DNA from: a virus
Direction: 5' to 3' (one strand)
IMG/VR virus record: IMGVR_UViG_3300021478_000051
Span: 1-45,068 of that record
DNA: 45,068 nucleotides
The position numbers were made by a program, and so were the translations under genes. Below are positions 1 to 45,068 of the stretch, one piece after another. How positions within the stretch are numbered: the first letter of the stretch is position 1; every line of letters starts with the position of its first letter. The notes beneath the pieces are model-generated. The model was not told where the DNA came from. It did no database searches and saw only the letters and a program-made list of their open reading frames with translations.

Positions 1-9
1 AGCTAGCCA
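1..9. repeat. Terminal 9-bp direct repeat (left copy)
   Basis: The first nine bases, AGCTAGCCA, are identical to the last nine (45060-45068). Collapsing them keeps the tail-protein reading frame open across the junction (888 bp, 296 codons in total). This fits a circular or circularly permuted genome with a short assembly overlap. A 9-nt cohesive end is possible, but a cos site inside a gene would be unusual. Confidence 0.75.
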
Positions 10-170
10 TAGGCGTGGTGACCGGAAACATTGGCAATCTTCAAGCCTTAAATGTTTCAGGATGGAAGTCGTCAGGGACTCCAGGAACTATGCCGCCGAG
101 CCCAAGCGCGGCTGCGGATGTTTCCGGTAGGGTTCCCTGGATGTATTATAAGGTTACGTCGGCGCCATGA
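1..170 (+). CDS. Tail surface protein, C-terminal part (continues from 44342)
   Basis: The frame is open from base 3 to TGA at 168-170. It is the last 55 or so codons of the tail protein that begins at 44342 and leaves the right edge, joined through the 9-bp overlap. Its end overlaps the next ATG (ATGA at 167-170), the junction style used throughout this operon. The residues here (glycine, serine and proline rich, ending KVTSAP) show no domain of their own. Confidence 0.75.
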   Translation, partial: LAIGVVTGNIGNLQALNVSGWKSSGTPGTMPPSPSAAADVSGRVPWMYYKVTSAP

Positions 171-535
171 TTGAATATCACTCAGACGGTTCAGCAACTT
201 TCATTTCAGACACCAATCCGGCGATTACGCAGATTGCTGTCGGAGCGCCGGCGCAGATTGCTACAGCCTATGCAGCTTTTTTGGTAGCCAATCCACCTCC
301 GAAATTAGTTCGGCAAACACCGTCTGACTTTCTCAATTTATTTACAGGCGCTGAACAGCAGACTATCGCTGGAGGCCTGGCGACGCATCCTGCGCTCTTT
401 GCTTGGTACCTTAGAATGCTTGTTTCTGGTGAGGTCGATGTTACTGCCCCGGGAACTATTGCTGGCATCAACGGTCTTGTGACTGCTGGCTTGCTGTCAG
501 CGGCGAGAGGCGCAACCATCTTGGCGGGACAGTAG
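167..535 (+). CDS. Small tail-cluster protein, unknown function
   Basis: This gene encodes 122 aa; the start is fixed by ATGA overlap with the preceding tail gene. It begins with a short beta-type segment (YHSDGSATFIS), followed by an alanine-rich helical part. There are no catalytic motifs, signal peptide or membrane segment. Its position between fibre-type genes suggests a virion or tail-assembly role, but that is inference only. Confidence 0.65.
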   Translation: MIEYHSDGSATFISDTNPAITQIAVGAPAQIATAYAAFLVANPPPKLVRQTPSDFLNLFTGAEQQTIAGGLATHPALFAWYLRMLVSGEVDVTAPGTIAGINGLVTAGLLSAARGATILAGQ

Positions 536-715
536 ATGGCCATCGGTTCAAGCGCTATTGGAGAGCTTGCTATCGCCCAGCAAAACCCGGTTGGAGGTGG
601 TCCTTCATTTCAGCCCGCCTGGGCCGCACGAGTGTCCCCAGTAGTAGGGTCTGGAATCTACTCGTTCTTTGCCTGCGCGCTATGCACAGCCTTAATGGGA
701 GCGGCGCTTGTATAG
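536..715 (+). CDS. Small hydrophobic tail-cluster protein
   Basis: This gene encodes 59 aa. ATG at 536 immediately follows the preceding TAG (533-535), and the stop is TAG at 713-715. The N-terminal half is glycine, alanine and proline rich. The C-terminus (SGIYSFFACALCTALMGAALV) is hydrophobic with two cysteines and could be a single membrane segment. It overlaps the next gene by 8 bp. Short, but tight packing on both sides supports translation. Confidence 0.5.
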   Translation: MAIGSSAIGELAIAQQNPVGGGPSFQPAWAARVSPVVGSGIYSFFACALCTALMGAALV

Positions 716-1649
716 AAAAAACACCGCTGGCCAGTTCATTTATTTCCAGCTCAACAAAACGACTGATGGCACCGGCTTGACCGGAGCCACCGTATCGGTA
801 CGTCGCTGCATAGACGGAACATTTGCTGCGGCGACGGGGACGGTGACCGAGGATACAGGCGGAGGCTCGTCGGCCGGCTTTTACAAATTCGCCATGAGCC
901 AGGCCGACACCAACGGCAACGACATTGGCTACGCCTTCACTGCCACCGGCGCCATCACGGTGGAGAAAACGATTGTCACAACGGCGGCAGACCCAACGGA
1001 TTCGGTGCGGTTCGGTCTTACGGCGCTGCCAAACGCGGCGGCGAACGGCGTCGGCGGCGTTCCGGTGCTTGACGCAAATTCTCTCGTTGACGTGGACGTG
1101 AAGCGCTGGCTTGCCACGGCGGTCACGGCGGCTACTGCCGGCATCCCGGACGTGAATGCCAAGAACATCAACAACGTGGTAGCGCCGACATTGACGGGTG
1201 ACGCCTTCGCCCGGCTTGGCGCTCCAGCCGGCGCCACCGTATCGGCTGACATTGCCGAGATTGAGGCTGAGACCGACGCCATACAGACTTCAACCGCCGG
1301 CCTGACGTTCACGACTCCCAATCAAGTTGATTGCAATATGCAGTCCATCAACAACAGCGCTGTGGCCGCGTCTACATTGGCTGAAAACGTAGAGAACTGC
1401 CCGCGTGGAACCTGCTCTGGCGGCACGCTAACAACCGCCGTAGTGTCATCCATGAGCAATCCAGTTTCGTTGGCTTCGATCGGTCAGCTCATAGGTCGCA
1501 CCATCCTATTCGATGCTGATACCACCACGCCTGGCCTTCAGTCACAGCAAGCCAACATCACTGCCAGTACAGCGGGAGCGACTCCGACTATCACGTTCCC
1601 GGCCCTGACCAACGCCCCAGCTAACGGGGACACCTTCTCGATCGTATGA
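708..1649 (+). CDS. Tail fibre / baseplate-type beta protein
   Basis: This gene encodes 313 aa from a TTG start at 708; the SD GGGAG at about 696-700 lies 7 bp upstream, and no better in-frame ATG exists near the N-terminus. The first 100 residues resemble phage fibre domains that open with a modified beta segment (VSVRRCIDGTFAAATG, then GFYKFAMSQADTNG). A longer region of Ala, Thr and Asn-rich repeats follows, and the C-terminal 60 residues (LIGRTILFDADTTTPGLQ onward) form a beta-type domain. It probably belongs to the adsorption apparatus; the receptor is unknown. Confidence 0.65.
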   Translation: MYRKNTAGQFIYFQLNKTTDGTGLTGATVSVRRCIDGTFAAATGTVTEDTGGGSSAGFYKFAMSQADTNGNDIGYAFTATGAITVEKTIVTTAADPTDSVRFGLTALPNAAANGVGGVPVLDANSLVDVDVKRWLATAVTAATAGIPDVNAKNINNVVAPTLTGDAFARLGAPAGATVSADIAEIEAETDAIQTSTAGLTFTTPNQVDCNMQSINNSAVAASTLAENVENCPRGTCSGGTLTTAVVSSMSNPVSLASIGQLIGRTILFDADTTTPGLQSQQANITASTAGATPTITFPALTNAPANGDTFSIV

Positions 1650-2095
1650 GCACGCGCCTCGCTCCCTCTGGATATTCGAGGCCGCCTTATGGTAGCTTTG
1701 CTGGCAAGCCTCCAGCGGTAGTCTCTGGTCCAGGTGGAGGAGGGTTTGGTGGTCTTGAGTCCAGGAGACGGCGAATGACGGCGAATAGCTATCTGGGTCC
1801 GAGATTGGTCGTGACCCCTAATGTCGGTAACGCCGTCGCCGTCCAGGTGGCCGTCCCCAACCCCTCACGCACCAATCTCTATGTGTTCAACCCAGGCGTC
1901 AACGTGATCTGGGTGGCTCCGGTTCTTGACGCCACCGGGCCGGGCAATCCCACTGTGGCGGTTGCCGGCGGCAACGGATCGGTCCCCATCCAACCGCTGC
2001 AAGGATTCATGTTTCCTGGCTTCACCAACGGCATGTCAGCTATCGCGTCCGCCGGCGCCACCAACATCTTAACAGTGTGGGAATATTACCAGTGA
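1646..2095 (+). CDS. Small beta-sandwich-type tail surface protein (paralogue A)
   Basis: This gene encodes 149 aa, with ATGA overlap at its start. An N-terminal Gly, Pro and Arg-rich linker (1-45) precedes a domain with the pattern LYVFNPGVNVIWVAP, a GGNGSVPIQP turn, and a terminal LTVWEYYQ. The same pattern recurs in the proteins at 43571 and 44024, so these three small genes appear paralogous. Two lie at the right end and one at the left end, which are contiguous on the circle. It is probably a surface or fibre-tip domain; function is not known. Confidence 0.6.
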   Translation: MSTRLAPSGYSRPPYGSFAGKPPAVVSGPGGGGFGGLESRRRRMTANSYLGPRLVVTPNVGNAVAVQVAVPNPSRTNLYVFNPGVNVIWVAPVLDATGPGNPTVAVAGGNGSVPIQPLQGFMFPGFTNGMSAIASAGATNILTVWEYYQ

Positions 2096-3051
2096 AAAGA
2101 CTGTTCACATGGGCGCTGCCGTTGCTGTTGGTACTTGGCGCTCTCGCCTGGGCGCAGCCAACGGGACAAATCACTGTCATCGGCCCGGTAACCAACGGTG
2201 ATTGCGTCAAGTTTGCCACCACTCTCCAGCTTCAAGACGCCGGCGGCACCTGTGCCGGTCTGGGACCGGTGCAATCTGTTTCTAACTCAGATGGAACACT
2301 GACCATCAATCCAACAACCGGCGCTGTTGTCGTCTCTATCGCGCTCAATCATGCGAATATCTGGGGCGCGCAACAAACGTTCCCCGCAGCAAGCATCCCT
2401 AGCGCGACTCTCAACCCAACCACGCCTGTCGTCTGTGTGATCACTTCAACGTCGGCCACGACGTGCAGCAACGGCGGCAGCGCAGCAAACAACGGCACCT
2501 ACACGACACCATCCGGTGCAAAATTTCTGATTGCTGAGTTGGTCGGCGGCGGGGGTGGCGGTGCTGGTTCTGGTACGACGCCAGGCAATGGCGGCGCCGG
2601 CGGGAATACTACTTTTAGCACACTGACCGCCAATGGCGGTGCCGCTGGCACAAACGCGGCAGGGGGCAGCGGCGGGAGCAGCACCGGCTGTGATCTAGGG
2701 TTAGCTGGCAGCAATGGCGGAAATCCAACCGGTGCCACTAACCAATCTGGCGGCAATGGTGGGATGGCAGCTCTTTATAGTGCGGCGGCAGCGCTGTCTG
2801 GCATTAATAATATCGGGTTGCCTGGCTCTGGTTTTGGCGCCGGCGGAAGCGGCGCCGGCGACGGGGCAACGGCATCCACCGGCGGCGGTGGGGGTGGCGG
2901 CGGGGCGTGCCGCAAACTCATTACCTCGCCGGCTGCGTCCTATAGTTATTCGGTCGGAGCGGCTGGAACACTAGGCACGGCCGGAACTGGCGGGAATAAT
3001 GGAGGAGCCGGGACGTTGGGCGGTATAACAGTCACGGCGTATTTTCAATGA
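2092..3051 (+). CDS. Secreted glycine-rich tail-tip-like protein
   Basis: This gene encodes 319 aa. I chose GTG 2092, which overlaps the previous stop as GTGA, over GTG 2077, because translation from 2092 begins with a clean Sec signal (KR, hydrophobic core, then AWA before QP at about residue 20). The region from about residue 140 onward is a glycine-rich repeat domain (ELVGGGGGGAGSG and many GG/NGG runs), as found at adhesin tips of phage tail fibres. A signal peptide on a tail-cluster protein is odd: the product may be exported to the host surface, or the segment may be an unprocessed hydrophobic N-terminus. Confidence 0.65.
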   Translation: MKRLFTWALPLLLVLGALAWAQPTGQITVIGPVTNGDCVKFATTLQLQDAGGTCAGLGPVQSVSNSDGTLTINPTTGAVVVSIALNHANIWGAQQTFPAASIPSATLNPTTPVVCVITSTSATTCSNGGSAANNGTYTTPSGAKFLIAELVGGGGGGAGSGTTPGNGGAGGNTTFSTLTANGGAAGTNAAGGSGGSSTGCDLGLAGSNGGNPTGATNQSGGNGGMAALYSAAAALSGINNIGLPGSGFGAGGSGAGDGATASTGGGGGGGGACRKLITSPAASYSYSVGAAGTLGTAGTGGNNGGAGTLGGITVTAYFQ

Positions 3052-4373
3052 CTTGGCCGTTTACCTTTGGGACGCTAACCAGCCCGGCGCAACTTTCGGA
3101 CTTCGACGCCAATTTTAATCAGACGGCGGCGATGATCGAGATTCCGTCATCGGCGTCTGGCACTAATGCCATTTCACTTACGCCGCTGGTCAACTGCCCG
3201 GTGCTGACAGCCTACACTGAATTCTGCGCGGCCCGTTTTCGCGCGGTTGGTAATTCAACCGCCACCGTCACCGCTCAATTCAACGGCCTGGGATTTCTGC
3301 CGGTCTATCACAACGATGGAGTTACGCAGGCCTCTACCAACGACCTTGTAGCCGGTTTTGAGTATGTCGTTAGGTTTAGCCAGGCTCTCAACGCGGCCGC
3401 CGGTGGTTGGTTTTTGGAAGCGCCAGCGGTCCCTGTGGCCGCAGCAATCACCACCGCAGCGCCGGGAGGCCGGCTTACGTTTCAGAGCGCGGTGCCGGTG
3501 ATGACGTCAACGCAGGCCGCGCCGCAGACCATCTTTTACGCCCCCTACGTCAGCCCGTTCGCGCCGATCTACAACGGGTCCACAATCCAGATGTACCAAT
3601 TCACTGCCTCACAAAGCGATCAGATGGGGCTGAGTCTAGTAATGGGCGGCAGCGCGAGCTGGCCAGCAGCCACTAATTTTGACGTGTTCGTGACGTTGGT
3701 CGCCGGCTTGCCGACGTTGTGTACGATCGCGTGGACCAACAGCACGACTCGCGCCACCAACTTGGCGATCTTCGGCGGGTTCCTGACCAACGCCAGCCCC
3801 GCCACGGCGCGCACCGGAGCGGCCACTACAATAGCTTTGGCGGTGAACCAAGGGACGTTCCTTGGAACATTTCGGACAGTCGGCGCCACAGCCGGTCAAT
3901 CTATTTATCAGTTTGGTGGGGCTGCTAGCGGGGGCACCCCGGCATTTTTCTTCCTGTGCAACTACTATAATAAAGTTTCAGTCAACACGATCGTACAGGA
4001 CAATGGCGCTGCCTATACCTACACTTCATCTACCGTTCGAGTAGCGCGCAACAGTACCAACAATGAGATAATTTACATACAATCCGATTCCGAGCGGCTG
4101 GCGAGTTTCTTCTACAACGCCGGAATTCAGACCGTCGCCGCCGCAAATGCAAATGCCGTCACCGGAATCGGCTTTAATTCCACCACAGTTTTCAGCGGTT
4201 CTAATGTTTCAACGTCCGTGAGTGCCGCTGTGCCGGTGACGGCAATAAGCGTGTTTACAGTAGCAACGACCGGGATAGCTACCGTTGCAGCGTTGCAGCA
4301 GGGTGATAACGTGAACGCCAACACATTTGATTCGTCATCGGTTGACCAGCTATTCGGGAACATCTGGCTATGA
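3048..4373 (+). CDS. Tail fibre / receptor-binding protein
   Basis: This gene encodes 441 aa with ATGA overlap at its start. The N-terminal 100 residues (MTWPFTFGTLTSP, DFDANFNQ, then an ASGTNAISLTPL beta segment) match a common phage fibre N-terminus that attaches to the tail. The remainder is Thr, Ser, Asn and Ala-rich beta structure without a recognisable depolymerase motif. It is the largest protein of the left tail block and a good candidate for host recognition. Confidence 0.65.
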   Translation: MTWPFTFGTLTSPAQLSDFDANFNQTAAMIEIPSSASGTNAISLTPLVNCPVLTAYTEFCAARFRAVGNSTATVTAQFNGLGFLPVYHNDGVTQASTNDLVAGFEYVVRFSQALNAAAGGWFLEAPAVPVAAAITTAAPGGRLTFQSAVPVMTSTQAAPQTIFYAPYVSPFAPIYNGSTIQMYQFTASQSDQMGLSLVMGGSASWPAATNFDVFVTLVAGLPTLCTIAWTNSTTRATNLAIFGGFLTNASPATARTGAATTIALAVNQGTFLGTFRTVGATAGQSIYQFGGAASGGTPAFFFLCNYYNKVSVNTIVQDNGAAYTYTSSTVRVARNSTNNEIIYIQSDSERLASFFYNAGIQTVAAANANAVTGIGFNSTTVFSGSNVSTSVSAAVPVTAISVFTVATTGIATVAALQQGDNVNANTFDSSSVDQLFGNIWL

Positions 4374-4693
4374 GTAGGATCACCAACCTACAGGCGTTTG
4401 ACGCCGCAATCCGCGCCGCGTGCCCCGCCATCGATGGTGTTGACGCTGATGGCAATATCCACTTTCAGGCAACCGCCACGCCGGCGCAGATTGCCGCCGC
4501 TAACTCTGCGGCGGCCGGGTATGTCGAGGCTGCACCTGATCATCTTCCTGATCTGGCAGCTCTAATTCAAGAATTAAAGTCACTCGGAGTCCTGCCTGCC
4601 GCAAGCCTCGCGCGAGTGATGAAAGCCCCACCTCCTGCTCCGGTGGCACCTCCCATTGCGCCACCTCTACCGCCTCGTTCTTCACCATTTTAG
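4370..4693 (+). CDS. Last gene of the tail operon, unknown function
   Basis: This gene encodes 107 aa with ATGA overlap at its start. Residues 1-70 are helical (AFDAAIRAACPAIDGVDADGNIHF resembles small proteins that follow fibre genes). The C-terminus is proline rich (PPPAPVAPPIAPPLPP). Its TAG stop at 4691-4693 overlaps the TAA of the converging minus-strand operon (4690-4692), so the two opposing transcription units abut with no space for a terminator hairpin. Confidence 0.55.
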   Translation: MSRITNLQAFDAAIRAACPAIDGVDADGNIHFQATATPAQIAAANSAAAGYVEAAPDHLPDLAALIQELKSLGVLPAASLARVMKAPPPAPVAPPIAPPLPPRSSPF

Positions 4694-4932
4694 CCAACCT
4701 TCCAGGATTGAGGGAGACCGGGAAATAGGCCGTCGTTGTTGCTTACAACATCCGGCCGTTCGATAATCTTCTGCGCCTGATCCGGTTCGATGTAGCCGCC
4801 AGGCACAACATAATAGGCGTAGCCAGCCGGCGAGCCACTCGTGTGCATCTTCATCAGCCGTGCCCCCTTGCTCATGGCGATAAGCGCGCGCTTCATGCCG
4901 ATAGACTTCGGCGGGTGCTTGCCTTCCGTCAT
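4690..4932 (-). CDS. Distal gene of the recombination operon, unknown function
   Basis: This gene encodes 80 aa. The start at 4932 overlaps the upstream stop as ATGA; upstream in-frame ATGs lack an SD and lie inside the neighbour. The centre contains a hydrophobic, aromatic stretch (GYAYYVVPGGYIEPDQAQKII) and the N-terminal part is lysine rich. It is the last gene of the leftward operon. Confidence 0.5.
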   Translation of the reverse strand: MTEGKHPPKSIGMKRALIAMSKGARLMKMHTSGSPAGYAYYVVPGGYIEPDQAQKIIERPDVVSNNDGLFPGLPQSWKVG

Positions 4933-5186
4933 GACAGCTTCTGTTGTGGGGCGCTGGACTCGTGCTGGCCGCAACCCTCAAAGCCAGCGATCAACGGGAA
5001 ATAGGCGCGGATGATTGGTTGCATCTGTGCCCCGGCCTTTGTTGGATCAACCAGTGTAGAGGCGGGCTGCATACCAAGAATGAATGGCGTTGGCGGGTTC
5101 CTGATGCAGGCGCCAATCTGGCCCTTGGTTGGGTTGTGCCAGAACCGGCAGGTCTCGCACTTGTTCATCCCGATGGCGTCCTTCAT
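4929..5186 (-). CDS. Small four-cysteine protein, probable metal binder
   Basis: This gene encodes 85 aa. ATG 5186 was chosen for its ATGA overlap with the upstream gene and an upstream GAGG. The motif CETCRFWH followed by CIRNPPTP and a C-terminal FEGCGQHE gives four cysteines arranged as in small phage zinc-binding proteins. Its location beside recT and exo suggests an accessory DNA-metabolism role, but no catalytic motif is visible. Confidence 0.55.
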   Translation of the reverse strand: MKDAIGMNKCETCRFWHNPTKGQIGACIRNPPTPFILGMQPASTLVDPTKAGAQMQPIIRAYFPLIAGFEGCGQHESSAPQQKLS

Positions 5187-5374
5187 CGTGTTTTCCTCGC
5201 CCAACATTTCTCACAGAAGTGGAACCACATATTTGGCCGCCGGCGATACGATCTGAAGCCGTTGGCCTTCATCTCGTCCAACGCCTCCTGCCAATTGCCG
5301 GTGAAGGTCTCCACGTAATCGTGGCAGTCGTCACATTCGAACACGATGCCACCGTGATCGCGCGTGACGCTCAT
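5183..5374 (-). CDS. Small zinc-ribbon-like protein
   Basis: This gene encodes 63 aa. Two CxxC knuckles (CDDC near residue 14 and CEKC near residue 55) flank a helical middle, which looks like a zinc ribbon. It is tightly coupled to recT: its start overlaps the recT stop by 4 bp. Probable nucleic-acid or protein binding; specific function unknown. Confidence 0.55.
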
Positions 5375-6342
5375 CGCACCTCCCCGGTCTGTGGATCGTA
5401 GACCAAGCCATGGGTTTCAGCCTTGGCCGCCAACACCTTTGCGTTGTCGGCGGCATCCATCTCGTCGCGCAATTCCCCAGCGATGCCTTGCACCACGCCG
5501 CGCTGGCCCAGAGTAAGCCCGCGCCAAAATGCCTGGAATTCAGCAGAGCCCTTCTTGGCGGCCGAGCGTGCATCATCCGCCAACTCGGCCATGCTTGGAT
5601 TATAAATCTCTTGGGCGGGGCCTGTGGCATTCGTGGCAACGGTGGTCGTAGTGGTTGATTCCGCCACACTCGCATTCCCACCATGGATTGTAGGGTCCGG
5701 CTTCCCGTCCATCGCATCCGGCTTGGCCTTCGGCTTACGCTCTGCGGGCTCGGTAGCGGCCTGATCCATTTCATCGGAGGTGTAGAGCCCGGACAACTCT
5801 TGCGGAAACGCTTTGCGCAGCGCCAGCGCTTCAGCGCACTTGGCCAACATAAGATCGCCCATGGTGGCCCACATGCGGGTCGGTGCGCCATCGGATTTCT
5901 TCTGGACGTAGGCGCCCCAGCGCGCGACCCCCCAGAGCGGCTCTTTGAAGTCACTGCGCTGGACGCCAACCTTGGCGGCAAACGGTGGGGTGGTGGAACT
6001 GAGCCACACGTCGGTCCATTGGCCGTTTTCATCACACCAGAATGGCCCAAGCTGGCCGGCGTACTTGCCGCTGCGCTCGGCTATCAGCCGGAAGCCATCG
6101 ATGGCGGTCTGGATGCCGATTGTCTCGACCCAACGGCCGTTGACCTGGGCGCGGCGCTTGACGGCGTAGATTTGCCTGGCGAGCGGATCGAGCCCGGTGC
6201 GCCGCGCCTGATAGAGAAACAGCTTCAGCTCGTCATCGGTGGCGCCAGCGCACACCGTGCGCTTGATCAGCTCGATCTGATCGCTGGTGAAATTTAGACC
6301 AGACTGTAACGAAGTTGGTTGCTGCGGGACGAGAGTGTTCAT
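5371..6342 (-). CDS. recT: RecT/Bet-family single-strand annealing protein
   Basis: This gene encodes 323 aa. The N-terminal 200 residues carry hallmarks of the Bet/RecT annealase family: a [19 protein letters not shown] segment, a [19 protein letters not shown] segment, and [24 protein letters not shown], which closely matches phage recombination protein Bet. The C-terminal third is Ala and Lys-rich and variable, as is usual. It anneals resected single strands and works with the YqaJ-type exonuclease encoded at 6506-7297, giving the phage its own recombination and genome-repair pathway. Confidence 0.88.
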
Positions 6343-6506
6343 TTGTATTCTATCCGTTGAATGAGGTGGGCGGGGTAGAATGTCGTTCTGTTTTGACCGT
6401 CAACGATGGTTATGCCGGCTGCGGTGTGGTTCCTGATCTCATAGACATGCACCCAATCCTTGCCACCAGGATCGGCTTTTTGAGTAAGATAAAGCGTGGC
6501 AACCAT
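6339..6506 (-). CDS. Small protein between exo and recT
   Basis: This gene encodes 55 aa (beginning [15 protein letters not shown], ending IQRIEYK). It fills the gap between exo and recT exactly: the start overlaps the exo TAA as TAATG and the stop overlaps the recT ATG as ATGA. It looks like a small beta-type domain. Exact stop-start coupling on both sides argues it is real; function unknown. Confidence 0.6.
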
Positions 6507-7297
6507 TATTCGTCTACCCTTAGTGAGAGGCGGCCAGCGCGGTCGCGGGTGATTCGGATGCCGTGGCCAAAAACCTTCTTGGCATCTGCCGGTACCATAG
6601 CCTTGAGGATTTTTTCCTGATCATTGGCAATCACAGCATACGGGCGTGAGATTAGCCATTGGTCGGCGGCGACTGCCCATTGGTTGCTGCCTTGCATATC
6701 GATGATCTTGGTGGGGTCTGGAGCCGGTGGTGGCGCTGGCCTTTCTGCTATCGGCGGCATCTTCATGTCAACACACATCATGAAGCGCTCGCCGCGCCGC
6801 AGCTCCTCGTCGATGTAGGCTTGGTCGCGGTCGATGTACTCCACGATCGGCTCGTTGGCCCCCATGATGACCGACAATGCGCATTGGTCAGCATTCGTTA
6901 CACACATCTGCCACTGGAACTGCGGCTGGTAGCGATCGATGATCGTTTCCACCGGCTCGCGCCCGCCGACGTGCTTGCATTCGACCGGGCACGTCAGATT
7001 TTCGTCCCACGCATCGAGAGTGGCGGCGGCCCAACTATAGTCATCGTGCGGCACGGTGACGCCACGATGGCTTAGGATGGTTTTATTCTTGCGCTCGTAC
7101 CAGTCGAGATTGAGTTTTTCGGTGACGGCCCCAAGCTGCACGGCCCAGACGCCTGATAGGTCTTCCTCTGGCAACCCCTCGGCTAGCTCCCGGTAGAGTC
7201 GCATAATGCCTTCGGCATCGCCGTTCATCAGGACGGCGATGCGCGAGGCTGTGAGTTTGCCCTTGCGGGCTTCGAGTTGTTCTTTGGTTAGGCTCAT
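6506..7297 (-). CDS. YqaJ/lambda-exonuclease-like recombination nuclease
   Basis: This gene encodes 263 aa. The PD-(D/E)XK core of YqaJ and lambda Exo is visible: KLTASRIAVL near residue 14, GAVTE with Glu60, LDAW with Asp95, the VECK motif with Glu106 and Lys108, and a QPQFQWQM helix near residue 125. Such enzymes digest one strand of double-stranded ends to create the substrate for a RecT/Bet annealase, encoded two genes downstream. The C-terminal 60 residues (after a proline-rich linker near 185) are an extra domain not needed for the nuclease fold. Confidence 0.85.
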   Translation of the reverse strand: MSLTKEQLEARKGKLTASRIAVLMNGDAEGIMRLYRELAEGLPEEDLSGVWAVQLGAVTEKLNLDWYERKNKTILSHRGVTVPHDDYSWAAATLDAWDENLTCPVECKHVGGREPVETIIDRYQPQFQWQMCVTNADQCALSVIMGANEPIVEYIDRDQAYIDEELRRGERFMMCVDMKMPPIAERPAPPPAPDPTKIIDMQGSNQWAVAADQWLISRPYAVIANDQEKILKAMVPADAKKVFGHGIRITRDRAGRLSLRVDE

Positions 7298-7740
7298 TCA
7301 CCACCCCGCGTTCTTGCGTTGGTGGTGGCGCGCACCCGCACATTGGCAACAAAATGAGGGCGCCGGCGCTTGGATGGGTGGGTGCTTGGTCTGCCACTGC
7401 CGCGCTCGCCGGCTCGGTGGCCGACACTAGGAGGCGGTGCATCGTATTCACCGGGCTCGAATGTACCGCCACGGTCGTAAGCGATGATCTCATTGCGTAA
7501 CCGTGGCTTGGTCTCATAGCGCAGCCATGATTGGGTATGGCGAACGTAAACGCGGCCAAGATGAACGCGCACTTCCTTGGCGTGGAGACCACGCATAGCG
7601 GCGAGAGCGGCCACGCAGGCGCCGGGCGACTTGCGCTTGGCGTTGGCCACGTCCTTGGCTGTAACGGTGATACTGATCGGCCGCTTGGCGTCGTACACCG
7701 GCAACCCGTCTATCCTTCTTGGTTTCGTATGCTTGGTCAT
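7294..7740 (-). CDS. First gene of the leftward early operon, unknown function
   Basis: This gene encodes 148 aa, with a strong SD (AAAGGAG) 5 bp before ATG 7740. The N-terminal 90 residues (AKRPISITVTAKDVANAK, KSPGACVAALAAMRG, EVRVHLGRVYVR) resemble a conserved early protein often found beside recombination genes in alphaproteobacterial phages. The C-terminus is Arg and Pro-rich and probably disordered. It is transcribed from the minus-strand promoter at 7774-7801. No biochemical role is known to me. Confidence 0.65.
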   Translation of the reverse strand: MTKHTKPRRIDGLPVYDAKRPISITVTAKDVANAKRKSPGACVAALAAMRGLHAKEVRVHLGRVYVRHTQSWLRYETKPRLRNEIIAYDRGGTFEPGEYDAPPPSVGHRAGERGSGRPSTHPSKRRRPHFVANVRVRATTNARTRGGE

Positions 7741-7840
7741 TTCAGCTCCTTTGCTGGGTGTGGTACCTGGCGCAATATACGCGCCTTGCCGGCGGTGTCA
7801 AGTGTTGACATGACAATATCGTGAGCCTAGGTTAGGCACC
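7741..7840. promoter_or_regulatory. Divergent promoter pair with shared operator (early switch)
   Basis: TGTCAA at 7796-7801 and TTGACA at 7805-7810 form a perfect inverted repeat with a 3-bp spacer (TGTCAAGTGTTGACA). Each arm is a consensus -35. Leftward: TTGACA (7801-7796), 16-bp spacer, TATATT (7779-7774), then SD and ATG 7740. Rightward: TTGACA, 17-bp spacer, TAGGTT (7828-7833), with the predicted start near 7840, so the HTH mRNA may be leaderless. A protein bound at the dyad would cover both -35 boxes. The HTH protein at 7841 is the obvious candidate ligand. Confidence 0.75.
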
Positions 7841-8155
7841 ATGAGACAGCGCCGCTACGACCCAATCAGCAAGGAATTTGGCGAGCTACGCCGCCTGCGC
7901 GGCGAGACCCAAGAGGAATTCGCCAAGCAATTCGGGGTCGGCCGCACCACCATGCTGAACTGGGAAACTTACGGGCCGCCGGCTTATGGCCCGACCCGGC
8001 ATTACGTTGAGCTGCGACTCAGACAACTGAAATTCAAGAACACGTACCCGCCTAAGCCACGCAAGAAACGCAAGCGCAAACGAAAACCGGAAGGCATGTA
8101 TGCCGCTGCGCTGCGCACCGCAAAACGAAACAGGAGTAGAGGCAATGACCGATAA
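7841..8155 (+). CDS. Cro/CI-like HTH regulator of the early switch
   Basis: This gene encodes 104 aa. Residues 10-45 form an HTH_3-type domain (FGELRRLRGETQEEFAKQF, GVGRTTMLNWETYG, where GRTTMLNWE is the recognition-helix region). The C-terminal half is very basic (KPRKKRKRKRK), without the dimerisation or peptidase domain of full-length CI, so it is closer to Cro or a short repressor. No SD precedes the ATG, and the -10 box ends only 7 bp upstream, so the message is probably leaderless. It sits directly beside the divergent operator. Confidence 0.75.
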   Translation: MRQRRYDPISKEFGELRRLRGETQEEFAKQFGVGRTTMLNWETYGPPAYGPTRHYVELRLRQLKFKNTYPPKPRKKRKRKRKPEGMYAAALRTAKRNRSRGNDR

Positions 8156-8672
8156 ACCCAAACTCGACATAGACTCTCTTGTTACTGGCGTCATGAAGGG
8201 CCTTGTGGAGGAATACCAGGCTGACACGAAGACGGCCGAAGCGCTGGTAAAAAAGTGGACGCTAGAGGCTGACGCCAACCGCCAGGGGGCAGTTGCCATC
8301 GCCCTTATCGGTATGAACGCCTGTTATCTCAAGAAGGCGTTTGTCTCATTGGGCCGGGCCGATAACGAGCCGGTACAGAACAGAATGATGGCTGAATTCT
8401 TCAAGGCGATCGCTGTCGAAGTCCACCCGGTACCAGACCAAGGCAACGACTTTGTAGTTACATCGATGTTGGTGAACATCGCGCTTGGAGACAGCAAGCC
8501 GGCAGAGAAGATCACTGTTCTGATGGCCGTTCTAGCTGCGGTCATGGTGGCATTCGTCGAGAGCCCAGATAAACTCCAGGCGCTGGTTGATGCCACCGTA
8601 GAAGGGCTGAAACAATTGGTTGCCGGGATGGAGAAGGAAAAAGCCGATTATGTCGCCGCTAAAACGGTGTGA
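8145..8672 (+). CDS. Early protein of unknown function
   Basis: This gene encodes 175 aa. ATG 8145 was chosen because AGGAG lies 8 bp upstream; an earlier in-frame ATG (8100) lies inside the HTH gene with no SD. Mostly helical, with a hydrophobic middle segment (ITVLMAVLAAVMVAFV, about residues 125-140) that may be a buried or membrane helix. It overlaps both neighbours by 11 and 23 bp. No family recognised. Confidence 0.55.
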   Translation: MTDKPKLDIDSLVTGVMKGLVEEYQADTKTAEALVKKWTLEADANRQGAVAIALIGMNACYLKKAFVSLGRADNEPVQNRMMAEFFKAIAVEVHPVPDQGNDFVVTSMLVNIALGDSKPAEKITVLMAVLAAVMVAFVESPDKLQALVDATVEGLKQLVAGMEKEKADYVAAKTV

Positions 8673-8952
8673 TACCTGCGGGCAGTTTATCCCGCCGAAA
8701 AATCCATTCCTGCCGGGTCGGCCGGTCAAGGCGGCGATCTACGATTACATCAGCGCCCACCCGGAAGGATCGACACGGGCGGAAGTTGCTGGGTTCGTCT
8801 ATAAGGATCACCCGGACGGTGGCCCCGAGAATGCTCTAACCGTGATCTCGATCAGCATCGGGATCATGAATGGAACGCTGGAGAAACTTGGCCTGCGCAT
8901 CGTTAACACCCTGGGGCGCGGAGCAACCTATCATCTAAGGGAGCTGAAATGA
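8650..8952 (+). CDS. Zinc-knuckle plus winged-helix protein
   Basis: This gene encodes 100 aa. It starts with a CDTCGQFIPP knuckle, followed from about residue 27 by a winged-helix-type sequence (KAAIYDYISAHPEGSTRAEVAGFVY, helices, then GLRIVNTLGRGATYHLREL as the wing). Probably a DNA-binding regulator acting within the early region. It overlaps the upstream gene by 23 bp. Confidence 0.55.
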   Translation: MSPLKRCDTCGQFIPPKNPFLPGRPVKAAIYDYISAHPEGSTRAEVAGFVYKDHPDGGPENALTVISISIGIMNGTLEKLGLRIVNTLGRGATYHLRELK

Positions 8953-9137
8953 CCGAATTTGCGCCGTCGTACCGTTGCTGGGTTTGCGGCCGGCGCGGTG
9001 AGCGTGACGACCTGTGCTTCCCAGTTACTGAAGATTTCAGGTATGACCGCCTCTTAATGGCTATCAACACCAACATAGCGTGCCGCAATTATGACCTGGG
9101 TAGCCTGGACCACAGAAGCCAGCGACCAGCTGCGTGA
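8949..9137 (+). CDS. Small cysteine-containing protein
   Basis: This gene encodes 62 aa. CWVCG near residue 10 and further cysteines at about 23 and 45 suggest metal binding. It has ATGA overlap with the upstream gene and overlaps the gcrA-like gene by 47 bp in another frame, so the exact end of the functional protein is uncertain. Function unknown. Confidence 0.45.
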   Translation: MTEFAPSYRCWVCGRRGERDDLCFPVTEDFRYDRLLMAINTNIACRNYDLGSLDHRSQRPAA

Positions 9138-9525
9138 GCTGGTGGCCGATGGCCACACGATGCAGTCGGCGGCGAAGGCGATGGGGCCTCACGTAACGCG
9201 CGGTATGGTCGCCGGCCGCGCCCGCCGGATGGGCCTCAAGTGGGCCACTCCACCAACCATTAAGATGGACAAGAAACCAAAAAAAGAGAGAAAGCGTGTG
9301 ACCGTGATCAAACTGCCAAAGCCGCCACCGCCGCCGCCGTGGCATGGGGAGGCGCTGGAGCTGGTTGACCTGACCCCCTACTCCTGCCGCTGGCCGGTTG
9401 GCCCAGGCGACCGCTGGACGCCGCAGAAGTTCTGCGGGGCGCCCTGCGGCGGCGTCGAATATAACCACCCATACTGTGCCCCGCACGAACGGAAGGCGGG
9501 GCGATATTACAGGAGAGACACATGA
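9091..9525 (+). CDS. gcrA: GcrA-family cell-cycle regulator
   Basis: This gene encodes 144 aa. The N-terminal HTH (residues 1-48, with SAAKAMGPHVTRGMVAGRARRMGL) matches the GcrA DNA-binding domain, and the C-terminal Cys/His part (CRWPVG, FCGAPCGG, YCAPHERKAGRYY) matches its sigma-interacting domain. A basic proline-rich linker separates them. In alphaproteobacteria GcrA binds sigma70 holoenzyme and acts at CcrM-methylated GANTC promoters. A phage copy could redirect host transcription or tie phage genes to replication and methylation state. No CcrM-like methyltransferase is encoded here. This is strong evidence for an alphaproteobacterial host. Confidence 0.85.
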   Translation: MTWVAWTTEASDQLRELVADGHTMQSAAKAMGPHVTRGMVAGRARRMGLKWATPPTIKMDKKPKKERKRVTVIKLPKPPPPPPWHGEALELVDLTPYSCRWPVGPGDRWTPQKFCGAPCGGVEYNHPYCAPHERKAGRYYRRDT

Positions 9526-9734
9526 GAGAAAAATGGACCGTTAACGGTACAGCAGCGGCAGCGACGGCTGTACTAATTACCTATCTCATTCTCGTTGCCA
9601 TCCTTGCCTATCGGGTCAACCACCGGCCGGTATGGGACACTTTCAATGGCAGGCTCCAGCTGTCGCCGGGCATGTTCGACCCGCAGCCGTTGACGGTCCC
9701 GCCGCAGATGTTTAAGAGAGCACCCGCCGATTGA
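9522..9734 (+). CDS. Small single-pass membrane protein
   Basis: This gene encodes 70 aa with ATGA overlap at the start. One transmembrane helix spans about residues 10-30 (AAAATAVLITYLILVAILAY), followed by a polar, proline-containing tail. Early expression beside regulators suggests a host-takeover or exclusion role, but nothing specific is visible. Confidence 0.55.
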   Translation: MREKWTVNGTAAAATAVLITYLILVAILAYRVNHRPVWDTFNGRLQLSPGMFDPQPLTVPPQMFKRAPAD

Positions 9735-9811
9735 TCCCCGGCGGACTAGAAACGTCGCGGGCTCCCTGGTGCCTCGGGGAGCCCCGACCGCTCCAGGCAC
9801 GGAGCCTTCAT
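9735..9811 (+). promoter_or_regulatory. Structured leader upstream of the putative replication gene
   Basis: The gap holds an inverted repeat (GGGCTCC 9759-9765 pairing with GGAGCCC 9778-9784) and a competing pair (GTGCCT 9769-9774 with AGGCAC 9795-9800). The SD GGAG at 9801-9804 lies just beyond, so alternative pairings could tune translation of the next gene. No ligand-binding consensus is recognised. Confidence 0.3.
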
Positions 9812-10336
9812 GTGATTTCAGTCAAAGCCCTACGTGCGGCCGGATTTTCCCCGGAAGCCATCCTGAAGGTGCTTGAGATAGAGCAGGAGGAGCGGCTTGC
9901 TGCCGTGCGCGAAGGCAATAGAATCCGTCAACGAAATCATAGAGCGCGTAACGCTGTCACGCATGACAAGCGTGACAAGCGTGACAGGAAAACGGCATGG
10001 CCTGCCGACTTCATCCCCGACCCTTCGATCGCGCTCGCGCTGGGGTGGTCGACCGAAAAAGTGAATCTAGAGATTCAGACCTTCAAGAGCCACGCGACCG
10101 CCAAGGGCTACCGCTATATCGATTGGCCGGCCGCCTGGCGCAATTGGGTCAATAGTCCCTACCAACAGAAAGGAAACGGCCATGGACAAACTCCCCCCAG
10201 GCCAGGCTCCCGCGACGATCTCAGGGAGCGCAACGCCCGCGCCCGCGACCAGCTCAAGGATTTCGCGCGAGGCGGCAGCGAAGCTGGTGGAAGCGATGAC
10301 GGCTGGCTACCCTTTACAGCTCCCAAGCGACCCTGA
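9812..10336 (+). CDS. Putative replication protein (DnaT/primosome-like domain)
   Basis: This gene encodes 174 aa from GTG 9812, which has an SD (GGAG) 7 bp upstream; an in-frame TTG at 9731 overlaps the previous stop but lacks an SD. The N-terminus (MISVKALRAAGFSPEAILKVLE) is helical and a basic linker follows. Residues 73-115 (WPADFIPDPSIALALGW, FKSHATAKGYRYIDWPAAWRNWV) resemble the DnaT-like or replisome-organiser domain of phage helicase loaders. Tandem 9-bp repeats at 9964-9988 inside the gene recall origins embedded in initiator genes. Probably an initiator or loader recruiting the host replisome. Confidence 0.55.
   Translation: MISVKALRAAGFSPEAILKVLEIEQEERLAAVREGNRIRQRNHRARNAVTHDKRDKRDRKTAWPADFIPDPSIALALGWSTEKVNLEIQTFKSHATAKGYRYIDWPAAWRNWVNSPYQQKGNGHGQTPPRPGSRDDLRERNARARDQLKDFARGGSEAGGSDDGWLPFTAPKRP
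9953..9988 (+). repeat. Intragenic tandem 9-bp repeats, candidate origin iterons
   Basis: TGACAAGCG occurs at 9964-9972 and 9973-9981, followed by a partial copy (TGACAGG) at 9982-9988. An upstream CTGTCACGC (9954-9962) is the exact inverse of the GCGTGACAG formed by the last repeat. Direct repeats in mid-gene of a putative initiator parallel the lambda O/ori arrangement. Alternatively they are a chance repeat of the DKR codons. Confidence 0.35.
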
Positions 10337-10703
10337 AGGCTATTACGCCAATATTACCAGCATCTTGTGCATGTATGCTGAAGTGGATGCGCGGGCCGGC
10401 ATCACCTACGTAGCCGACCACTGCCAGTTCCTGCCGACCCGCTTCGAGGTGCGCAACGCATGTGAGAATGCGGCATCTTGGCGGGCAAAATTACAGCGCC
10501 TCGGTGTGCCATTATCGCGGGAGCCTCTAGATCGGCCAGCGCGGCCCGCTGATCCGCCTCCTGGACCGGACGGCAAGCACCCGCCTGGAACCATTCTATC
10601 GAACTACGACGAGGCTGTGAGCCTCTACGGCAAACCATATTCACGGGACGAGCTTGGTAAGCTTCAGGCCGGCGCGCCGAGTCCCATTGATGGCAAGCGA
10701 TGA
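10182..10703 (+). CDS. Phage early protein, unknown function
   Basis: This gene encodes 173 aa, with AAAGGAAA 7 bp before ATG 10182. It overlaps the 3' end of the putative replication gene by 155 bp in a different frame, an unusually long overlap; the true start could be later. The core (KLVEAMTAGYP, DPEGYYANITSILCMYAE, CQFLPTRFEVRNACE) matches a conserved phage protein often encoded next to replication genes. The C-terminal 60 residues are proline rich. No catalytic motif. Confidence 0.55.
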   Translation: MDKLPPGQAPATISGSATPAPATSSRISREAAAKLVEAMTAGYPLQLPSDPEGYYANITSILCMYAEVDARAGITYVADHCQFLPTRFEVRNACENAASWRAKLQRLGVPLSREPLDRPARPADPPPGPDGKHPPGTILSNYDEAVSLYGKPYSRDELGKLQAGAPSPIDGKR

Positions 10704-10954
10704 AACACAAGCGCAGACTGCCGTCGCGGCCGGCGCCGCCGCCTGGTTATGTCTGGCGCTCGGACGGCAACGGAGGAGTTCCTGGTTGGGTGCTCCAGCA
10801 GGAAGCGTGGCTTAGGATGCAGATTCCGCGGGACTTTCGACAGCTGGACGAAGGTCAGGACTATGATCTGGCTGCTCGGCTACGAGAGAAGCGTGCAACA
10901 GCCGCCGGGCCTCCTGAAGGCACAGGAGCGCCGCCAGCAGCTTCTCGACGCTGA
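10700..10954 (+). CDS. Last gene of the rightward early operon
   Basis: This gene encodes 84 aa with ATGA overlap at its start. Basic and proline rich at the N-terminus (KHKRRLPSRPAPPPGYVW), with a helical middle. Its 3' 143 bp overlap the 3' end of the convergent HTH gene (10812-11114), so either may be longer on paper than in life. Function unknown. Confidence 0.45.
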   Translation: MKHKRRLPSRPAPPPGYVWRSDGNGGVPGWVLQQEAWLRMQIPRDFRQLDEGQDYDLAARLREKRATAAGPPEGTGAPPAASRR

Positions 10955-11114
10955 GCGGAATCACGCTCGTGCCGGCGGCATAGGCCTGTGACTGACGCGG
11001 GGAAATCCCAAGTGCAGCAGAGAGTTGTTGCGGGTTCTTAAACCCAATCATTAAGCCGACCTGGCGAAACATGGTGGGGGCCATGGGCTCCTTACTGTAC
11101 AGTCTTTTTGGCAT
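10812..11114 (-). CDS. HTH regulator behind LexA-like boxes
   Basis: This gene encodes 100 aa from ATG 11114, with an ideal SD (AGGAGG) 5 bp upstream; the frame stays open further upstream but without a start signal. Residues about 25-60 form an HTH (NPQQLSAALGISPRQSQAYAAGTSVIPLSVEKLLAAL), similar in outline to YdaS/Cro-type regulators. Its upstream region carries three GAAC-N7-GAAC boxes (11225-11276), suggesting DNA-damage control through host LexA or autoregulation. It may be an antirepressor or second lytic regulator. It converges with the rightward early operon. Confidence 0.6.
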   Translation of the reverse strand: MPKRLYSKEPMAPTMFRQVGLMIGFKNPQQLSAALGISPRQSQAYAAGTSVIPLSVEKLLAALLCLQEARRLLHASLVAEQPDHSPDLRPAVESPAESAS

Positions 11115-11319
11115 CCCTTCCTCCTGAGCTGAATTTTTGTCCTTGGAAAAACTTTTTGCCTTGAGAACTCGCCGTTTAACCACCCCCCCCTGGGTCAGCC
11201 CGCCTCGGGTAAAACCACTAGGGGGAACACCTGAGGAACAAAACGAGAACACCTGACAGGGGAACACCTTAGGAACAAAAGGTGAAACCCCTAGGGAAAA
11301 CGCCCTAGGGGACCGGTCG
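11115..11319. promoter_or_regulatory. Control region with five GAAC half-sites and a strong hairpin
   Basis: GAAC occurs at 11225, 11236, 11247, 11262 and 11273, giving three GAAC-N7-GAAC boxes; half-sites within each cluster are exactly 11 bp apart, one helical turn. GAAC-N7-GAAC is the established LexA box of alphaproteobacteria. At 11288-11311 a perfect 9-bp stem (CCCCTAGGG / CCCTAGGGG, 6-nt loop) is followed on the minus strand by a T-rich stretch and could terminate the operon arriving from 11320. No obvious -35/-10 pair for the HTH gene was found. The region could instead be an iteron-type origin. Confidence 0.5.
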
Positions 11320-11448
11320 TCACCAGGCGAGCAAGATAGCAAGGATTAACCCGACAGCGCCGGCCAACATGGCCACAGCTTGCAGGTTCTCCCGTTGCCA
11401 TCGGGCGCGACGGGCAGCACCGGTTTCGAACCGTTCCATAGCCTCCAT
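11320..11448 (-). CDS. Tiny single-pass membrane protein
   Basis: This gene encodes 42 aa from ATG 11448, or 39 aa from ATG 11439 (AGGA 8 bp upstream of the latter). A basic N-terminus (ERFETGAARRARWQREN) precedes a transmembrane helix (VAMLAGAVGLILAILLAW) that ends the protein, N-in/C-out by the positive-inside rule. It lies just after the metallopeptidase gene in the leftward operon. The amphipathic and hydrophobic layout is typical of small phage membrane proteins; role unknown. Confidence 0.45.
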   Translation of the reverse strand: MEAMERFETGAARRARWQRENLQAVAMLAGAVGLILAILLAW

Positions 11449-11505
11449 CCTTTCTGACGCGATTGCGCCCCGTGGCCGGCGCCCGAAGGCACCGGCCCTA
11501 GGCCG
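11449..11505 (-). repeat. UUCG-capped intercistronic hairpin
   Basis: On the minus strand, 11497-11488 (GGCCGGTGCC) pairs with 11483-11474 (GGCGCCGGCC) around a UUCG tetraloop, a 10-bp stem with one G-U pair. It follows the peptidase stop. This very stable cap is typical of RNA-level stabilisers or attenuators. It fits the hairpins found between the other genes of this operon. Confidence 0.5.
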
Positions 11506-12546
11506 CTATCGGTTCCAGCGCCTTATATCTGCGATATAAGAACGCATCTCGGTTTCATCAACGCCGTACGATTCCAGCCAATCGGCCACTTCTTCCGGGT
11601 AGTCCTTCACAAGCCCTAGAAGCGTCCTATGGCGCGGCGGCGATTGCTCGCCCTCATCCCATACGTCCGAAGTCCAGCCCTTCTGTGTGGTCGTTGTAGA
11701 CCCATAGCAGGTGTAATCAGCCTTCTCGTGGGAGGTGTAGTTAAGATCATAGTACCTCTTTTCCCAATCGGAATAGCCGCCATCCTCGCCAGCCTTACGG
11801 GACTCGACAAGGGTCGAGGTATCGAGCCCGATTAGGGCCTCCCGCAAAGCAAGGCAATGGGCGCCATCCTGGATTTCATTGGCGCTATGGGCGCCTCTGT
11901 ATCCAACCGACAGATTGGTGCACTCCGGGACTAGATCAACATAATTGGCGGTGTCGGTAAAAATGCCGGCGGGATCGCGCTTATACCGCAATCCGGTCCC
12001 GGTATTCAGACCGCTTGCCAACGAGTCGGCAAAGTCATCGGAAGCGCAACGGCCCCATTGGTGGGTTATCACGTCGTTAGCGCCACTGCGGTCTAACGCA
12101 ATGGCATATTTGATTCCCTTCAGTAGGTCCGGTGTTTTGTTGGCGATGAATTTCGAGCCGACTCCACCGATTTCTTCGCCACGGTGGAAAATGTAGAGGC
12201 CGGGAGTCTTGGCCTTGATCATTTCCGACATGAGCCAAACGCCGGCAGTGTCGTCGGCCCCAAGGCAATTGCTGCCTTTGAACCAAGTCCCCTTTTCGGC
12301 TAGGCCGAAAAGGTCGCCGGCGCGTTCCACCGCTTGCTTGCCACCGCGATTATGTACAGTGTCGGTATGGCACGACCAAAGGACAGGCGACTCGCCTATC
12401 CGCTTGATCAGATTGCCGGCGCCGTCTTTGCCAACGCCAAGCGGTTTGATGTAGCGATTGATAAACTTACGCTCCGTCTTTGAGCCTTCGGGGCGCTTGT
12501 ACATCAGCATTTCTTGCAACGTGTCGAGTCGTTCGGAGTCATTCAT
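11506..12546 (-). CDS. M20/M28/M42-type dinuclear zinc peptidase
   Basis: This gene encodes 346 aa. The five metal ligands and catalytic acids of the co-catalytic zinc aminopeptidase/carboxypeptidase clan are present in order: SCHTDTV (His60, with Asp62), LGADDTAG (Asp98), HRGEEIGG (Glu124/125), ALDRSG (Asp152) and GAHSANE (His220). There is no signal peptide, so it acts in the cytoplasm, releasing terminal residues from peptides or hydrolysing an acyl-amino acid. The C-terminal 100 residues (Tyr-rich, then acidic) form an extra segment with no known match. It overlaps the upstream zinc protein by 8 bp, suggesting co-translation. Such enzymes are uncommon in phages. Confidence 0.8.
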   Translation of the reverse strand: MNDSERLDTLQEMLMYKRPEGSKTERKFINRYIKPLGVGKDGAGNLIKRIGESPVLWSCHTDTVHNRGGKQAVERAGDLFGLAEKGTWFKGSNCLGADDTAGVWLMSEMIKAKTPGLYIFHRGEEIGGVGSKFIANKTPDLLKGIKYAIALDRSGANDVITHQWGRCASDDFADSLASGLNTGTGLRYKRDPAGIFTDTANYVDLVPECTNLSVGYRGAHSANEIQDGAHCLALREALIGLDTSTLVESRKAGEDGGYSDWEKRYYDLNYTSHEKADYTCYGSTTTTQKGWTSDVWDEGEQSPPRHRTLLGLVKDYPEEVADWLESYGVDETEMRSYIADIRRWNR

Positions 12547-13891
12547 TTTCGCTTTCCTTCCGTTGGTTTACAAGGCTTGCGATACACGGCGCAGTGTGGA
12601 CGCAACCGACGCCCATAGTGACGGCCGTCGGATCGAGCCAAGCCCGATTGCAGAATCGGCAATCAACGCCGTCGTGGTCGTTGAAATAGCCGCGCCACAC
12701 GCGGCCAACATCTTGTGTGTTGACGATCTCCCGCGACGGGACATATTGCGCGGAATGGTCGCAATAGTAGGCGTTCCATCCGACGCAATGGGAGCACCAT
12801 GTAGCGTTTAGAACTTGTGACGCATTTTCGGAGTGGGTGTTGCGCTCACAAGCGTCGCAAGTGGTAGCGTTAGCATCGAAGCAAGAGGGACACCATACCT
12901 CTCCATCAACGGTGTAATGGTCGTCACCGTCGATTCTATCGTCACAACAAGAGCAGATGTAGCCCTCGTCATCATCGTCGGACCATGGTCCCATCATTCC
13001 GCAGGTATCGCCGCCGGAATAATCGTAGCAATCGGCGGTACATATTTCGAAGTGGTCGCCGCGATCTTTGAGTTGGTGGCCGCAGTCGAGGTAAGGCATG
13101 ACAAAGCCCCCCTTGTGCGGAATTTTCAGCAACCGCATCCCAAGCATGTTGCCTTGCTTGAACCCGGCCTTTTGCAGCAACGGCCGCAACCGCTCATAAT
13201 CGCCGTAAACGCGAGTATATTGCATCAGCTTACGGGACACGACGACTCGCGCCGTGACGCGGCCGTCGCGTTCCATATAAGCCACCGCTCCGTCACCAGG
13301 GGAGGCATAGGCTTCCGTCGGGTGGATAGGCCGGCTCCGGTACAAGTTAGCCTTGCCGGACATACAGGAGTCCGGGCCGCGCGTATAAACGTCGGCAATG
13401 TCCTCGCGGGTTTCAGCAAGTTGCAGAATCCCGTTTTCGAATTGCGAGGAAAATCGCGCGGCCCAATTGGCGATAGTGCCATCGGGCAGCCCGGTGCAAA
13501 ACCGTTGCAGATATTTGCCGGCTTTCATGGGAGTCTGAATGTCGGCAAGTCCCTTGTTTTCGGTTTCAGTGAAGGCCACCCGGCCGGGATACTTTGCCGA
13601 CACGTGCGCATAGTGATCTATGACCGGCTGATGTTGTAGGGCAGATAGCCACCATGGCTCTGTTGCCCAAGGCAACCGGGTATAGGTTCCATCTTCCTCG
13701 CGTTTTAATTCACGGTCCCGCCAATTGACGGTGGCGAAGGGTCGAGGTTGAATTTTGCGGCCGGTGCCCTGCGAGATCGCGCGGGCAAGTTTTGCCGCAG
13801 CCTTGCCCGTCTTAAGCAAGCGTAATTCGCCGTTCTTGCGCTTAAGCGGCTCGACCTCGCCGCCCGGGCGCAATTCCACCAGTTGAAACAT
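12539..13891 (-). CDS. Multi-zinc-knuckle protein, unknown function
   Basis: This gene encodes 450 aa. Residues 1-60 are basic and helical. The middle (about 95-285) contains a DSCMSG motif and a VAYMERDGRVTARVVVSRK beta segment seen in unannotated phage proteins. The C-terminal 170 residues hold about eight CxxC or CxC pairs (ICSCC, CPSC, CDAC, CSHC, CRFC), so probably three or four zinc sites in a LIM-like or treble-clef array. It precedes the metallopeptidase with an 8-bp overlap, hinting at a joint function. SD GAAAGGA lies 11 bp upstream. Confidence 0.65.
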   Translation of the reverse strand: MFQLVELRPGGEVEPLKRKNGELRLLKTGKAAAKLARAISQGTGRKIQPRPFATVNWRDRELKREEDGTYTRLPWATEPWWLSALQHQPVIDHYAHVSAKYPGRVAFTETENKGLADIQTPMKAGKYLQRFCTGLPDGTIANWAARFSSQFENGILQLAETREDIADVYTRGPDSCMSGKANLYRSRPIHPTEAYASPGDGAVAYMERDGRVTARVVVSRKLMQYTRVYGDYERLRPLLQKAGFKQGNMLGMRLLKIPHKGGFVMPYLDCGHQLKDRGDHFEICTADCYDYSGGDTCGMMGPWSDDDDEGYICSCCDDRIDGDDHYTVDGEVWCPSCFDANATTCDACERNTHSENASQVLNATWCSHCVGWNAYYCDHSAQYVPSREIVNTQDVGRVWRGYFNDHDGVDCRFCNRAWLDPTAVTMGVGCVHTAPCIASLVNQRKESENE

Positions 13892-13993
13892 CGGTTAGGT
13901 TCCTTTCGTGAATGATGCGATACCGGAAGGGATCGCAGGTGCATTTGAAGCGCACCATAGGAGGGCGATTGCTCGCCCTCCGGTGCTACGCTC
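13892..13993 (-). repeat. Intercistronic hairpin module 1
   Basis: GGTGC/GCACC (13938-13942 / 13952-13956) and the perfect 9-bp stem GGAGGGCGA/TCGCCCTCC (13960-13968 / 13973-13981) are followed by GGTGCTACGCTC, which abuts the stop codon of the upstream minus gene. The same order recurs at 14255-14305. This suggests duplicated RNA control elements (attenuation, stability or processing). Confidence 0.6.
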
Positions 13994-14236
13994 CTAAACG
14001 TTTAACGTCCGCACGTCTTGCCGCTCGAATCTCATGTCCGGGATGCGGGCGCTTACTTGCTTTTCGATTTCAGCGGCCACTTGATCAAAAGACCAGTCAG
14101 CCGGAACCGGGACTAGCGCCCCGTCAACAAACTCGCCGGCCGCGTTACTGGTAAAGGCGAGCCACCCAAGCGGCGTTTGGATAAGGTCAATTGTGAGCGC
14201 CGGGGTGACTTTTCCACATGATCCATCTTCGCACAT
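13994..14236 (-). CDS. Small accessory-operon protein
   Basis: This gene encodes 80 aa from ATG 14236, with SD AAGGG 8 bp upstream; the longer open frame to 14407 runs through the hairpin module and is unlikely. The N-terminus CEDGSCGK has two cysteines, and the rest is a mixed alpha/beta sequence. Bounded by matching hairpin modules. Function unknown. Confidence 0.5.
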   Translation of the reverse strand: MCEDGSCGKVTPALTIDLIQTPLGWLAFTSNAAGEFVDGALVPVPADWSFDQVAAEIEKQVSARIPDMRFERQDVRTLNV

Positions 14237-14304
14237 AGGAGTCCCTTTCGTTGTGGTGCAAAAGCGCACCATGGGGGCGCCCGCAAGCGCCCCGGTGCTG
14301 CGCT
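14237..14304 (-). repeat. Intercistronic hairpin module 2
   Basis: GGTGC/GCACC (14255-14259 / 14266-14270), then the perfect 7-bp stem GGGGCGC/GCGCCCC (14274-14280 / 14287-14293), then GGTGCTGCGCTC reaching the neighbour's stop codon. It has the same plan as module 1 with compensatory changes in the stem, so base-pairing rather than sequence is conserved. Confidence 0.6.
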
Positions 14305-14508
14305 CTAGTGGGTGAGCCAATACGCGAAGGGCCACGCCGGCAGCGAATAGACGACGGCGCGCAAGTCCTCGCTGATGACGTTTGCCCAGCCCTCGACCGG
14401 GCGGCACTTTGCGGCCCGCATCGCTTGCAGATCAGCTGTCCGGTGCCAGCTTTCGAGGAGGTTGCGCCGGTATTCGGTTTCATCGTTATAGAGTTCCTGA
14501 TGGTACAT
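14305..14508 (-). CDS. First gene of the leftward accessory operon
   Basis: This gene encodes 67 aa, with SD AAAGGGG 8 bp before ATG 14508. Helical and charged at the N-terminus (ELYNDETEYRRNLLESWHR), with an aromatic C-terminus (VVYSLPAWPFAYWLTH) that could associate with membrane. No family recognised. Its leader contains several strong hairpins (14528-14580). Confidence 0.5.
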   Translation of the reverse strand: MYHQELYNDETEYRRNLLESWHRTADLQAMRAAKCRPVEGWANVISEDLRAVVYSLPAWPFAYWLTH

Positions 14509-15458
14509 TTTGAGCCCCTTTCAATGAGGCGGGATCGATCCCGCCCGGCGGCATTCCTGAGATTTTCAGAGTGCCGCCGGCCGGGGTCGAAGTGTCGTAA
14601 GTGGTAGCCGGGAGATCGCCCTCCCGCCCTCAAAACCGCAGCGCAGGGACTCGTGTCCCGTCTTGCTGCGGTCCCTCGCCGCCTATCATCCGGTGCTTGC
14701 CGCCTCTCGTTGCCGTCCTAACTCAGTTAGGATACGACATAAACGCGGCTTGCTTATGGCGGTGACCGTGAACAGAAAGTGGACAGAACATTAAATTCGC
14801 GTGATCGGCTGAAACACTTTGTAACAATTCGTGATCAAGGCTGCTATTTCTCCAATGCAATCAACAAGCGAAGAAATGAATCCAGGCTCACCTGTCACTT
14901 GACTCGCCTTTTTCGGGCGCCATCCTACCTCGCGCGGGGCTCCGGTTGCCCGACTAAGCGGCACTCTGGAACGCTGGGATAGACCGGATGCCGCGCGACA
15001 AGCGCGCGGCCGGTATAGGCAAGAGCAGGCAAAGGCTTGCGATGATAGCTGACTTGCAGCAAGTGGCATCGGTGAAAACACCCTTCCGAACCGGCCAGGA
15101 TTGCGGTTCTGGATAGGTTCGCTCTAGGCATTGCTTGTGGCACAAGGATATTCTACCACTACATGAGGTAGGTTTAAGTGATCGGCTTAAGCCTTTGTTT
15201 CTGTTGGATTTCGTTCCAAATGTTCCGTAATAAAGGTTATGCGAACGGATTTTCTGTTCCTACGGTGTATCCCTTTGTTCTCTCAGGGTTTCTCGGTTCG
15301 TTGACCTTTTGTTCTGCCGGACAGCTGTTCACGGTCTGTTCTGTGCGCGCGAGGGTTCGCGCAGCCCGATGGGGCGCAGAGGAGCGAATGCGGCCGCCCC
15401 ACGTATCCCGCCCCCCAGAAAAAATTGCAGAAGTAAAGCTGAGATGTCATATTGGTTT
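14509..15458. promoter_or_regulatory. Non-coding regulatory stretch rich in inverted repeats
   Basis: I see no convincing gene in these 950 bp. It holds a perfect 18-bp palindrome (14528-14545), a 9-bp stem (14545-14553 / 14572-14580), a 7-bp stem (14636-14642 / 14665-14671), an operator-like dyad TCCTAACTCAGTTAGGA (14716-14732), and a 10-bp direct repeat GTGATCGGCT (about 14801 and 15178). One GTTC-N7-GTTC LexA-like box lies at 15327-15341. Presumably it contains promoters for the leftward operon, and perhaps an origin. AT content and codon-like structure differ from the flanking genes. Confidence 0.5.
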
Positions 15459-15568
15459 TGCCTCGTGCTGTGGGGTGGCCGGCGTAGGGACGCCATCGAG
15501 GTTGGGCCGGAACCGGCACTCTTTCAGACCTTACCCAACCAAGGGACCTGAACGCTCAGCACGAGGCA
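15459..15568 (+). ncRNA. Candidate structured RNA with closing stem and two arms
   Basis: A perfect 12-bp closing stem (15459-15470 / 15557-15568) encloses a hairpin GGCGT-AGGG-ACGCC (15481-15494) and a 7-bp stem GGTTGGG/CCCAACC (15500-15506 / 15534-15540) containing GCCGGAACCGGC. A promoter-like TTGCAG (15425-15430), 17-bp spacer, CATATT (15448-15453) would start transcription almost exactly at the closing stem. No known RNA family matched by eye. A DNA cruciform or origin structure is the main alternative. Confidence 0.4.
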
Positions 15569-15759
15569 CCAACCCCCCTCCCAAGAAAAAATCTGTGGTC
15601 ACTCGCGGTTGACAGCTCGGGCTTTTGGTGAGAGCCTTGCCCGGCCTGGGGGTTTGTTCCTTTCCTCCCAGGCGGATGGTACCGGAAGCACCAGGCTGGC
15701 AGGCTCCACTTGCGTAGCCATAGCGGTGGGGACTGCCAGCCGAAGCTTTGAGGGTTCTA
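15569..15759 (+). promoter_or_regulatory. Double-hairpin leader of the small membrane peptide
   Basis: A TTGACA lies at 15609-15614 without a convincing -10. Two stems follow: GCCTGGG/CCCAGGC (15644-15650 / 15667-15673) and the perfect 9-bp GGCTGGCAG/CTGCCAGCC (15694-15702 / 15733-15741), the latter extended inside by CTCCAC/GTGGGG. The SD GAGGG (15750-15754) comes 8 bp after the second stem. A translational or attenuation control element is plausible. Confidence 0.4.
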
Positions 15760-15864
15760 ATGAAAGCCGTAGTGTTGTTCACCCTTTGGGCTGTTATCGT
15801 CGTCGTCACGCTGTGGATTTTTTTCTCGTTCCTCCAGGTCTCCGGGCGGCTTCTTTGGGGATAG
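15760..15864 (+). CDS. 34-residue membrane peptide
   Basis: ATG 15760 has SD GAGGG 5 bp upstream. The product is nearly all one transmembrane helix (VVLFTLWAVIVVVTLWIFFSFL) followed by QVSGRLLWG. It overlaps the next ORF by 10 bp. Size and layout resemble small phage or toxin-like membrane peptides; no evidence of an antitoxin was found. Confidence 0.45.
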   Translation: MKAVVLFTLWAVIVVVTLWIFFSFLQVSGRLLWG

Positions 15865-16154
15865 AACAACCAACCAGGCGTGGATTTATCACTGGGCTCG
15901 GCAGCTGCTTCATTGCGGCGCCGGCGATCGTGCGCGCTTCCAACCTGATGACGCTGCACGGTATTCGGATCGTGTTCGATGATCTGGTGCCGGATGAAAC
16001 CGCTTACATCATCAAGGCTATGAACGACGATCTCTATGGTGATCTCGTCGCCGTCACTCGCCGCGCCTTCCTCCCGAAGCTTTTTGTGCAGCTTTATGAG
16101 GCGCAGCCGATGCTGCAAATTCTTTCCGATAGGCGATTGACGGTCCCGGCCTGA
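15855..16154 (+). CDS. Tat-like signal fused to a capsid-protein N-terminal fragment
   Basis: This gene encodes 99 aa from TTG 15855 (start uncertain, weak SD). Residues 5-27 look like a Tat signal (TRRGFITGL, then a hydrophobic stretch and VRA). Residues 61-90 align with residues 15-47 of the major capsid protein at 30192: both contain TRRAFLPK followed by F, QL and P, with more than half of about 30 positions identical. At DNA level the match is only partial, so it derives from a diverged capsid gene rather than recent duplication. An internal ATG (16020) would give a 44-aa capsid-only peptide. It may be a decayed remnant or a functional interference peptide. Confidence 0.5.
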   Translation: MGIEQPTRRGFITGLGSCFIAAPAIVRASNLMTLHGIRIVFDDLVPDETAYIIKAMNDDLYGDLVAVTRRAFLPKLFVQLYEAQPMLQILSDRRLTVPA

Positions 16155-16289
16155 GCTGTCATATAACTGTCCGTCTACTCTCCAGCCACCACAGCCCCCC
16201 AGCCCCATGGCAGGGAGTAGACAGGACGGGCAGTCTGAGGTGTCGACTCCCTCGTGGGGACTGCCCGTCCTTCCAACTCCAACCCTTTG
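16137..16289 (+). promoter_or_regulatory. Putative promoter and double-hairpin leader of the long rightward operon
   Basis: TTGACG (16137-16142) and TATAAC (16162-16167) are separated by 19 bp, a wide but usable sigma70 spacing. The leader then folds into two stems: GTCTACTC/GAGTAGAC (16173-16180 / 16215-16222, part of a longer imperfect repeat) and a perfect 13-bp stem AGGACGGGCAGTC/GACTGCCCGTCCT (16223-16235 / 16259-16271). They abut directly. No plus-strand promoter candidate this good is seen again until after the portal gene. Confidence 0.45.
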
Positions 16290-16493
16290 ATGGTGGAGGC
16301 GCCGGTGGCCGGCACATCAAAAAAGACGCCCAATTGGATCAAGGAGCTGCGCGCCGAGAATACGCGCCTGCGCGGCGCCCTGCACATCGCTCGCCAGTGG
16401 ATGCCGATCAAACCGGTCGGTGAATTGGCCAAGCACGAGGTCGAGATCGTCGATAAGGCGCTGGGCTACCAGCAGAAGGCCGAGGCCGGCTGA
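16290..16493 (+). CDS. Small coiled protein, first gene of the long rightward operon
   Basis: This gene encodes 67 aa. ATG 16290 lies after the leader hairpins; an upstream GTG (16254) falls inside the stem. The core (WIKELRAENTRLRGALHIARQWM) is a short coiled coil typical of small phage proteins placed before DUF1064 genes. It ends in a TGATG overlap with the next gene. Function unknown. Confidence 0.55.
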   Translation: MVEAPVAGTSKKTPNWIKELRAENTRLRGALHIARQWMPIKPVGELAKHEVEIVDKALGYQQKAEAG

Positions 16494-16840
16494 TGTGGAC
16501 CGTTGCGCCGCCATTCCCAACCAAGTCATCAAAATACAAGAACCGCAGGGTCAAGCTTGACGGCTACACCTTCGACAGTCAGGCCGAGGCCAACCGCTAT
16601 GCCGAGCTGAAGCTGCTGGAGCGCGCCGGCAAGATTACCAGGCTCCTCCTCCAGCCACTCTATTCGTTCCAGATCAACAACAAGGTGATCTTCACCTACT
16701 TTGCCGATTTCCAGTACATGAACGAGCATGGCAACATGGTCATCGAGGACGTGAAGGGCGTGCGCACGCCGCTCTACAAACTGAAAAAGAAGATCATCGA
16801 AGCCCGCTACGATATCAAGATCACGGAGGTGGACGCATGA
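16493..16840 (+). CDS. DUF1064 family protein (probable nuclease fold)
   Basis: This gene encodes 115 aa. SKYKNRRVKLDGYTFDSQAEANRYAELKLLERAGKI is the signature N-terminus of DUF1064 phage proteins, followed by LQPLYSF, YFADFQY, and an IEDVKG motif resembling the E-x-K of PD-(D/E)XK nucleases. Family members are suggested to be small endonucleases, possibly resolving or nicking DNA; this is not demonstrated here. TGATG coupling with the upstream gene. Confidence 0.7.
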   Translation: MWTVAPPFPTKSSKYKNRRVKLDGYTFDSQAEANRYAELKLLERAGKITRLLLQPLYSFQINNKVIFTYFADFQYMNEHGNMVIEDVKGVRTPLYKLKKKIIEARYDIKITEVDA

Positions 16841-17088
16841 AAGGCGATTGGTCAAAAGATAGAATTGAAATCATCCACAAGCTACTCGCTGCCGAGGTGC
16901 AGCGCGTCAAGCAAGAGCTGGGCTGCGATCAGGTCGTTATCGTCACGGTGTTCAATGATGGCGATGATCGCCATCTCTTTGACAGCGCCGACAGCGAGCT
17001 TAGGCCCGTCGATCTCTATACCAAGTTGGTGGCGTTCCACTTAAGCGACATGGAAGTGGAGCCCAACAAGCCGGCCAATCTCAACTGA
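16837..17088 (+). CDS. Unknown operon protein
   Basis: This gene encodes 83 aa with ATGA overlap at its start. A helical N-terminus (DRIEIIHKLLAAEVQRVKQELG) is followed by a beta segment (QVVIVTVFNDGDD) and an acidic C-terminus. No family recognised. Confidence 0.5.
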   Translation: MKGDWSKDRIEIIHKLLAAEVQRVKQELGCDQVVIVTVFNDGDDRHLFDSADSELRPVDLYTKLVAFHLSDMEVEPNKPANLN

Positions 17089-17100
17089 TAGGAGTGTGTG

Positions 17101-17295
17101 ATGTGGGAATACAAGATCGAGGTATTCAAGCTTCCATATGAGGAAACGATCGGCGGTCCCATCCCGAGCGTCCCGCTCTATTTGGACGACGGCTGGGAGA
17201 TCGAAACCTCCACCCTGATCGCGGATTGGCGGCTGTTCTGCGTGCTGCGCCGCAAGAGGGGCGCTCCTATCAAAAAGGAGGGCCGTAGCGCATGA
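17101..17295 (+). CDS. Small DUF-like protein
   Basis: This gene encodes 64 aa. ATG 17101 was chosen over the adjacent GTG 17098 because the SD TAGGAG ends 6 bp upstream. The sequence (YLDDGWEIETSTLIADWRLFCVLRRKR) resembles small phage proteins with a DGWE turn. Function unknown. Confidence 0.5.
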   Translation: MWEYKIEVFKLPYEETIGGPIPSVPLYLDDGWEIETSTLIADWRLFCVLRRKRGAPIKKEGRSA

Positions 17296-17492
17296 GCATA
17301 TTTGTCCTGCTTGTGGTCGTGGGGGTTAATGTCGTTCAGTTCGATGTATTCGATCTGCGCGAGGAATGCGCCTTTGCTGCACAAAAGGCTGTGGGTGACC
17401 ACGCTGGCGATGTTGATGCAATCTGCGTCGATATAAAGAACCACACGCTAACGGATATAGTTGGCCGAGGACCGGAGAGGCGATCTCGATGA
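17292..17492 (+). CDS. Small protein with N-terminal signal or membrane helix
   Basis: This gene encodes 66 aa with ATGA overlap at its start. It begins with a hydrophobic segment (MSIFVLLVVVGVNVV) that may be a signal anchor, followed by a polar domain with two cysteines (CAFAAQ and ICVDI) that could form a disulphide if exported. Confidence 0.5.
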   Translation: MSIFVLLVVVGVNVVQFDVFDLREECAFAAQKAVGDHAGDVDAICVDIKNHTLTDIVGRGPERRSR

Positions 17493-17758
17493 CAGAGCGG
17501 CAGATCGAGGATCAGATCGTGGTCGATGGCATGAAGTTTATTCGCATCCACGGCGATAAATGGCTTTCAGAGAATGGGCAGATCGAGGTCCGGCGACCGA
17601 GCGGGCGCGAGACCTTCATCGCTTGCATAGACCTGGAGGTCGTTCGCGGTCGCCTCGATAAGTGGAAACGCTTTCGATCTGTTGAGGCAGCCATGCGCGC
17701 TGGCGTTAAAACCGCGCGTGCCGCTCCCGGTGAGAGAGGGGCAAAGGAGGGGAAATGA
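17489..17758 (+). CDS. Unknown operon protein
   Basis: This gene encodes 89 aa with ATGA overlap at both ends. Mixed alpha/beta, basic C-terminus (MRAGVKTARAAPGERGAKEGK). No recognised motif. Confidence 0.5.
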   Translation: MTERQIEDQIVVDGMKFIRIHGDKWLSENGQIEVRRPSGRETFIACIDLEVVRGRLDKWKRFRSVEAAMRAGVKTARAAPGERGAKEGK

Positions 17759-18084
17759 CAGTGAGAACCGACGCGATTCTGAAAGTCGAAGAACTATCCA
17801 ACCATATCGATCTCCTTCGATCCGAGCGCGATCAGCACGCCGAGGAGCTTGAGCACAACCAGGCCGCCGTCATCACGCTCAAGGCCGAGATCGAGCGGCT
17901 GCGGGCAGCGCTCAACGAGCACCCGCTGCGATACGCCAGGATCACCAGCACGATTGAGCAAGTGCTATTCAGGCGATCTCTGGAAAAGCGGCTTGGCGGC
18001 TACGTGCTGGAAACGGCGATAGAGATAGCCGAGGCGATCGTCGGAACGCAATGTGCCGCTCATGGGCAAAAGGTGGAGAGCTAG
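17755..18084 (+). CDS. Coiled-coil protein
   Basis: This gene encodes 109 aa with ATGA overlap at its start. Residues 8-55 form a strong heptad-type coiled coil (VEELSNHIDLLRSERDQHAEELE, then LKAEIERLRAAL). A shorter helical part follows. Probably oligomeric; role unknown. Confidence 0.55.
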   Translation: MTVRTDAILKVEELSNHIDLLRSERDQHAEELEHNQAAVITLKAEIERLRAALNEHPLRYARITSTIEQVLFRRSLEKRLGGYVLETAIEIAEAIVGTQCAAHGQKVES

Positions 18085-18085
18085 A

Positions 18086-18361
18086 ATGACCCGGAGAGGA
18101 CATAAACGTAACCCAGATGGCGTCGGTGGGCGTCTTGATTGTAGCCAGGTCAGGTTTGAAGGTTCTGGTGGCGGTAACTTTGGAGAGAAGCTTGCCGATC
18201 GCGTGCCGGAAGTCCGTAAGCTATTGCGCGCCGACATGACCCTCGTCCAGATCGCCGCCGCTCTGGAGGTGAGGGAGACTACCCTGCGCAAATTCATCAA
18301 GCGGCGCAACCTCTGCGATCTCAAGCAGCGCAACTTCATACGGACTCACGGCGTGAGATGA
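18086..18361 (+). CDS. HTH DNA-binding protein
   Basis: This gene encodes 91 aa from ATG 18086. Residues about 47-80 form a resolvase/GcrA-type HTH (VRKLLRADMTLVQIAAALEVRETTLRKFIKRRNL). The N-terminus is Gly and Arg-rich. It overlaps the oxygenase gene by 4 bp, so it is co-expressed and might regulate this late operon. Confidence 0.6.
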   Translation: MTRRGHKRNPDGVGGRLDCSQVRFEGSGGGNFGEKLADRVPEVRKLLRADMTLVQIAAALEVRETTLRKFIKRRNLCDLKQRNFIRTHGVR

Positions 18362-19380
18362 AGCCAACCGTCATTGATGATTTTCTGCCGGCGGGGGACT
18401 ATGCCAGGCTGCGCGACTACGTGCTGTCGCAGCCGATGGCTTATGGTTCAAAGTCGAACAACCAGACCGACCCGCACGGTCACTGGAGCTGGAAGCCGGT
18501 GCATGACCAGCGGCAGAACCTGGCTGACCTTACCGCAACTCTGCCGCCGTTGCCGCGCGAGATGTGGCACAAAGTGAATCAGAAAATCTGGGAGCTGAAC
18601 AGCGCGGCCATCGTCCGTTGCTATGCCAACGGCTACACCTACGGTACCGATGGCTATTTCCACACCGACAGCCAGCGCGCCGACGAGCACACCATCATCA
18701 TCTACATCTGCAAAGATTGGCTCGGTGATTGGGCCGGCGAAACGGTTTTCTGGGACGGCCATGACGAATACACGTCGGTCTTGCCGCGCGCCAACCGGGC
18801 CGTCATCGCGCCCTCAAATATGTCGCATTGCGCTCGCGCCGTTTCCCGCAAGTGCAACGTGCTGCGCACCACCTTCATGTACAAAACTCGGCCTAAGCGC
18901 AGCGCCGATTTTGAGCGACTGAGTGCTTTCCTTGTGGAACACGGCGGCCTCAAACAAGAACATACCGCAGGTACGCTACACGACCACCTGGTCCGCGTGT
19001 TCCAGCTATTGGAAGATAAATTTAAGGACATGAAGGCAAAGGAATTGTGCTTTGCCGGCGGCCTGCACTCGATCTACGGCACCAATGTATACCAGCGCCA
19101 ACTGTTGAAGCCGGACGCTATTGGCCGAAGCGTTGTCTCAAGCTACTTCGGGCAATCGGCAGAGGCGCTGGCTTTTATGTTCTCGTTGCTCGATCGGCCG
19201 GCGACCTTGGAGAAACCCGATCTGCATGACAGCCGGCTCAAGCTGCGTTACGATCATATGGTCGAAGTCAGCCCGCAGATGCTGCGCCAGCTGCAATTGA
19301 TCGAATGCGCTAATCTGGCCGATCAAAACTCCCTGGCCAAGTGGCCCAACCTCGCAAAGATATGGAGCGAAGCAAAATGA
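18358..19380 (+). CDS. 2OG-Fe(II) oxygenase fused to a DUF6817 (HD-like) domain
   Basis: This gene encodes 340 aa. Residues 1-177 form a prolyl-4-hydroxylase-type dioxygenase: YFHTD gives His102 and Asp104, SHCARAV gives His157, and VLRTTFMYK supplies Arg170 for 2-oxoglutarate. Residues 200-325 match DUF6817, an HD-like helical domain (TLHDHLVRVFQLLED with His208/His210, LCFAGGLHSIYGTNVYQ with His237). The oxygenase would hydroxylate a protein or other substrate; the HD-like half could bind a second metal. It is embedded in a lysis and packaging operon with 4-bp overlaps on both sides. Confidence 0.8.
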   Translation: MKPTVIDDFLPAGDYARLRDYVLSQPMAYGSKSNNQTDPHGHWSWKPVHDQRQNLADLTATLPPLPREMWHKVNQKIWELNSAAIVRCYANGYTYGTDGYFHTDSQRADEHTIIIYICKDWLGDWAGETVFWDGHDEYTSVLPRANRAVIAPSNMSHCARAVSRKCNVLRTTFMYKTRPKRSADFERLSAFLVEHGGLKQEHTAGTLHDHLVRVFQLLEDKFKDMKAKELCFAGGLHSIYGTNVYQRQLLKPDAIGRSVVSSYFGQSAEALAFMFSLLDRPATLEKPDLHDSRLKLRYDHMVEVSPQMLRQLQLIECANLADQNSLAKWPNLAKIWSEAK

Positions 19381-19694
19381 TCGTCCCTACCATTGGCAGA
19401 AAAGTCTGGTTCACCCCAGCCAACACCGATACCGAGATCGCATGGGGCGATAAGAAGCAGAAACTTGATGCCACCATCATCTACGTTTGGAGCGACGTGA
19501 TGGTCAATCTGTTCGTGGTTGATCAAGAAGGCAAGACCTGGCTCAAGTCATCCGTGCCGCTGCTCTCTGGGGACATAAGCCCCAACGCATTCGGCTACTA
19601 TGCCGAATGGATGCCGTACCAGCTCGGTCAGGCCGCCAAGACCGAGGCCGTGCAAGCCGGCGTAGGCCAAGGTGTTACTGGGGCTCCACGATGA
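19377..19694 (+). CDS. Conserved phage protein upstream of the endolysin
   Basis: This gene encodes 105 aa; ATG 19377 overlaps the oxygenase stop (ATGA). IVPTIGRKVWFTPAN at the N-terminus, LDATIIYVWSDVMVNLFVVD in the middle and YYAEWMPYQLGQA at the end match a small protein widespread in proteobacterial phages. It appears to be a beta-barrel-like domain; function not established. Confidence 0.6.
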   Translation: MIVPTIGRKVWFTPANTDTEIAWGDKKQKLDATIIYVWSDVMVNLFVVDQEGKTWLKSSVPLLSGDISPNAFGYYAEWMPYQLGQAAKTEAVQAGVGQGVTGAPR

Positions 19695-20317
19695 CCATCT
19701 CGCCCAAGCTGGTCAGCTTCATCGTCGCCCAAGAGGATGGCGATGAAGCCTATTACGACAAGACCGAGGAACATTTCGATTGGCCCGGCGGCGCTTCCGG
19801 CCCCACAGTTGGCGTCGGCTACGATCTCGGCTACTGCACTTCAGCCGAATGCAGGAGCGATTGGGCGGGTATTGTAGATCAACAAATGATTGATGCCATG
19901 GTGGATGGTGTACAGCGCACCGGGGAGATAGCCCACGCCTGGGTGCAAGAACACCGCAGCGAGGTTACCATAACCTGGGCACAGGCTCTCCAGGAGTTCA
20001 CCCTGCGAGAGATTCCAAAGTGGGAGAACCGTGTCAGGTTGGCGTTGCCGAACTATGACGATCTCCCCTCGGACGATTGCCGTGGTGTTCTGGTCTCGCT
20101 GTCCTACAACCGGGGAACGGGAGGTTACAACTCAACGCTGCCGAGATTTACAGAGATGCGGAATATCAGGGTTGCAATGGAGCAGAAGCAGTATAATCTA
20201 ATCCCGGCCCTGATTTCCTCCATGGTGAGGCTGTGGCCCAATGTGTACGATCTTCGGCACCGCCGCATTCTTGAGTCGCGGTTGTTTGCCGAGGGCTTGC
20301 AGGAGGCTACAGCATGA
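19691..20317 (+). CDS. Endolysin (lysozyme-like muramidase)
   Basis: This gene encodes 208 aa; ATG 19691 overlaps the previous stop as ATGA. The N-terminal region resembles lysozyme-like glycoside hydrolases: AQED with a candidate catalytic Glu15 and the SGPTVGVGYDLGY segment (residues 36-48), then LSYNRGTGGYNSTLPRFTEM. It would cleave peptidoglycan glycan strands at lysis. No signal peptide, so release depends on the holin encoded immediately downstream. Confidence 0.75.
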   Translation: MTISPKLVSFIVAQEDGDEAYYDKTEEHFDWPGGASGPTVGVGYDLGYCTSAECRSDWAGIVDQQMIDAMVDGVQRTGEIAHAWVQEHRSEVTITWAQALQEFTLREIPKWENRVRLALPNYDDLPSDDCRGVLVSLSYNRGTGGYNSTLPRFTEMRNIRVAMEQKQYNLIPALISSMVRLWPNVYDLRHRRILESRLFAEGLQEATA

Positions 20318-20670
20318 CCCAGGACCAGTGGCTGATGATGGTGCGAATGCTGCTCCAGATGGGCGGCGTAGTCTTGGTCTCCAAGGGCGTGTTCTCGGAT
20401 GCGGATTGGACCACGCTATCGACCGATTTCCTGACTTGCGCCGGCGCCGGCATGACGCTCTGGAGTGTGGTGTGGTCATTCTGGGTTCGGCGCGCGTCCG
20501 GCCTCAAGGCCACGGTGGCCAACATGCCAAACACGGTGGTGGTGACGACAACGCAGCCGGCCAGCTTGCCGGCCGTTGCCAACATGATAGCCGACATACC
20601 AACTGTAGAGACCGTGAAGGCGCCGGCGGATGTTGTCAAAGCTACACCGTCGCCCAAAGTCGTGCCGTGA
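20314..20670 (+). CDS. Holin-like protein (Pam3 gp28 type)
   Basis: This gene encodes 118 aa with ATGA overlap at its start. Residues 5-55 (VRMLLQMGGVVLVSKGVFSDADW, FLTCAGAGMTLWSVVWSFWV) resemble the Pam3-gp28-type putative holin with two hydrophobic helices. The C-terminus is a Thr, Val, Pro and Ala-rich tail. Directly after the endolysin, as expected of a lysis cassette. Confidence 0.65.
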   Translation: MTQDQWLMMVRMLLQMGGVVLVSKGVFSDADWTTLSTDFLTCAGAGMTLWSVVWSFWVRRASGLKATVANMPNTVVVTTTQPASLPAVANMIADIPTVETVKAPADVVKATPSPKVVP

Positions 20671-20825
20671 ATGATAAGATTGAGGATGGGATCGACCGTT
20701 TATTGAAGTGGCTCGATAAGCACGTTACCGAGCAGCGGATGATCGGCCTGCAACCGATAGCCATCATCGTGCTTCTCGTGGCCCTGGCGTGGTGCGTGTC
20801 CGGTGTCTTCCGATTTTTCCACTGA
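20667..20825 (+). CDS. Small membrane protein of the lysis cassette
   Basis: This gene encodes 52 aa from GTG 20667, overlapping the holin stop as GTGA. Amphipathic N-terminus (DKIEDGIDRLLKWLDKHVTEQRM) and one transmembrane helix (PIAIIVLLVALAWCVSGVFRFF). It could be a second holin, an antiholin or an inner-membrane spanin fragment. Confidence 0.55.
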   Translation: MNDKIEDGIDRLLKWLDKHVTEQRMIGLQPIAIIVLLVALAWCVSGVFRFFH

Positions 20826-21171
20826 AAACGAAGCACTGCGGGCGCGCATTGCCGAGCTGGAGAAGATCATCAGCGGTGATCACACCCGTTACCAGGGCCT
20901 GGGGATCACCGCCCGCGATGCCGTCATTCTTGGCGCTTTCATGCGCCGCGAGGCTCTCACCTACGAAGATATGAACGTCATCATCACCAGCGACCCCCTG
21001 GATGATTCGGGTGGCCTGGGGTGGGACGCCATCCGCCACCTGGTTTCGCGGCTGCGGAGCCGGCTGAAAGTCATCAATCCCCTTATTGAAATCCTGCCGG
21101 TGCGCACCAGAGGCTATCGCCTGCCGCCGGCCTCCAGGGCCATCATTGCGGAAATCACGAAAAGGCGGTAA
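20803..21171 (+). CDS. Winged-helix (OmpR C-terminal type) protein
   Basis: This gene encodes 122 aa from GTG 20803, overlapping the upstream gene by 23 bp. A short coiled coil (ENEALRARIAELEKIIS) is followed by a Trans_reg_C-like winged helix (AFMRREALTYEDMNVII, IRHLVSRLRSRLK as recognition helix, VRTRGYRL as wing). No receiver domain. It may regulate late genes, or be a candidate small terminase subunit because no other is recognised upstream of terL. Confidence 0.65.
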   Translation: MSSDFSTENEALRARIAELEKIISGDHTRYQGLGITARDAVILGAFMRREALTYEDMNVIITSDPLDDSGGLGWDAIRHLVSRLRSRLKVINPLIEILPVRTRGYRLPPASRAIIAEITKRR

Positions 21172-21202
21172 AGGGGTCCACCCGCTACAGGGAGACCCAT
21201 CC

Positions 21203-21595
21203 ATGCGCATTCTCATTGCCCTCGCCGTCGCGCTCGTGCTGCCCGGCTGCGCCCTATTCCATAGCATGTCAAATCCGCTCAACACGACCACCCTCTATGA
21301 CCTGGAGGCCGGCTACTACACTGCCCAGCAGATTGCGCTTGCCTACAAGGCGCTGCCGCTGTGTAAGACCGGCACTCAGCCAAGTGTCTCAAATATCTGC
21401 GCCAAGCGCAGCGTCATCGTTTCGATCCAGGTCAACGCCCGCAGGGCGCAGGCCGCTATCACCCAGTTGCGTGATTTCGTCAAGAACAACCCCACCCTCA
21501 ACGCTGCCGCGCTGATCTCGGCCACCCAATTGGCTATCTCCGGGTTCGAGTCGGCGGTCAATGCGTCGGCCACGCCTGGAGGTATCGTCCAATGA
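21203..21595 (+). CDS. Small lipoprotein of the lysis cassette
   Basis: This gene encodes 130 aa; ATG 21203 has an upstream GGGAGA. Residues 1-15 are a lipoprotein signal with lipobox LPGC (MRILIALAVALVLPGC). The mature part is helical with one further cysteine pair (LCKTG, ICAKR). In this position it may be an outer-membrane spanin-like protein, although it is longer than typical Rz1 proteins. Confidence 0.6.
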   Translation: MRILIALAVALVLPGCALFHSMSNPLNTTTLYDLEAGYYTAQQIALAYKALPLCKTGTQPSVSNICAKRSVIVSIQVNARRAQAAITQLRDFVKNNPTLNAAALISATQLAISGFESAVNASATPGGIVQ

Positions 21596-21837
21596 CCCCG
21601 CTTGAGATCATCGGCGCCATCGAGGGCGTCCTGAATGTTGTGGTCGAGCTGGAGCCGACCATCGCCAAGGCGTCCGGCACGCTTGCCACCATTGCCGAGG
21701 CGATCTACAACAATATCGTCAACAAGACCGCCATCACCCAGGACCAGCTCTCTGCCCTGGAGATGCAGGTTGACGCCGCTGCGGCCGCCATCGACCAACC
21801 GTTGCCTGACGACCCGACGGGGGCCACGCAGACGTGA
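21592..21837 (+). CDS. Small helical protein
   Basis: This gene encodes 81 aa with ATGA overlap at its start. Almost entirely helical (EIIGAIEGVLNVVVELEPTIAKASGTLATIAEAIYNNI), without a membrane-spanning stretch. Lies between the lipoprotein and terminase groups; function unknown. Confidence 0.5.
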   Translation: MTPLEIIGAIEGVLNVVVELEPTIAKASGTLATIAEAIYNNIVNKTAITQDQLSALEMQVDAAAAAIDQPLPDDPTGATQT

Positions 21838-22115
21838 GCAAGCGCGGTCCCATCAAGGTGATGATGGCACCGGAGGAAACTCGGGTGGTGGCCGACACTG
21901 ACCTGAATCAGGTGCTCGATCTGCCTCCGCCAGAAGTGCTGGCCGCCGGCGTCAAGAAGTTCCTGGAGTACGCCAACCTGCATTGGCCAACGCCATCAAA
22001 AGACGGCGACTTCAAGCTGACCAGCTTCGACTACAAAAACGAATATCACCTCCGAGTAACGCTCGGCCTGGTCTACATGGCGATGAAAGATGCGGACGAC
22101 CCCCTTCCTTTTTAG
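21834..22115 (+). CDS. Unknown operon protein
   Basis: This gene encodes 93 aa from GTG 21834 (GTGA overlap). Mixed alpha/beta sequence with conserved-looking LKYANLHWPTPSKDGDF-like and YKNEYHLRVTLGLVYMAMK parts. No family recognised. Confidence 0.5.
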   Translation: MSKRGPIKVMMAPEETRVVADTDLNQVLDLPPPEVLAAGVKKFLEYANLHWPTPSKDGDFKLTSFDYKNEYHLRVTLGLVYMAMKDADDPLPF

Positions 22116-22506
22116 GCTCAGACGGTGGCTGCGGTGGCATGAAGGTGAGATCGCAATCACCGTAATTCTAATCCTCCCACTCGTCTTGCTTTTCATAGTA
22201 CACCGTGCGCACGGCATGGATAACGGCCAATGGGCGCAAGCCACCCCACAGATGCGCGAATGGTTCGGTAAGCTGCAAAGCCGTAACCACCTTCTCTGCT
22301 GTCAAGACGCCGATGGCTTCGATGCTCAGTGGGATACTGTGGATGGAATGTACCGCGTGTTTGATGGTACCCGCTGGGTGGTGGTGCCCAATGTGGCGAT
22401 CGTGGACGGCCCTAACCTTATTGGCGTTGCCAAGGTCTGGTGGCAACGTGATCGCACCGGAGCCATCAGCGGCATCCGCTGCTTCATGCCAGGCGCCCAG
22501 GGGTAA
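22090..22506 (+). CDS. Membrane-anchored protein
   Basis: This gene encodes 138 aa; it overlaps the upstream gene by 26 bp. A basic N-terminus and transmembrane helix (EIAITVILILPLVLLFIVH, residues 20-38) lead to an extracytoplasmic domain of 95 residues with CC near 70 and a Trp-rich end (GVAKVWWQRDRTGAISGIRCFMPG). Similar proteins sit just before terminase genes in related phages; role unknown. Confidence 0.55.
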   Translation: MRTTPFLFRLRRWLRWHEGEIAITVILILPLVLLFIVHRAHGMDNGQWAQATPQMREWFGKLQSRNHLLCCQDADGFDAQWDTVDGMYRVFDGTRWVVVPNVAIVDGPNLIGVAKVWWQRDRTGAISGIRCFMPGAQG

Positions 22507-22509
22507 CCC

Positions 22510-22695
22510 ATGCACAATCTCGTCGCGCTTCTGATTCCCATCATCATTCTGGTCACGGTCGCCGTCATCATCGTTGCGGTTACCGAGCGGTTCTCGCCTG
22601 ATCCCCTGATCACCGTCATCGTGCGCTGGGTGGTGTTTGCGATCGTGCTGATCTTTCTACTGACCAAATTGCTGCCGTTGCTCGGCATCTCATGA
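22510..22695 (+). CDS. Small two-helix membrane protein
   Basis: This gene encodes 61 aa, with AGGGG 7 bp upstream. Two hydrophobic helices (LVALLIPIIILVTVAVIIVAV and TVIVRWVVFAIVLIFLLTKLLPLL) separated by a polar turn resemble the Thivi_2564-type small membrane family. It could be a second holin or pinholin. Confidence 0.5.
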   Translation: MHNLVALLIPIIILVTVAVIIVAVTERFSPDPLITVIVRWVVFAIVLIFLLTKLLPLLGIS

Positions 22696-24527
22696 ATGTC
22701 CAGCTCCCAGGCATCAAGATCGCGCCGTTCCCGCGCGCTCGGTTCTTGGCTTTTATTTCTCGCCTGAAAATCCTCACCAAGGACTTCGGCCTTGTCCCCA
22801 TGCGTATGCTTGGGACCCAAACCTACGTGCTGGACGAGATATGCACTGCCATGGAGCGCGGCGTTTCGGTGTTCTATATCCTCAAGGCCCGCCAGCTTGG
22901 CATGACCACATTCTTTCTGGCGCTCGACGCCTTCTGGGCGATGGAGCATCCGGGGTTACTAGGCTCGTTCGTCACCCACACCGACCAATCGAAGGCCAAC
23001 TTCAGAAACACCTTCAAGGTGTTTTACGCCCACCTGCCGAAGACCCACCGCATCAAGTGGAACATTGAAAACCGCGACATGCTGATCCTCAAGAACGGCA
23101 GCGTGATGCAGTATCTGGTGGCCGGCATCAAGGAGAAGGTCAAGGGTGGGCTCGGCCGCTCGTCGGCCAACAACTACATCCACGGCACGGAGGTGGCGTT
23201 CTGGGGCTCGCCAGACGATTTGAACGAGCTATCCGCCACCATGTCCACCCACTATCCGCACCGGATGAAAATCTATGAAACGACGGCCAACGGCTTCAAC
23301 TTCTTCAACGAAATGTGGGACCAGGCAAAAGACGACCCCACCATTTGCCGCATATTCGTGGGATGGTGGAGACATGATCACTATACGTTTCCCGACGACC
23401 ACCCCTGGTTTTCAGTGTACATGCCCCAAGGCCATGCTACCCCTTTTCATATTCTTGAGCGTAAGCGAATCAGACTTGTCAAAGAACGATACGGAGTAGA
23501 TATTACCCGCAACCAGATTGCCTGGTACCGCTGGAAGCTGGAGAGCGAGCTTAACGGCGACCAGGCCAAGGCCGACGAGCAGTTTCCGTGGCTGGAGGAG
23601 GACGCCTTCGTTGCCACCGGCGCCCAGTTCTTCACAAATGATTCTCTGACCGATGCACTCAAGCGCGCCCGGCAGCAAAAGCTGATCCCCTATAAGTACA
23701 TGTTCACCGAGCGTTGGCAGGATACCATCGTCACCCCAACCAGGGACTTGAAACATGCTGAACTTAAAATCTGGGAAGAGTCCGATCCAAGAGGACACTA
23801 CGTCATTGGATGCGACCCTGCTTACGGAAGTAGCGAATCTGCTGATCGAGCGGTTATCCACGTGGCCAGATGTTTCTCTGATCGACTTGTCCAAGTTGCC
23901 GAATTCGTTTCGCCTACGATTTCGACCTACCAATGTGCCTGGGCGCTATGCCACCTTGCGGGTTACTATCGAAATGTGATGGTGAACCTGGAGATGAACG
24001 GCCCCGGCGAGGCGGTGTTCAACGAGATGAACGCGCTCAAGCAGCATACGCGCGATATGATCAATCACTCGCCTGACGGCAAGGTCACCCACGACTTGCG
24101 TCAGGTACTCAACATGATGCGGCACTACCTCTACCGCCGGGCCGATTCGATGCAGGCCACGCTGGCCTACCAATGGCGCTCGTCAGGAACCAACAAGCCA
24201 CCGATGATGCACGCCTTCAAGGACGGTTTCGAGCTTCATCGCTTTATCCTCAATTCCATGTTCCTGTTGGACGAGATGCGCACCATCGTGACGGATGGCA
24301 GTAAGATCGCCGGCGAGGGCAACGCCAAGGATGACCGAGTGATTGCCGCCGCCCTGGCGCACGAGGCCTGGCGCCGGTGGGTACAGCCCAAGCTGCGCAA
24401 CATGGGGCTTACCTTCGAGCGGGCCTATATGGAGGCGATCGGCGCCGGCCCTAATATGGCGCAGAAGATTGCTATCGACTATCTTAAGTCACAGCGAATC
24501 ATCGTGGATGAAGGAGCCGGGAGATGA
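22692..24527 (+). CDS. terL: Terminase large subunit
   Basis: This gene encodes 611 aa with ATGA overlap at its start. The N-terminal ATPase has a variant Walker A (KARQLGMTT, 65-73) and a Walker B region (YIHGTEVAFW, acidic residue near 167). The C-terminal RNase H-like nuclease shows VIGCDPAYGSS (about 372-382), NLEMNGPGEA and DDRVIAAAL, the three acidic positions. It powers DNA translocation into proheads through the portal encoded at 26229 and cuts the concatemer. The genome being circularly continuous fits headful or short-terminal-repeat packaging. Confidence 0.88.
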   Translation: MNVQLPGIKIAPFPRARFLAFISRLKILTKDFGLVPMRMLGTQTYVLDEICTAMERGVSVFYILKARQLGMTTFFLALDAFWAMEHPGLLGSFVTHTDQSKANFRNTFKVFYAHLPKTHRIKWNIENRDMLILKNGSVMQYLVAGIKEKVKGGLGRSSANNYIHGTEVAFWGSPDDLNELSATMSTHYPHRMKIYETTANGFNFFNEMWDQAKDDPTICRIFVGWWRHDHYTFPDDHPWFSVYMPQGHATPFHILERKRIRLVKERYGVDITRNQIAWYRWKLESELNGDQAKADEQFPWLEEDAFVATGAQFFTNDSLTDALKRARQQKLIPYKYMFTERWQDTIVTPTRDLKHAELKIWEESDPRGHYVIGCDPAYGSSESADRAVIHVARCFSDRLVQVAEFVSPTISTYQCAWALCHLAGYYRNVMVNLEMNGPGEAVFNEMNALKQHTRDMINHSPDGKVTHDLRQVLNMMRHYLYRRADSMQATLAYQWRSSGTNKPPMMHAFKDGFELHRFILNSMFLLDEMRTIVTDGSKIAGEGNAKDDRVIAAALAHEAWRRWVQPKLRNMGLTFERAYMEAIGAGPNMAQKIAIDYLKSQRIIVDEGAGR

Positions 24528-24850
24528 TTGAGAACAGTCCAACGCTTATGGCTGTGCTCCACCCAATTACCGGAAATGGTATTGGTTGGGCAGTTAAGCA
24601 GATGCAGAACGGCGCCAGGGTCCGGCGCGCCGGCTGGAACGGCAAAGGCATGTATCTCTTTCTGGTGCCGGGATCGACTTTCCTAGTGGCTGCCGATAGG
24701 CCGATGGGACAGTTAAATCCTGAGATGGTGGGGCATAAGGTTGATTATCATGCGCACGTCGATATGAAGACGGCGCAGGGCTACGTGGTACCTTGGCTCT
24801 GCTCACAGACCGATCTCCTGGCGACTGATTGGGAGCTAGCCGATGGTTAA
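24524..24850 (+). CDS. tad2: Tad2-like (DUF2829) anti-Thoeris protein
   Basis: This gene encodes 108 aa with ATGA overlap at its start. Residues 23-105 match DUF2829, now known as the Tad2 fold: ARVRRAGWNGKGMYLFLVPGSTF, VDYHAHVDMKTAQGYVVPWLCSQTDLLATDWELAD. Characterised Tad2 proteins sequester cyclic ADP-ribose-type signals made by Thoeris TIR enzymes and so block abortive defence. The gene lies between terL and portal, an unexpected place for an early-acting inhibitor. The first 20 residues are an extra N-terminal stretch. Confidence 0.8.
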   Translation: MIENSPTLMAVLHPITGNGIGWAVKQMQNGARVRRAGWNGKGMYLFLVPGSTFLVAADRPMGQLNPEMVGHKVDYHAHVDMKTAQGYVVPWLCSQTDLLATDWELADG

Positions 24851-25238
24851 GAAATCAACAGAGCCGGCCGTGACCGAGGTGGAGTTTCAGGCCACCGAGG
24901 ACTTCCAAAACATGGTCAGGGAGCAGTTTGCCATCAAGCAGGGCTTGGTGCCGCCGGCGCCAAAGCCTCCACCTGATCCGATCGAGGAGATCAACCATTA
25001 TGTCAACGAGAAGTGGTTTCAGCAACTTGTGGCGGTCCGTACATGTTGCTTTCGATGTAACATCGACTCGCCAACTGTGTTCGCTCCCCAGCCCGGTGTA
25101 CTTGCCTTCGGCATTCCGACTGGCCGCAATGCTCGTGACATTACCGATTACGTGGTTCGTGAATTCGAAAATATCGGCTGGCGCTTCCAAAAAAGACGAT
25201 CCTACTGCCCCAACTGCAAGGGATTAGGGAGCACATAG
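24843..25238 (+). CDS. Zinc-binding protein downstream of Tad2
   Basis: This gene encodes 131 aa; it overlaps the Tad2 gene by 8 bp. The N-terminal part is helical (FQATEDFQNMVREQFAIKQGL), and CFRC near residue 70 with CPNC near residue 124 give a zinc site bracketing a conserved DITDYVVREFENIGWRF helix. Function unknown. Confidence 0.5.
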   Translation: MVKKSTEPAVTEVEFQATEDFQNMVREQFAIKQGLVPPAPKPPPDPIEEINHYVNEKWFQQLVAVRTCCFRCNIDSPTVFAPQPGVLAFGIPTGRNARDITDYVVREFENIGWRFQKRRSYCPNCKGLGST

Positions 25239-25553
25239 TTGACGCATGATGAAATAATCAGGTGGTTCCGGCGCTTCAAACACGATCCTGAATTCCGCGA
25301 CAGCGAGGGTTCTCGCACGGTATTGATATCTCCACTGTGCGAGTTTGCTGGTGTGTCACGGCAGAACGTCTATCTCATTCTGCGAAAGGAAATTGGCCTC
25401 ACCGAGAACTACCGCAATCGCCTGGCCTATGCGATCGAGTGCGTGCAAGCCGGCCTGCGCTGGCAGCGCCGCGACAAGACCTACCGGATCATAGGCGATT
25501 TTCCTGTGCTGCCGCGCTACGAGAGCCGCAGGAAGCAGGAGCATGTGGCGTGA
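25239..25553 (+). CDS. Small HTH protein, possible small terminase subunit
   Basis: This gene encodes 104 aa from TTG 25239, directly abutting the previous stop. Residues 28-55 form an HTH (VLISPLCEFAGVSRQNVYLILRKEI). It is close to terL and portal, and no classical TerS is found, so it is a weak candidate for DNA recognition in packaging; a transcription regulator is equally possible. Confidence 0.5.
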   Translation: MTHDEIIRWFRRFKHDPEFRDSEGSRTVLISPLCEFAGVSRQNVYLILRKEIGLTENYRNRLAYAIECVQAGLRWQRRDKTYRIIGDFPVLPRYESRRKQEHVA

Positions 25554-25759
25554 TCAAGAAAACCTACATCTATGCTGATGGCGGGAAGCGGTGCCGGGTA
25601 ATAGACTATCACGTTGCCAATCCATCCGATGATCAGACCACCCGCACAATGCATGACAGGCACAAGCCATCCGTCCATGTCCTCATAGACGTTGGTGAGG
25701 ACGAGCGCCAATTCGATCACGAGGCAACAGCAGAGGAACTCGCGGAGGCATTCAAATGA
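25550..25759 (+). CDS. Unknown operon protein
   Basis: This gene encodes 69 aa from GTG 25550 (GTGA overlap). N-terminus KKTYIYADGGKRCRVIDYHV, acidic C-terminus. Beta-rich small domain; function unknown. Confidence 0.5.
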   Translation: MIKKTYIYADGGKRCRVIDYHVANPSDDQTTRTMHDRHKPSVHVLIDVGEDERQFDHEATAEELAEAFK

Positions 25760-26232
25760 TCATCCGCACTTGGTTCTGTAAGAACAGGCACTGCCTCAAC
25801 CAATGGGACGATGAAGGCGATCACCCGCCGTGCCCGCGCTGCGGAGGAATCCATGTGCAATGGGTGCCCAAGCCTTTCGCCATCAAGTCGGAGAAGACCA
25901 AGCAGGTTGATCGCACGGTTGCCCAACTTACGGGCACCTACGGCGATAAGAACTATCGTTCCCCGCGCCGGCGGGAACGGATGGCTCCCCAGGTCAACCC
26001 GACCGTTACTCCGGGCAAGACCAGGCGATTCGAGCCGGTGAAGGGCTGGGCGGTCGAGGTGCCGCTTGACAAGAACGGGGCTCCCGTAGGGATATGCTCT
26101 ACTACCGGTGTTACAGCAGTACAGAAGGCCCAGGTTGGCAGCAGGGCAACAATCGACAAGCGTAGCGCGACCGCAACCGGGGCGGTTCCTGTATACGAGG
26201 CACGGCACAATCCACCCGGAGGAATCAAGTGA
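25756..26232 (+). CDS. Zinc-ribbon protein upstream of portal
   Basis: This gene encodes 158 aa with ATGA overlap at its start. An N-terminal zinc ribbon is visible (CKNRHCLNQWDDE, then CPRCGG, residues 8-31). The rest is basic and probably extended (KTKQVDRTVAQL, NYRSPRRRERMAPQVNPTV). It overlaps the portal start by 4 bp, so expression is coupled to head assembly genes. Confidence 0.5.
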   Translation: MIIRTWFCKNRHCLNQWDDEGDHPPCPRCGGIHVQWVPKPFAIKSEKTKQVDRTVAQLTGTYGDKNYRSPRRRERMAPQVNPTVTPGKTRRFEPVKGWAVEVPLDKNGAPVGICSTTGVTAVQKAQVGSRATIDKRSATATGAVPVYEARHNPPGGIK

Positions 26233-27962
26233 TCATCCCGAAATCAAATATAAGAGGCGGGCACGCCCGTGATGACAAGATCGATGAAATCGCCTCCATC
26301 TGCATGGCCTCCAAGCGCGATCGGGAGCAGCTCTACCTTCGTCGAAAGCGGTACTTTCTTTTCGGCACCACAGATTACTCGGTCGAGGTCAAATATAATC
26401 GGTTGCAGGCTCACCAGGATTTGGTCGCCTCATTCCTCTATGCTGCCGATCACTGCCGTTACAACATTGCAGCTCCGCGCAATGCGGCCGACGAGATCAT
26501 CAACCAGATAGTCTCAGTGGAGGATATGTGGAATGACGTCTTCAGAGACTCCGGTCTTGCGTATATGTTCTCAGATGCCGTGCTGTGGTCATTGGTACTC
26601 GATTCGATGTTCATTAAACTTGGATGGAATGACGCCCGCGACGATCTTATTGGAAGGCTGTTTGCTCCAAACGACTTCGCTGTCTACGACGAATCAGAAC
26701 CTGATCTCGATTCTCAAGAAGCATTTGTCCACTCCTACTCCCTGAATTGGGACAACGCCGTGCTGCGCATGTTGCGCGCCGGCAAGAAGGCGGAAATCAA
26801 GAAGCTAGCACAGCGGCCAGGCCAGTACACCGATGACATACCCCCGGTGCTGGCCAATCTGTTGATCTCCTCAGTCGGCGGCCCCAACATATCGGGGGCT
26901 ATGACCGGTCGCGCCACCGTCGATTACGAACCGCGCGCTACTTACGAGCCTGACAGCGACAACCCGATGGTGCGCGCCCATGAGGTGTGGGTGTGGGACG
27001 ATATCAACGAGGACTACGCTATCTTCACTAAGTTCGATGGTGTAGATGGGGTCTTGAGTGATTCGCGTGACACGATCGCCGCTCTGCATAGGTCAGACTC
27101 CGGTCCAGCGCGTGAGCTTTACAAGGGTAAATCTAACATCTTCTTGCCGGACGAGCACCCGTTTATCCACGTGCGGCCATACTCGCTCTACAACTATTTT
27201 TGGGGTGAGGCACACTGCGACAGGTTGATCCCCCTTCAGGTGTGGACCAATGAAAGACTCCAGCAGATTGCCGATATCCTCGAAAGACAAGTTGACCCTG
27301 CCAAGGTCTTTTCCGGATTTATGGGGCTGTCAGACGAGAAGGCTGAAGCGCTCGGCGGTCCTGGAACATGGGTTCTCGACATGGTGCCAGGGGCTAAAGT
27401 TGATGAACTTAAACCGCCTATGCCGGAAGACCTATTCGTCGAATTCAACCAGATTGGTCATATTTTTCTGGAAGCTTCCGGGCTCACCGAAACCGTCATG
27501 GGCAAGGGAGCGGAAGGCGTGCGCGGGGACAAGCACGCGAAACGGCTAGCTATGACCGGCTCAGGTCGAATCAAGAAGGTGGCGGTGGGCCTGGAGCAGC
27601 CGCTGACCCGGATTGCCGATATTGGCTTCAAGCTGATCCAGAAGAATTCGACCGAGCGGCTTACGACTGATTCGGGTCAGGAGCTGATCCCGGCGCTGGT
27701 GGCCGAGCGCAAGCTCAAGATGCGGGTTTCCGGCCACTCGCACTCGCCATTGTTTGCTGATGACGCCAAGGAGCAGGCTGCCGGCCTATTCAAGGCGCAG
27801 GCAATCGACCGTGAGATGCTGGTGCGGCTAATGAACCCACCCAACGCCGACAACATCATCCACGCGCTGCGCAAGCGTGTGAAGGCCGAGCAGGAGCGCG
27901 AGCAGCAACGGATTGCGGCCGGCATCAAAGAGAAGCGCGGCCAAGGCCAGCAAGCGGCGTGA
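26229..27962 (+). CDS. Portal protein
   Basis: This gene encodes 577 aa from GTG 26229 (GTGA overlap). Identified by size, position after terL and sequence style: a helical N-terminus (REQLYLRRKRYFLFGTTDYSVEVKYNRLQ), a central stem/wing region with VLDSMFIKLGWND and FAPNDFAVYDE, and a C-terminal helix-rich crown (KEQAAGLFKAQAIDREMLVRLMNPPN, KRVKAEQEREQQRI). It would form the dodecameric DNA gate at one capsid vertex, contacting TerL during packaging and the neck proteins afterwards. Confidence 0.75.
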   Translation: MIIPKSNIRGGHARDDKIDEIASICMASKRDREQLYLRRKRYFLFGTTDYSVEVKYNRLQAHQDLVASFLYAADHCRYNIAAPRNAADEIINQIVSVEDMWNDVFRDSGLAYMFSDAVLWSLVLDSMFIKLGWNDARDDLIGRLFAPNDFAVYDESEPDLDSQEAFVHSYSLNWDNAVLRMLRAGKKAEIKKLAQRPGQYTDDIPPVLANLLISSVGGPNISGAMTGRATVDYEPRATYEPDSDNPMVRAHEVWVWDDINEDYAIFTKFDGVDGVLSDSRDTIAALHRSDSGPARELYKGKSNIFLPDEHPFIHVRPYSLYNYFWGEAHCDRLIPLQVWTNERLQQIADILERQVDPAKVFSGFMGLSDEKAEALGGPGTWVLDMVPGAKVDELKPPMPEDLFVEFNQIGHIFLEASGLTETVMGKGAEGVRGDKHAKRLAMTGSGRIKKVAVGLEQPLTRIADIGFKLIQKNSTERLTTDSGQELIPALVAERKLKMRVSGHSHSPLFADDAKEQAAGLFKAQAIDREMLVRLMNPPNADNIIHALRKRVKAEQEREQQRIAAGIKEKRGQGQQAA

Positions 27963-28123
27963 GCTGTCACTACCGCCGGATGGGAATGTTGATAAGGTGA
28001 TCGAGCATCCAGCCCGCAATGACGGGTAACCAAACAAGAGGAGCACTCGATGGCCCGTAGGCATCGTCGCGGCCGGCGCCGGTAAGCGCCCCACCGCATA
28101 ACAACATGGTTTCCTCCCTACTC
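27963..28123 (+). other. Post-portal spacer with tiny ORF
   Basis: About 160 bp follow the portal stop before the terminator. They begin with a TGAGCTGTCACTACC element (27960-27974) that recurs as TGAGGTGTCACTACC at 28630-28644, and contain only the 11-codon ORF at 28050. Confidence 0.5.
28050..28085 (+). CDS. 11-residue arginine-rich peptide
   Basis: ATG 28050 has an ideal SD (GAGGAG, 6-bp spacing). The product, MARRHRRGRRR, is 7 Arg and 1 His in 11 residues. Such a composition resembles protamine-like or J-protein-like DNA binders and RNA-binding arginine motifs. It lies between portal and a terminator, so it would be made with packaging proteins. Too short to prove by sequence; the perfect SD is the main support. 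Confidence 0.4.
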   Translation: MARRHRRGRRR

Positions 28124-28152
28124 AACCCGCCCGCCCGGCGGGTTCTTCTTTT
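28124..28152 (+). terminator. Rho-independent terminator of the portal operon
   Basis: Perfect 8-bp stem AACCCGCC/GGCGGGTT (28124-28131 / 28137-28144) with a 5-nt loop, followed by CTTCTTTTA. It also lies just beyond the stop of the opposing minus gene (28151) and could act on both strands. Confidence 0.75.
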
Positions 28153-28615
28153 AGAACAGCTGCTTTTTGCTGTGCAGAATATTAAATTTGGTGCCGGCGA
28201 AACCCCCAGCCTGCCACCCGGCGTACCACATGACCCGCTTGCCGACGTAGGACACGAACGGCAACCGTAACCAGCCCAGATGTATGACGGAGTATTTGAA
28301 ACCCAGCGGGTAGGGCTCCGGGAGATCGTTCCAGGCGGTCAACATCACCGGCGCCTGGCCGTACACGGTGTAGTTTCTATCAGCGACTCCGATCACCCAA
28401 TTCGAGAAGTTTTCCAGCGGGTTGCGGATGTACCACGACACGACTTGCAGCCAGTAAGGCCGATTCGGGATGAATTGCCGGTACCAATCCGGCGGCCACG
28501 GCTCGTTATCGTTTCCAAACCACCAGATCACGTTGAACTTCCACCACCAGGGGATCGGCACGCGGCCGGTCACGGTGGCGCTGGTGTCGTCGGGACTATG
28601 GGTCCAGGTCTCCAT
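28151..28615 (-). CDS. Lone minus-strand Trp/Tyr-rich protein
   Basis: This gene encodes 154 aa, with SD GGAGG 7 bp before ATG 28615. Very rich in Trp and Tyr (PIPWWWKFNVIWWFGNDNEPWPPDWY, RNPLENFSNWVIGVADRNY). RNPLENFSNWVIGV resembles a conserved small phage family placed in capsid regions on the opposite strand. No signal peptide, but the aromatic content suggests membrane or carbohydrate contact. Inserted against transcription between the portal and scaffold groups, like a moron with its own control. Confidence 0.6.
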   Translation of the reverse strand: METWTHSPDDTSATVTGRVPIPWWWKFNVIWWFGNDNEPWPPDWYRQFIPNRPYWLQVVSWYIRNPLENFSNWVIGVADRNYTVYGQAPVMLTAWNDLPEPYPLGFKYSVIHLGWLRLPFVSYVGKRVMWYAGWQAGGFAGTKFNILHSKKQLF

Positions 28616-28700
28616 CTTAATCCTCCGTCTGAGGTGTCACTACCAAGCTTTTGAAAATAGGTCTATTTGGAGATTGGATACCACTTTTTGAGGGTTGTTG
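28616..28700. promoter_or_regulatory. Divergent intergenic region before the capsid operon
   Basis: It carries the SD of the minus gene, the repeat TGAGGTGTCACTACC (28630-28644), and a weak plus-strand promoter candidate TTGAAA (28651-28656), 18-bp spacer, TGGATA (28675-28680). A new promoter is expected here because a terminator precedes the capsid operon. Confidence 0.35.
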
Positions 28701-29144
28701 ATGCCTCCGCCGTTTGGTCCGCGCCCGCCGATGACTCAGGGCGGCGCCATGCCACCAAGGCCAACGCTCCCCGGCAATCCAGCCGGGGGGCCGGCTGGGC
28801 CAGGATCAACTCCTGCGCTTGCGCCCGGTGACGGCGCCGGCAATGAGGCCGCCGCTGATGCACAGGTCAAGCTGGCGATCGAGACACTGCACAAGGCGCT
28901 GCTGGCCTATCCAATCGCTTCGAAGAAGTACAACGGCCTGATCAATGCGGTACGCGCCCTCACGGCAAACTTCGGAAAAGAGACAGATGGCGCGCTTACG
29001 CCTGCGGCGGCTCAACAAATGGCGCAGGCTGCAAAACCGAGTGGGGCTCTTGCCGGCGGCGCGCCGCCCCCAGGTCTGACGCCAGCGCCAGCAATCAAAC
29101 CGCCGACCATGGCGCCGATGGGAATGCCAGGCGGAGGAGCATAA
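28701..29144 (+). CDS. Proline-rich head-assembly-region protein
   Basis: This gene encodes 147 aa. ATG 28701 was chosen over TTG 28695 because GAGGG ends 6 bp upstream. Proline, glycine and alanine-rich tails flank a helical centre (DAQVKLAIETLHKALLAYPIASKKYNGLINAVRALTANF, residues 51-90). It is the first gene of the capsid operon; probably a minor head or scaffold-associated protein. Confidence 0.55.
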   Translation: MPPPFGPRPPMTQGGAMPPRPTLPGNPAGGPAGPGSTPALAPGDGAGNEAAADAQVKLAIETLHKALLAYPIASKKYNGLINAVRALTANFGKETDGALTPAAAQQMAQAAKPSGALAGGAPPPGLTPAPAIKPPTMAPMGMPGGGA

Positions 29145-29154
29145 GGAGCAACAA

Positions 29155-29352
29155 ATGGGTGAGTATAGCTATCTCAAGCCAAAGGTCTCCGCCGGCAACA
29201 TGGGCGAGCGGCCCAAGAAGCGCGGCATGTTTCAGAACATCCCTTCGTATCCCGAGCTTGGCGGCTTCAAGAGCGCCTCCAGCGTGCCGGAACGTGATCG
29301 GCCGCTAGCCCTGGAGAAGGGTGACCTCGTGCGCAAGGGCAAGCCGGTCTGA
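29155..29352 (+). CDS. Small capsid-operon protein
   Basis: This gene encodes 65 aa with SD AAGGAG 7 bp upstream. Basic and Pro/Gly-containing, no clear fold (GEYSYLKPKVSAGNMGERPKKRGMF). Possibly a minor virion protein; function unknown. Confidence 0.5.
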   Translation: MGEYSYLKPKVSAGNMGERPKKRGMFQNIPSYPELGGFKSASSVPERDRPLALEKGDLVRKGKPV

Positions 29353-29354
29353 CA

Positions 29355-29687
29355 ATGGCCAAGTCGAAGCACACCACGCTGATCAGTGACGCCATCGCAG
29401 CGGCTGATACGACCGTCAACCCGCTTGGTGAAAAGGTCGAGCGCCAGGGCGGCGGTTTCAAAGGATTGGTTGACCGCGATCTATTCCCCAAGAAGGGTTG
29501 GGTTGATCATATCCCGCCCGGCAATCTGAAAAGCACAACCCAGGCCGAGCAGTACTCAAACCCGCGAGGATTTGTTGGTCTCGCCGGGATTCAATTCAAT
29601 CGAAAAATGGGGGACCCGCCCATCAACGAGTACGGCGAAAAGAAAAGGGCAAAATCTCGCCAGATGGCGCGTACAGGGAAACCGTGA
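29355..29687 (+). CDS. Small capsid-operon protein
   Basis: This gene encodes 110 aa. Polar and basic; the middle (VERQGGGFKGLVDRDLFPKKGWVDHIPPGN) has a few aromatic residues and a glycine-rich turn. It sits 2 bp after the preceding stop and 1 bp before the scaffold ATG. No family recognised. Confidence 0.5.
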   Translation: MAKSKHTTLISDAIAAADTTVNPLGEKVERQGGGFKGLVDRDLFPKKGWVDHIPPGNLKSTTQAEQYSNPRGFVGLAGIQFNRKMGDPPINEYGEKKRAKSRQMARTGKP

Positions 29688-29688
29688 C

Positions 29689-30192
29689 ATGGCACCAAAT
29701 CAGCAAACTCTCATGGAATTAGGCGCTCTGGCGATGAAAATTGCCGGTCACCCGAAGACGCGCCGGCAATTTCTCGGCCAGGTGAAGCAGGTCGACCCCA
29801 ATTACCGCGTTCCGGCCGATGTTCAGTTCGAGGAATTCAAGGAACAGCAGGCGCGTGAGCGCGAGGAAGAAAAAATCCGTGCAAAGGCCGAGCGCGACGA
29901 GCGCCAGCGTGCCAACCAACGCCAAAAACTGATCGATTCCGGCCGCTACACCGAGGAGCAGGTGGGCGAGATCGAGGAAAAGGTCATGAAAAAGTTTGGC
30001 CTCAACGATTTTGAGGCTGGAGCGAAGCTCTACGCGGCTGATTTCAAGCCGCAAAACCCCACCAACGCCGGCAACCAACGCCATGGGAGAATCTGGGAAT
30101 TCCCCAATTTGCCTGGTTTGCTGGAGAATCCAGACAAAGCGGCGAATGATGCTGCCTACGCCGTGATCGATGAACTTAGAGGAGCAAGGTAA
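29689..30192 (+). CDS. Scaffolding protein
   Basis: This gene encodes 167 aa from ATG 29689. Residues 45-105 form a long, highly charged helix (FEEFKEQQAREREEEKIRAK, AERDERQRANQRQK), the typical signature of phage scaffold proteins, and it directly precedes the capsid gene with TAATG coupling. It would template prohead assembly and then leave. Identification is from composition and position rather than family motifs. Confidence 0.65.
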   Translation: MAPNQQTLMELGALAMKIAGHPKTRRQFLGQVKQVDPNYRVPADVQFEEFKEQQAREREEEKIRAKAERDERQRANQRQKLIDSGRYTEEQVGEIEEKVMKKFGLNDFEAGAKLYAADFKPQNPTNAGNQRHGRIWEFPNLPGLLENPDKAANDAAYAVIDELRGAR

Positions 30193-31199
30193 TGCCCCAA
30201 TTCGGCCAAGGCATCATTCCGGCACAGGGTGCGATAGCTGCTGAGCTGGCGGCAATCACCCGGCGAGCATTCCTTCCCAAGGTTTTTATTCAACTTTGGA
30301 AGTCCACACCGTGGATGGCGGCGATGCTATCGCACGCTCAGGTCGCCTCTGGCGGCCTCTCGCCCATCACCGTGCCGCTGCAAGGCAACCCGATGGTGAC
30401 GATCCAGAACGTCGGCTATGACGGATCGTTCAACCAACCCGGCGTGACCCCTGGCCTCCAGAACGCCGAGTTCAACCTCAAGGGCTACCTCACCGCCATC
30501 CCCTTCCTTGGGATGGAAGGTCTGGTCCAGTTAGACTACTCGGTGGTGCCGCTGATCGAAGCGCGCATGAACGACGCCACTAACGTCACGCTCGATCGCT
30601 TCTCCACCGATATGTACAACAACATCGTCAACACCCAATCCATGATCGGATTGCCAGCGGCGATCGATGACGGCACCTTTGCCGCCGCCTACGGCGGCAT
30701 CTCGCGCCCGAACAACACTTTCTGGAAATCAACCTACGTCCACAACGGCGCTCCCACCACGCCGACGCGCAACCTCATGCTCCAGTACATCAGCCAGGTC
30801 ACGAAGGTAACGGGAGAAATCCCGAAAATGGGACTCATGGGCTTCGGCACCTGGACAAACCTCGCTCAGGACTTCACGCCAAATGAGCGATATGTTGTCA
30901 CTCCGAACCAGCCATTTGGCGAGGGCAAGGTTGAAGCGCTCTTTAGAGCTTTGGATGTTGCCGGCGTCCCATTCTATCCAGACCCGTATGCCCCCGAGGG
31001 GACTCTTTATCTCCTCAACACGGACTACCTGTCTCTCTACGTCCATGAGCGTGCCTCCTTCTATTTCACTGGCTTCGAATCAACGCTGGCCAATGGCCAG
31101 TTTGGCTACATCGGCGCGCTGCTGACGCTTCTAGAAATGGTGGACGTGAAGTGCAAGGCCCATGGCAAGTTCGACAACCTCGCGTTCCTGAACATCTAA
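30192..31199 (+). CDS. Major capsid protein (HK97-fold type)
   Basis: This gene encodes 335 aa with SD GAGGAG 7 bp upstream. The N-terminal arm (ELAAITRRAFLPKVFIQLWKSTPW), the LSPITVPLQGNPMVTIQNVGYDG strand region, an E-loop-like central part and the C-terminal ASFYFTGFESTLANGQFGYIGALLTLLEMV fit a podoviral HK97-fold coat protein of usual size. A diverged copy of its N-terminal arm occurs at 16035-16130. It forms the icosahedral shell together with scaffold and portal. Confidence 0.8.
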   Translation: MPQFGQGIIPAQGAIAAELAAITRRAFLPKVFIQLWKSTPWMAAMLSHAQVASGGLSPITVPLQGNPMVTIQNVGYDGSFNQPGVTPGLQNAEFNLKGYLTAIPFLGMEGLVQLDYSVVPLIEARMNDATNVTLDRFSTDMYNNIVNTQSMIGLPAAIDDGTFAAAYGGISRPNNTFWKSTYVHNGAPTTPTRNLMLQYISQVTKVTGEIPKMGLMGFGTWTNLAQDFTPNERYVVTPNQPFGEGKVEALFRALDVAGVPFYPDPYAPEGTLYLLNTDYLSLYVHERASFYFTGFESTLANGQFGYIGALLTLLEMVDVKCKAHGKFDNLAFLNI

Positions 31200-31209
31200 G
31201 GAGACCGAC

Positions 31210-32457
31210 ATGAGACTCGGTGGCCCGTTCCCCTTCAACCCAGCCGGTCCTTTCCCGATCGCTCTCGGCTCCGGTCAGTATGTCTACTTTCCGGCCGGCA
31301 ACTATCTGGTCACCCCTGGCCGACAAAGCGTTCTCCAGTGGTGGGACCCGATCTTGTCCACCTGGCGCAACTACTCCTGCGTCCCCGGCGGGTCTCAGGC
31401 TATCTCAGTCGATGGCTACAACTATCGTCTGATCAATCAATCAGGTGTTGTCCAGGCTGCGGCGATCACCAACGCCGGCTCCGGTGGCGTCAACGGCATT
31501 GGTCCGACTCAGACCGGCACGACTGTGGGCTTTGCTGCTCCTGGCGGCAACGGCCAGACGGCCAAGGGTTACGTCATCATCGGTGGAGCGCTCTCGGCCC
31601 CGACGATAACCCAAGCCGGCTCTGGCTTTGTGGTGCCGCCGCTGATCCTGATTGACCCGCCCCCGGCAGGAGGCATCCAGGCCACCGCCACCTCGACCAT
31701 CTCTGCGGCCGGCGTGCTCAACGGTGTCACCCTCCTTAACGTCGGTGCGGGTTACACCTCCGTGCCAAACTTCTATGTGGTCCCGCAGTTCCTGGACTAT
31801 CCGGGCCAGCCGGCGCTGCCCTATACCATCCCGACCTTGCCTACTCCGGTGGCGCCAAACTTCCCGCCCGGCCAGATCGCCATTGGCCCCGGCGGCGGCG
31901 GATTGGGCTCGGCCGCAGGCGCGATCCCGCAGCAATTCATGCAGGGCTTGCAGGCAGCGTTCCCGTTCTCGGCCGGTGCGCTGGTCACTTCCGGCGCCCT
32001 CACCGGTTCCGGCACCCTGACCGGTCTTGTTGTCACCGACTTCGGCTCTCTCTATACGGCCGTCCCGGCGATCACCTTTGCCGGCGGCACGCTCGCCGGC
32101 GGCGTTGCGGCTACCGCGCTCATGTCATGGGTCGTGACTGCCATCACCGGCTCCGGTGGTGTCGCCTATACCGTTGGCGAGCCCGTCATCAGCACGCTTG
32201 GCGAGTTGACTCCGACCACCACCGCCTTCAACAACAACAACCTGTTGCAGGGTCGTGAATTCCACGGCGTTCTGACCTCGACCGCCGGCGCGCTCTCGAT
32301 CGAAGACCCTGGCTTTGGGTTCCAGGTCGTCATGCTGCCGGCAAACTTCGGCGTTGCGCAGTCGTCTTCGATCGCAACCACCACGGTAACCTTCTCTGCC
32401 ATCACCATGGGCGGCGTGACCGACACGTCCGTTGTCCAGATGTTCATCAACGAGTAA
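31210..32457 (+). CDS. Capsid decoration / head-fibre-like protein with GSGY repeats
   Basis: This gene encodes 415 aa with SD AAGGAG upstream. The N-terminal domain (PIALGSGQYVYFPAGNYLV, LQWWDPILSTWRNYS) resembles head-decoration proteins seen directly after capsid genes. Residues about 130-190 and 270-320 contain beta repeats with GxGF/GxGY and PP motifs (AGSGFVVPPLILIDPPPAGG, VGAGYTSVP). The same repeat module is found in the proteins at 33156 and 34052. Confidence 0.6.
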   Translation: MRLGGPFPFNPAGPFPIALGSGQYVYFPAGNYLVTPGRQSVLQWWDPILSTWRNYSCVPGGSQAISVDGYNYRLINQSGVVQAAAITNAGSGGVNGIGPTQTGTTVGFAAPGGNGQTAKGYVIIGGALSAPTITQAGSGFVVPPLILIDPPPAGGIQATATSTISAAGVLNGVTLLNVGAGYTSVPNFYVVPQFLDYPGQPALPYTIPTLPTPVAPNFPPGQIAIGPGGGGLGSAAGAIPQQFMQGLQAAFPFSAGALVTSGALTGSGTLTGLVVTDFGSLYTAVPAITFAGGTLAGGVAATALMSWVVTAITGSGGVAYTVGEPVISTLGELTPTTTAFNNNNLLQGREFHGVLTSTAGALSIEDPGFGFQVVMLPANFGVAQSSSIATTTVTFSAITMGGVTDTSVVQMFINE

Positions 32458-32461
32458 GCCG

Positions 32462-32740
32462 ATGATGGATCGCCCGGACTACAAGGCCCTGCTGGACGCG
32501 GTCTCGCAAGCCAGGCGCAACGCCTGGAATACTGTACCGCGTGATAGCAATGATCACCTGGAAGCCGGCATGTTCCTTGCCATGTTCGATGCCGCTTTCA
32601 CCTACATGCGCGACCATCCACCCCCGGCAGCGGCCGCGCCTGTGGAGAAGCCGGCGGTTCTTGATTCGGCCCTCCCCCTCGTGGAAGAACCGCCGGCAGC
32701 CCCCGTACCAGATTTCTTGATGGAGCGTGTCAATGACTGA
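32462..32740 (+). CDS. Small head-region protein
   Basis: This gene encodes 92 aa from ATG 32462 (a second ATG follows at 32465). Helical N-terminal half (YKALLDAVSQARRNAWNTV) and proline-rich C-terminus. Its stop overlaps the next start (ATGACTGA). Function unknown. Confidence 0.5.
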   Translation: MMDRPDYKALLDAVSQARRNAWNTVPRDSNDHLEAGMFLAMFDAAFTYMRDHPPPAAAAPVEKPAVLDSALPLVEEPPAAPVPDFLMERVND

Positions 32741-33149
32741 AACCGAACTCGACACGCCGCAGGTGATGAATGTGAAGATCGTCAATCGCAACGACTTCAC
32801 CATTGCTGACCGCTTCGATGGCGTGCCCTATGTCTTCGAGCCGAATCACCCTGTCTCGGTCCCGATCGATGCAGCCAATCACATCTTTGGCTGGTTCCCT
32901 GGCGCCGAACAGGCCAACGTCAAGCGTCACGTACAGAAGCGATTTGGCTGGAACACGCCGGCCATGGAAACGAGCGGCCAGAATAACCGCTTCTTCGGCA
33001 ACCTGGAGATCACCCCGATCCTGTACCGCATGGTGCCGGTCGAGGTGGACGACGAAGGCGAGCCGGTCGAGCCTACCGCGCCGGCGCAGCGTGCTCCCAA
33101 GGTCAACAAGATGATGGCGGCGGCTGATGTTGCCCAATCGAGAAGTTGA
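32733..33149 (+). CDS. Head/neck protein, unknown
   Basis: This gene encodes 138 aa; ATG 32733 was preferred to GTG 32727 because of coupling. VNRNDFTIADRFDGVPYVFEPNHPVSVP and HIFGWFPGAEQANVKRHVQKRFGWN resemble small proteins found beside podoviral neck genes. No assigned activity. Confidence 0.5.
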   Translation: MTETELDTPQVMNVKIVNRNDFTIADRFDGVPYVFEPNHPVSVPIDAANHIFGWFPGAEQANVKRHVQKRFGWNTPAMETSGQNNRFFGNLEITPILYRMVPVEVDDEGEPVEPTAPAQRAPKVNKMMAAADVAQSRS

Positions 33150-33155
33150 GCATGA

Positions 33156-34052
33156 ATGAACCTTGCCGGATATATCACGCAGGTGCAGGAGCTGGTGCAT
33201 GACAGCGCCGGCATCGACTACACCACCCAGGAACTGACCAATTTCATCAACAACGCGCGCCAGCGCGTTGCTCTCGATTTCCACTGCGTTCGCCAGCTCT
33301 ACATCGATCTCAGCACCATAGTTGCGCAAGAAGTCTACCCGATCACCAGCGGTATCGCTGGCGTTGAGGTGGTCACTGGCGGCACCTATGTGCCGCCAGC
33401 TATCCCAACCGTCACCTTCGACCCGCCTCCTGCCGGCGGCATCCAGGCCACTGGCATCGCCGTAATGAACAGCACCAACACGGCGGTGGCATCTGTCGGT
33501 ATGACCAATTGGGGGCTTGGCTACACCGCCATACCGAATGTTGTTTTCTCTGGCGGCGCGCCGGCGGCCACAGGAAACTGTAACGCCCAGGCGCTCCTCC
33601 AGGTTTTGGATATACTTTCGATCTCTTTCATTTTCGGCGTCCAGCGCACCATGCTGCAATGGAAGCCGTTTACTCTTTTCCAGGCCGTCTTCCGTGCCAA
33701 CCTCAACAACGTCGGCCAGCCGGCGGCGTGGAGCAACCTGACGGAGTCTAATCAGTTCTACATCTACCCGATCCCTGACCAGAACTATGAGCTGGAGATA
33801 GATGCGATCACGCTGCCGAATTTTCTGGTCAATCCGACCGATGCCGATTTGCAGATCATGTATCCAATGGCGGATTGCGTGCAATTTTATGCGTCCCACC
33901 TGGCGCTGCTGAAGGCGCAAAACTTCGAGCAGGCCGAGTACATGCACAAAAAGTACAAAGCCAGGCAGATGGAGGTGCAGCTTACGCGCCAGAGCCGGCG
34001 GATTTCCAATCCCTATCAGACATTCTGGCGGCGCCTGCAACGGGGCTTCTAA
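33156..34052 (+). CDS. Head-tail adaptor-like protein with inserted GSGY module
   Basis: This gene encodes 298 aa. The N-terminus (MNLAGYITQVQELVHDSAGIDYTTQELTNFINNARQRVALDF) is typical of podoviral head-tail connector/adaptor proteins. Residues 65-145 are an inserted beta module (TVTFDPPPAGGIQATG, GLGYTAIPNVVFSGG) shared with the decoration and nozzle proteins. The C-terminal helical part (YASHLALLKAQNFEQAEYMHKKYKARQME) resumes the adaptor fold. It likely attaches to the portal. Confidence 0.6.
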   Translation: MNLAGYITQVQELVHDSAGIDYTTQELTNFINNARQRVALDFHCVRQLYIDLSTIVAQEVYPITSGIAGVEVVTGGTYVPPAIPTVTFDPPPAGGIQATGIAVMNSTNTAVASVGMTNWGLGYTAIPNVVFSGGAPAATGNCNAQALLQVLDILSISFIFGVQRTMLQWKPFTLFQAVFRANLNNVGQPAAWSNLTESNQFYIYPIPDQNYELEIDAITLPNFLVNPTDADLQIMYPMADCVQFYASHLALLKAQNFEQAEYMHKKYKARQMEVQLTRQSRRISNPYQTFWRRLQRGF

Positions 34053-35830
34053 TGTCAAAGATTAGCGAGACTCAGAAGTCCACATTCGACTACATCATCT
34101 TTCGCGGCTTCGAAACGATGGATACGCAGTCGGCGCGTCAGGCGCTGCCTGTCAACAAGCTGGCATGGTGTGAGAACCTTCAGATCGTTGGCCCCAATCA
34201 ATTGATCGCCTGCAACGGGCCGGCGCCATCCATTGCCATATTGCCTGGCGAAGTCATCCTTTCAAAGTTCTCGGCTAACTTTACGCCTCCTGGCGGCGTC
34301 AACACCGATTTCATAATTTGCTTTACTCAGTCTGGCGCCGGCTACCAGGTCAACGCCATAACTGGAGCCTTCGTTAAATTTGCGCTCGCCGGCACCTTCT
34401 CGCCTGCGCCAGACATGACGGTGTGGTCGTCACAGCGTATTTTGATCGCTGATCCGATCGCCGGCTATTGTACCTGGGATGGCCATACCTTCGTGCAGAC
34501 CGGCGGTGTCTCGCCAAACATTGTCGTCACCAATGGAGGATCAGCGTATGGAGCACCGCCCAGCGTCACTATTTCTGGGGGGTCCGGTGTCGGCGCCACA
34601 GCCCACTCAGTCATCACCGGAGGAGTGGTCACGGCGGTTATTCTCGATACCCCCGGGACCGGCTTCAAGGCGGGGGACACCCTCACTGTCACCTTCGGCA
34701 GCGGAGCAGCTGCTGCAACAGCTATTGTCTGGCCTTTCTTTGCCCTCACTGCAACAACCCTTGCAATCTTCGCCGGCCGCGTCTGGTTGGCGGGCACGCG
34801 CAACCTTACATGGACGGGCACAAAAGGCTTCGATGATGCGGCGGCGGCGGATGCTGCGGGGTCAACGGTGATCAATGATGCCGATCTTGTCCACCAAATC
34901 ACCGCGCTACGCGCTCTTAACAACTTCCTCTACATATTCGGTGACAATAGCATCAAGCAAATTGGCACAGTCACTGTTAGTGGCTCCTCCACGATCTTCA
35001 ACATCGTCACTCTGTCCTCCGATCAAGGTACTCCCTTCCCACGGGCGATTACCTCTTACAATCGGCTAATCCTATTTGCCAACAAAGTGGGCGTGTACGC
35101 CGTGCTTGGTGCCTCGGTTGAAAAGGTCTCCGACCCCATGGACGGCATCTTTGCGCTGGCGGATTTCAGCCAGCCATTGCAGGCCGCCGTGCAGGATTTG
35201 CACACGTCGCTGCATACTTTTTTGCTGCTGATGCGGTACAAAGACCCGCTGCAAGGCATCACCCGATCCTTGATTTTGTGCTTCTACAAGAACCGCTGGT
35301 TCGTCGCCAACCAGGGCAATCAGCTCACGGCCATATGCACGGCGTCGATCGCTGGTCTGACAGAAACATTCGCTTCGTCCGGCAACGACGTTACGCAGAT
35401 TTTCCAGAGCAACATTCCTGTTCCGGTTATCTTTCGCACGTCGCTCAGCGACAACAATGCCCCGCACCAAGGCAAGAAGGCGTTGCGGGCTGCGATCATG
35501 CTAAGCACCAGCAACTTCACGACCGTCAACTTTACCGTGGATACCGAAAATGGAAGCCAACCTTTCCCGTTTCAATCTGGATCAGCAATGGTCTTTCTCA
35601 ACAACGCCGGACAACAAGTTGTCTTCCTTAATAACGCATCCCAAGTGGTCAACTTCTTCACGACCGGTCTTCTGTACCAGAGAACACCCGCAGCCGGGAC
35701 CGGCATTTATCTTGGTTTGGGACTGACAGGAACCTTTGCCGGCGGCAGCGGGACGGGTGGTTTCACCATCAACCAGGCGCTGCTAGAGTATCAGGACAAC
35801 GCCGTGATGGCCTCCAGAATGAGCGCGTGA
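34052..35830 (+). CDS. Tail nozzle / stopper-like protein with GSGY insert
   Basis: This gene encodes 592 aa; ATG 34052 is coupled to the previous stop (TAATG). The overall pattern (ETQKSTFDYIIFRGFETMDTQSARQALPVNKLAWCENLQ, ITSYNRLILFANKVGVYAVLGASVEKVSDPMDGIF) is that of podovirus beta-propeller tail nozzle proteins. A GSGY module (NGGSAYGAPPSVTISGG, GTGFKAGDTLTVTFGSG) is inserted near residues 155-230. It would cap the tail and seal DNA until infection. Confidence 0.65.
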   Translation: MSKISETQKSTFDYIIFRGFETMDTQSARQALPVNKLAWCENLQIVGPNQLIACNGPAPSIAILPGEVILSKFSANFTPPGGVNTDFIICFTQSGAGYQVNAITGAFVKFALAGTFSPAPDMTVWSSQRILIADPIAGYCTWDGHTFVQTGGVSPNIVVTNGGSAYGAPPSVTISGGSGVGATAHSVITGGVVTAVILDTPGTGFKAGDTLTVTFGSGAAAATAIVWPFFALTATTLAIFAGRVWLAGTRNLTWTGTKGFDDAAAADAAGSTVINDADLVHQITALRALNNFLYIFGDNSIKQIGTVTVSGSSTIFNIVTLSSDQGTPFPRAITSYNRLILFANKVGVYAVLGASVEKVSDPMDGIFALADFSQPLQAAVQDLHTSLHTFLLLMRYKDPLQGITRSLILCFYKNRWFVANQGNQLTAICTASIAGLTETFASSGNDVTQIFQSNIPVPVIFRTSLSDNNAPHQGKKALRAAIMLSTSNFTTVNFTVDTENGSQPFPFQSGSAMVFLNNAGQQVVFLNNASQVVNFFTTGLLYQRTPAAGTGIYLGLGLTGTFAGGSGTGGFTINQALLEYQDNAVMASRMSA

Positions 35831-36180
35831 TGCCAATCTTTTTTCATGATATTGTCCTGCCGCGTGACCCGATCGGCTTCTCGATCTGGCTACAGGAGCA
35901 CTACCTTGAGCACGCCCAATTCGTTCGAGTTTTCCAGGCTCGCACGCCTCCGCTGTTTATCCCGGACTACAACTTTGCCCTCTGGGAAGACAGCAAGCCA
36001 GTTATCAGCGCCTGGCTCGAATCACACCAGGCGGCACACCAGGGATTACGCACCTACACTGGAGTTGGCGGCATTGATCTGGCTGATGTTGATCTGAGTA
36101 AGGAGGACCAATGGTTCACATGGATGGACACCCACGCGGACGAGCACAGCCTGATCAGGGGGGCGCTCGGGATATCCTGA
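35830..36180 (+). CDS. Small tail-region protein
   Basis: This gene encodes 116 aa from ATG 35830 (TGATG coupling). FHDIVLPRDPIGFSIWLQEHYLEHAQFV and WLESHQAAHQGLRTY match a small protein commonly preceding GNAT genes in podoviral tail regions. It is histidine rich (about 9 His), function unknown. Confidence 0.55.
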   Translation: MPIFFHDIVLPRDPIGFSIWLQEHYLEHAQFVRVFQARTPPLFIPDYNFALWEDSKPVISAWLESHQAAHQGLRTYTGVGGIDLADVDLSKEDQWFTWMDTHADEHSLIRGALGIS

Positions 36181-36641
36181 CGTTCGATATTGAACGGCTC
36201 TCCCGCTACTCGATCCCGCCAGCCCTTTTGGAGGCTCATTACAAAGAGCTAGCACCGCTTCAGCATATCAACAAGCTGAAGCCGGATTGGGAGGCTTATA
36301 GTCACATGCAGCAATTGGGCGATCTGCTGTTCGTGACCGCCCGCATCACCACCAGGCCATGTCACATGGTAGGCTACATGGTGCTGGTGGTGCGACCACA
36401 TTTGCATTACGGCGACGTGCTGGTGGCAATTGATGATATCCACTATTTGGCGCCGGAATATCGGGGTGCCGGCTGGGGCAAGAAGCTGATCGAGTTTGCG
36501 GAGCAAGCCGCCGCCAATATGGGTGCCAAAATCTTCTCGGTGCGCTGCAAAGCCAAGAGCAACCATGGCTATATCTTCGAATCGTTGGGCTATGAGCTGA
36601 CCGATCTCGTCTACATCAAGGATTTGACCAATGTTGGATGA
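36111..36641 (+). CDS. GNAT-family acetyltransferase
   Basis: This gene encodes at most 176 aa. DDIHYLAPEYRGAGWGKKLIEFAEQAAANMGAK contains the acetyl-CoA P-loop motif (R-G-x-G-x-G/K type), and HGYIFESLGYELTDLVYIKD is the GNAT C-terminal strand. Homologues seem to begin with LTFDIERL, so translation may start near 36177 (a CTG overlapping the previous stop) rather than at ATG 36111, which overlaps the neighbour by 70 bp. It is a common but unexplained companion of podoviral tail genes; acceptor unknown. Confidence 0.7.
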   Translation: MVHMDGHPRGRAQPDQGGARDILTFDIERLSRYSIPPALLEAHYKELAPLQHINKLKPDWEAYSHMQQLGDLLFVTARITTRPCHMVGYMVLVVRPHLHYGDVLVAIDDIHYLAPEYRGAGWGKKLIEFAEQAAANMGAKIFSVRCKAKSNHGYIFESLGYELTDLVYIKDLTNVG

Positions 36642-38613
36642 TCTGTTTCGTTTTTGGCAGCCGAGCTGGTTGTTCTGCGCCAGCGACGATGACGACGGAG
36701 GGGATGGGGGTGACGGCGGCGATGGGGGTGACGGCAAGAGTGACGGCGGTGACGGCAAGTCGGACGGTGGTGACGGCAAGGGTGACGGCGGCAAGAGCGA
36801 CGGTGGCGCTGGTGGTGGGGGCACCGGTGACGGTGGCGCAGGCGGCGGTGGCGGTGGCGGCGACGGCACCGGTGGAGGAGGTACTACAGATGGCGGCGAC
36901 GGCACCGGCGCAAATGATCCCACTGGCGGGAACCAAGACCCTGGAGGCGGTGGCGGGGGCGGTAACAAGGATGATGGCACCGGCCCCGGTGACGCCACTG
37001 GCGGGAACCAAGACCCTGGTGGCGGAGCGGGGGGTGGCGCTGACGCAACTGGAGCCGGACCTTCCGATGCGGGTGCCGGCGGGCCAGCATCAGATGCGAC
37101 GGGCGGGACTCAAGACCCGGCCGCCGGTGGTGGAGGTGGCCCAACATCAGAAGCCGGATTGGGAGGCGTATCAGGTGTTTCTGGCGATGCCTCGGCCGCT
37201 CTGAGTTCCGCCTCACCTGCGGCGGCTGCGGAAGCAGCCGGGTTACCAGGCGGCGTTACCAGCGCGTCAGATATTTTGGCCGGTATCAGTTCTCCGGTTT
37301 CGGCCGCGCTTTCTGACGCTAGCCCGCAACAGACAGCCCTCACTGAATCAACGGCACCTGGCGTGTGGTCAGGTTTTGGGATTAACGGAGGCAATATCGG
37401 GCCGCAGCCGGGAGCTGATTTTGGCAACATGGTTGGCAATATGCAAAGCGCGCCACCAAGCTCATTCAATGAGCAACTGGGTCTTTCGCCGGGCATGTTT
37501 GAAGCGCCACCCGGAAATGGTCCGATGGATTTCATGGACCCGGACTTTACGCCGCCAAACCAAATCCCGGACACCTCGCCGCCTCCAGGATTCACTCCAA
37601 CGCCAGCGCCAAATGGTGGGTTTGGTATCGGTTCGTTGCTCGGTATCTCGCCGGCAGCTGCGGCCGATTTACAAGCCGCGCCGGCGCCAGCGGTTGCCAC
37701 TATCGACTCGACCAATCCAAATGTTCCTGAGCTGGCGGGAGGGCTGATGCCCGGAGTTACGCCGGCAGCGGAGGCTGGCTTCACCACCCTGGGAGCGCCT
37801 ATCGCAGGCCCTGACATGGGGCCGACGCCGGGACCGATACCGGCATCTTTTGTTGGTACAGGCGCATTCAACGCTATCGATGCGGCAGCGCCGCCTGCGC
37901 CAATAAATGCCAGCTTCAACCAAGAGGCAGGGCTGCTTCCTGGGCCTTCAACAACACCGGAACGCCAACGCCGGCCAAAATGGACAGCCAGAATCTTTCA
38001 CCCAACGCTACGGTTGCCGCCGGTGCGGCGGCTGGCATGTTCCCAGGCGGCGCGCCGGCTGATCCTAGCGCGCTACAGGTCGCAAGCGGGCCGGCGACGG
38101 CTACCGCCCCCAGCGCAGCGCCGGCCGGACCCGGCAGCGTGGCTAACATTCCCGCAAGCGGCCCGGCGGCCGGGCCGGCGACAACGCCAGACACGACAAG
38201 TCCGATCTCTGGACCGAGTGCGCCCGTCAGCGCGGAAGCTGCGACAGCGCTTGCTAATCCATCTACCAGCCCCACCGGCCTGGGCGGCGGTTCAAGCGCT
38301 GACGCCAACTCGCTGGCGGCATCTATCGTGCAGCCCATACCCGGCTCACCGGGCAGTCCGACCGGGCCGCAGCCACAAGGCCCGTTTGTCCCGCCTCCTT
38401 TCGTGCCTCCACCGACTGCTTCTGATGGCGGCAACTTCAATCCCGAATCAGGGATTTACGGCAATCCTGGCATGCCCGGCGGTCCCGCTTTTTTGGGGAA
38501 TCCGACAGACCCTAATGGAGCTGGCGGTGTGGCCCTGCCGGGCGGCGTCCCCGGGCCGCAACGGGTGTATAACAACCCGCCCCCGGCTGATGGCGCCCCG
38601 GGTGGAAACGTAA
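36631..38613 (+). CDS. Low-complexity Gly/Asp-rich virion-region protein, frame changes near 37950-37980
   Basis: The nominal frame is 660 aa. Residues 1-18 are hydrophobic/aromatic (MLDDLFRFWQPSWLFCAS). A Gly/Asp tandem-repeat region (about 19-90) and three copies of a TGGNQDPGGG-type repeat follow (about 95-175). From about residue 435 this frame becomes Arg-rich and unlike a real protein, while the -1 frame (37980-38660) carries on the Gly, Pro and Ala-rich style. A sequencing indel or -1 frameshift probably joins them into one protein of about 675 aa. Located before the internal virion genes. Confidence 0.55.
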   Translation: MLDDLFRFWQPSWLFCASDDDDGGDGGDGGDGGDGKSDGGDGKSDGGDGKGDGGKSDGGAGGGGTGDGGAGGGGGGGDGTGGGGTTDGGDGTGANDPTGGNQDPGGGGGGGNKDDGTGPGDATGGNQDPGGGAGGGADATGAGPSDAGAGGPASDATGGTQDPAAGGGGGPTSEAGLGGVSGVSGDASAALSSASPAAAAEAAGLPGGVTSASDILAGISSPVSAALSDASPQQTALTESTAPGVWSGFGINGGNIGPQPGADFGNMVGNMQSAPPSSFNEQLGLSPGMFEAPPGNGPMDFMDPDFTPPNQIPDTSPPPGFTPTPAPNGGFGIGSLLGISPAAAADLQAAPAPAVATIDSTNPNVPELAGGLMPGVTPAAEAGFTTLGAPIAGPDMGPTPGPIPASFVGTGAFNAIDAAAPPAPINASFNQEAGLLPGPSTTPERQRRPKWTARIFHPTLRLPPVRRLACSQAARRLILARYRSQAGRRRLPPPAQRRPDPAAWLTFPQAARRPGRRQRQTRQVRSLDRVRPSARKLRQRLLIHLPAPPAWAAVQALTPTRWRHLSCSPYPAHRAVRPGRSHKARLSRLLSCLHRLLLMAATSIPNQGFTAILACPAVPLFWGIRQTLMELAVWPCRAASPGRNGCITTRPRLMAPRVET

Positions 38614-38660
38614 ACCCTGAAGAAGGCATCTACGCCCTACTGAACAACGCGGGACCGTAA
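37980..38660 (+). CDS. Continuation of the Gly/Pro-rich protein in the -1 frame
   Basis: This frame encodes 226 aa from ATG 37980, which has no SD. Its sequence (NLSPNATVAAGAAAGMFPGG, then GGNFNPESGIYGNPGMPGGPAFLG and GGNVNPEEGIYALLNNAGP) matches the composition of the upstream frame. A slip by -1 on the AAAA at 37977-37980 would lead directly into this ATG. It could be translated by frameshift, by internal initiation, or be the true 3' end if an indel error exists. Confidence 0.55.
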   Translation: MDSQNLSPNATVAAGAAAGMFPGGAPADPSALQVASGPATATAPSAAPAGPGSVANIPASGPAAGPATTPDTTSPISGPSAPVSAEAATALANPSTSPTGLGGGSSADANSLAASIVQPIPGSPGSPTGPQPQGPFVPPPFVPPPTASDGGNFNPESGIYGNPGMPGGPAFLGNPTDPNGAGGVALPGGVPGPQRVYNNPPPADGAPGGNVNPEEGIYALLNNAGP

Positions 38661-38661
38661 A

Positions 38662-40050
38662 ATGGGCTTCGATTTAGCAGCCATTGGCTTGGCCGATCTC
38701 TTTGGTTTCGGCGTGGCAGATGTTGGCGCGGCTGCGGCCGGTGCGGCCGAAGCTGGCGCGGTCGGGGCCGCCGATCTTGGAGCTGGGGCGATTGCGGCCG
38801 ACACCGCGCTCGGGGCCGGCGCGGTCGATCTTGGCGCTGGCGCGATTGGTGGCGGCGCGGTTGACCTGGCCGCCGGAACTGCGGCTGATATTGGAGCGAC
38901 AGCCGGGGCTGGCGCTGCTGATTTGGGAGCTGCCGCCGGGGCGCCCGCTGCCGCTGATATTTCGGGAGCGCTGGCGGGGGCTGGCCCTGACCTTGCCGGC
39001 AGTATCACGCCGGCCGCCTTCGAAGCGGCGGTGGGGGGTGAGCTTGGTACCTCCGTTGGAGGGGCTTCAGCAAGCGCCCTGGAGGGTGCCGGTGCGCTTG
39101 GCGGCGAGGCTGCGACAGCAGCCCCTTCGGCTACTGCCTTTGCCCCAGAGGCTGGCGCTGGCGCTGTAGGGCCATCCGCCACGTCAGTAGCCAATGCCGG
39201 TACCCTTGCTCCAGATGTGATCGCCGCCGGCGCCGATCCCAACATTGCAGCCGCGACCGGCGCCCTCGATACCGCCGGCCCCTCCGTGGCCGCCGCCGAG
39301 CCCGGCACAGCAGCTTCGCTGGCGGGCGGCACCCCTGGCGCTGTGGCGAATGCCGCCGCCGCCCCAGCCGCTGCGCCTGCCCCAGCCGCTGGCGGCGGTA
39401 TCACCGCCGGCGTATCAAGCGTGCTCAACAGCCCCTGGACCCAGGCTGCCGAGCTGGCGCTCCCACTCGGAATGCTGGGCTATAATCTGATCAAGGGGCC
39501 GCCCCCGATCCCGCCCCAGGCTAACGAAGCCGTCGCCAATGCAGAGGCGAATGCAAAGCCGCTGGAAGCGGCAGCGACCCAAAACACCGGCTTATTCAAC
39601 GCGACGGCGGCGGCTGATCTCAACTTGGCAAATAATTTCCAGATCAACCCTGCACAGGCGGCGGCGCTCAACACCCAGCGCCAGAACCGCCTGAACCAGC
39701 TCTATCAGCAGATTGCGAATCAGGGTAACTCCAACCCAGAGCAAACCAGCGAATGGGTCCAAGGCAAGAACCAGATCGAGCAGGATATTCTTTCGCAGCA
39801 AGTTCAGATGATCAATCAATTGATCTCGACCGCATTCCAGGCATCCACTGCCGCCAACGCTGGTGTGTCAACGGCCGGCAACATCACCAGCCAGGTGGAC
39901 GCTACCTTGATGCAGGCGGCCAACCTTCAGGTACAGCAAGATGCGTCGTTTAATCAGGCGGTATCATCTGCCCTCCAAGCCTTCGGGCTGCTGGCTGGGT
40001 TGAGCAAGTTTGGATCGGCGGGCGTTAAGACAGCGGGAGCCACGGCATAA
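38662..40050 (+). CDS. Internal virion (ejection) protein, Ala/Gly-rich
   Basis: This gene encodes 462 aa. Residues 1-270 are low-complexity Ala/Gly (GAGAVDLGAGAIGGGAVDLAAG) with hydrophobic helices. Residues 290-440 are Gln/Asn-rich helices (AALNTQRQNRLNQLYQQIANQG, IEQDILSQQVQMINQLISTAF). This two-part design and position between nozzle and fibre genes fit podoviral ejection proteins that form a channel across the envelope. Confidence 0.55.
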   Translation: MGFDLAAIGLADLFGFGVADVGAAAAGAAEAGAVGAADLGAGAIAADTALGAGAVDLGAGAIGGGAVDLAAGTAADIGATAGAGAADLGAAAGAPAAADISGALAGAGPDLAGSITPAAFEAAVGGELGTSVGGASASALEGAGALGGEAATAAPSATAFAPEAGAGAVGPSATSVANAGTLAPDVIAAGADPNIAAATGALDTAGPSVAAAEPGTAASLAGGTPGAVANAAAAPAAAPAPAAGGGITAGVSSVLNSPWTQAAELALPLGMLGYNLIKGPPPIPPQANEAVANAEANAKPLEAAATQNTGLFNATAAADLNLANNFQINPAQAAALNTQRQNRLNQLYQQIANQGNSNPEQTSEWVQGKNQIEQDILSQQVQMINQLISTAFQASTAANAGVSTAGNITSQVDATLMQAANLQVQQDASFNQAVSSALQAFGLLAGLSKFGSAGVKTAGATA

Positions 40051-40051
40051 A

Positions 40052-41500
40052 ATGGCTGACGAACAAACCTTCGATGAACGCTCCGGGTCTGGCTTGATGT
40101 TCGACCCTGCGTCTTACGAATCACCCCCGCAGGATCAACAAGCCAGTCTTGATCCTCGCTTACTGAACCCGGCCGCTATGAGCGGCGGCGCTCAGCAGGC
40201 TTTGGAAACGCCCGGCAGCGCTGACCCGATGAAGATGCTCATGAGCCAGATGCAGCAATCGATGGCCGGAACCGACAAGCTGGACGAGGAACGACGCAAG
40301 ACGCTCGACCCAATGATCGCCGGCGTTCGTAGAGATTTGGACCGACCAGGTCCCCAAGTCCCGCAACTCGAAAAGACCCCTAAGCCGCCAGCCCAGCAGC
40401 TCGGTCAAGGTTCGATGGAATTCTTGCAGATTGCGACTGTGTTTGGCGCTCTGGCTGGTGTGCTTACTCGTCGCGGTACGACCACGGCGCTCAATGCTTT
40501 TTCCGGCGCTATTCAGGGGTTCACGCAGGGCAATCTGGAGGTCTACAAAAGCAAGATCGAGGAATGGAGGGAAGCCGTAGCCACGGTCAAAGACGACAAC
40601 CAGAGCAAGCTGGATCAATACAATGCGATCTGGAAGGATCGAAAACTCAACATCGATCAGAAAATGGAAAGCATCAAGCTGGTCGCCTCTCAGTATGGCG
40701 ATGAGATCACCTACAATCTTGGTCAGCAGCGTAACTTCACCATGCTGGCGCAGTCGATCGAGAAGCAACGTGAATTCTTCATGCGCTTTGAGGAATCTAC
40801 CAAGCGCCTCGATAACCAAACCAGATCAATAGATGCCCGTCTTGATAACATGCAGGCCGCCAGCGATGCTGCTTTGATGCCGCTGGTGGAGCGCCGGCTA
40901 AATGGGGATAAGTCGGTTACCACCCAGATGGGCCGCAGCCAGGCCACCCTAAAAGCCTTCAACACGCTTTTGTCAAAGGTGCAGCAAGAGCGCGGTTTTA
41001 CTGCTGAAAACCAGGCCGCTGCTGACCGCGACTACGCTAGTAAACTACGCGAGGCCACGACTGTTGGCGGCCGCGCCGGCAACATTGCCATCTCGGTGAA
41101 CGAGGCCAAGAACATGGTGCCGCAGGCGCTTGCCGCATCCCGCGCGAGCCCGCGCCGCGGTATTGCGCTTTGGAATGAGGCGGCCAACGAATGGAAAATA
41201 CAGAAGGGCGATCCAGCATTTGCCAATCTGGTGGTGAAGACCAATTCCTTGATCAACATCTATTCGCGGGCCGCTACCGGCAGTAGCCAGGGCACCGTCG
41301 ATAGTCGGGTCCATGCGCGCGAGATGTTAAATCCGAATCAGCCTGATAAGGCTTATGAGGCATCGTTGCAGGGTCTAATTGACGAAATTAGCGTCATGCA
41401 GAAGGCGCCAGGTAATGTGCGCGAGGAAATGCGCACCGGTGTGCAAGAGCCGCCGGCGCAGGTGACCGCTCCATCGGCTGGGTGGAAAGTGATCGAGTAA
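40052..41500 (+). CDS. Internal virion protein, coiled-coil
   Basis: This gene encodes 482 aa from ATG 40052. A disordered N-terminus (1-120) precedes a hydrophobic glycine-containing segment (FLQIATVFGALAGVLTRRGTTTALNAFSGAIQGF, about 127-160) and long helices with charged heptads (VYKSKIEEWREAVATVKDDNQSKLDQYN). It is likely ejected with DNA or forms part of the inner core. TAATG coupling with the next gene. Confidence 0.55.
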   Translation: MADEQTFDERSGSGLMFDPASYESPPQDQQASLDPRLLNPAAMSGGAQQALETPGSADPMKMLMSQMQQSMAGTDKLDEERRKTLDPMIAGVRRDLDRPGPQVPQLEKTPKPPAQQLGQGSMEFLQIATVFGALAGVLTRRGTTTALNAFSGAIQGFTQGNLEVYKSKIEEWREAVATVKDDNQSKLDQYNAIWKDRKLNIDQKMESIKLVASQYGDEITYNLGQQRNFTMLAQSIEKQREFFMRFEESTKRLDNQTRSIDARLDNMQAASDAALMPLVERRLNGDKSVTTQMGRSQATLKAFNTLLSKVQQERGFTAENQAAADRDYASKLREATTVGGRAGNIAISVNEAKNMVPQALAASRASPRRGIALWNEAANEWKIQKGDPAFANLVVKTNSLINIYSRAATGSSQGTVDSRVHAREMLNPNQPDKAYEASLQGLIDEISVMQKAPGNVREEMRTGVQEPPAQVTAPSAGWKVIE

Positions 41501-43017
41501 TGCCTCAATTCAAGGTGCAGGCGCCAGACGGCAAGGTGATCACGGTGGAAGGCCCGGAGGGCGCCACTGAGGATCAGGCTATCGCCTTTGCGCAGTCTCA
41601 GCATCAGCCGCAAGCCCCCTCGACCGGCGACGAGCTGGCCAAAGCGGCTGGCCGTGGCCCCATCGGCGTTATCGGTGCCATCGAGACCGGCGCTAATTTG
41701 CTGAATGCCGGCATCGATAAGGGAGAGTCTTTGCTTGGTGTGCGTGAGCAGAATACTCCGCAGACAGACTACGCCGGCAGGCTCACCAAGGCGTTGGGTC
41801 TGGAGCGCGATCCGAATGCCTCCACTGGCCAAAATATTCTTAGCGGGGCGGTCGAAGGCGTTACCAATCCTATAAGTTATCTAGGGGCCGGCGGGCCGGT
41901 GCTGAAAGCCGCCGGCGGCGCGCTCAGCGGGGCCACTTCAGAAGCCCTTGGTGCGGCAGCGCATGAGGTTGCCCCGTCACTAGAAACGCCGGCGCGCATT
42001 ATCGGCGGACTCGGTGGCGGCGCTGCCGCTGGCGGGGCCGCCAGCCTACGTGGGGAAGCCCAAGGCGCTCGCGCGCTCGTTGGACCTCAGGGCATCAAGG
42101 ACGAATCGCAAAGACTCTACCGGGTGCTGGAAAACAATCCCTTGGTCGTGCCGCCTCCGGTTATGAACAATCTGGCTGACACGATGGAAACTTATCTCCA
42201 TAGCAAGTTCTATCGGCCTTACACGGCACCGACGACTTTCAGATTCCTGGACGAGCTGCGCAACGCGCCAAAATCGACAGACCTGGGCGATATCATCAAT
42301 ATCCACGAAGCCCTTGGGCATGTGTCGCCGCAGGTGAACGCCAAGGACGCTGCGGCAGCAGCAGAGTTGCGCGGCGAGCTGCGCTCATGGCTGCAAAAGA
42401 ATGTGCCGCAGGCCAACAAAGAATTGACGGGCGCGCTTGCCAATTGGTCGGCTTACAAGAAAGTCGAGGATGTTGAGAACGCTCTGGAGCGTGCTCAACA
42501 CCGCGCCAGCACGACCGGCACGGGCTCCAATGTACAGAACACGATGCGTCAGGAGATTCGCAAAATCCGCGACAACGCCAAGCGTAATCGCGGCTACACT
42601 GACGCGGAGAACGAACAGATTGATCGGATCATATCCGGCACCATCGTGGAAAATGCGTCACGTTGGGTTGGGCGGTTTGCGCCAACCGGGTTGCATTCGA
42701 CCATGGGGCTTGCCTTCATTTCCCAGATCGCTAGCGCGCCCATCGCCTTCGCCGGCGCCGGCGCTGCGCTAGCAGGCAAGAAGGTTGGCGATTTCCTGAG
42801 CCGCCGGGAGATCGAAAAGCTGGTCACGATGATCCAGGAGCGGGCGCCGGTGAACGCACAGCAAGCTGCGCGTAACCAAGCCCAGCGGACGATAAATTCC
42901 CGTAACGCCAACGCTGCTATCTTGCGCGGTGCCAGCGTCGGTGCCGCAAACGTGCCACAGGGCGACTCAAGGTTTATGCTGGATGCGGCCGGCAACTCTT
43001 ATCCGTATCTGCAATGA
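41500..43017 (+). CDS. Internal virion protein with APDG N-terminal domain
   Basis: This gene encodes 505 aa from ATG 41500. The N-terminal 30 residues (FKVQAPDGKVITVEGPEGATEDQAIAFAQ) are a small domain frequent at the N-terminus of phage virion proteins. A glycine/alanine-rich hydrophobic segment (residues 110-180) and a helical C-terminal half follow. No lytic transglycosylase catalytic motif is visible. Probably an ejection protein partnered with those at 38662 and 40052. Confidence 0.6.
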   Translation: MPQFKVQAPDGKVITVEGPEGATEDQAIAFAQSQHQPQAPSTGDELAKAAGRGPIGVIGAIETGANLLNAGIDKGESLLGVREQNTPQTDYAGRLTKALGLERDPNASTGQNILSGAVEGVTNPISYLGAGGPVLKAAGGALSGATSEALGAAAHEVAPSLETPARIIGGLGGGAAAGGAASLRGEAQGARALVGPQGIKDESQRLYRVLENNPLVVPPPVMNNLADTMETYLHSKFYRPYTAPTTFRFLDELRNAPKSTDLGDIINIHEALGHVSPQVNAKDAAAAAELRGELRSWLQKNVPQANKELTGALANWSAYKKVEDVENALERAQHRASTTGTGSNVQNTMRQEIRKIRDNAKRNRGYTDAENEQIDRIISGTIVENASRWVGRFAPTGLHSTMGLAFISQIASAPIAFAGAGAALAGKKVGDFLSRREIEKLVTMIQERAPVNAQQAARNQAQRTINSRNANAAILRGASVGAANVPQGDSRFMLDAAGNSYPYLQ

Positions 43018-43196
43018 GCAGGAAGAAGCAGCCGTTTGTTGACCTACTGGAAGCTGATATACGCAAGCAGCTACGCAGGGACGACTTGGAAGACGTAGAC
43101 CGAATCAAGCTGATCGAGGCCGGCGTGAAGCTGGCCGGGATGCGGCATAAAGTTGAGGAAGGCGGCGATGGCCCAGGATCATTCTTCACCAAGTGA
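43014..43196 (+). CDS. Small helical protein
   Basis: This gene encodes 60 aa with ATGA overlap at its start. Charged helices (LLEADIRKQLRRDDLEDVDRIKLIEAGVKLAGM). Overlaps the next gene by 29 bp. Function unknown. Confidence 0.45.
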   Translation: MSRKKQPFVDLLEADIRKQLRRDDLEDVDRIKLIEAGVKLAGMRHKVEEGGDGPGSFFTK

Positions 43197-43554
43197 GCTG
43201 CCACCAGGTGTAACGCCTGATCAGCTTTACGATGGCGCCGACCCTAACGTGGTCAAGTTCCGGCCGATGCCTGAGCCAACTGCTGCCGATTTGGTCAAGC
43301 CTAGCGTTATGCAGGCACCGGCCGAGCCTGAGGTGTCACCTCCATTTGACGTAAAACAGGGTTATGCTGCCACCCTGTCGGTCGCGCTCGATATCCTGTC
43401 GGCTCGGCTGCTGGGCCTCCTGGCTGTCATAGCGGCCTGCGGCATCTGGTCATATGCTGTCTGGGAGCCGGACTTAACGCGGACGGTGGCCGCAACCCTT
43501 TTCAGCGTGACCGTGCTTGGCCCGCTGATCGCGCTCTACTGGAAAGCCGGCTGA
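43168..43554 (+). CDS. Two-helix membrane protein in the tail region
   Basis: This gene encodes 128 aa from ATG 43168. Acidic, proline-rich N-terminus (1-65), then two transmembrane helices (LLGLLAVIAACGIWSYAVW and VAATLFSVTVLGPLIALYW). The coding sequence contains a palindromic TGAGGTGTCACCTCC related to the intergenic repeats. It could be a late holin-like or exclusion protein. Confidence 0.5.
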   Translation: MAQDHSSPSELPPGVTPDQLYDGADPNVVKFRPMPEPTAADLVKPSVMQAPAEPEVSPPFDVKQGYAATLSVALDILSARLLGLLAVIAACGIWSYAVWEPDLTRTVAATLFSVTVLGPLIALYWKAG

Positions 43555-43570
43555 TCCGGCAGGAGGCAAC

Positions 43571-44017
43571 ATGAAAAAGCTACTCGACTATTCAATGATG
43601 GCTGCCGCATTGGCAGTTATTTTGATTGCCGTTGCGATGCTCCCAGATCATGGTCCGCGCCACGCTAAAGCGCAGTCCACCGTGCTCGGCCCCAACATTT
43701 ACGCTTACACGGCCGTCACCACTGCGCAGACTATCATCGGCCCCAACCCTACCCGCCACGCGCTTCAGATTTGCAATCCAGGCGCCACCAATATCCTCTG
43801 GATTGCGCCGCTCGGTCTCGCTATTGGCGGTCAGACGGGCGCCATCGTCACAGCGATCACGCCGTCTGCCAACGGCGCCGGCACAGTTGGCGTTCCCGTC
43901 ACGCCGGCCTCCGGTATCGTCACCTGCTTCTCTCCGCCCACCAACGCCCCCTCTATTGGTCAGGGCTGGGCAGGGTTCTCGACCACTACGCCGGTCACTA
44001 TCTACGAATGGCCGTGA
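43571..44017 (+). CDS. Secreted small beta protein (paralogue B)
   Basis: This gene encodes 148 aa with SD AGGAGG 6 bp upstream. Residues 1-34 form a signal peptide (LLDYSMMAAALAVILIAVAML, cleavage likely at AKA-QS). The mature domain (HALQICNPGATNILWIAPLG, then ITPSANGAG and a terminal VTIYEWP) matches the pattern of the proteins at 1646 and 44024. A signal peptide on one of three paralogues suggests surface display rather than virion assembly. Confidence 0.6.
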   Translation: MKKLLDYSMMAAALAVILIAVAMLPDHGPRHAKAQSTVLGPNIYAYTAVTTAQTIIGPNPTRHALQICNPGATNILWIAPLGLAIGGQTGAIVTAITPSANGAGTVGVPVTPASGIVTCFSPPTNAPSIGQGWAGFSTTTPVTIYEWP

Positions 44018-44023
44018 GGAAAC

Positions 44024-44332
44024 ATGACCCTACCCGGCGGAGTAACCAGCGGCATCCCAATCTATACGCCAGTAGTTGGGACTGGAGCCGATCAAGCCGC
44101 CTTAGCTGCAAATAATCTGCGGCGCGGTTTGCTATTTCACAACCCAAGCGCCACCGTTGTGTTTTATCTCATGCCGCAACCGCTGACTGGGTCGGTTGCG
44201 GCAGCGCTCAACACCGGTATTCAGATGCCGGTTGGCTCTACGGTCATCATCGATGACCTTTTTTGTACGTGCGCCTGGCGGGTGATTTCGTCGGCCGCCG
44301 GCGGCAGCTTGACGTGCCTGGAATGGCAATAG
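44024..44332 (+). CDS. Small beta protein (paralogue C)
   Basis: This gene encodes 102 aa with GAGGAAAC upstream. RRGLLFHNPSATVVFYLMPQPLTG, GIQMPVGSTVIIDDLF and a final SLTCLEWQ reproduce the pattern of paralogues A and B. It lacks a signal peptide. Probably a tail surface or fibre-associated domain. Confidence 0.6.
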   Translation: MTLPGGVTSGIPIYTPVVGTGADQAALAANNLRRGLLFHNPSATVVFYLMPQPLTGSVAAALNTGIQMPVGSTVIIDDLFCTCAWRVISSAAGGSLTCLEWQ

Positions 44333-44341
44333 GGATAACAA

Positions 44342-45068
44342 GTGTCCGGCCTTCACGACATGGCGAAGATGACCGTATCCGGCACGCCGGGGACGGGGAC
44401 AATCACGCTCAACGCTGCATCGGCTGGATTCCAGACGTTTGCTGCGGCTGGTGTAGTCAATGGAGAGATTGTTTCTTACTCGATTGTTGATGGCTCCAAT
44501 TGGGAAGTTGGGCGCGGAACATACACGTCTGCCGGAACCTCACTGACGCGCGGCGCGATATGGGGCTCAAGTGGAGCGAATACAGCCATCAACCTGACAA
44601 GCGCAGCGGTGGTCGAGGTCGCTATCCTATCTGAAGACCTTGGGATGCTTTCCTACGCCTCGCGTTTTTATACTGCTGCCAACAACTACGCACCTTACCA
44701 AGCTTCAGGGGGGACGGGGCCGGCGGCCGTAGCCGGTGACACTTATTATGTTCCTATTTACATTCTTGAGCCAGTCACACTTACCGGCATTGGTGTAAAT
44801 ATTAGTGTCGCATCTCTTGGAGCGACTGCATTTCAGGTCGGAATATACAGCAATGTAGCGGGCGTTCCTGGAAGCTTACTTGCTAGCGGCGGAGTAACCT
44901 CGACAGCTACCGGTCAAGTGCTGTTCAGTTTCAGCAGTCCTTATGCGGCAAAGCCTGGGTGGTACTTTTTTGGTGTTCAATATCCCGATACGACGGTTAC
45001 ATTTAGTGCGCAGGCCTTCCCATCGTCCGGCAGCATGTCCCCTGTCTGCGGCGGTGGCCAGCTAGCCA
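44342..45068 (+). CDS. Tail surface protein, N-terminal part (continues at 1-170)
   Basis: GTG 44342 has SD AGGGA 7 bp upstream. The first 100 residues (MTVSGTPGTGTITLNAASAGFQTFAAAGVVNGEIVSYSIVDGSNWEVGRGTYTS) are a widespread phage tail domain. The second domain (LEPVTLTGIGVNISVASLGATAFQVGIYSNVAG) is jelly-roll-like. The frame is still open at the window end; across the 9-bp overlap it continues to 170, giving 295 aa in all. Confidence 0.7.
   Translation, partial: MSGLHDMAKMTVSGTPGTGTITLNAASAGFQTFAAAGVVNGEIVSYSIVDGSNWEVGRGTYTSAGTSLTRGAIWGSSGANTAINLTSAAVVEVAILSEDLGMLSYASRFYTAANNYAPYQASGGTGPAAVAGDTYYVPIYILEPVTLTGIGVNISVASLGATAFQVGIYSNVAGVPGSLLASGGVTSTATGQVLFSFSSPYAAKPGWYFFGVQYPDTTVTFSAQAFPSSGSMSPVCGGGQLA
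45060..45068. repeat. Terminal 9-bp direct repeat (right copy)
   Basis: AGCTAGCCA, identical to bases 1-9. See the left copy for the interpretation as a circular junction. Confidence 0.75.

Follow-up and report, generated by a model that had tools for sequence, protein, structure and literature searches.

Small genes of uncultured phages join a putative Tat-type leader to pieces of virion proteins

Why would a phage carry, apart from its capsid gene, a short gene in which what looks like an export signal is joined to what looks like a piece of a capsid protein? The question is raised by an IMG/VR virus record of 45,068 nucleotides (IMGVR_UViG_3300021478_000051), the whole of which is referred to here as the window. 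An initial annotation had placed an open reading frame (ORF) at positions 15855-16154 and had described it as a Tat-like signal fused to a diverged capsid N-arm. An ORF is indeed present at these coordinates, and its protein begins with LGIEQPTRRGFITGLGSCFIAAPAIVRASNLM and closes with MNDDLYGDLVAVTRRAFLPKLFVQLYEAQPMLQILSDRRLTVPA. The features of the window that bear on the question are the following:

15760..15864, + strand: 34-aa hydrophobic, one-helix-like ORF, the TAG stop of which overlaps the TTG start of the next ORF
15855..16154, + strand: Tat-leader and capsid-arm ORF, 99 aa, TTG start, stop ending at 16154
15876..15938, + strand: Tat-type leader core RRGFITGLGSCFIAAPAIVRA, residues 8-28, aligned with 10 relatives and with 135 leaders; sub-threshold for TIGR01409
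16029..16127, + strand: capsid N-arm-like segment, residues 59-91, from protein matches and the alignment of relatives
30192..31199, + strand: the phage's own major capsid protein (MCP), 335 aa, phrog_9953 at E 2.9e-24
30231..30323, + strand: N-arm stretch of this MCP (its residues 14-44) that the Tat-leader ORF resembles, from the within-record search

The claimed homology of the C-terminal part to a capsid N-arm is statistically supported, both inside this record and by MCP genes outside it. When the window protein was searched against this record only, it found itself and one other place, positions 30231-30323 of the MCP gene, which residues 59-89 match with 45% identity and 26 bits (E 4.6e-7). 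In a blast comparison with all ORFs of 63 contigs, the tail matched its own MCP at E 7.5e-6, with 50% identity over 28 residues. Among 50,697 phage records, residues 52-90 gave two matches (E 6e-4 and 1e-3), and both fall in a gene annotated as major capsid protein. Because the within-record and the phage-record matches both point to the MCP, the resemblance is one of protein-level homology. What the ORF carries is a capsid piece (about 31 residues of about 330) and not a capsid protein. The DNA identity between tail and capsid gene is low, as had been noticed at the outset: over the 28 matched codons it amounts to 58%, with a dN of 0.42 and a dS of 2.19, which is saturated. That the tail arose separately from the present capsid gene, which had also been thought likely, fits the scores, in that the capsid of contig G062 reaches 44.7 bits with the window tail and the own capsid 39.3 bits; the own contig holds rank 8.

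The leader core RRGFITGLGSCFIAAPAIVRA presents the features of a Tat substrate, namely a twin-arginine motif, a hydrophobic stretch and an AxA-like site. For the window protein alone, the model TIGR01409 (TAT_signal_seq) covers residues 7-17 at E 0.044 and 14.2 bits, its cut-off of 16.7 bits not being reached, and the model NF033394 (capsid_maj_Podo, positions 3-36) covers residues 62-95 at E 0.15, also below its cut-off. More generally, scans of the window ORF with Pfam, PHROGs and NCBIfam gave sub-threshold matches or none, with no capsid PHROG or Pfam match, and a Tab- or Tai-like family was absent among these matches. Family models are weak singly for one protein, and it is the comparison with relatives that makes both halves secure; the Tat-like signal, too, is supported by its conservation in these relatives. 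An AlphaFold model of the window protein, built from an 11-row alignment, was poor (pLDDT 54, pTM 0.23). A shortened spine helix in the window tail (IIKAMNDDLYGDL) looked good by eye but was rejected, as 64 of 500 shuffles reach the match.

Relatives of the window phage were drawn from 36 IMG/VR records with a close capsid relative, and a direct search of viral contigs for close relatives of the ORF gave 10 pattern matches, none of which was confirmed. The window protein matches 35 of these 36 records, mostly via the capsid arm only, and a separate leader ORF was found in five of them (G013, G016, G020, G022, and G026). Nine of the 36 records are of at least 40 kb; the leader ORF is present in four (G013, G016, G020, and G022) and absent in the other five. 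G013 and G020 keep the leader plus the arm, joined by a linker that does not align with that of the window, and in G013 the ATG start overlaps the previous stop as ATGA. The protein of G022 (MSTRRGFLRTLLAGVAAAVVRPF... then ...LITRKAFVPRLFVQIWQE) has lost the APAIVRA-SLMPV part of the leader but retains RR, a hydrophobic stretch, ITRKAFVPRLFVQIW and the arm; it does not fit the leader regular expression and lies outside the counts of 67 and 135 given below. In G016 and G026 the leader is joined to another tail, without the arm. Across 11 aligned members, RR, APAIVR, and R.AF.P are kept while the linkers do not align, and no arm-bearing copy (window, G013, G020, and G022) is broken. The initial annotation had left room for a relic of recombination, a reading that is unsupported because the two-part protein is intact in related phages with non-aligning linkers. 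Nor are the relatives decaying pseudogenes, a finding that it had named as counting against its proposal: the ORFs of G013, G020, and G022 are intact and have retained the arm.

Judged by its leader, the window ORF belongs to a large family of uncultured phages, in which a conserved stretch, RRxFxxGLxxxxAAPAIVRAxSLMPV, is followed by variable tails. A search of viral contigs with a three-member alignment confirmed 68 loci (231 stretches matched the pattern), and the DNA pattern APAIVR[AV]-x-S/T-[LI]-M-P-[VI] occurs in 116 stretches of the viral collection, 80 of them listed. In 84,980 bacterial and archaeal species genomes, the APAIVR DNA pattern was found in seven stretches, at least two of which lie beside phage-like genes. 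Among the loci of the alignment search, the serine, methionine and proline that follow APAIVR are conserved in 61/69, 66/69, and 54/69 cases, respectively, where the search patterns excluded SLMPV and the confirming alignment step used a member with a similar stretch. In a set of 135 leaders (136 before a near-duplicate filter, with identical tails and tails of fewer than 30 residues excluded beforehand), RR, APAI, R, and M are invariant, RR or RK, APA, R, and M being part of the collecting pattern itself. At E ≤ 1, the Tat models TIGR02811 and TIGR01409 match 42 (best E 0.005) and 25 (best E 7.8e-4) of these 135 leaders. With the Tat substrates described by these models the family leader has in common the RR motif, the hydrophobic stretch and the AxA-like end; unlike them, the family conserves SLMPV after the presumed cleavage site and has tails made of virion-protein pieces. 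Given the established properties of Tat signals, real Tat targeting of the leader proteins is probable.

The same ORF was also met in separate contigs: L040, L041, and L349 are alike in the part printed, as are the members of the pairs L110/L111, L095/L096, and L120/L121, and the ORFs of L083 and L084 are one base apart. A 35-residue leader consensus gave no match in phage and plasmid records, where its short length or the low-complexity filter may hide some; L264 gave only two weak Arthrobacter phage matches in annotated phage records (E 0.2 and 1); and no family member was found in such records by a search that is weak for so short a motif. This absence may be the reason why the family is undescribed. 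In the passages of the literature that were searched, no description of proteins composed of a leader and a virion fragment was found, and the architecture appears to be new. One leader ORF with an unmatched tail (L382, 377-601) lies in the chromosome of Bradyrhizobium erythrophlei GAS478, a record not titled as a metagenome bin; its surroundings have no match to the phage ORFs compared.

What, then, are the tails? They were compared with the ORFs of their own contigs (63 contigs, 2.04 Mb, window included, with a few long contigs lacking their last piece), and the controls were 907 other small ORFs trimmed to a similar length. A match at E < 0.01 to an ORF of 250 or more residues in the same contig was obtained for 18 of 67 tails vs. 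7 of 907 controls (Fisher p 4e-17), and at least three of the seven control matches are 100% matches at contig ends. Among 135 different tails, 45 match large phage ORFs at E < 0.01, and the targets are nearly all MCPs, in addition to portal and tail collar proteins. The other 90 are unmatched at this threshold among the ORFs compared, many contigs having no capsid gene, and some of the unmatched tails may be unrelated to virion proteins. Ten target proteins were checked: eight are major head proteins (phrog_334 twice, phrog_212 twice, phrog_371, phrog_9953, phrog_138, and phrog_283) and the remaining two are portal or head-tail adaptor proteins (phrog_156 and phrog_332).

Similarly, a PHROG scan of the 135 tails (E ≤ 0.01) yielded 18 families, and the 16 that are named are all virion proteins (head, adaptor, tail, collar, fibre, and other virion proteins), although for several tail-fibre and collar PHROGs the matches come from two tails each, probably one and the same pair of collar tails. 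By comparison, 135 control tails reached 50 families, and the 25 of these that are listed are led by eight HNH endonuclease families and include two tail-fibre and two endonuclease VII families. Pfam returned the tail collar domain (1e-13 and 8.9e-17) and, in a scan of the whole set, the T4-type Gp23 (8.6e-13); the tail of L364 has a match in L269, to its phrog_138 capsid (1e-10). We consider it very probable, on these protein comparisons, that the architecture is one of a leader plus a virion-protein piece and that it amounts to virion mimicry.

Two groups of tails deserve separate mention. The tails of L359 (561-731), L285 (1236-1469), L307 (4594-4767), and L122 (4073-4321) have in common the motif CxxCxxxxGMCxxTGGP(L/I), for which no virion protein match was obtained here and which is possibly a zinc-binding module. 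Those of L292, L295, L308, and L125 have in common the N-arm of another capsid subtype (TLRNRxGxIA..NNALxxRL-like), and match the 348-aa major head protein of L308.

It was at first supposed that every tail is a capsid N-arm. This was given up because other tails match C-termini, the insertion domain of the P22 type, the spine helix, portals, and tail collars. The capsid-arm origin first proposed holds for the window ORF but is too restricted as a general account, the appended pieces coming from several capsid types and parts, from portal and from tail proteins. One tail of contig G040 corresponds to capsid residues 5-68, and its other tail to residues 376-413 followed by residues 103-130; the tail of G079 corresponds to residues 267-354 of a P22-type capsid, that of G096 to residues 274-304 of a 305-residue capsid ORF, that of G074 to residues 290-342 of 352, and that of G066 to a portal piece. 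In L264 and L351 (SU10-type), as well as in L097 and L282 (P22-type), the spine helix stands before the N-arm, which reverses the capsid order, and each of these four helix matches is reached by 0 of 500 shuffles. By the same test, the helix match was not significant in L302 (127/500), L039 (267/500), and L081 (289/500). As aligned here, the copied pieces are the N-arm, the spine helix, the insertion domain or the C-terminus, sometimes permuted; these names, taken from capsid structures, are applied by position and presumably designate the equivalent parts. The tails of L373 (4138-4338) and L091 (4336-4578) seem to be mosaics in which a capsid piece is combined with a portal piece (YGRSPAMD-) in a single short protein.

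When capsids were sorted into six groups, the capsid class of the tail was that of the phage's own capsid in 18 of 18 testable tails, a tail being testable if it matches a sorted capsid and its contig has a sorted capsid (the contigs of six more tails have none); within this count, one tail occurs twice (in G070 and in G071), and two tails each come from G040 and G076. Yet among the 18 tails that match their own contig, that contig gave the best score in only 7 cases. Because the class always agrees but the own contig is best in so few cases, the tails are, as far as such scores can tell, no fresh copies; they keep to the structural class and are either old or passed among phages within it. 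In 21 pairs of a tail and its own protein (E ≤ 0.05), amino acid identity ranges from 32 to 77% and dN from 0.22 to 0.78, and dS is mostly above 1 or saturated. The persistence of such identity at mostly saturated dS argues that the segment has long been kept as protein. Between sister tails, the dN/dS ratios for which dS could be estimated are 0.26, 0.28 (a pair of 32 codons), 0.35, 0.35, 0.71, and 0.72, which suggests constraint on the tails over short stretches; selection is thereby moderately shown. In two trees of arm segments (20 and 19 rows, the second with a long-branch row labelled MCP_L364), 6 and 5 label changes are required for the Tat rows, for shuffled means of 6.5 and 6.6, which is compatible with one origin as well as with many.

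The genes themselves are packed into operons. In 97 of 130 loci, the Tat-leader gene starts between -12 and +13 relative to the point where an upstream ORF ends, vs. 279 of 1464 random ATGs; upstream ORFs of at least 45 codons were considered, 133 of 135 loci had a stop codon, and only the 130 with an ATG or GTG start were counted, the start in the window being TTG. A downstream ORF begins close to the stop in 73 of 130 loci, a count without control, and the gene of L282, a typical case, overlaps its neighbors at both its start (GGAATGACC) and its end (GCCTAATGACC). Neighboring ORFs were scanned in 109 of 110 mechanically chosen cases, some of them not genes (an antisense ORF of the window was left out); those with PHROG matches include the terminase large subunit (phrog_2, 6/109), terminase small subunit, portal, capsid, decoration, and fibre proteins among the 25 of 79 families listed. 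Since the neighbors match terminase, portal, capsid, and fibre PHROGs, many members of the family sit among late genes. The window copy is not among late genes, and its nearest recognized downstream neighbor is a DUF1064/phrog_190 resolvase-like gene.

A broad reading, which is plausible without being probable, is that of a phage-wide system of export-tagged virion mimics. In at least six capsid families, rearranged capsid, portal, and tail pieces of the phage's own class would be kept by selection and would act as decoys or assembly poisons against rival phages or host sensors, away from the cytoplasm in which such conflicts usually take place. In the explanation that we prefer, the leader would direct its small protein to the inner membrane and there to the Tat translocon; the virion segment would reproduce a subunit contact incompletely (N-arm, spine helix, C-terminus, portal or collar piece) and would bind, at a guess, the partner of the full virion protein; and the fragment, in our leading guess, would cap or misdirect the assembly of a competitor of the same structural class in one cell. 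The export tag could then shorten the stay of the fragment among the phage's own subunits. Simple interference meets a self-poisoning problem, because the tails match the own capsid class. A single contact-blocking mechanism is further disfavored by the different capsid parts that different tails carry, and Tat export, which would remove the fragment from the site of capsid assembly in the cytoplasm, also counts against interference. Further points against the preferred explanation are the 90 unmatched tails, the tails without the arm in G016 and G026, and the lack of a leader ORF in five of the nine relatives of at least 40 kb. The whole chain, from a working phage gene through Tat targeting and segment binding to competition between phages of the same class, can be put forward only tentatively, and assembly interference as the purpose of the tagged pieces, which the initial annotation had also suggested, is a guess by analogy that we regard as doubtful.

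Fv1 and enJSRV Gag, endogenous restriction factors derived from gag, are structural-protein copies that act against related viruses; they are animal host genes, whereas the family described here is carried by phages and has an export-type leader. The Tab protein of a Pseudomonas prophage blocks tail assembly, is constitutively expressed and has a counter-protein; it resembles the role proposed here in being a phage-encoded protein that acts on virion assembly, but no Tat leader or copied capsid segment is described in the sections of that source on which we draw, and the present family is known from genes alone (PMC10884400). Similarly, the Tai family, which is carried by phages and satellites, blocks tail assembly and thus resembles the proposed role in its late-stage interference with virion assembly, while the sections used do not describe a leader-plus-virion-fragment architecture (PMC11364771). 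Within these limits, Tab and Tai are precedents, by analogy, for late-stage assembly interference.

Other explanations have to be weighed against the preferred one. The first, which we find unlikely, is that the leader is a mobile start of small genes that captures in-frame sequence, mainly from late genes that are abundant or nearby, and that the tails decay slowly and have no shared job. This agrees with a leader that is far better conserved than the tails (leaders having been collected by part of that motif), with tails that can be mosaic or permuted, with the 90 unmatched tails of 135, and with late genes being at hand, as the PHROG-matching neighbors are often terminase, portal, capsid, and fibre genes. 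It accords poorly with the amino acid identity that matched pieces keep at mostly saturated dS, with a helix-before-arm order that recurs in two capsid types, with named matches to virion proteins only and none to DNA-metabolism genes, and with the packing of the genes, whose starts and stops overlap their neighbors. Even if the tails were captured scraps, they would clearly illustrate, in nature, how new genes arise time and again from virion genes behind a common leader.

A rather unlikely alternative is a decoy for host sensors, in which a non-activating virion fragment would occupy the binding site of a sensor and keep the defence off. Capsid, portal or tail proteins are the triggers of several bacterial defences. 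The named tail families, all 16 of them virion proteins, and the variety of segments are what varied sensor epitopes would demand, and concordance with the own class is what a self-protecting phage would need. The known sensors of virion proteins, however, act in the cytoplasm, where an exported decoy would not be expected; no host defence gene was linked to these phages in this analysis; and none of the named tail families is a terminase, a protein known to trigger Avs defences. The sources, in the parts used here, report that CapRel is triggered by the major capsid protein (PMC9712102), that a TIR system senses capsids, and that DSR2 senses the tail tube and is countered by DSAD1. Since a capsid protein can serve as ligand for CapRel SJ46, a fragment of a capsid could also act on a host sensor; CapRel is, however, the host sensor itself, and the window protein would at most be a decoy ligand (PMC9712102, as far as the sections used go).

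It is quite improbable that the protein is an assembly helper, i.e., a virion piece anchored at the inner membrane, where it would dock the procapsid, portal or tail of its own phage or nucleate their formation. Own-class concordance, the position of several genes beside terminase and portal genes, and a hydrophobic leader adjoining a contact segment are in line with such a role. A Tat signal, however, would put the C-terminal segment on the periplasmic side, different phages use different capsid parts, and the gene seems dispensable, there being no such ORF in five of the nine close relatives of at least 40 kb. Finally, chance resemblance, an assembly chimera or an annotation artefact, for which it can be said that the window protein alone is below each family-model cut-off, was already disfavored and is very nearly negligible in view of the own-contig matches (18/67 vs. 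7/907), the recurrence of the same ORF in separate contigs, and the intact fused ORF in relatives.

If the reading of exported virion mimics is true, many uncultured phages carry small export-signal proteins that copy parts of their own kind of particle; these would represent a new type of protein in conflicts between phages or between phage and host, recognizable by the leader motif, and each member would mark a virion contact or epitope that matters. The leader motif also provides a handle on many short phage ORFs that are usually left hypothetical.

The surroundings of the window ORF have a few features of their own. Two strong RNA hairpins flank it, at 15694-15741 (z -4.7) and 16214-16280 (z -4.2); none of 200 shuffles was as stable for either, and GTGGGGACTGCC is found in the 3' arm of each. 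An Rfam scan of positions 14700-16600 gave chance-level matches only, with no family for these hairpins. Inside a long stretch without recognized genes, positions 15459-15568 contain a 12-nt perfect inverted repeat (TGCCTCGTGCTG / CAGCACGAGGCA) with a spacing of 86 nt and a fold z of -2.3. Further downstream, the ORF at 18358-19380 encodes a 2OG-Fe(II) oxygenase-like part fused to DUF6817 (Pfam 3.1e-15 for the latter), and its PHROG label of DNA endonuclease V looks doubtful.

Follow-up and report, generated by a model that had tools for sequence, protein, structure and literature searches.

EGLN3-like oxygenases are reported to be widespread in phages (PMC12774648). In cyanophages, clusters that hold a halogenase together with 2OG enzymes have been predicted to make secondary metabolites (PMC7824862), and other 2OG genes have been proposed to act in repair (PMC2984593) or in 2OG handling (PMC3037559). 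The Pfam family DUF6817 (PF20680) has a blank function entry. In the open literature that we searched no paper mentions the family, and no description was found of a partnership between DUF6817 and 2OG oxygenases or of a descent of DUF6817 from the HD fold; both are additions of the present analysis. We have analyzed a gene that encodes the two domains in one chain. It lies in a window of 45,068 nucleotides, the whole stretch of IMG/VR virus record IMGVR_UViG_3300021478_000051.

The fusion gene occupies positions 18358..19380 of the plus strand, as do the neighboring genes and all residues given below, and encodes 340 amino acids plus the stop codon. The 45-kb virus contig holds one copy of the protein. 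A small gene with a weak HNH-family match lies upstream (18086..18361), and a gene of phrog_2293, a family with no assigned function, follows downstream (19377..19694). Read by eye, both overlap the fusion gene by the four base pairs ATGA (18358-18361 and 19377-19380), and overlaps of the same pattern recur further downstream at 19691-19694 and 20314-20317. These delimit a lysozyme-like gene (19691..20317), whose match to the Pesticin family is weak and below the cut-off and whose homologs also lie 3' of the fusion gene in two relatives (L009 and L013), and lead into a holin gene of the Pam3 gp28 type (20314..20670; PF23987, E 1e-12). The gene for the large terminase TerL also lies downstream. 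An earlier note on this DNA had placed the fusion by 4-bp overlaps in a lysis and packaging operon, and this is a fair name for the setting. Elsewhere the window carries a single tRNA-Val (gac) gene (8463-8551) and an ORF of 660 amino acids (36631-38613) that has an N-terminal low-complexity stretch of the GGD/DGKS type and no PHROG match.

The N-terminal half (residues 1-180, 18358..18897) is a 2OG-Fe(II) oxygenase domain. Pfam 2OG-FeII_Oxy_3 (PF13640) matches residues 100-165 with an E-value of 8.2e-6 and 27.1 bits, barely above the cut-off of 27 bits, and the match of this half to phrog_274 has an E-value of 2.5e-22. The HxD...H metal triad and the arginine of the Fe(II)/2OG oxygenase superfamily are present and invariant in 32 aligned relatives. 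H102-x-D104 (18661..18669) provides the first two Fe(II) ligands, H157 (18826..18828) the third, and R170 (18865..18867) is presumably the 2-oxoglutarate-binding arginine, a role that we assign from knowledge of the superfamily. The fusion is predicted to turn over 2OG. The AlphaFold2 (AF2) model of the fusion has a pLDDT of 91.7 and a pTM of 0.89, and superposing its residues 1-180 on PHD2 and Pseudomonas P4H, the latter also as the EF-Tu complex 4iw3, gives Z-scores of 16-17. Among solved structures these are the closest folds, and the predicted half has the double-stranded beta-helix; the model thus supports a PHD-type hydroxylase fold. A search of solved structures by sequence with the full fusion protein gave chance matches only. 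The PHD2/EGLN group and Pseudomonas P4H share the Fe(II)/2OG ligand set with the phage oxygenase half, but their identity to the phage protein is only 14-18%, and the fusion to DUF6817 is a feature of the phage protein. The reading of the earlier note, a 2OG oxygenase with a complete HxD...H...R set fused to DUF6817, is therefore borne out by the ORF, both Pfam domains and the four invariant residues.

By sequence, the 2OG oxygenases of PHROG 274 from cyanophages belong to the same family (30-39% identity). Unlike the window protein, however, the relatives found in cultured phages carry no fused DUF6817. In some cyanophages (S-RIM50, ACG-2014g) a DUF6817 gene immediately follows other 2OG genes. 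PHROG 274 and RefSeq cyanophage records, for example NC_031906.1, give 2OG oxygenases the name 'DNA endonuclease V'. The PHROG label is the sole link to T4 endonuclease V (DenV), and the Pfam and fold matches returned are 2OG oxygenases; apparently the label is a misannotation that has spread. We also rejected the NCBIfam label FlmC, since the match is far below the cut-off and the papers found use FlmC for other proteins.

The C-terminal half (residues 181-340, 18898..19377) consists of DUF6817 and C-terminal helices. Pfam DUF6817 (PF20680) matches residues 192-280 with an E-value of 3.1e-15 and 56.5 bits, well over its cut-off of 25.2 bits. Predicted alone, this half reaches an AF2 pLDDT of 95.4, and the top 22 rows of the structural comparison are all RelA/SpoT proteins, MESH1 or small alarmone hydrolases (Z 7.9-11.8); the Foldseek E-values against alarmone hydrolases are weak, the best being 0.02. 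Middling Z-scores can be incidental for helical domains and hence sequence evidence for the ancestry was sought. HD_4 (PF13328) is matched by 12 of 31 DUF6817 members, with a best E-value of 4.5e-5. A profile search of the PDB with DUF6817 found Lmo0812, with an E-value of 0.002 over the full sequence and of 0.037 for the best single stretch, and the matched stretch of Lmo0812 bears an HD doublet. With hhalign, the E-value against nine RelA/SpoT/SAH domains was 4.4e-6, and it was 1.4e-7 when 144 DUF6817 domains were aligned with the RelA/SpoT/SAH HD domain. All three sequence comparisons concur in placing H210, and H237-S238 at the HD doublet, on HD ligand positions, and in the hhalign comparison with 144 domains N319 falls on the final metal aspartate. 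From the fold model and the profile comparisons we find that DUF6817 descends from (p)ppGpp hydrolases of the RelA/SpoT/MESH1 type. An ORF of 239 amino acids (L079) in the Acidobacteriota genome G439 matches DUF6817 with an E-value of 1e-9 and HD_4 with one of 4e-5, has HA instead of HD, and may bridge the two families.

DUF6817 has the fold and a detectable homology in common with RelA/SpoT/MESH1 and the small alarmone hydrolases (PF13328, HD_4), but its pocket is different: the HD doublet has become HS, the catalytic ED pair GT and the last metal aspartate asparagine, and a histidine and an arginine are conserved in addition. Residue counts were made on 144 distinct DUF6817 domains. H210 (18985..18987), aligned with the first metal histidine of the HD fold, is found in 144 of 144. 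At the doublet position H237-S238 (19066..19071), the histidine is likewise present in all 144 and the serine in 136. N319 (19312..19314), aligned with the last metal aspartate, is asparagine in 142 and aspartate in the other two. The residues new to DUF6817 are H202 (18961..18963; 143 domains) and R280 (19195..19197; 141 domains), and G241, T242 and A318 are found in 140, 141 and 142 domains. Thus the H...HD...D metal ligand set of PF13328 is absent in DUF6817, which has H210, H237-S238 and N319 instead. The catalytic ED pair after HD, invariant as E62 and D63 in nine reference HD sequences, is absent as well, and YGT stands in its place. The second domain is therefore HD-like, as the earlier note had it, by fold and by profile match, but a canonical HD metal site it does not have. 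Since H202, H210, H237, S238, R280 and A318-N319 are each retained in 136-144 of the 144 domains, the pocket is remodeled and not decayed. The HS, GT and Asn replacements make phosphohydrolase chemistry by the known HD mechanism unlikely, while the conserved histidines still argue for a genuine site of binding or catalysis. In the 14 pairs listed, dN/dS was 0.06-0.34 for the 2OG domain and 0.19-0.52 for DUF6817, values that indicate purifying selection on both domains.

Two IMG/VR scans and one GTDB scan with the full protein identified about 32 full-length fusions, with 29-60% identity (mostly 42-60%), as well as 2OG-only cousins. The domain-architecture search that the earlier note had proposed thus finds the fusion conserved at some 30 other loci, and the 2OG metal ligands are retained in the alignment of the homologs. 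This number of loci, together with the purifying selection on both domains, argues that the fusion is more than a chance event. A near group has TerL in common (64-75% identical), with the fusion gene a short distance upstream of it. In a distant group on larger T4-like contigs the gene is flanked by those for the clamp-loader small subunit and for RegA, and in two of these contigs (L024 and L028) there is a 4-bp overlap. Fusions were also found in bacteria-binned contigs, including an Acidobacteria and a Blastocatellia contig in which the displayed neighbors look chromosomal. Across phages the neighbors of the module include DnaB, TerL, clamp loader and RegA, thymidylate synthase, ribonucleotide reductase (RNR) and a halogenase, and so widely varied a context does not name the substrate. 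In several phage loci (L193, L195, L196, L204 and L217, also L192 and L194) one or two tryptophan-halogenase-like genes flank several 2OG genes, and such islands include the 2OG-DUF6817 fusion.

The linkage between the two domains is not limited to fusions. A scan with DUF6817 alone returned 254 viral stretches. Among the best 80 of these, 71 had a fused 2OG domain, 8 an overlapping or adjacent 2OG gene, and 1 began at a contig end. A scan of IMG/VR seeded with the DUF6817 of cyanophage S-RIM50 returned at least 497 viral stretches. In the best 80 of these, 18 were fused by HMM (three of them, L192, L194 and L246, in reversed domain order), 52 had a 2OG gene as the immediate upstream neighbor and 4 as the immediate downstream neighbor. 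For the remaining 6 no 2OG partner was detected by HMM; in one of these (L209) the C-terminal half looks 2OG-like by eye, and two (L216 and L221) begin at contig ends. Pooling the two best-80 samples, which are the best-scoring loci of each scan and not random draws, about 154 of 160 DUF6817 loci have 2OG fused in either order or next door, while other genes of the same loci adjoin a 2OG gene in 20 of 958 cases (2%). The partners were detected with our own profiles; in an independent Pfam scan of 42 adjacent partners, 36 matched 2OG-FeII_Oxy_3 and a few matched sister families. On the DUF6817 tree the fusion state switches about 13 times, whereas shuffles average 58 architecture changes, and the pairing with 2OG persists. 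In cultured cyanophages, too, 2OG and DUF6817 form an overlapping gene pair; a cyanophage 'RNA-binding protein' beside a 2OG gene was considered as a further case and, by eye, is not DUF6817. One viral DUF6817 gene for which no 2OG partner was detected (L226, 692-1177) lies directly 3' of an ORF that by eye looks like a clamp loader. From these counts, DUF6817 is a dedicated partner of PHD/P4H-like 2OG oxygenases, and its near-constant 2OG company in phages means that both domains very probably act in one joint job.

Outside viruses few genomes carry DUF6817: 7 of 398 in Pseudomonadota and 4 of 297 in Acidobacteriota. On Paraburkholderia and Caballeronia plasmids, in a Stenotrophomonas genome and in another proteobacterium, 2OG is followed by DUF6817 as a separate, overlapping gene; the overlapping pair is thus also found on Burkholderiales plasmids. 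In some bacteria DUF6817 has no 2OG gene nearby (L063, L064, L066, L067, L074 and L075). Such examples include Leptospira and a group in which, by eye, DUF6817 is followed by TPR-like repeats. A stand-alone DUF6817 on a Janthinobacterium (J. lividum) plasmid (L074, 9097-9693) adjoins genes for a cyclic-peptide export ABC transporter and for 2,3-diaminopropionate.

What could the joint job be? The explanation that we favor, with a probability of about one half, is a two-part enzyme in which a PHD/P4H-like hydroxylase and a DUF6817 partner with a remodeled HD pocket serve the same substrate or reaction. Its observed basis is the domains, the folds, the ligand conservation and the near-obligate linkage. 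The N-terminal half would be an Fe(II)/2OG oxygenase. It would most likely add a hydroxyl group to a side chain in a protein or peptide, a substrate suggested by the PHD/P4H fold; protein hydroxylation is the likeliest activity of the module. DUF6817, an offshoot of RelA/SpoT/MESH1 with the metal and catalytic acids replaced and a His/Ser/Arg/Asn pocket retained, would act on the substrate or reaction of the oxygenase, and its likeliest role would be to keep the substrate, or a small ligand, next to the oxygenase site. Of the two substrates offered by the earlier note, hydroxylation of a protein is possible and fits the prolyl-hydroxylase fold, while nothing found here favors a modified base in DNA. 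Some loci hint at a tail-fiber or adhesin substrate (tail-fiber neighbors in cyanophages, type I exporters in L049 and L052, a neighboring ORF of 2995 amino acids in L111, pilus genes on plasmids), but as a main claim this was rejected because most phage neighbors are replication or packaging genes. A Gly-X-Y collagen-like substrate was looked for in two translated virion proteins of the window and none was seen.

The near-obligate pairing in both domain orders and the invariant three-His/Asn/Arg pocket could also be expected of a two-step enzyme, in which the oxygenase product, a residue or a small molecule, is converted by a new histidine-based site of DUF6817 (H202/H210/H237). Other HD-fold proteins are indeed oxygenases, and two of them, PhnZ and TmpB, come further down the structural list (Z about 7). 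However, this similarity is well below that to the alarmone hydrolases, and with the acidic HD ligands lost no known HD chemistry fits, so that we regard a two-step enzyme as rather unlikely. The bolder proposal that DUF6817 is a new catalytic domain, derived from the alarmone-hydrolase HD fold, in which a His-rich site has replaced the acidic metal site and further converts what a phage protein hydroxylase has produced, seems unlikely; if true, it would amount to protein modification in two steps of a kind so far undescribed. The missing ED pair could instead mean that DUF6817 binds a nucleotide such as (p)ppGpp, NADPH or PAPS uncut and switches the oxygenase as a regulatory sensor, and the closest folds do include complexes with ppGpp, NADPH and PAPS. 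Yet one position in the region of the nucleotide pocket is now H202, and a sensor would not require such tight pairing with one enzyme class; we consider this role improbable.

Two further proposals draw on gene context and names. Tailoring of either a small molecule or a surface sugar, the role predicted for the halogenase clusters of jumbo cyanophages (PMC7824862), would fit the phage loci in which the fusion sits among several 2OG and one or two tryptophan-halogenase-like genes, and also the J. lividum DUF6817 beside its cyclic-peptide exporter and diaminopropionate genes. It is distinctly improbable, since such a cluster is lacking in the window phage and in most relatives, where replication, packaging or lysis genes flank the fusion. 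Very improbable indeed is an enzyme of nucleic acids that oxidizes DNA or RNA bases or repairs DNA. The 'DNA endonuclease V' name of phrog_274, the place of the gene beside a clamp loader or DnaB in some phages and a published proposal of AlkB-like repair by other 2OG genes of cyanophages (PMC2984593) speak for it. Against this, the fold neighbors are PHD2 and P4H, and the endonuclease name, given to a family of 2OG oxygenases, is apparently wrong. The cyanophage genomes examined in the same study (PMC2984593) are reported to lack denV.

The 2OG-DUF6817 protein is a real, conserved and underappreciated two-domain module. With it, a Pfam family with no listed function, present in at least 497 viral stretches of IMG/VR, gains a fold, an ancestry and a partner. 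Phages carry very many PHD-like 2OG oxygenases of unexplained purpose, and a dedicated partner domain offers a handle on their role.
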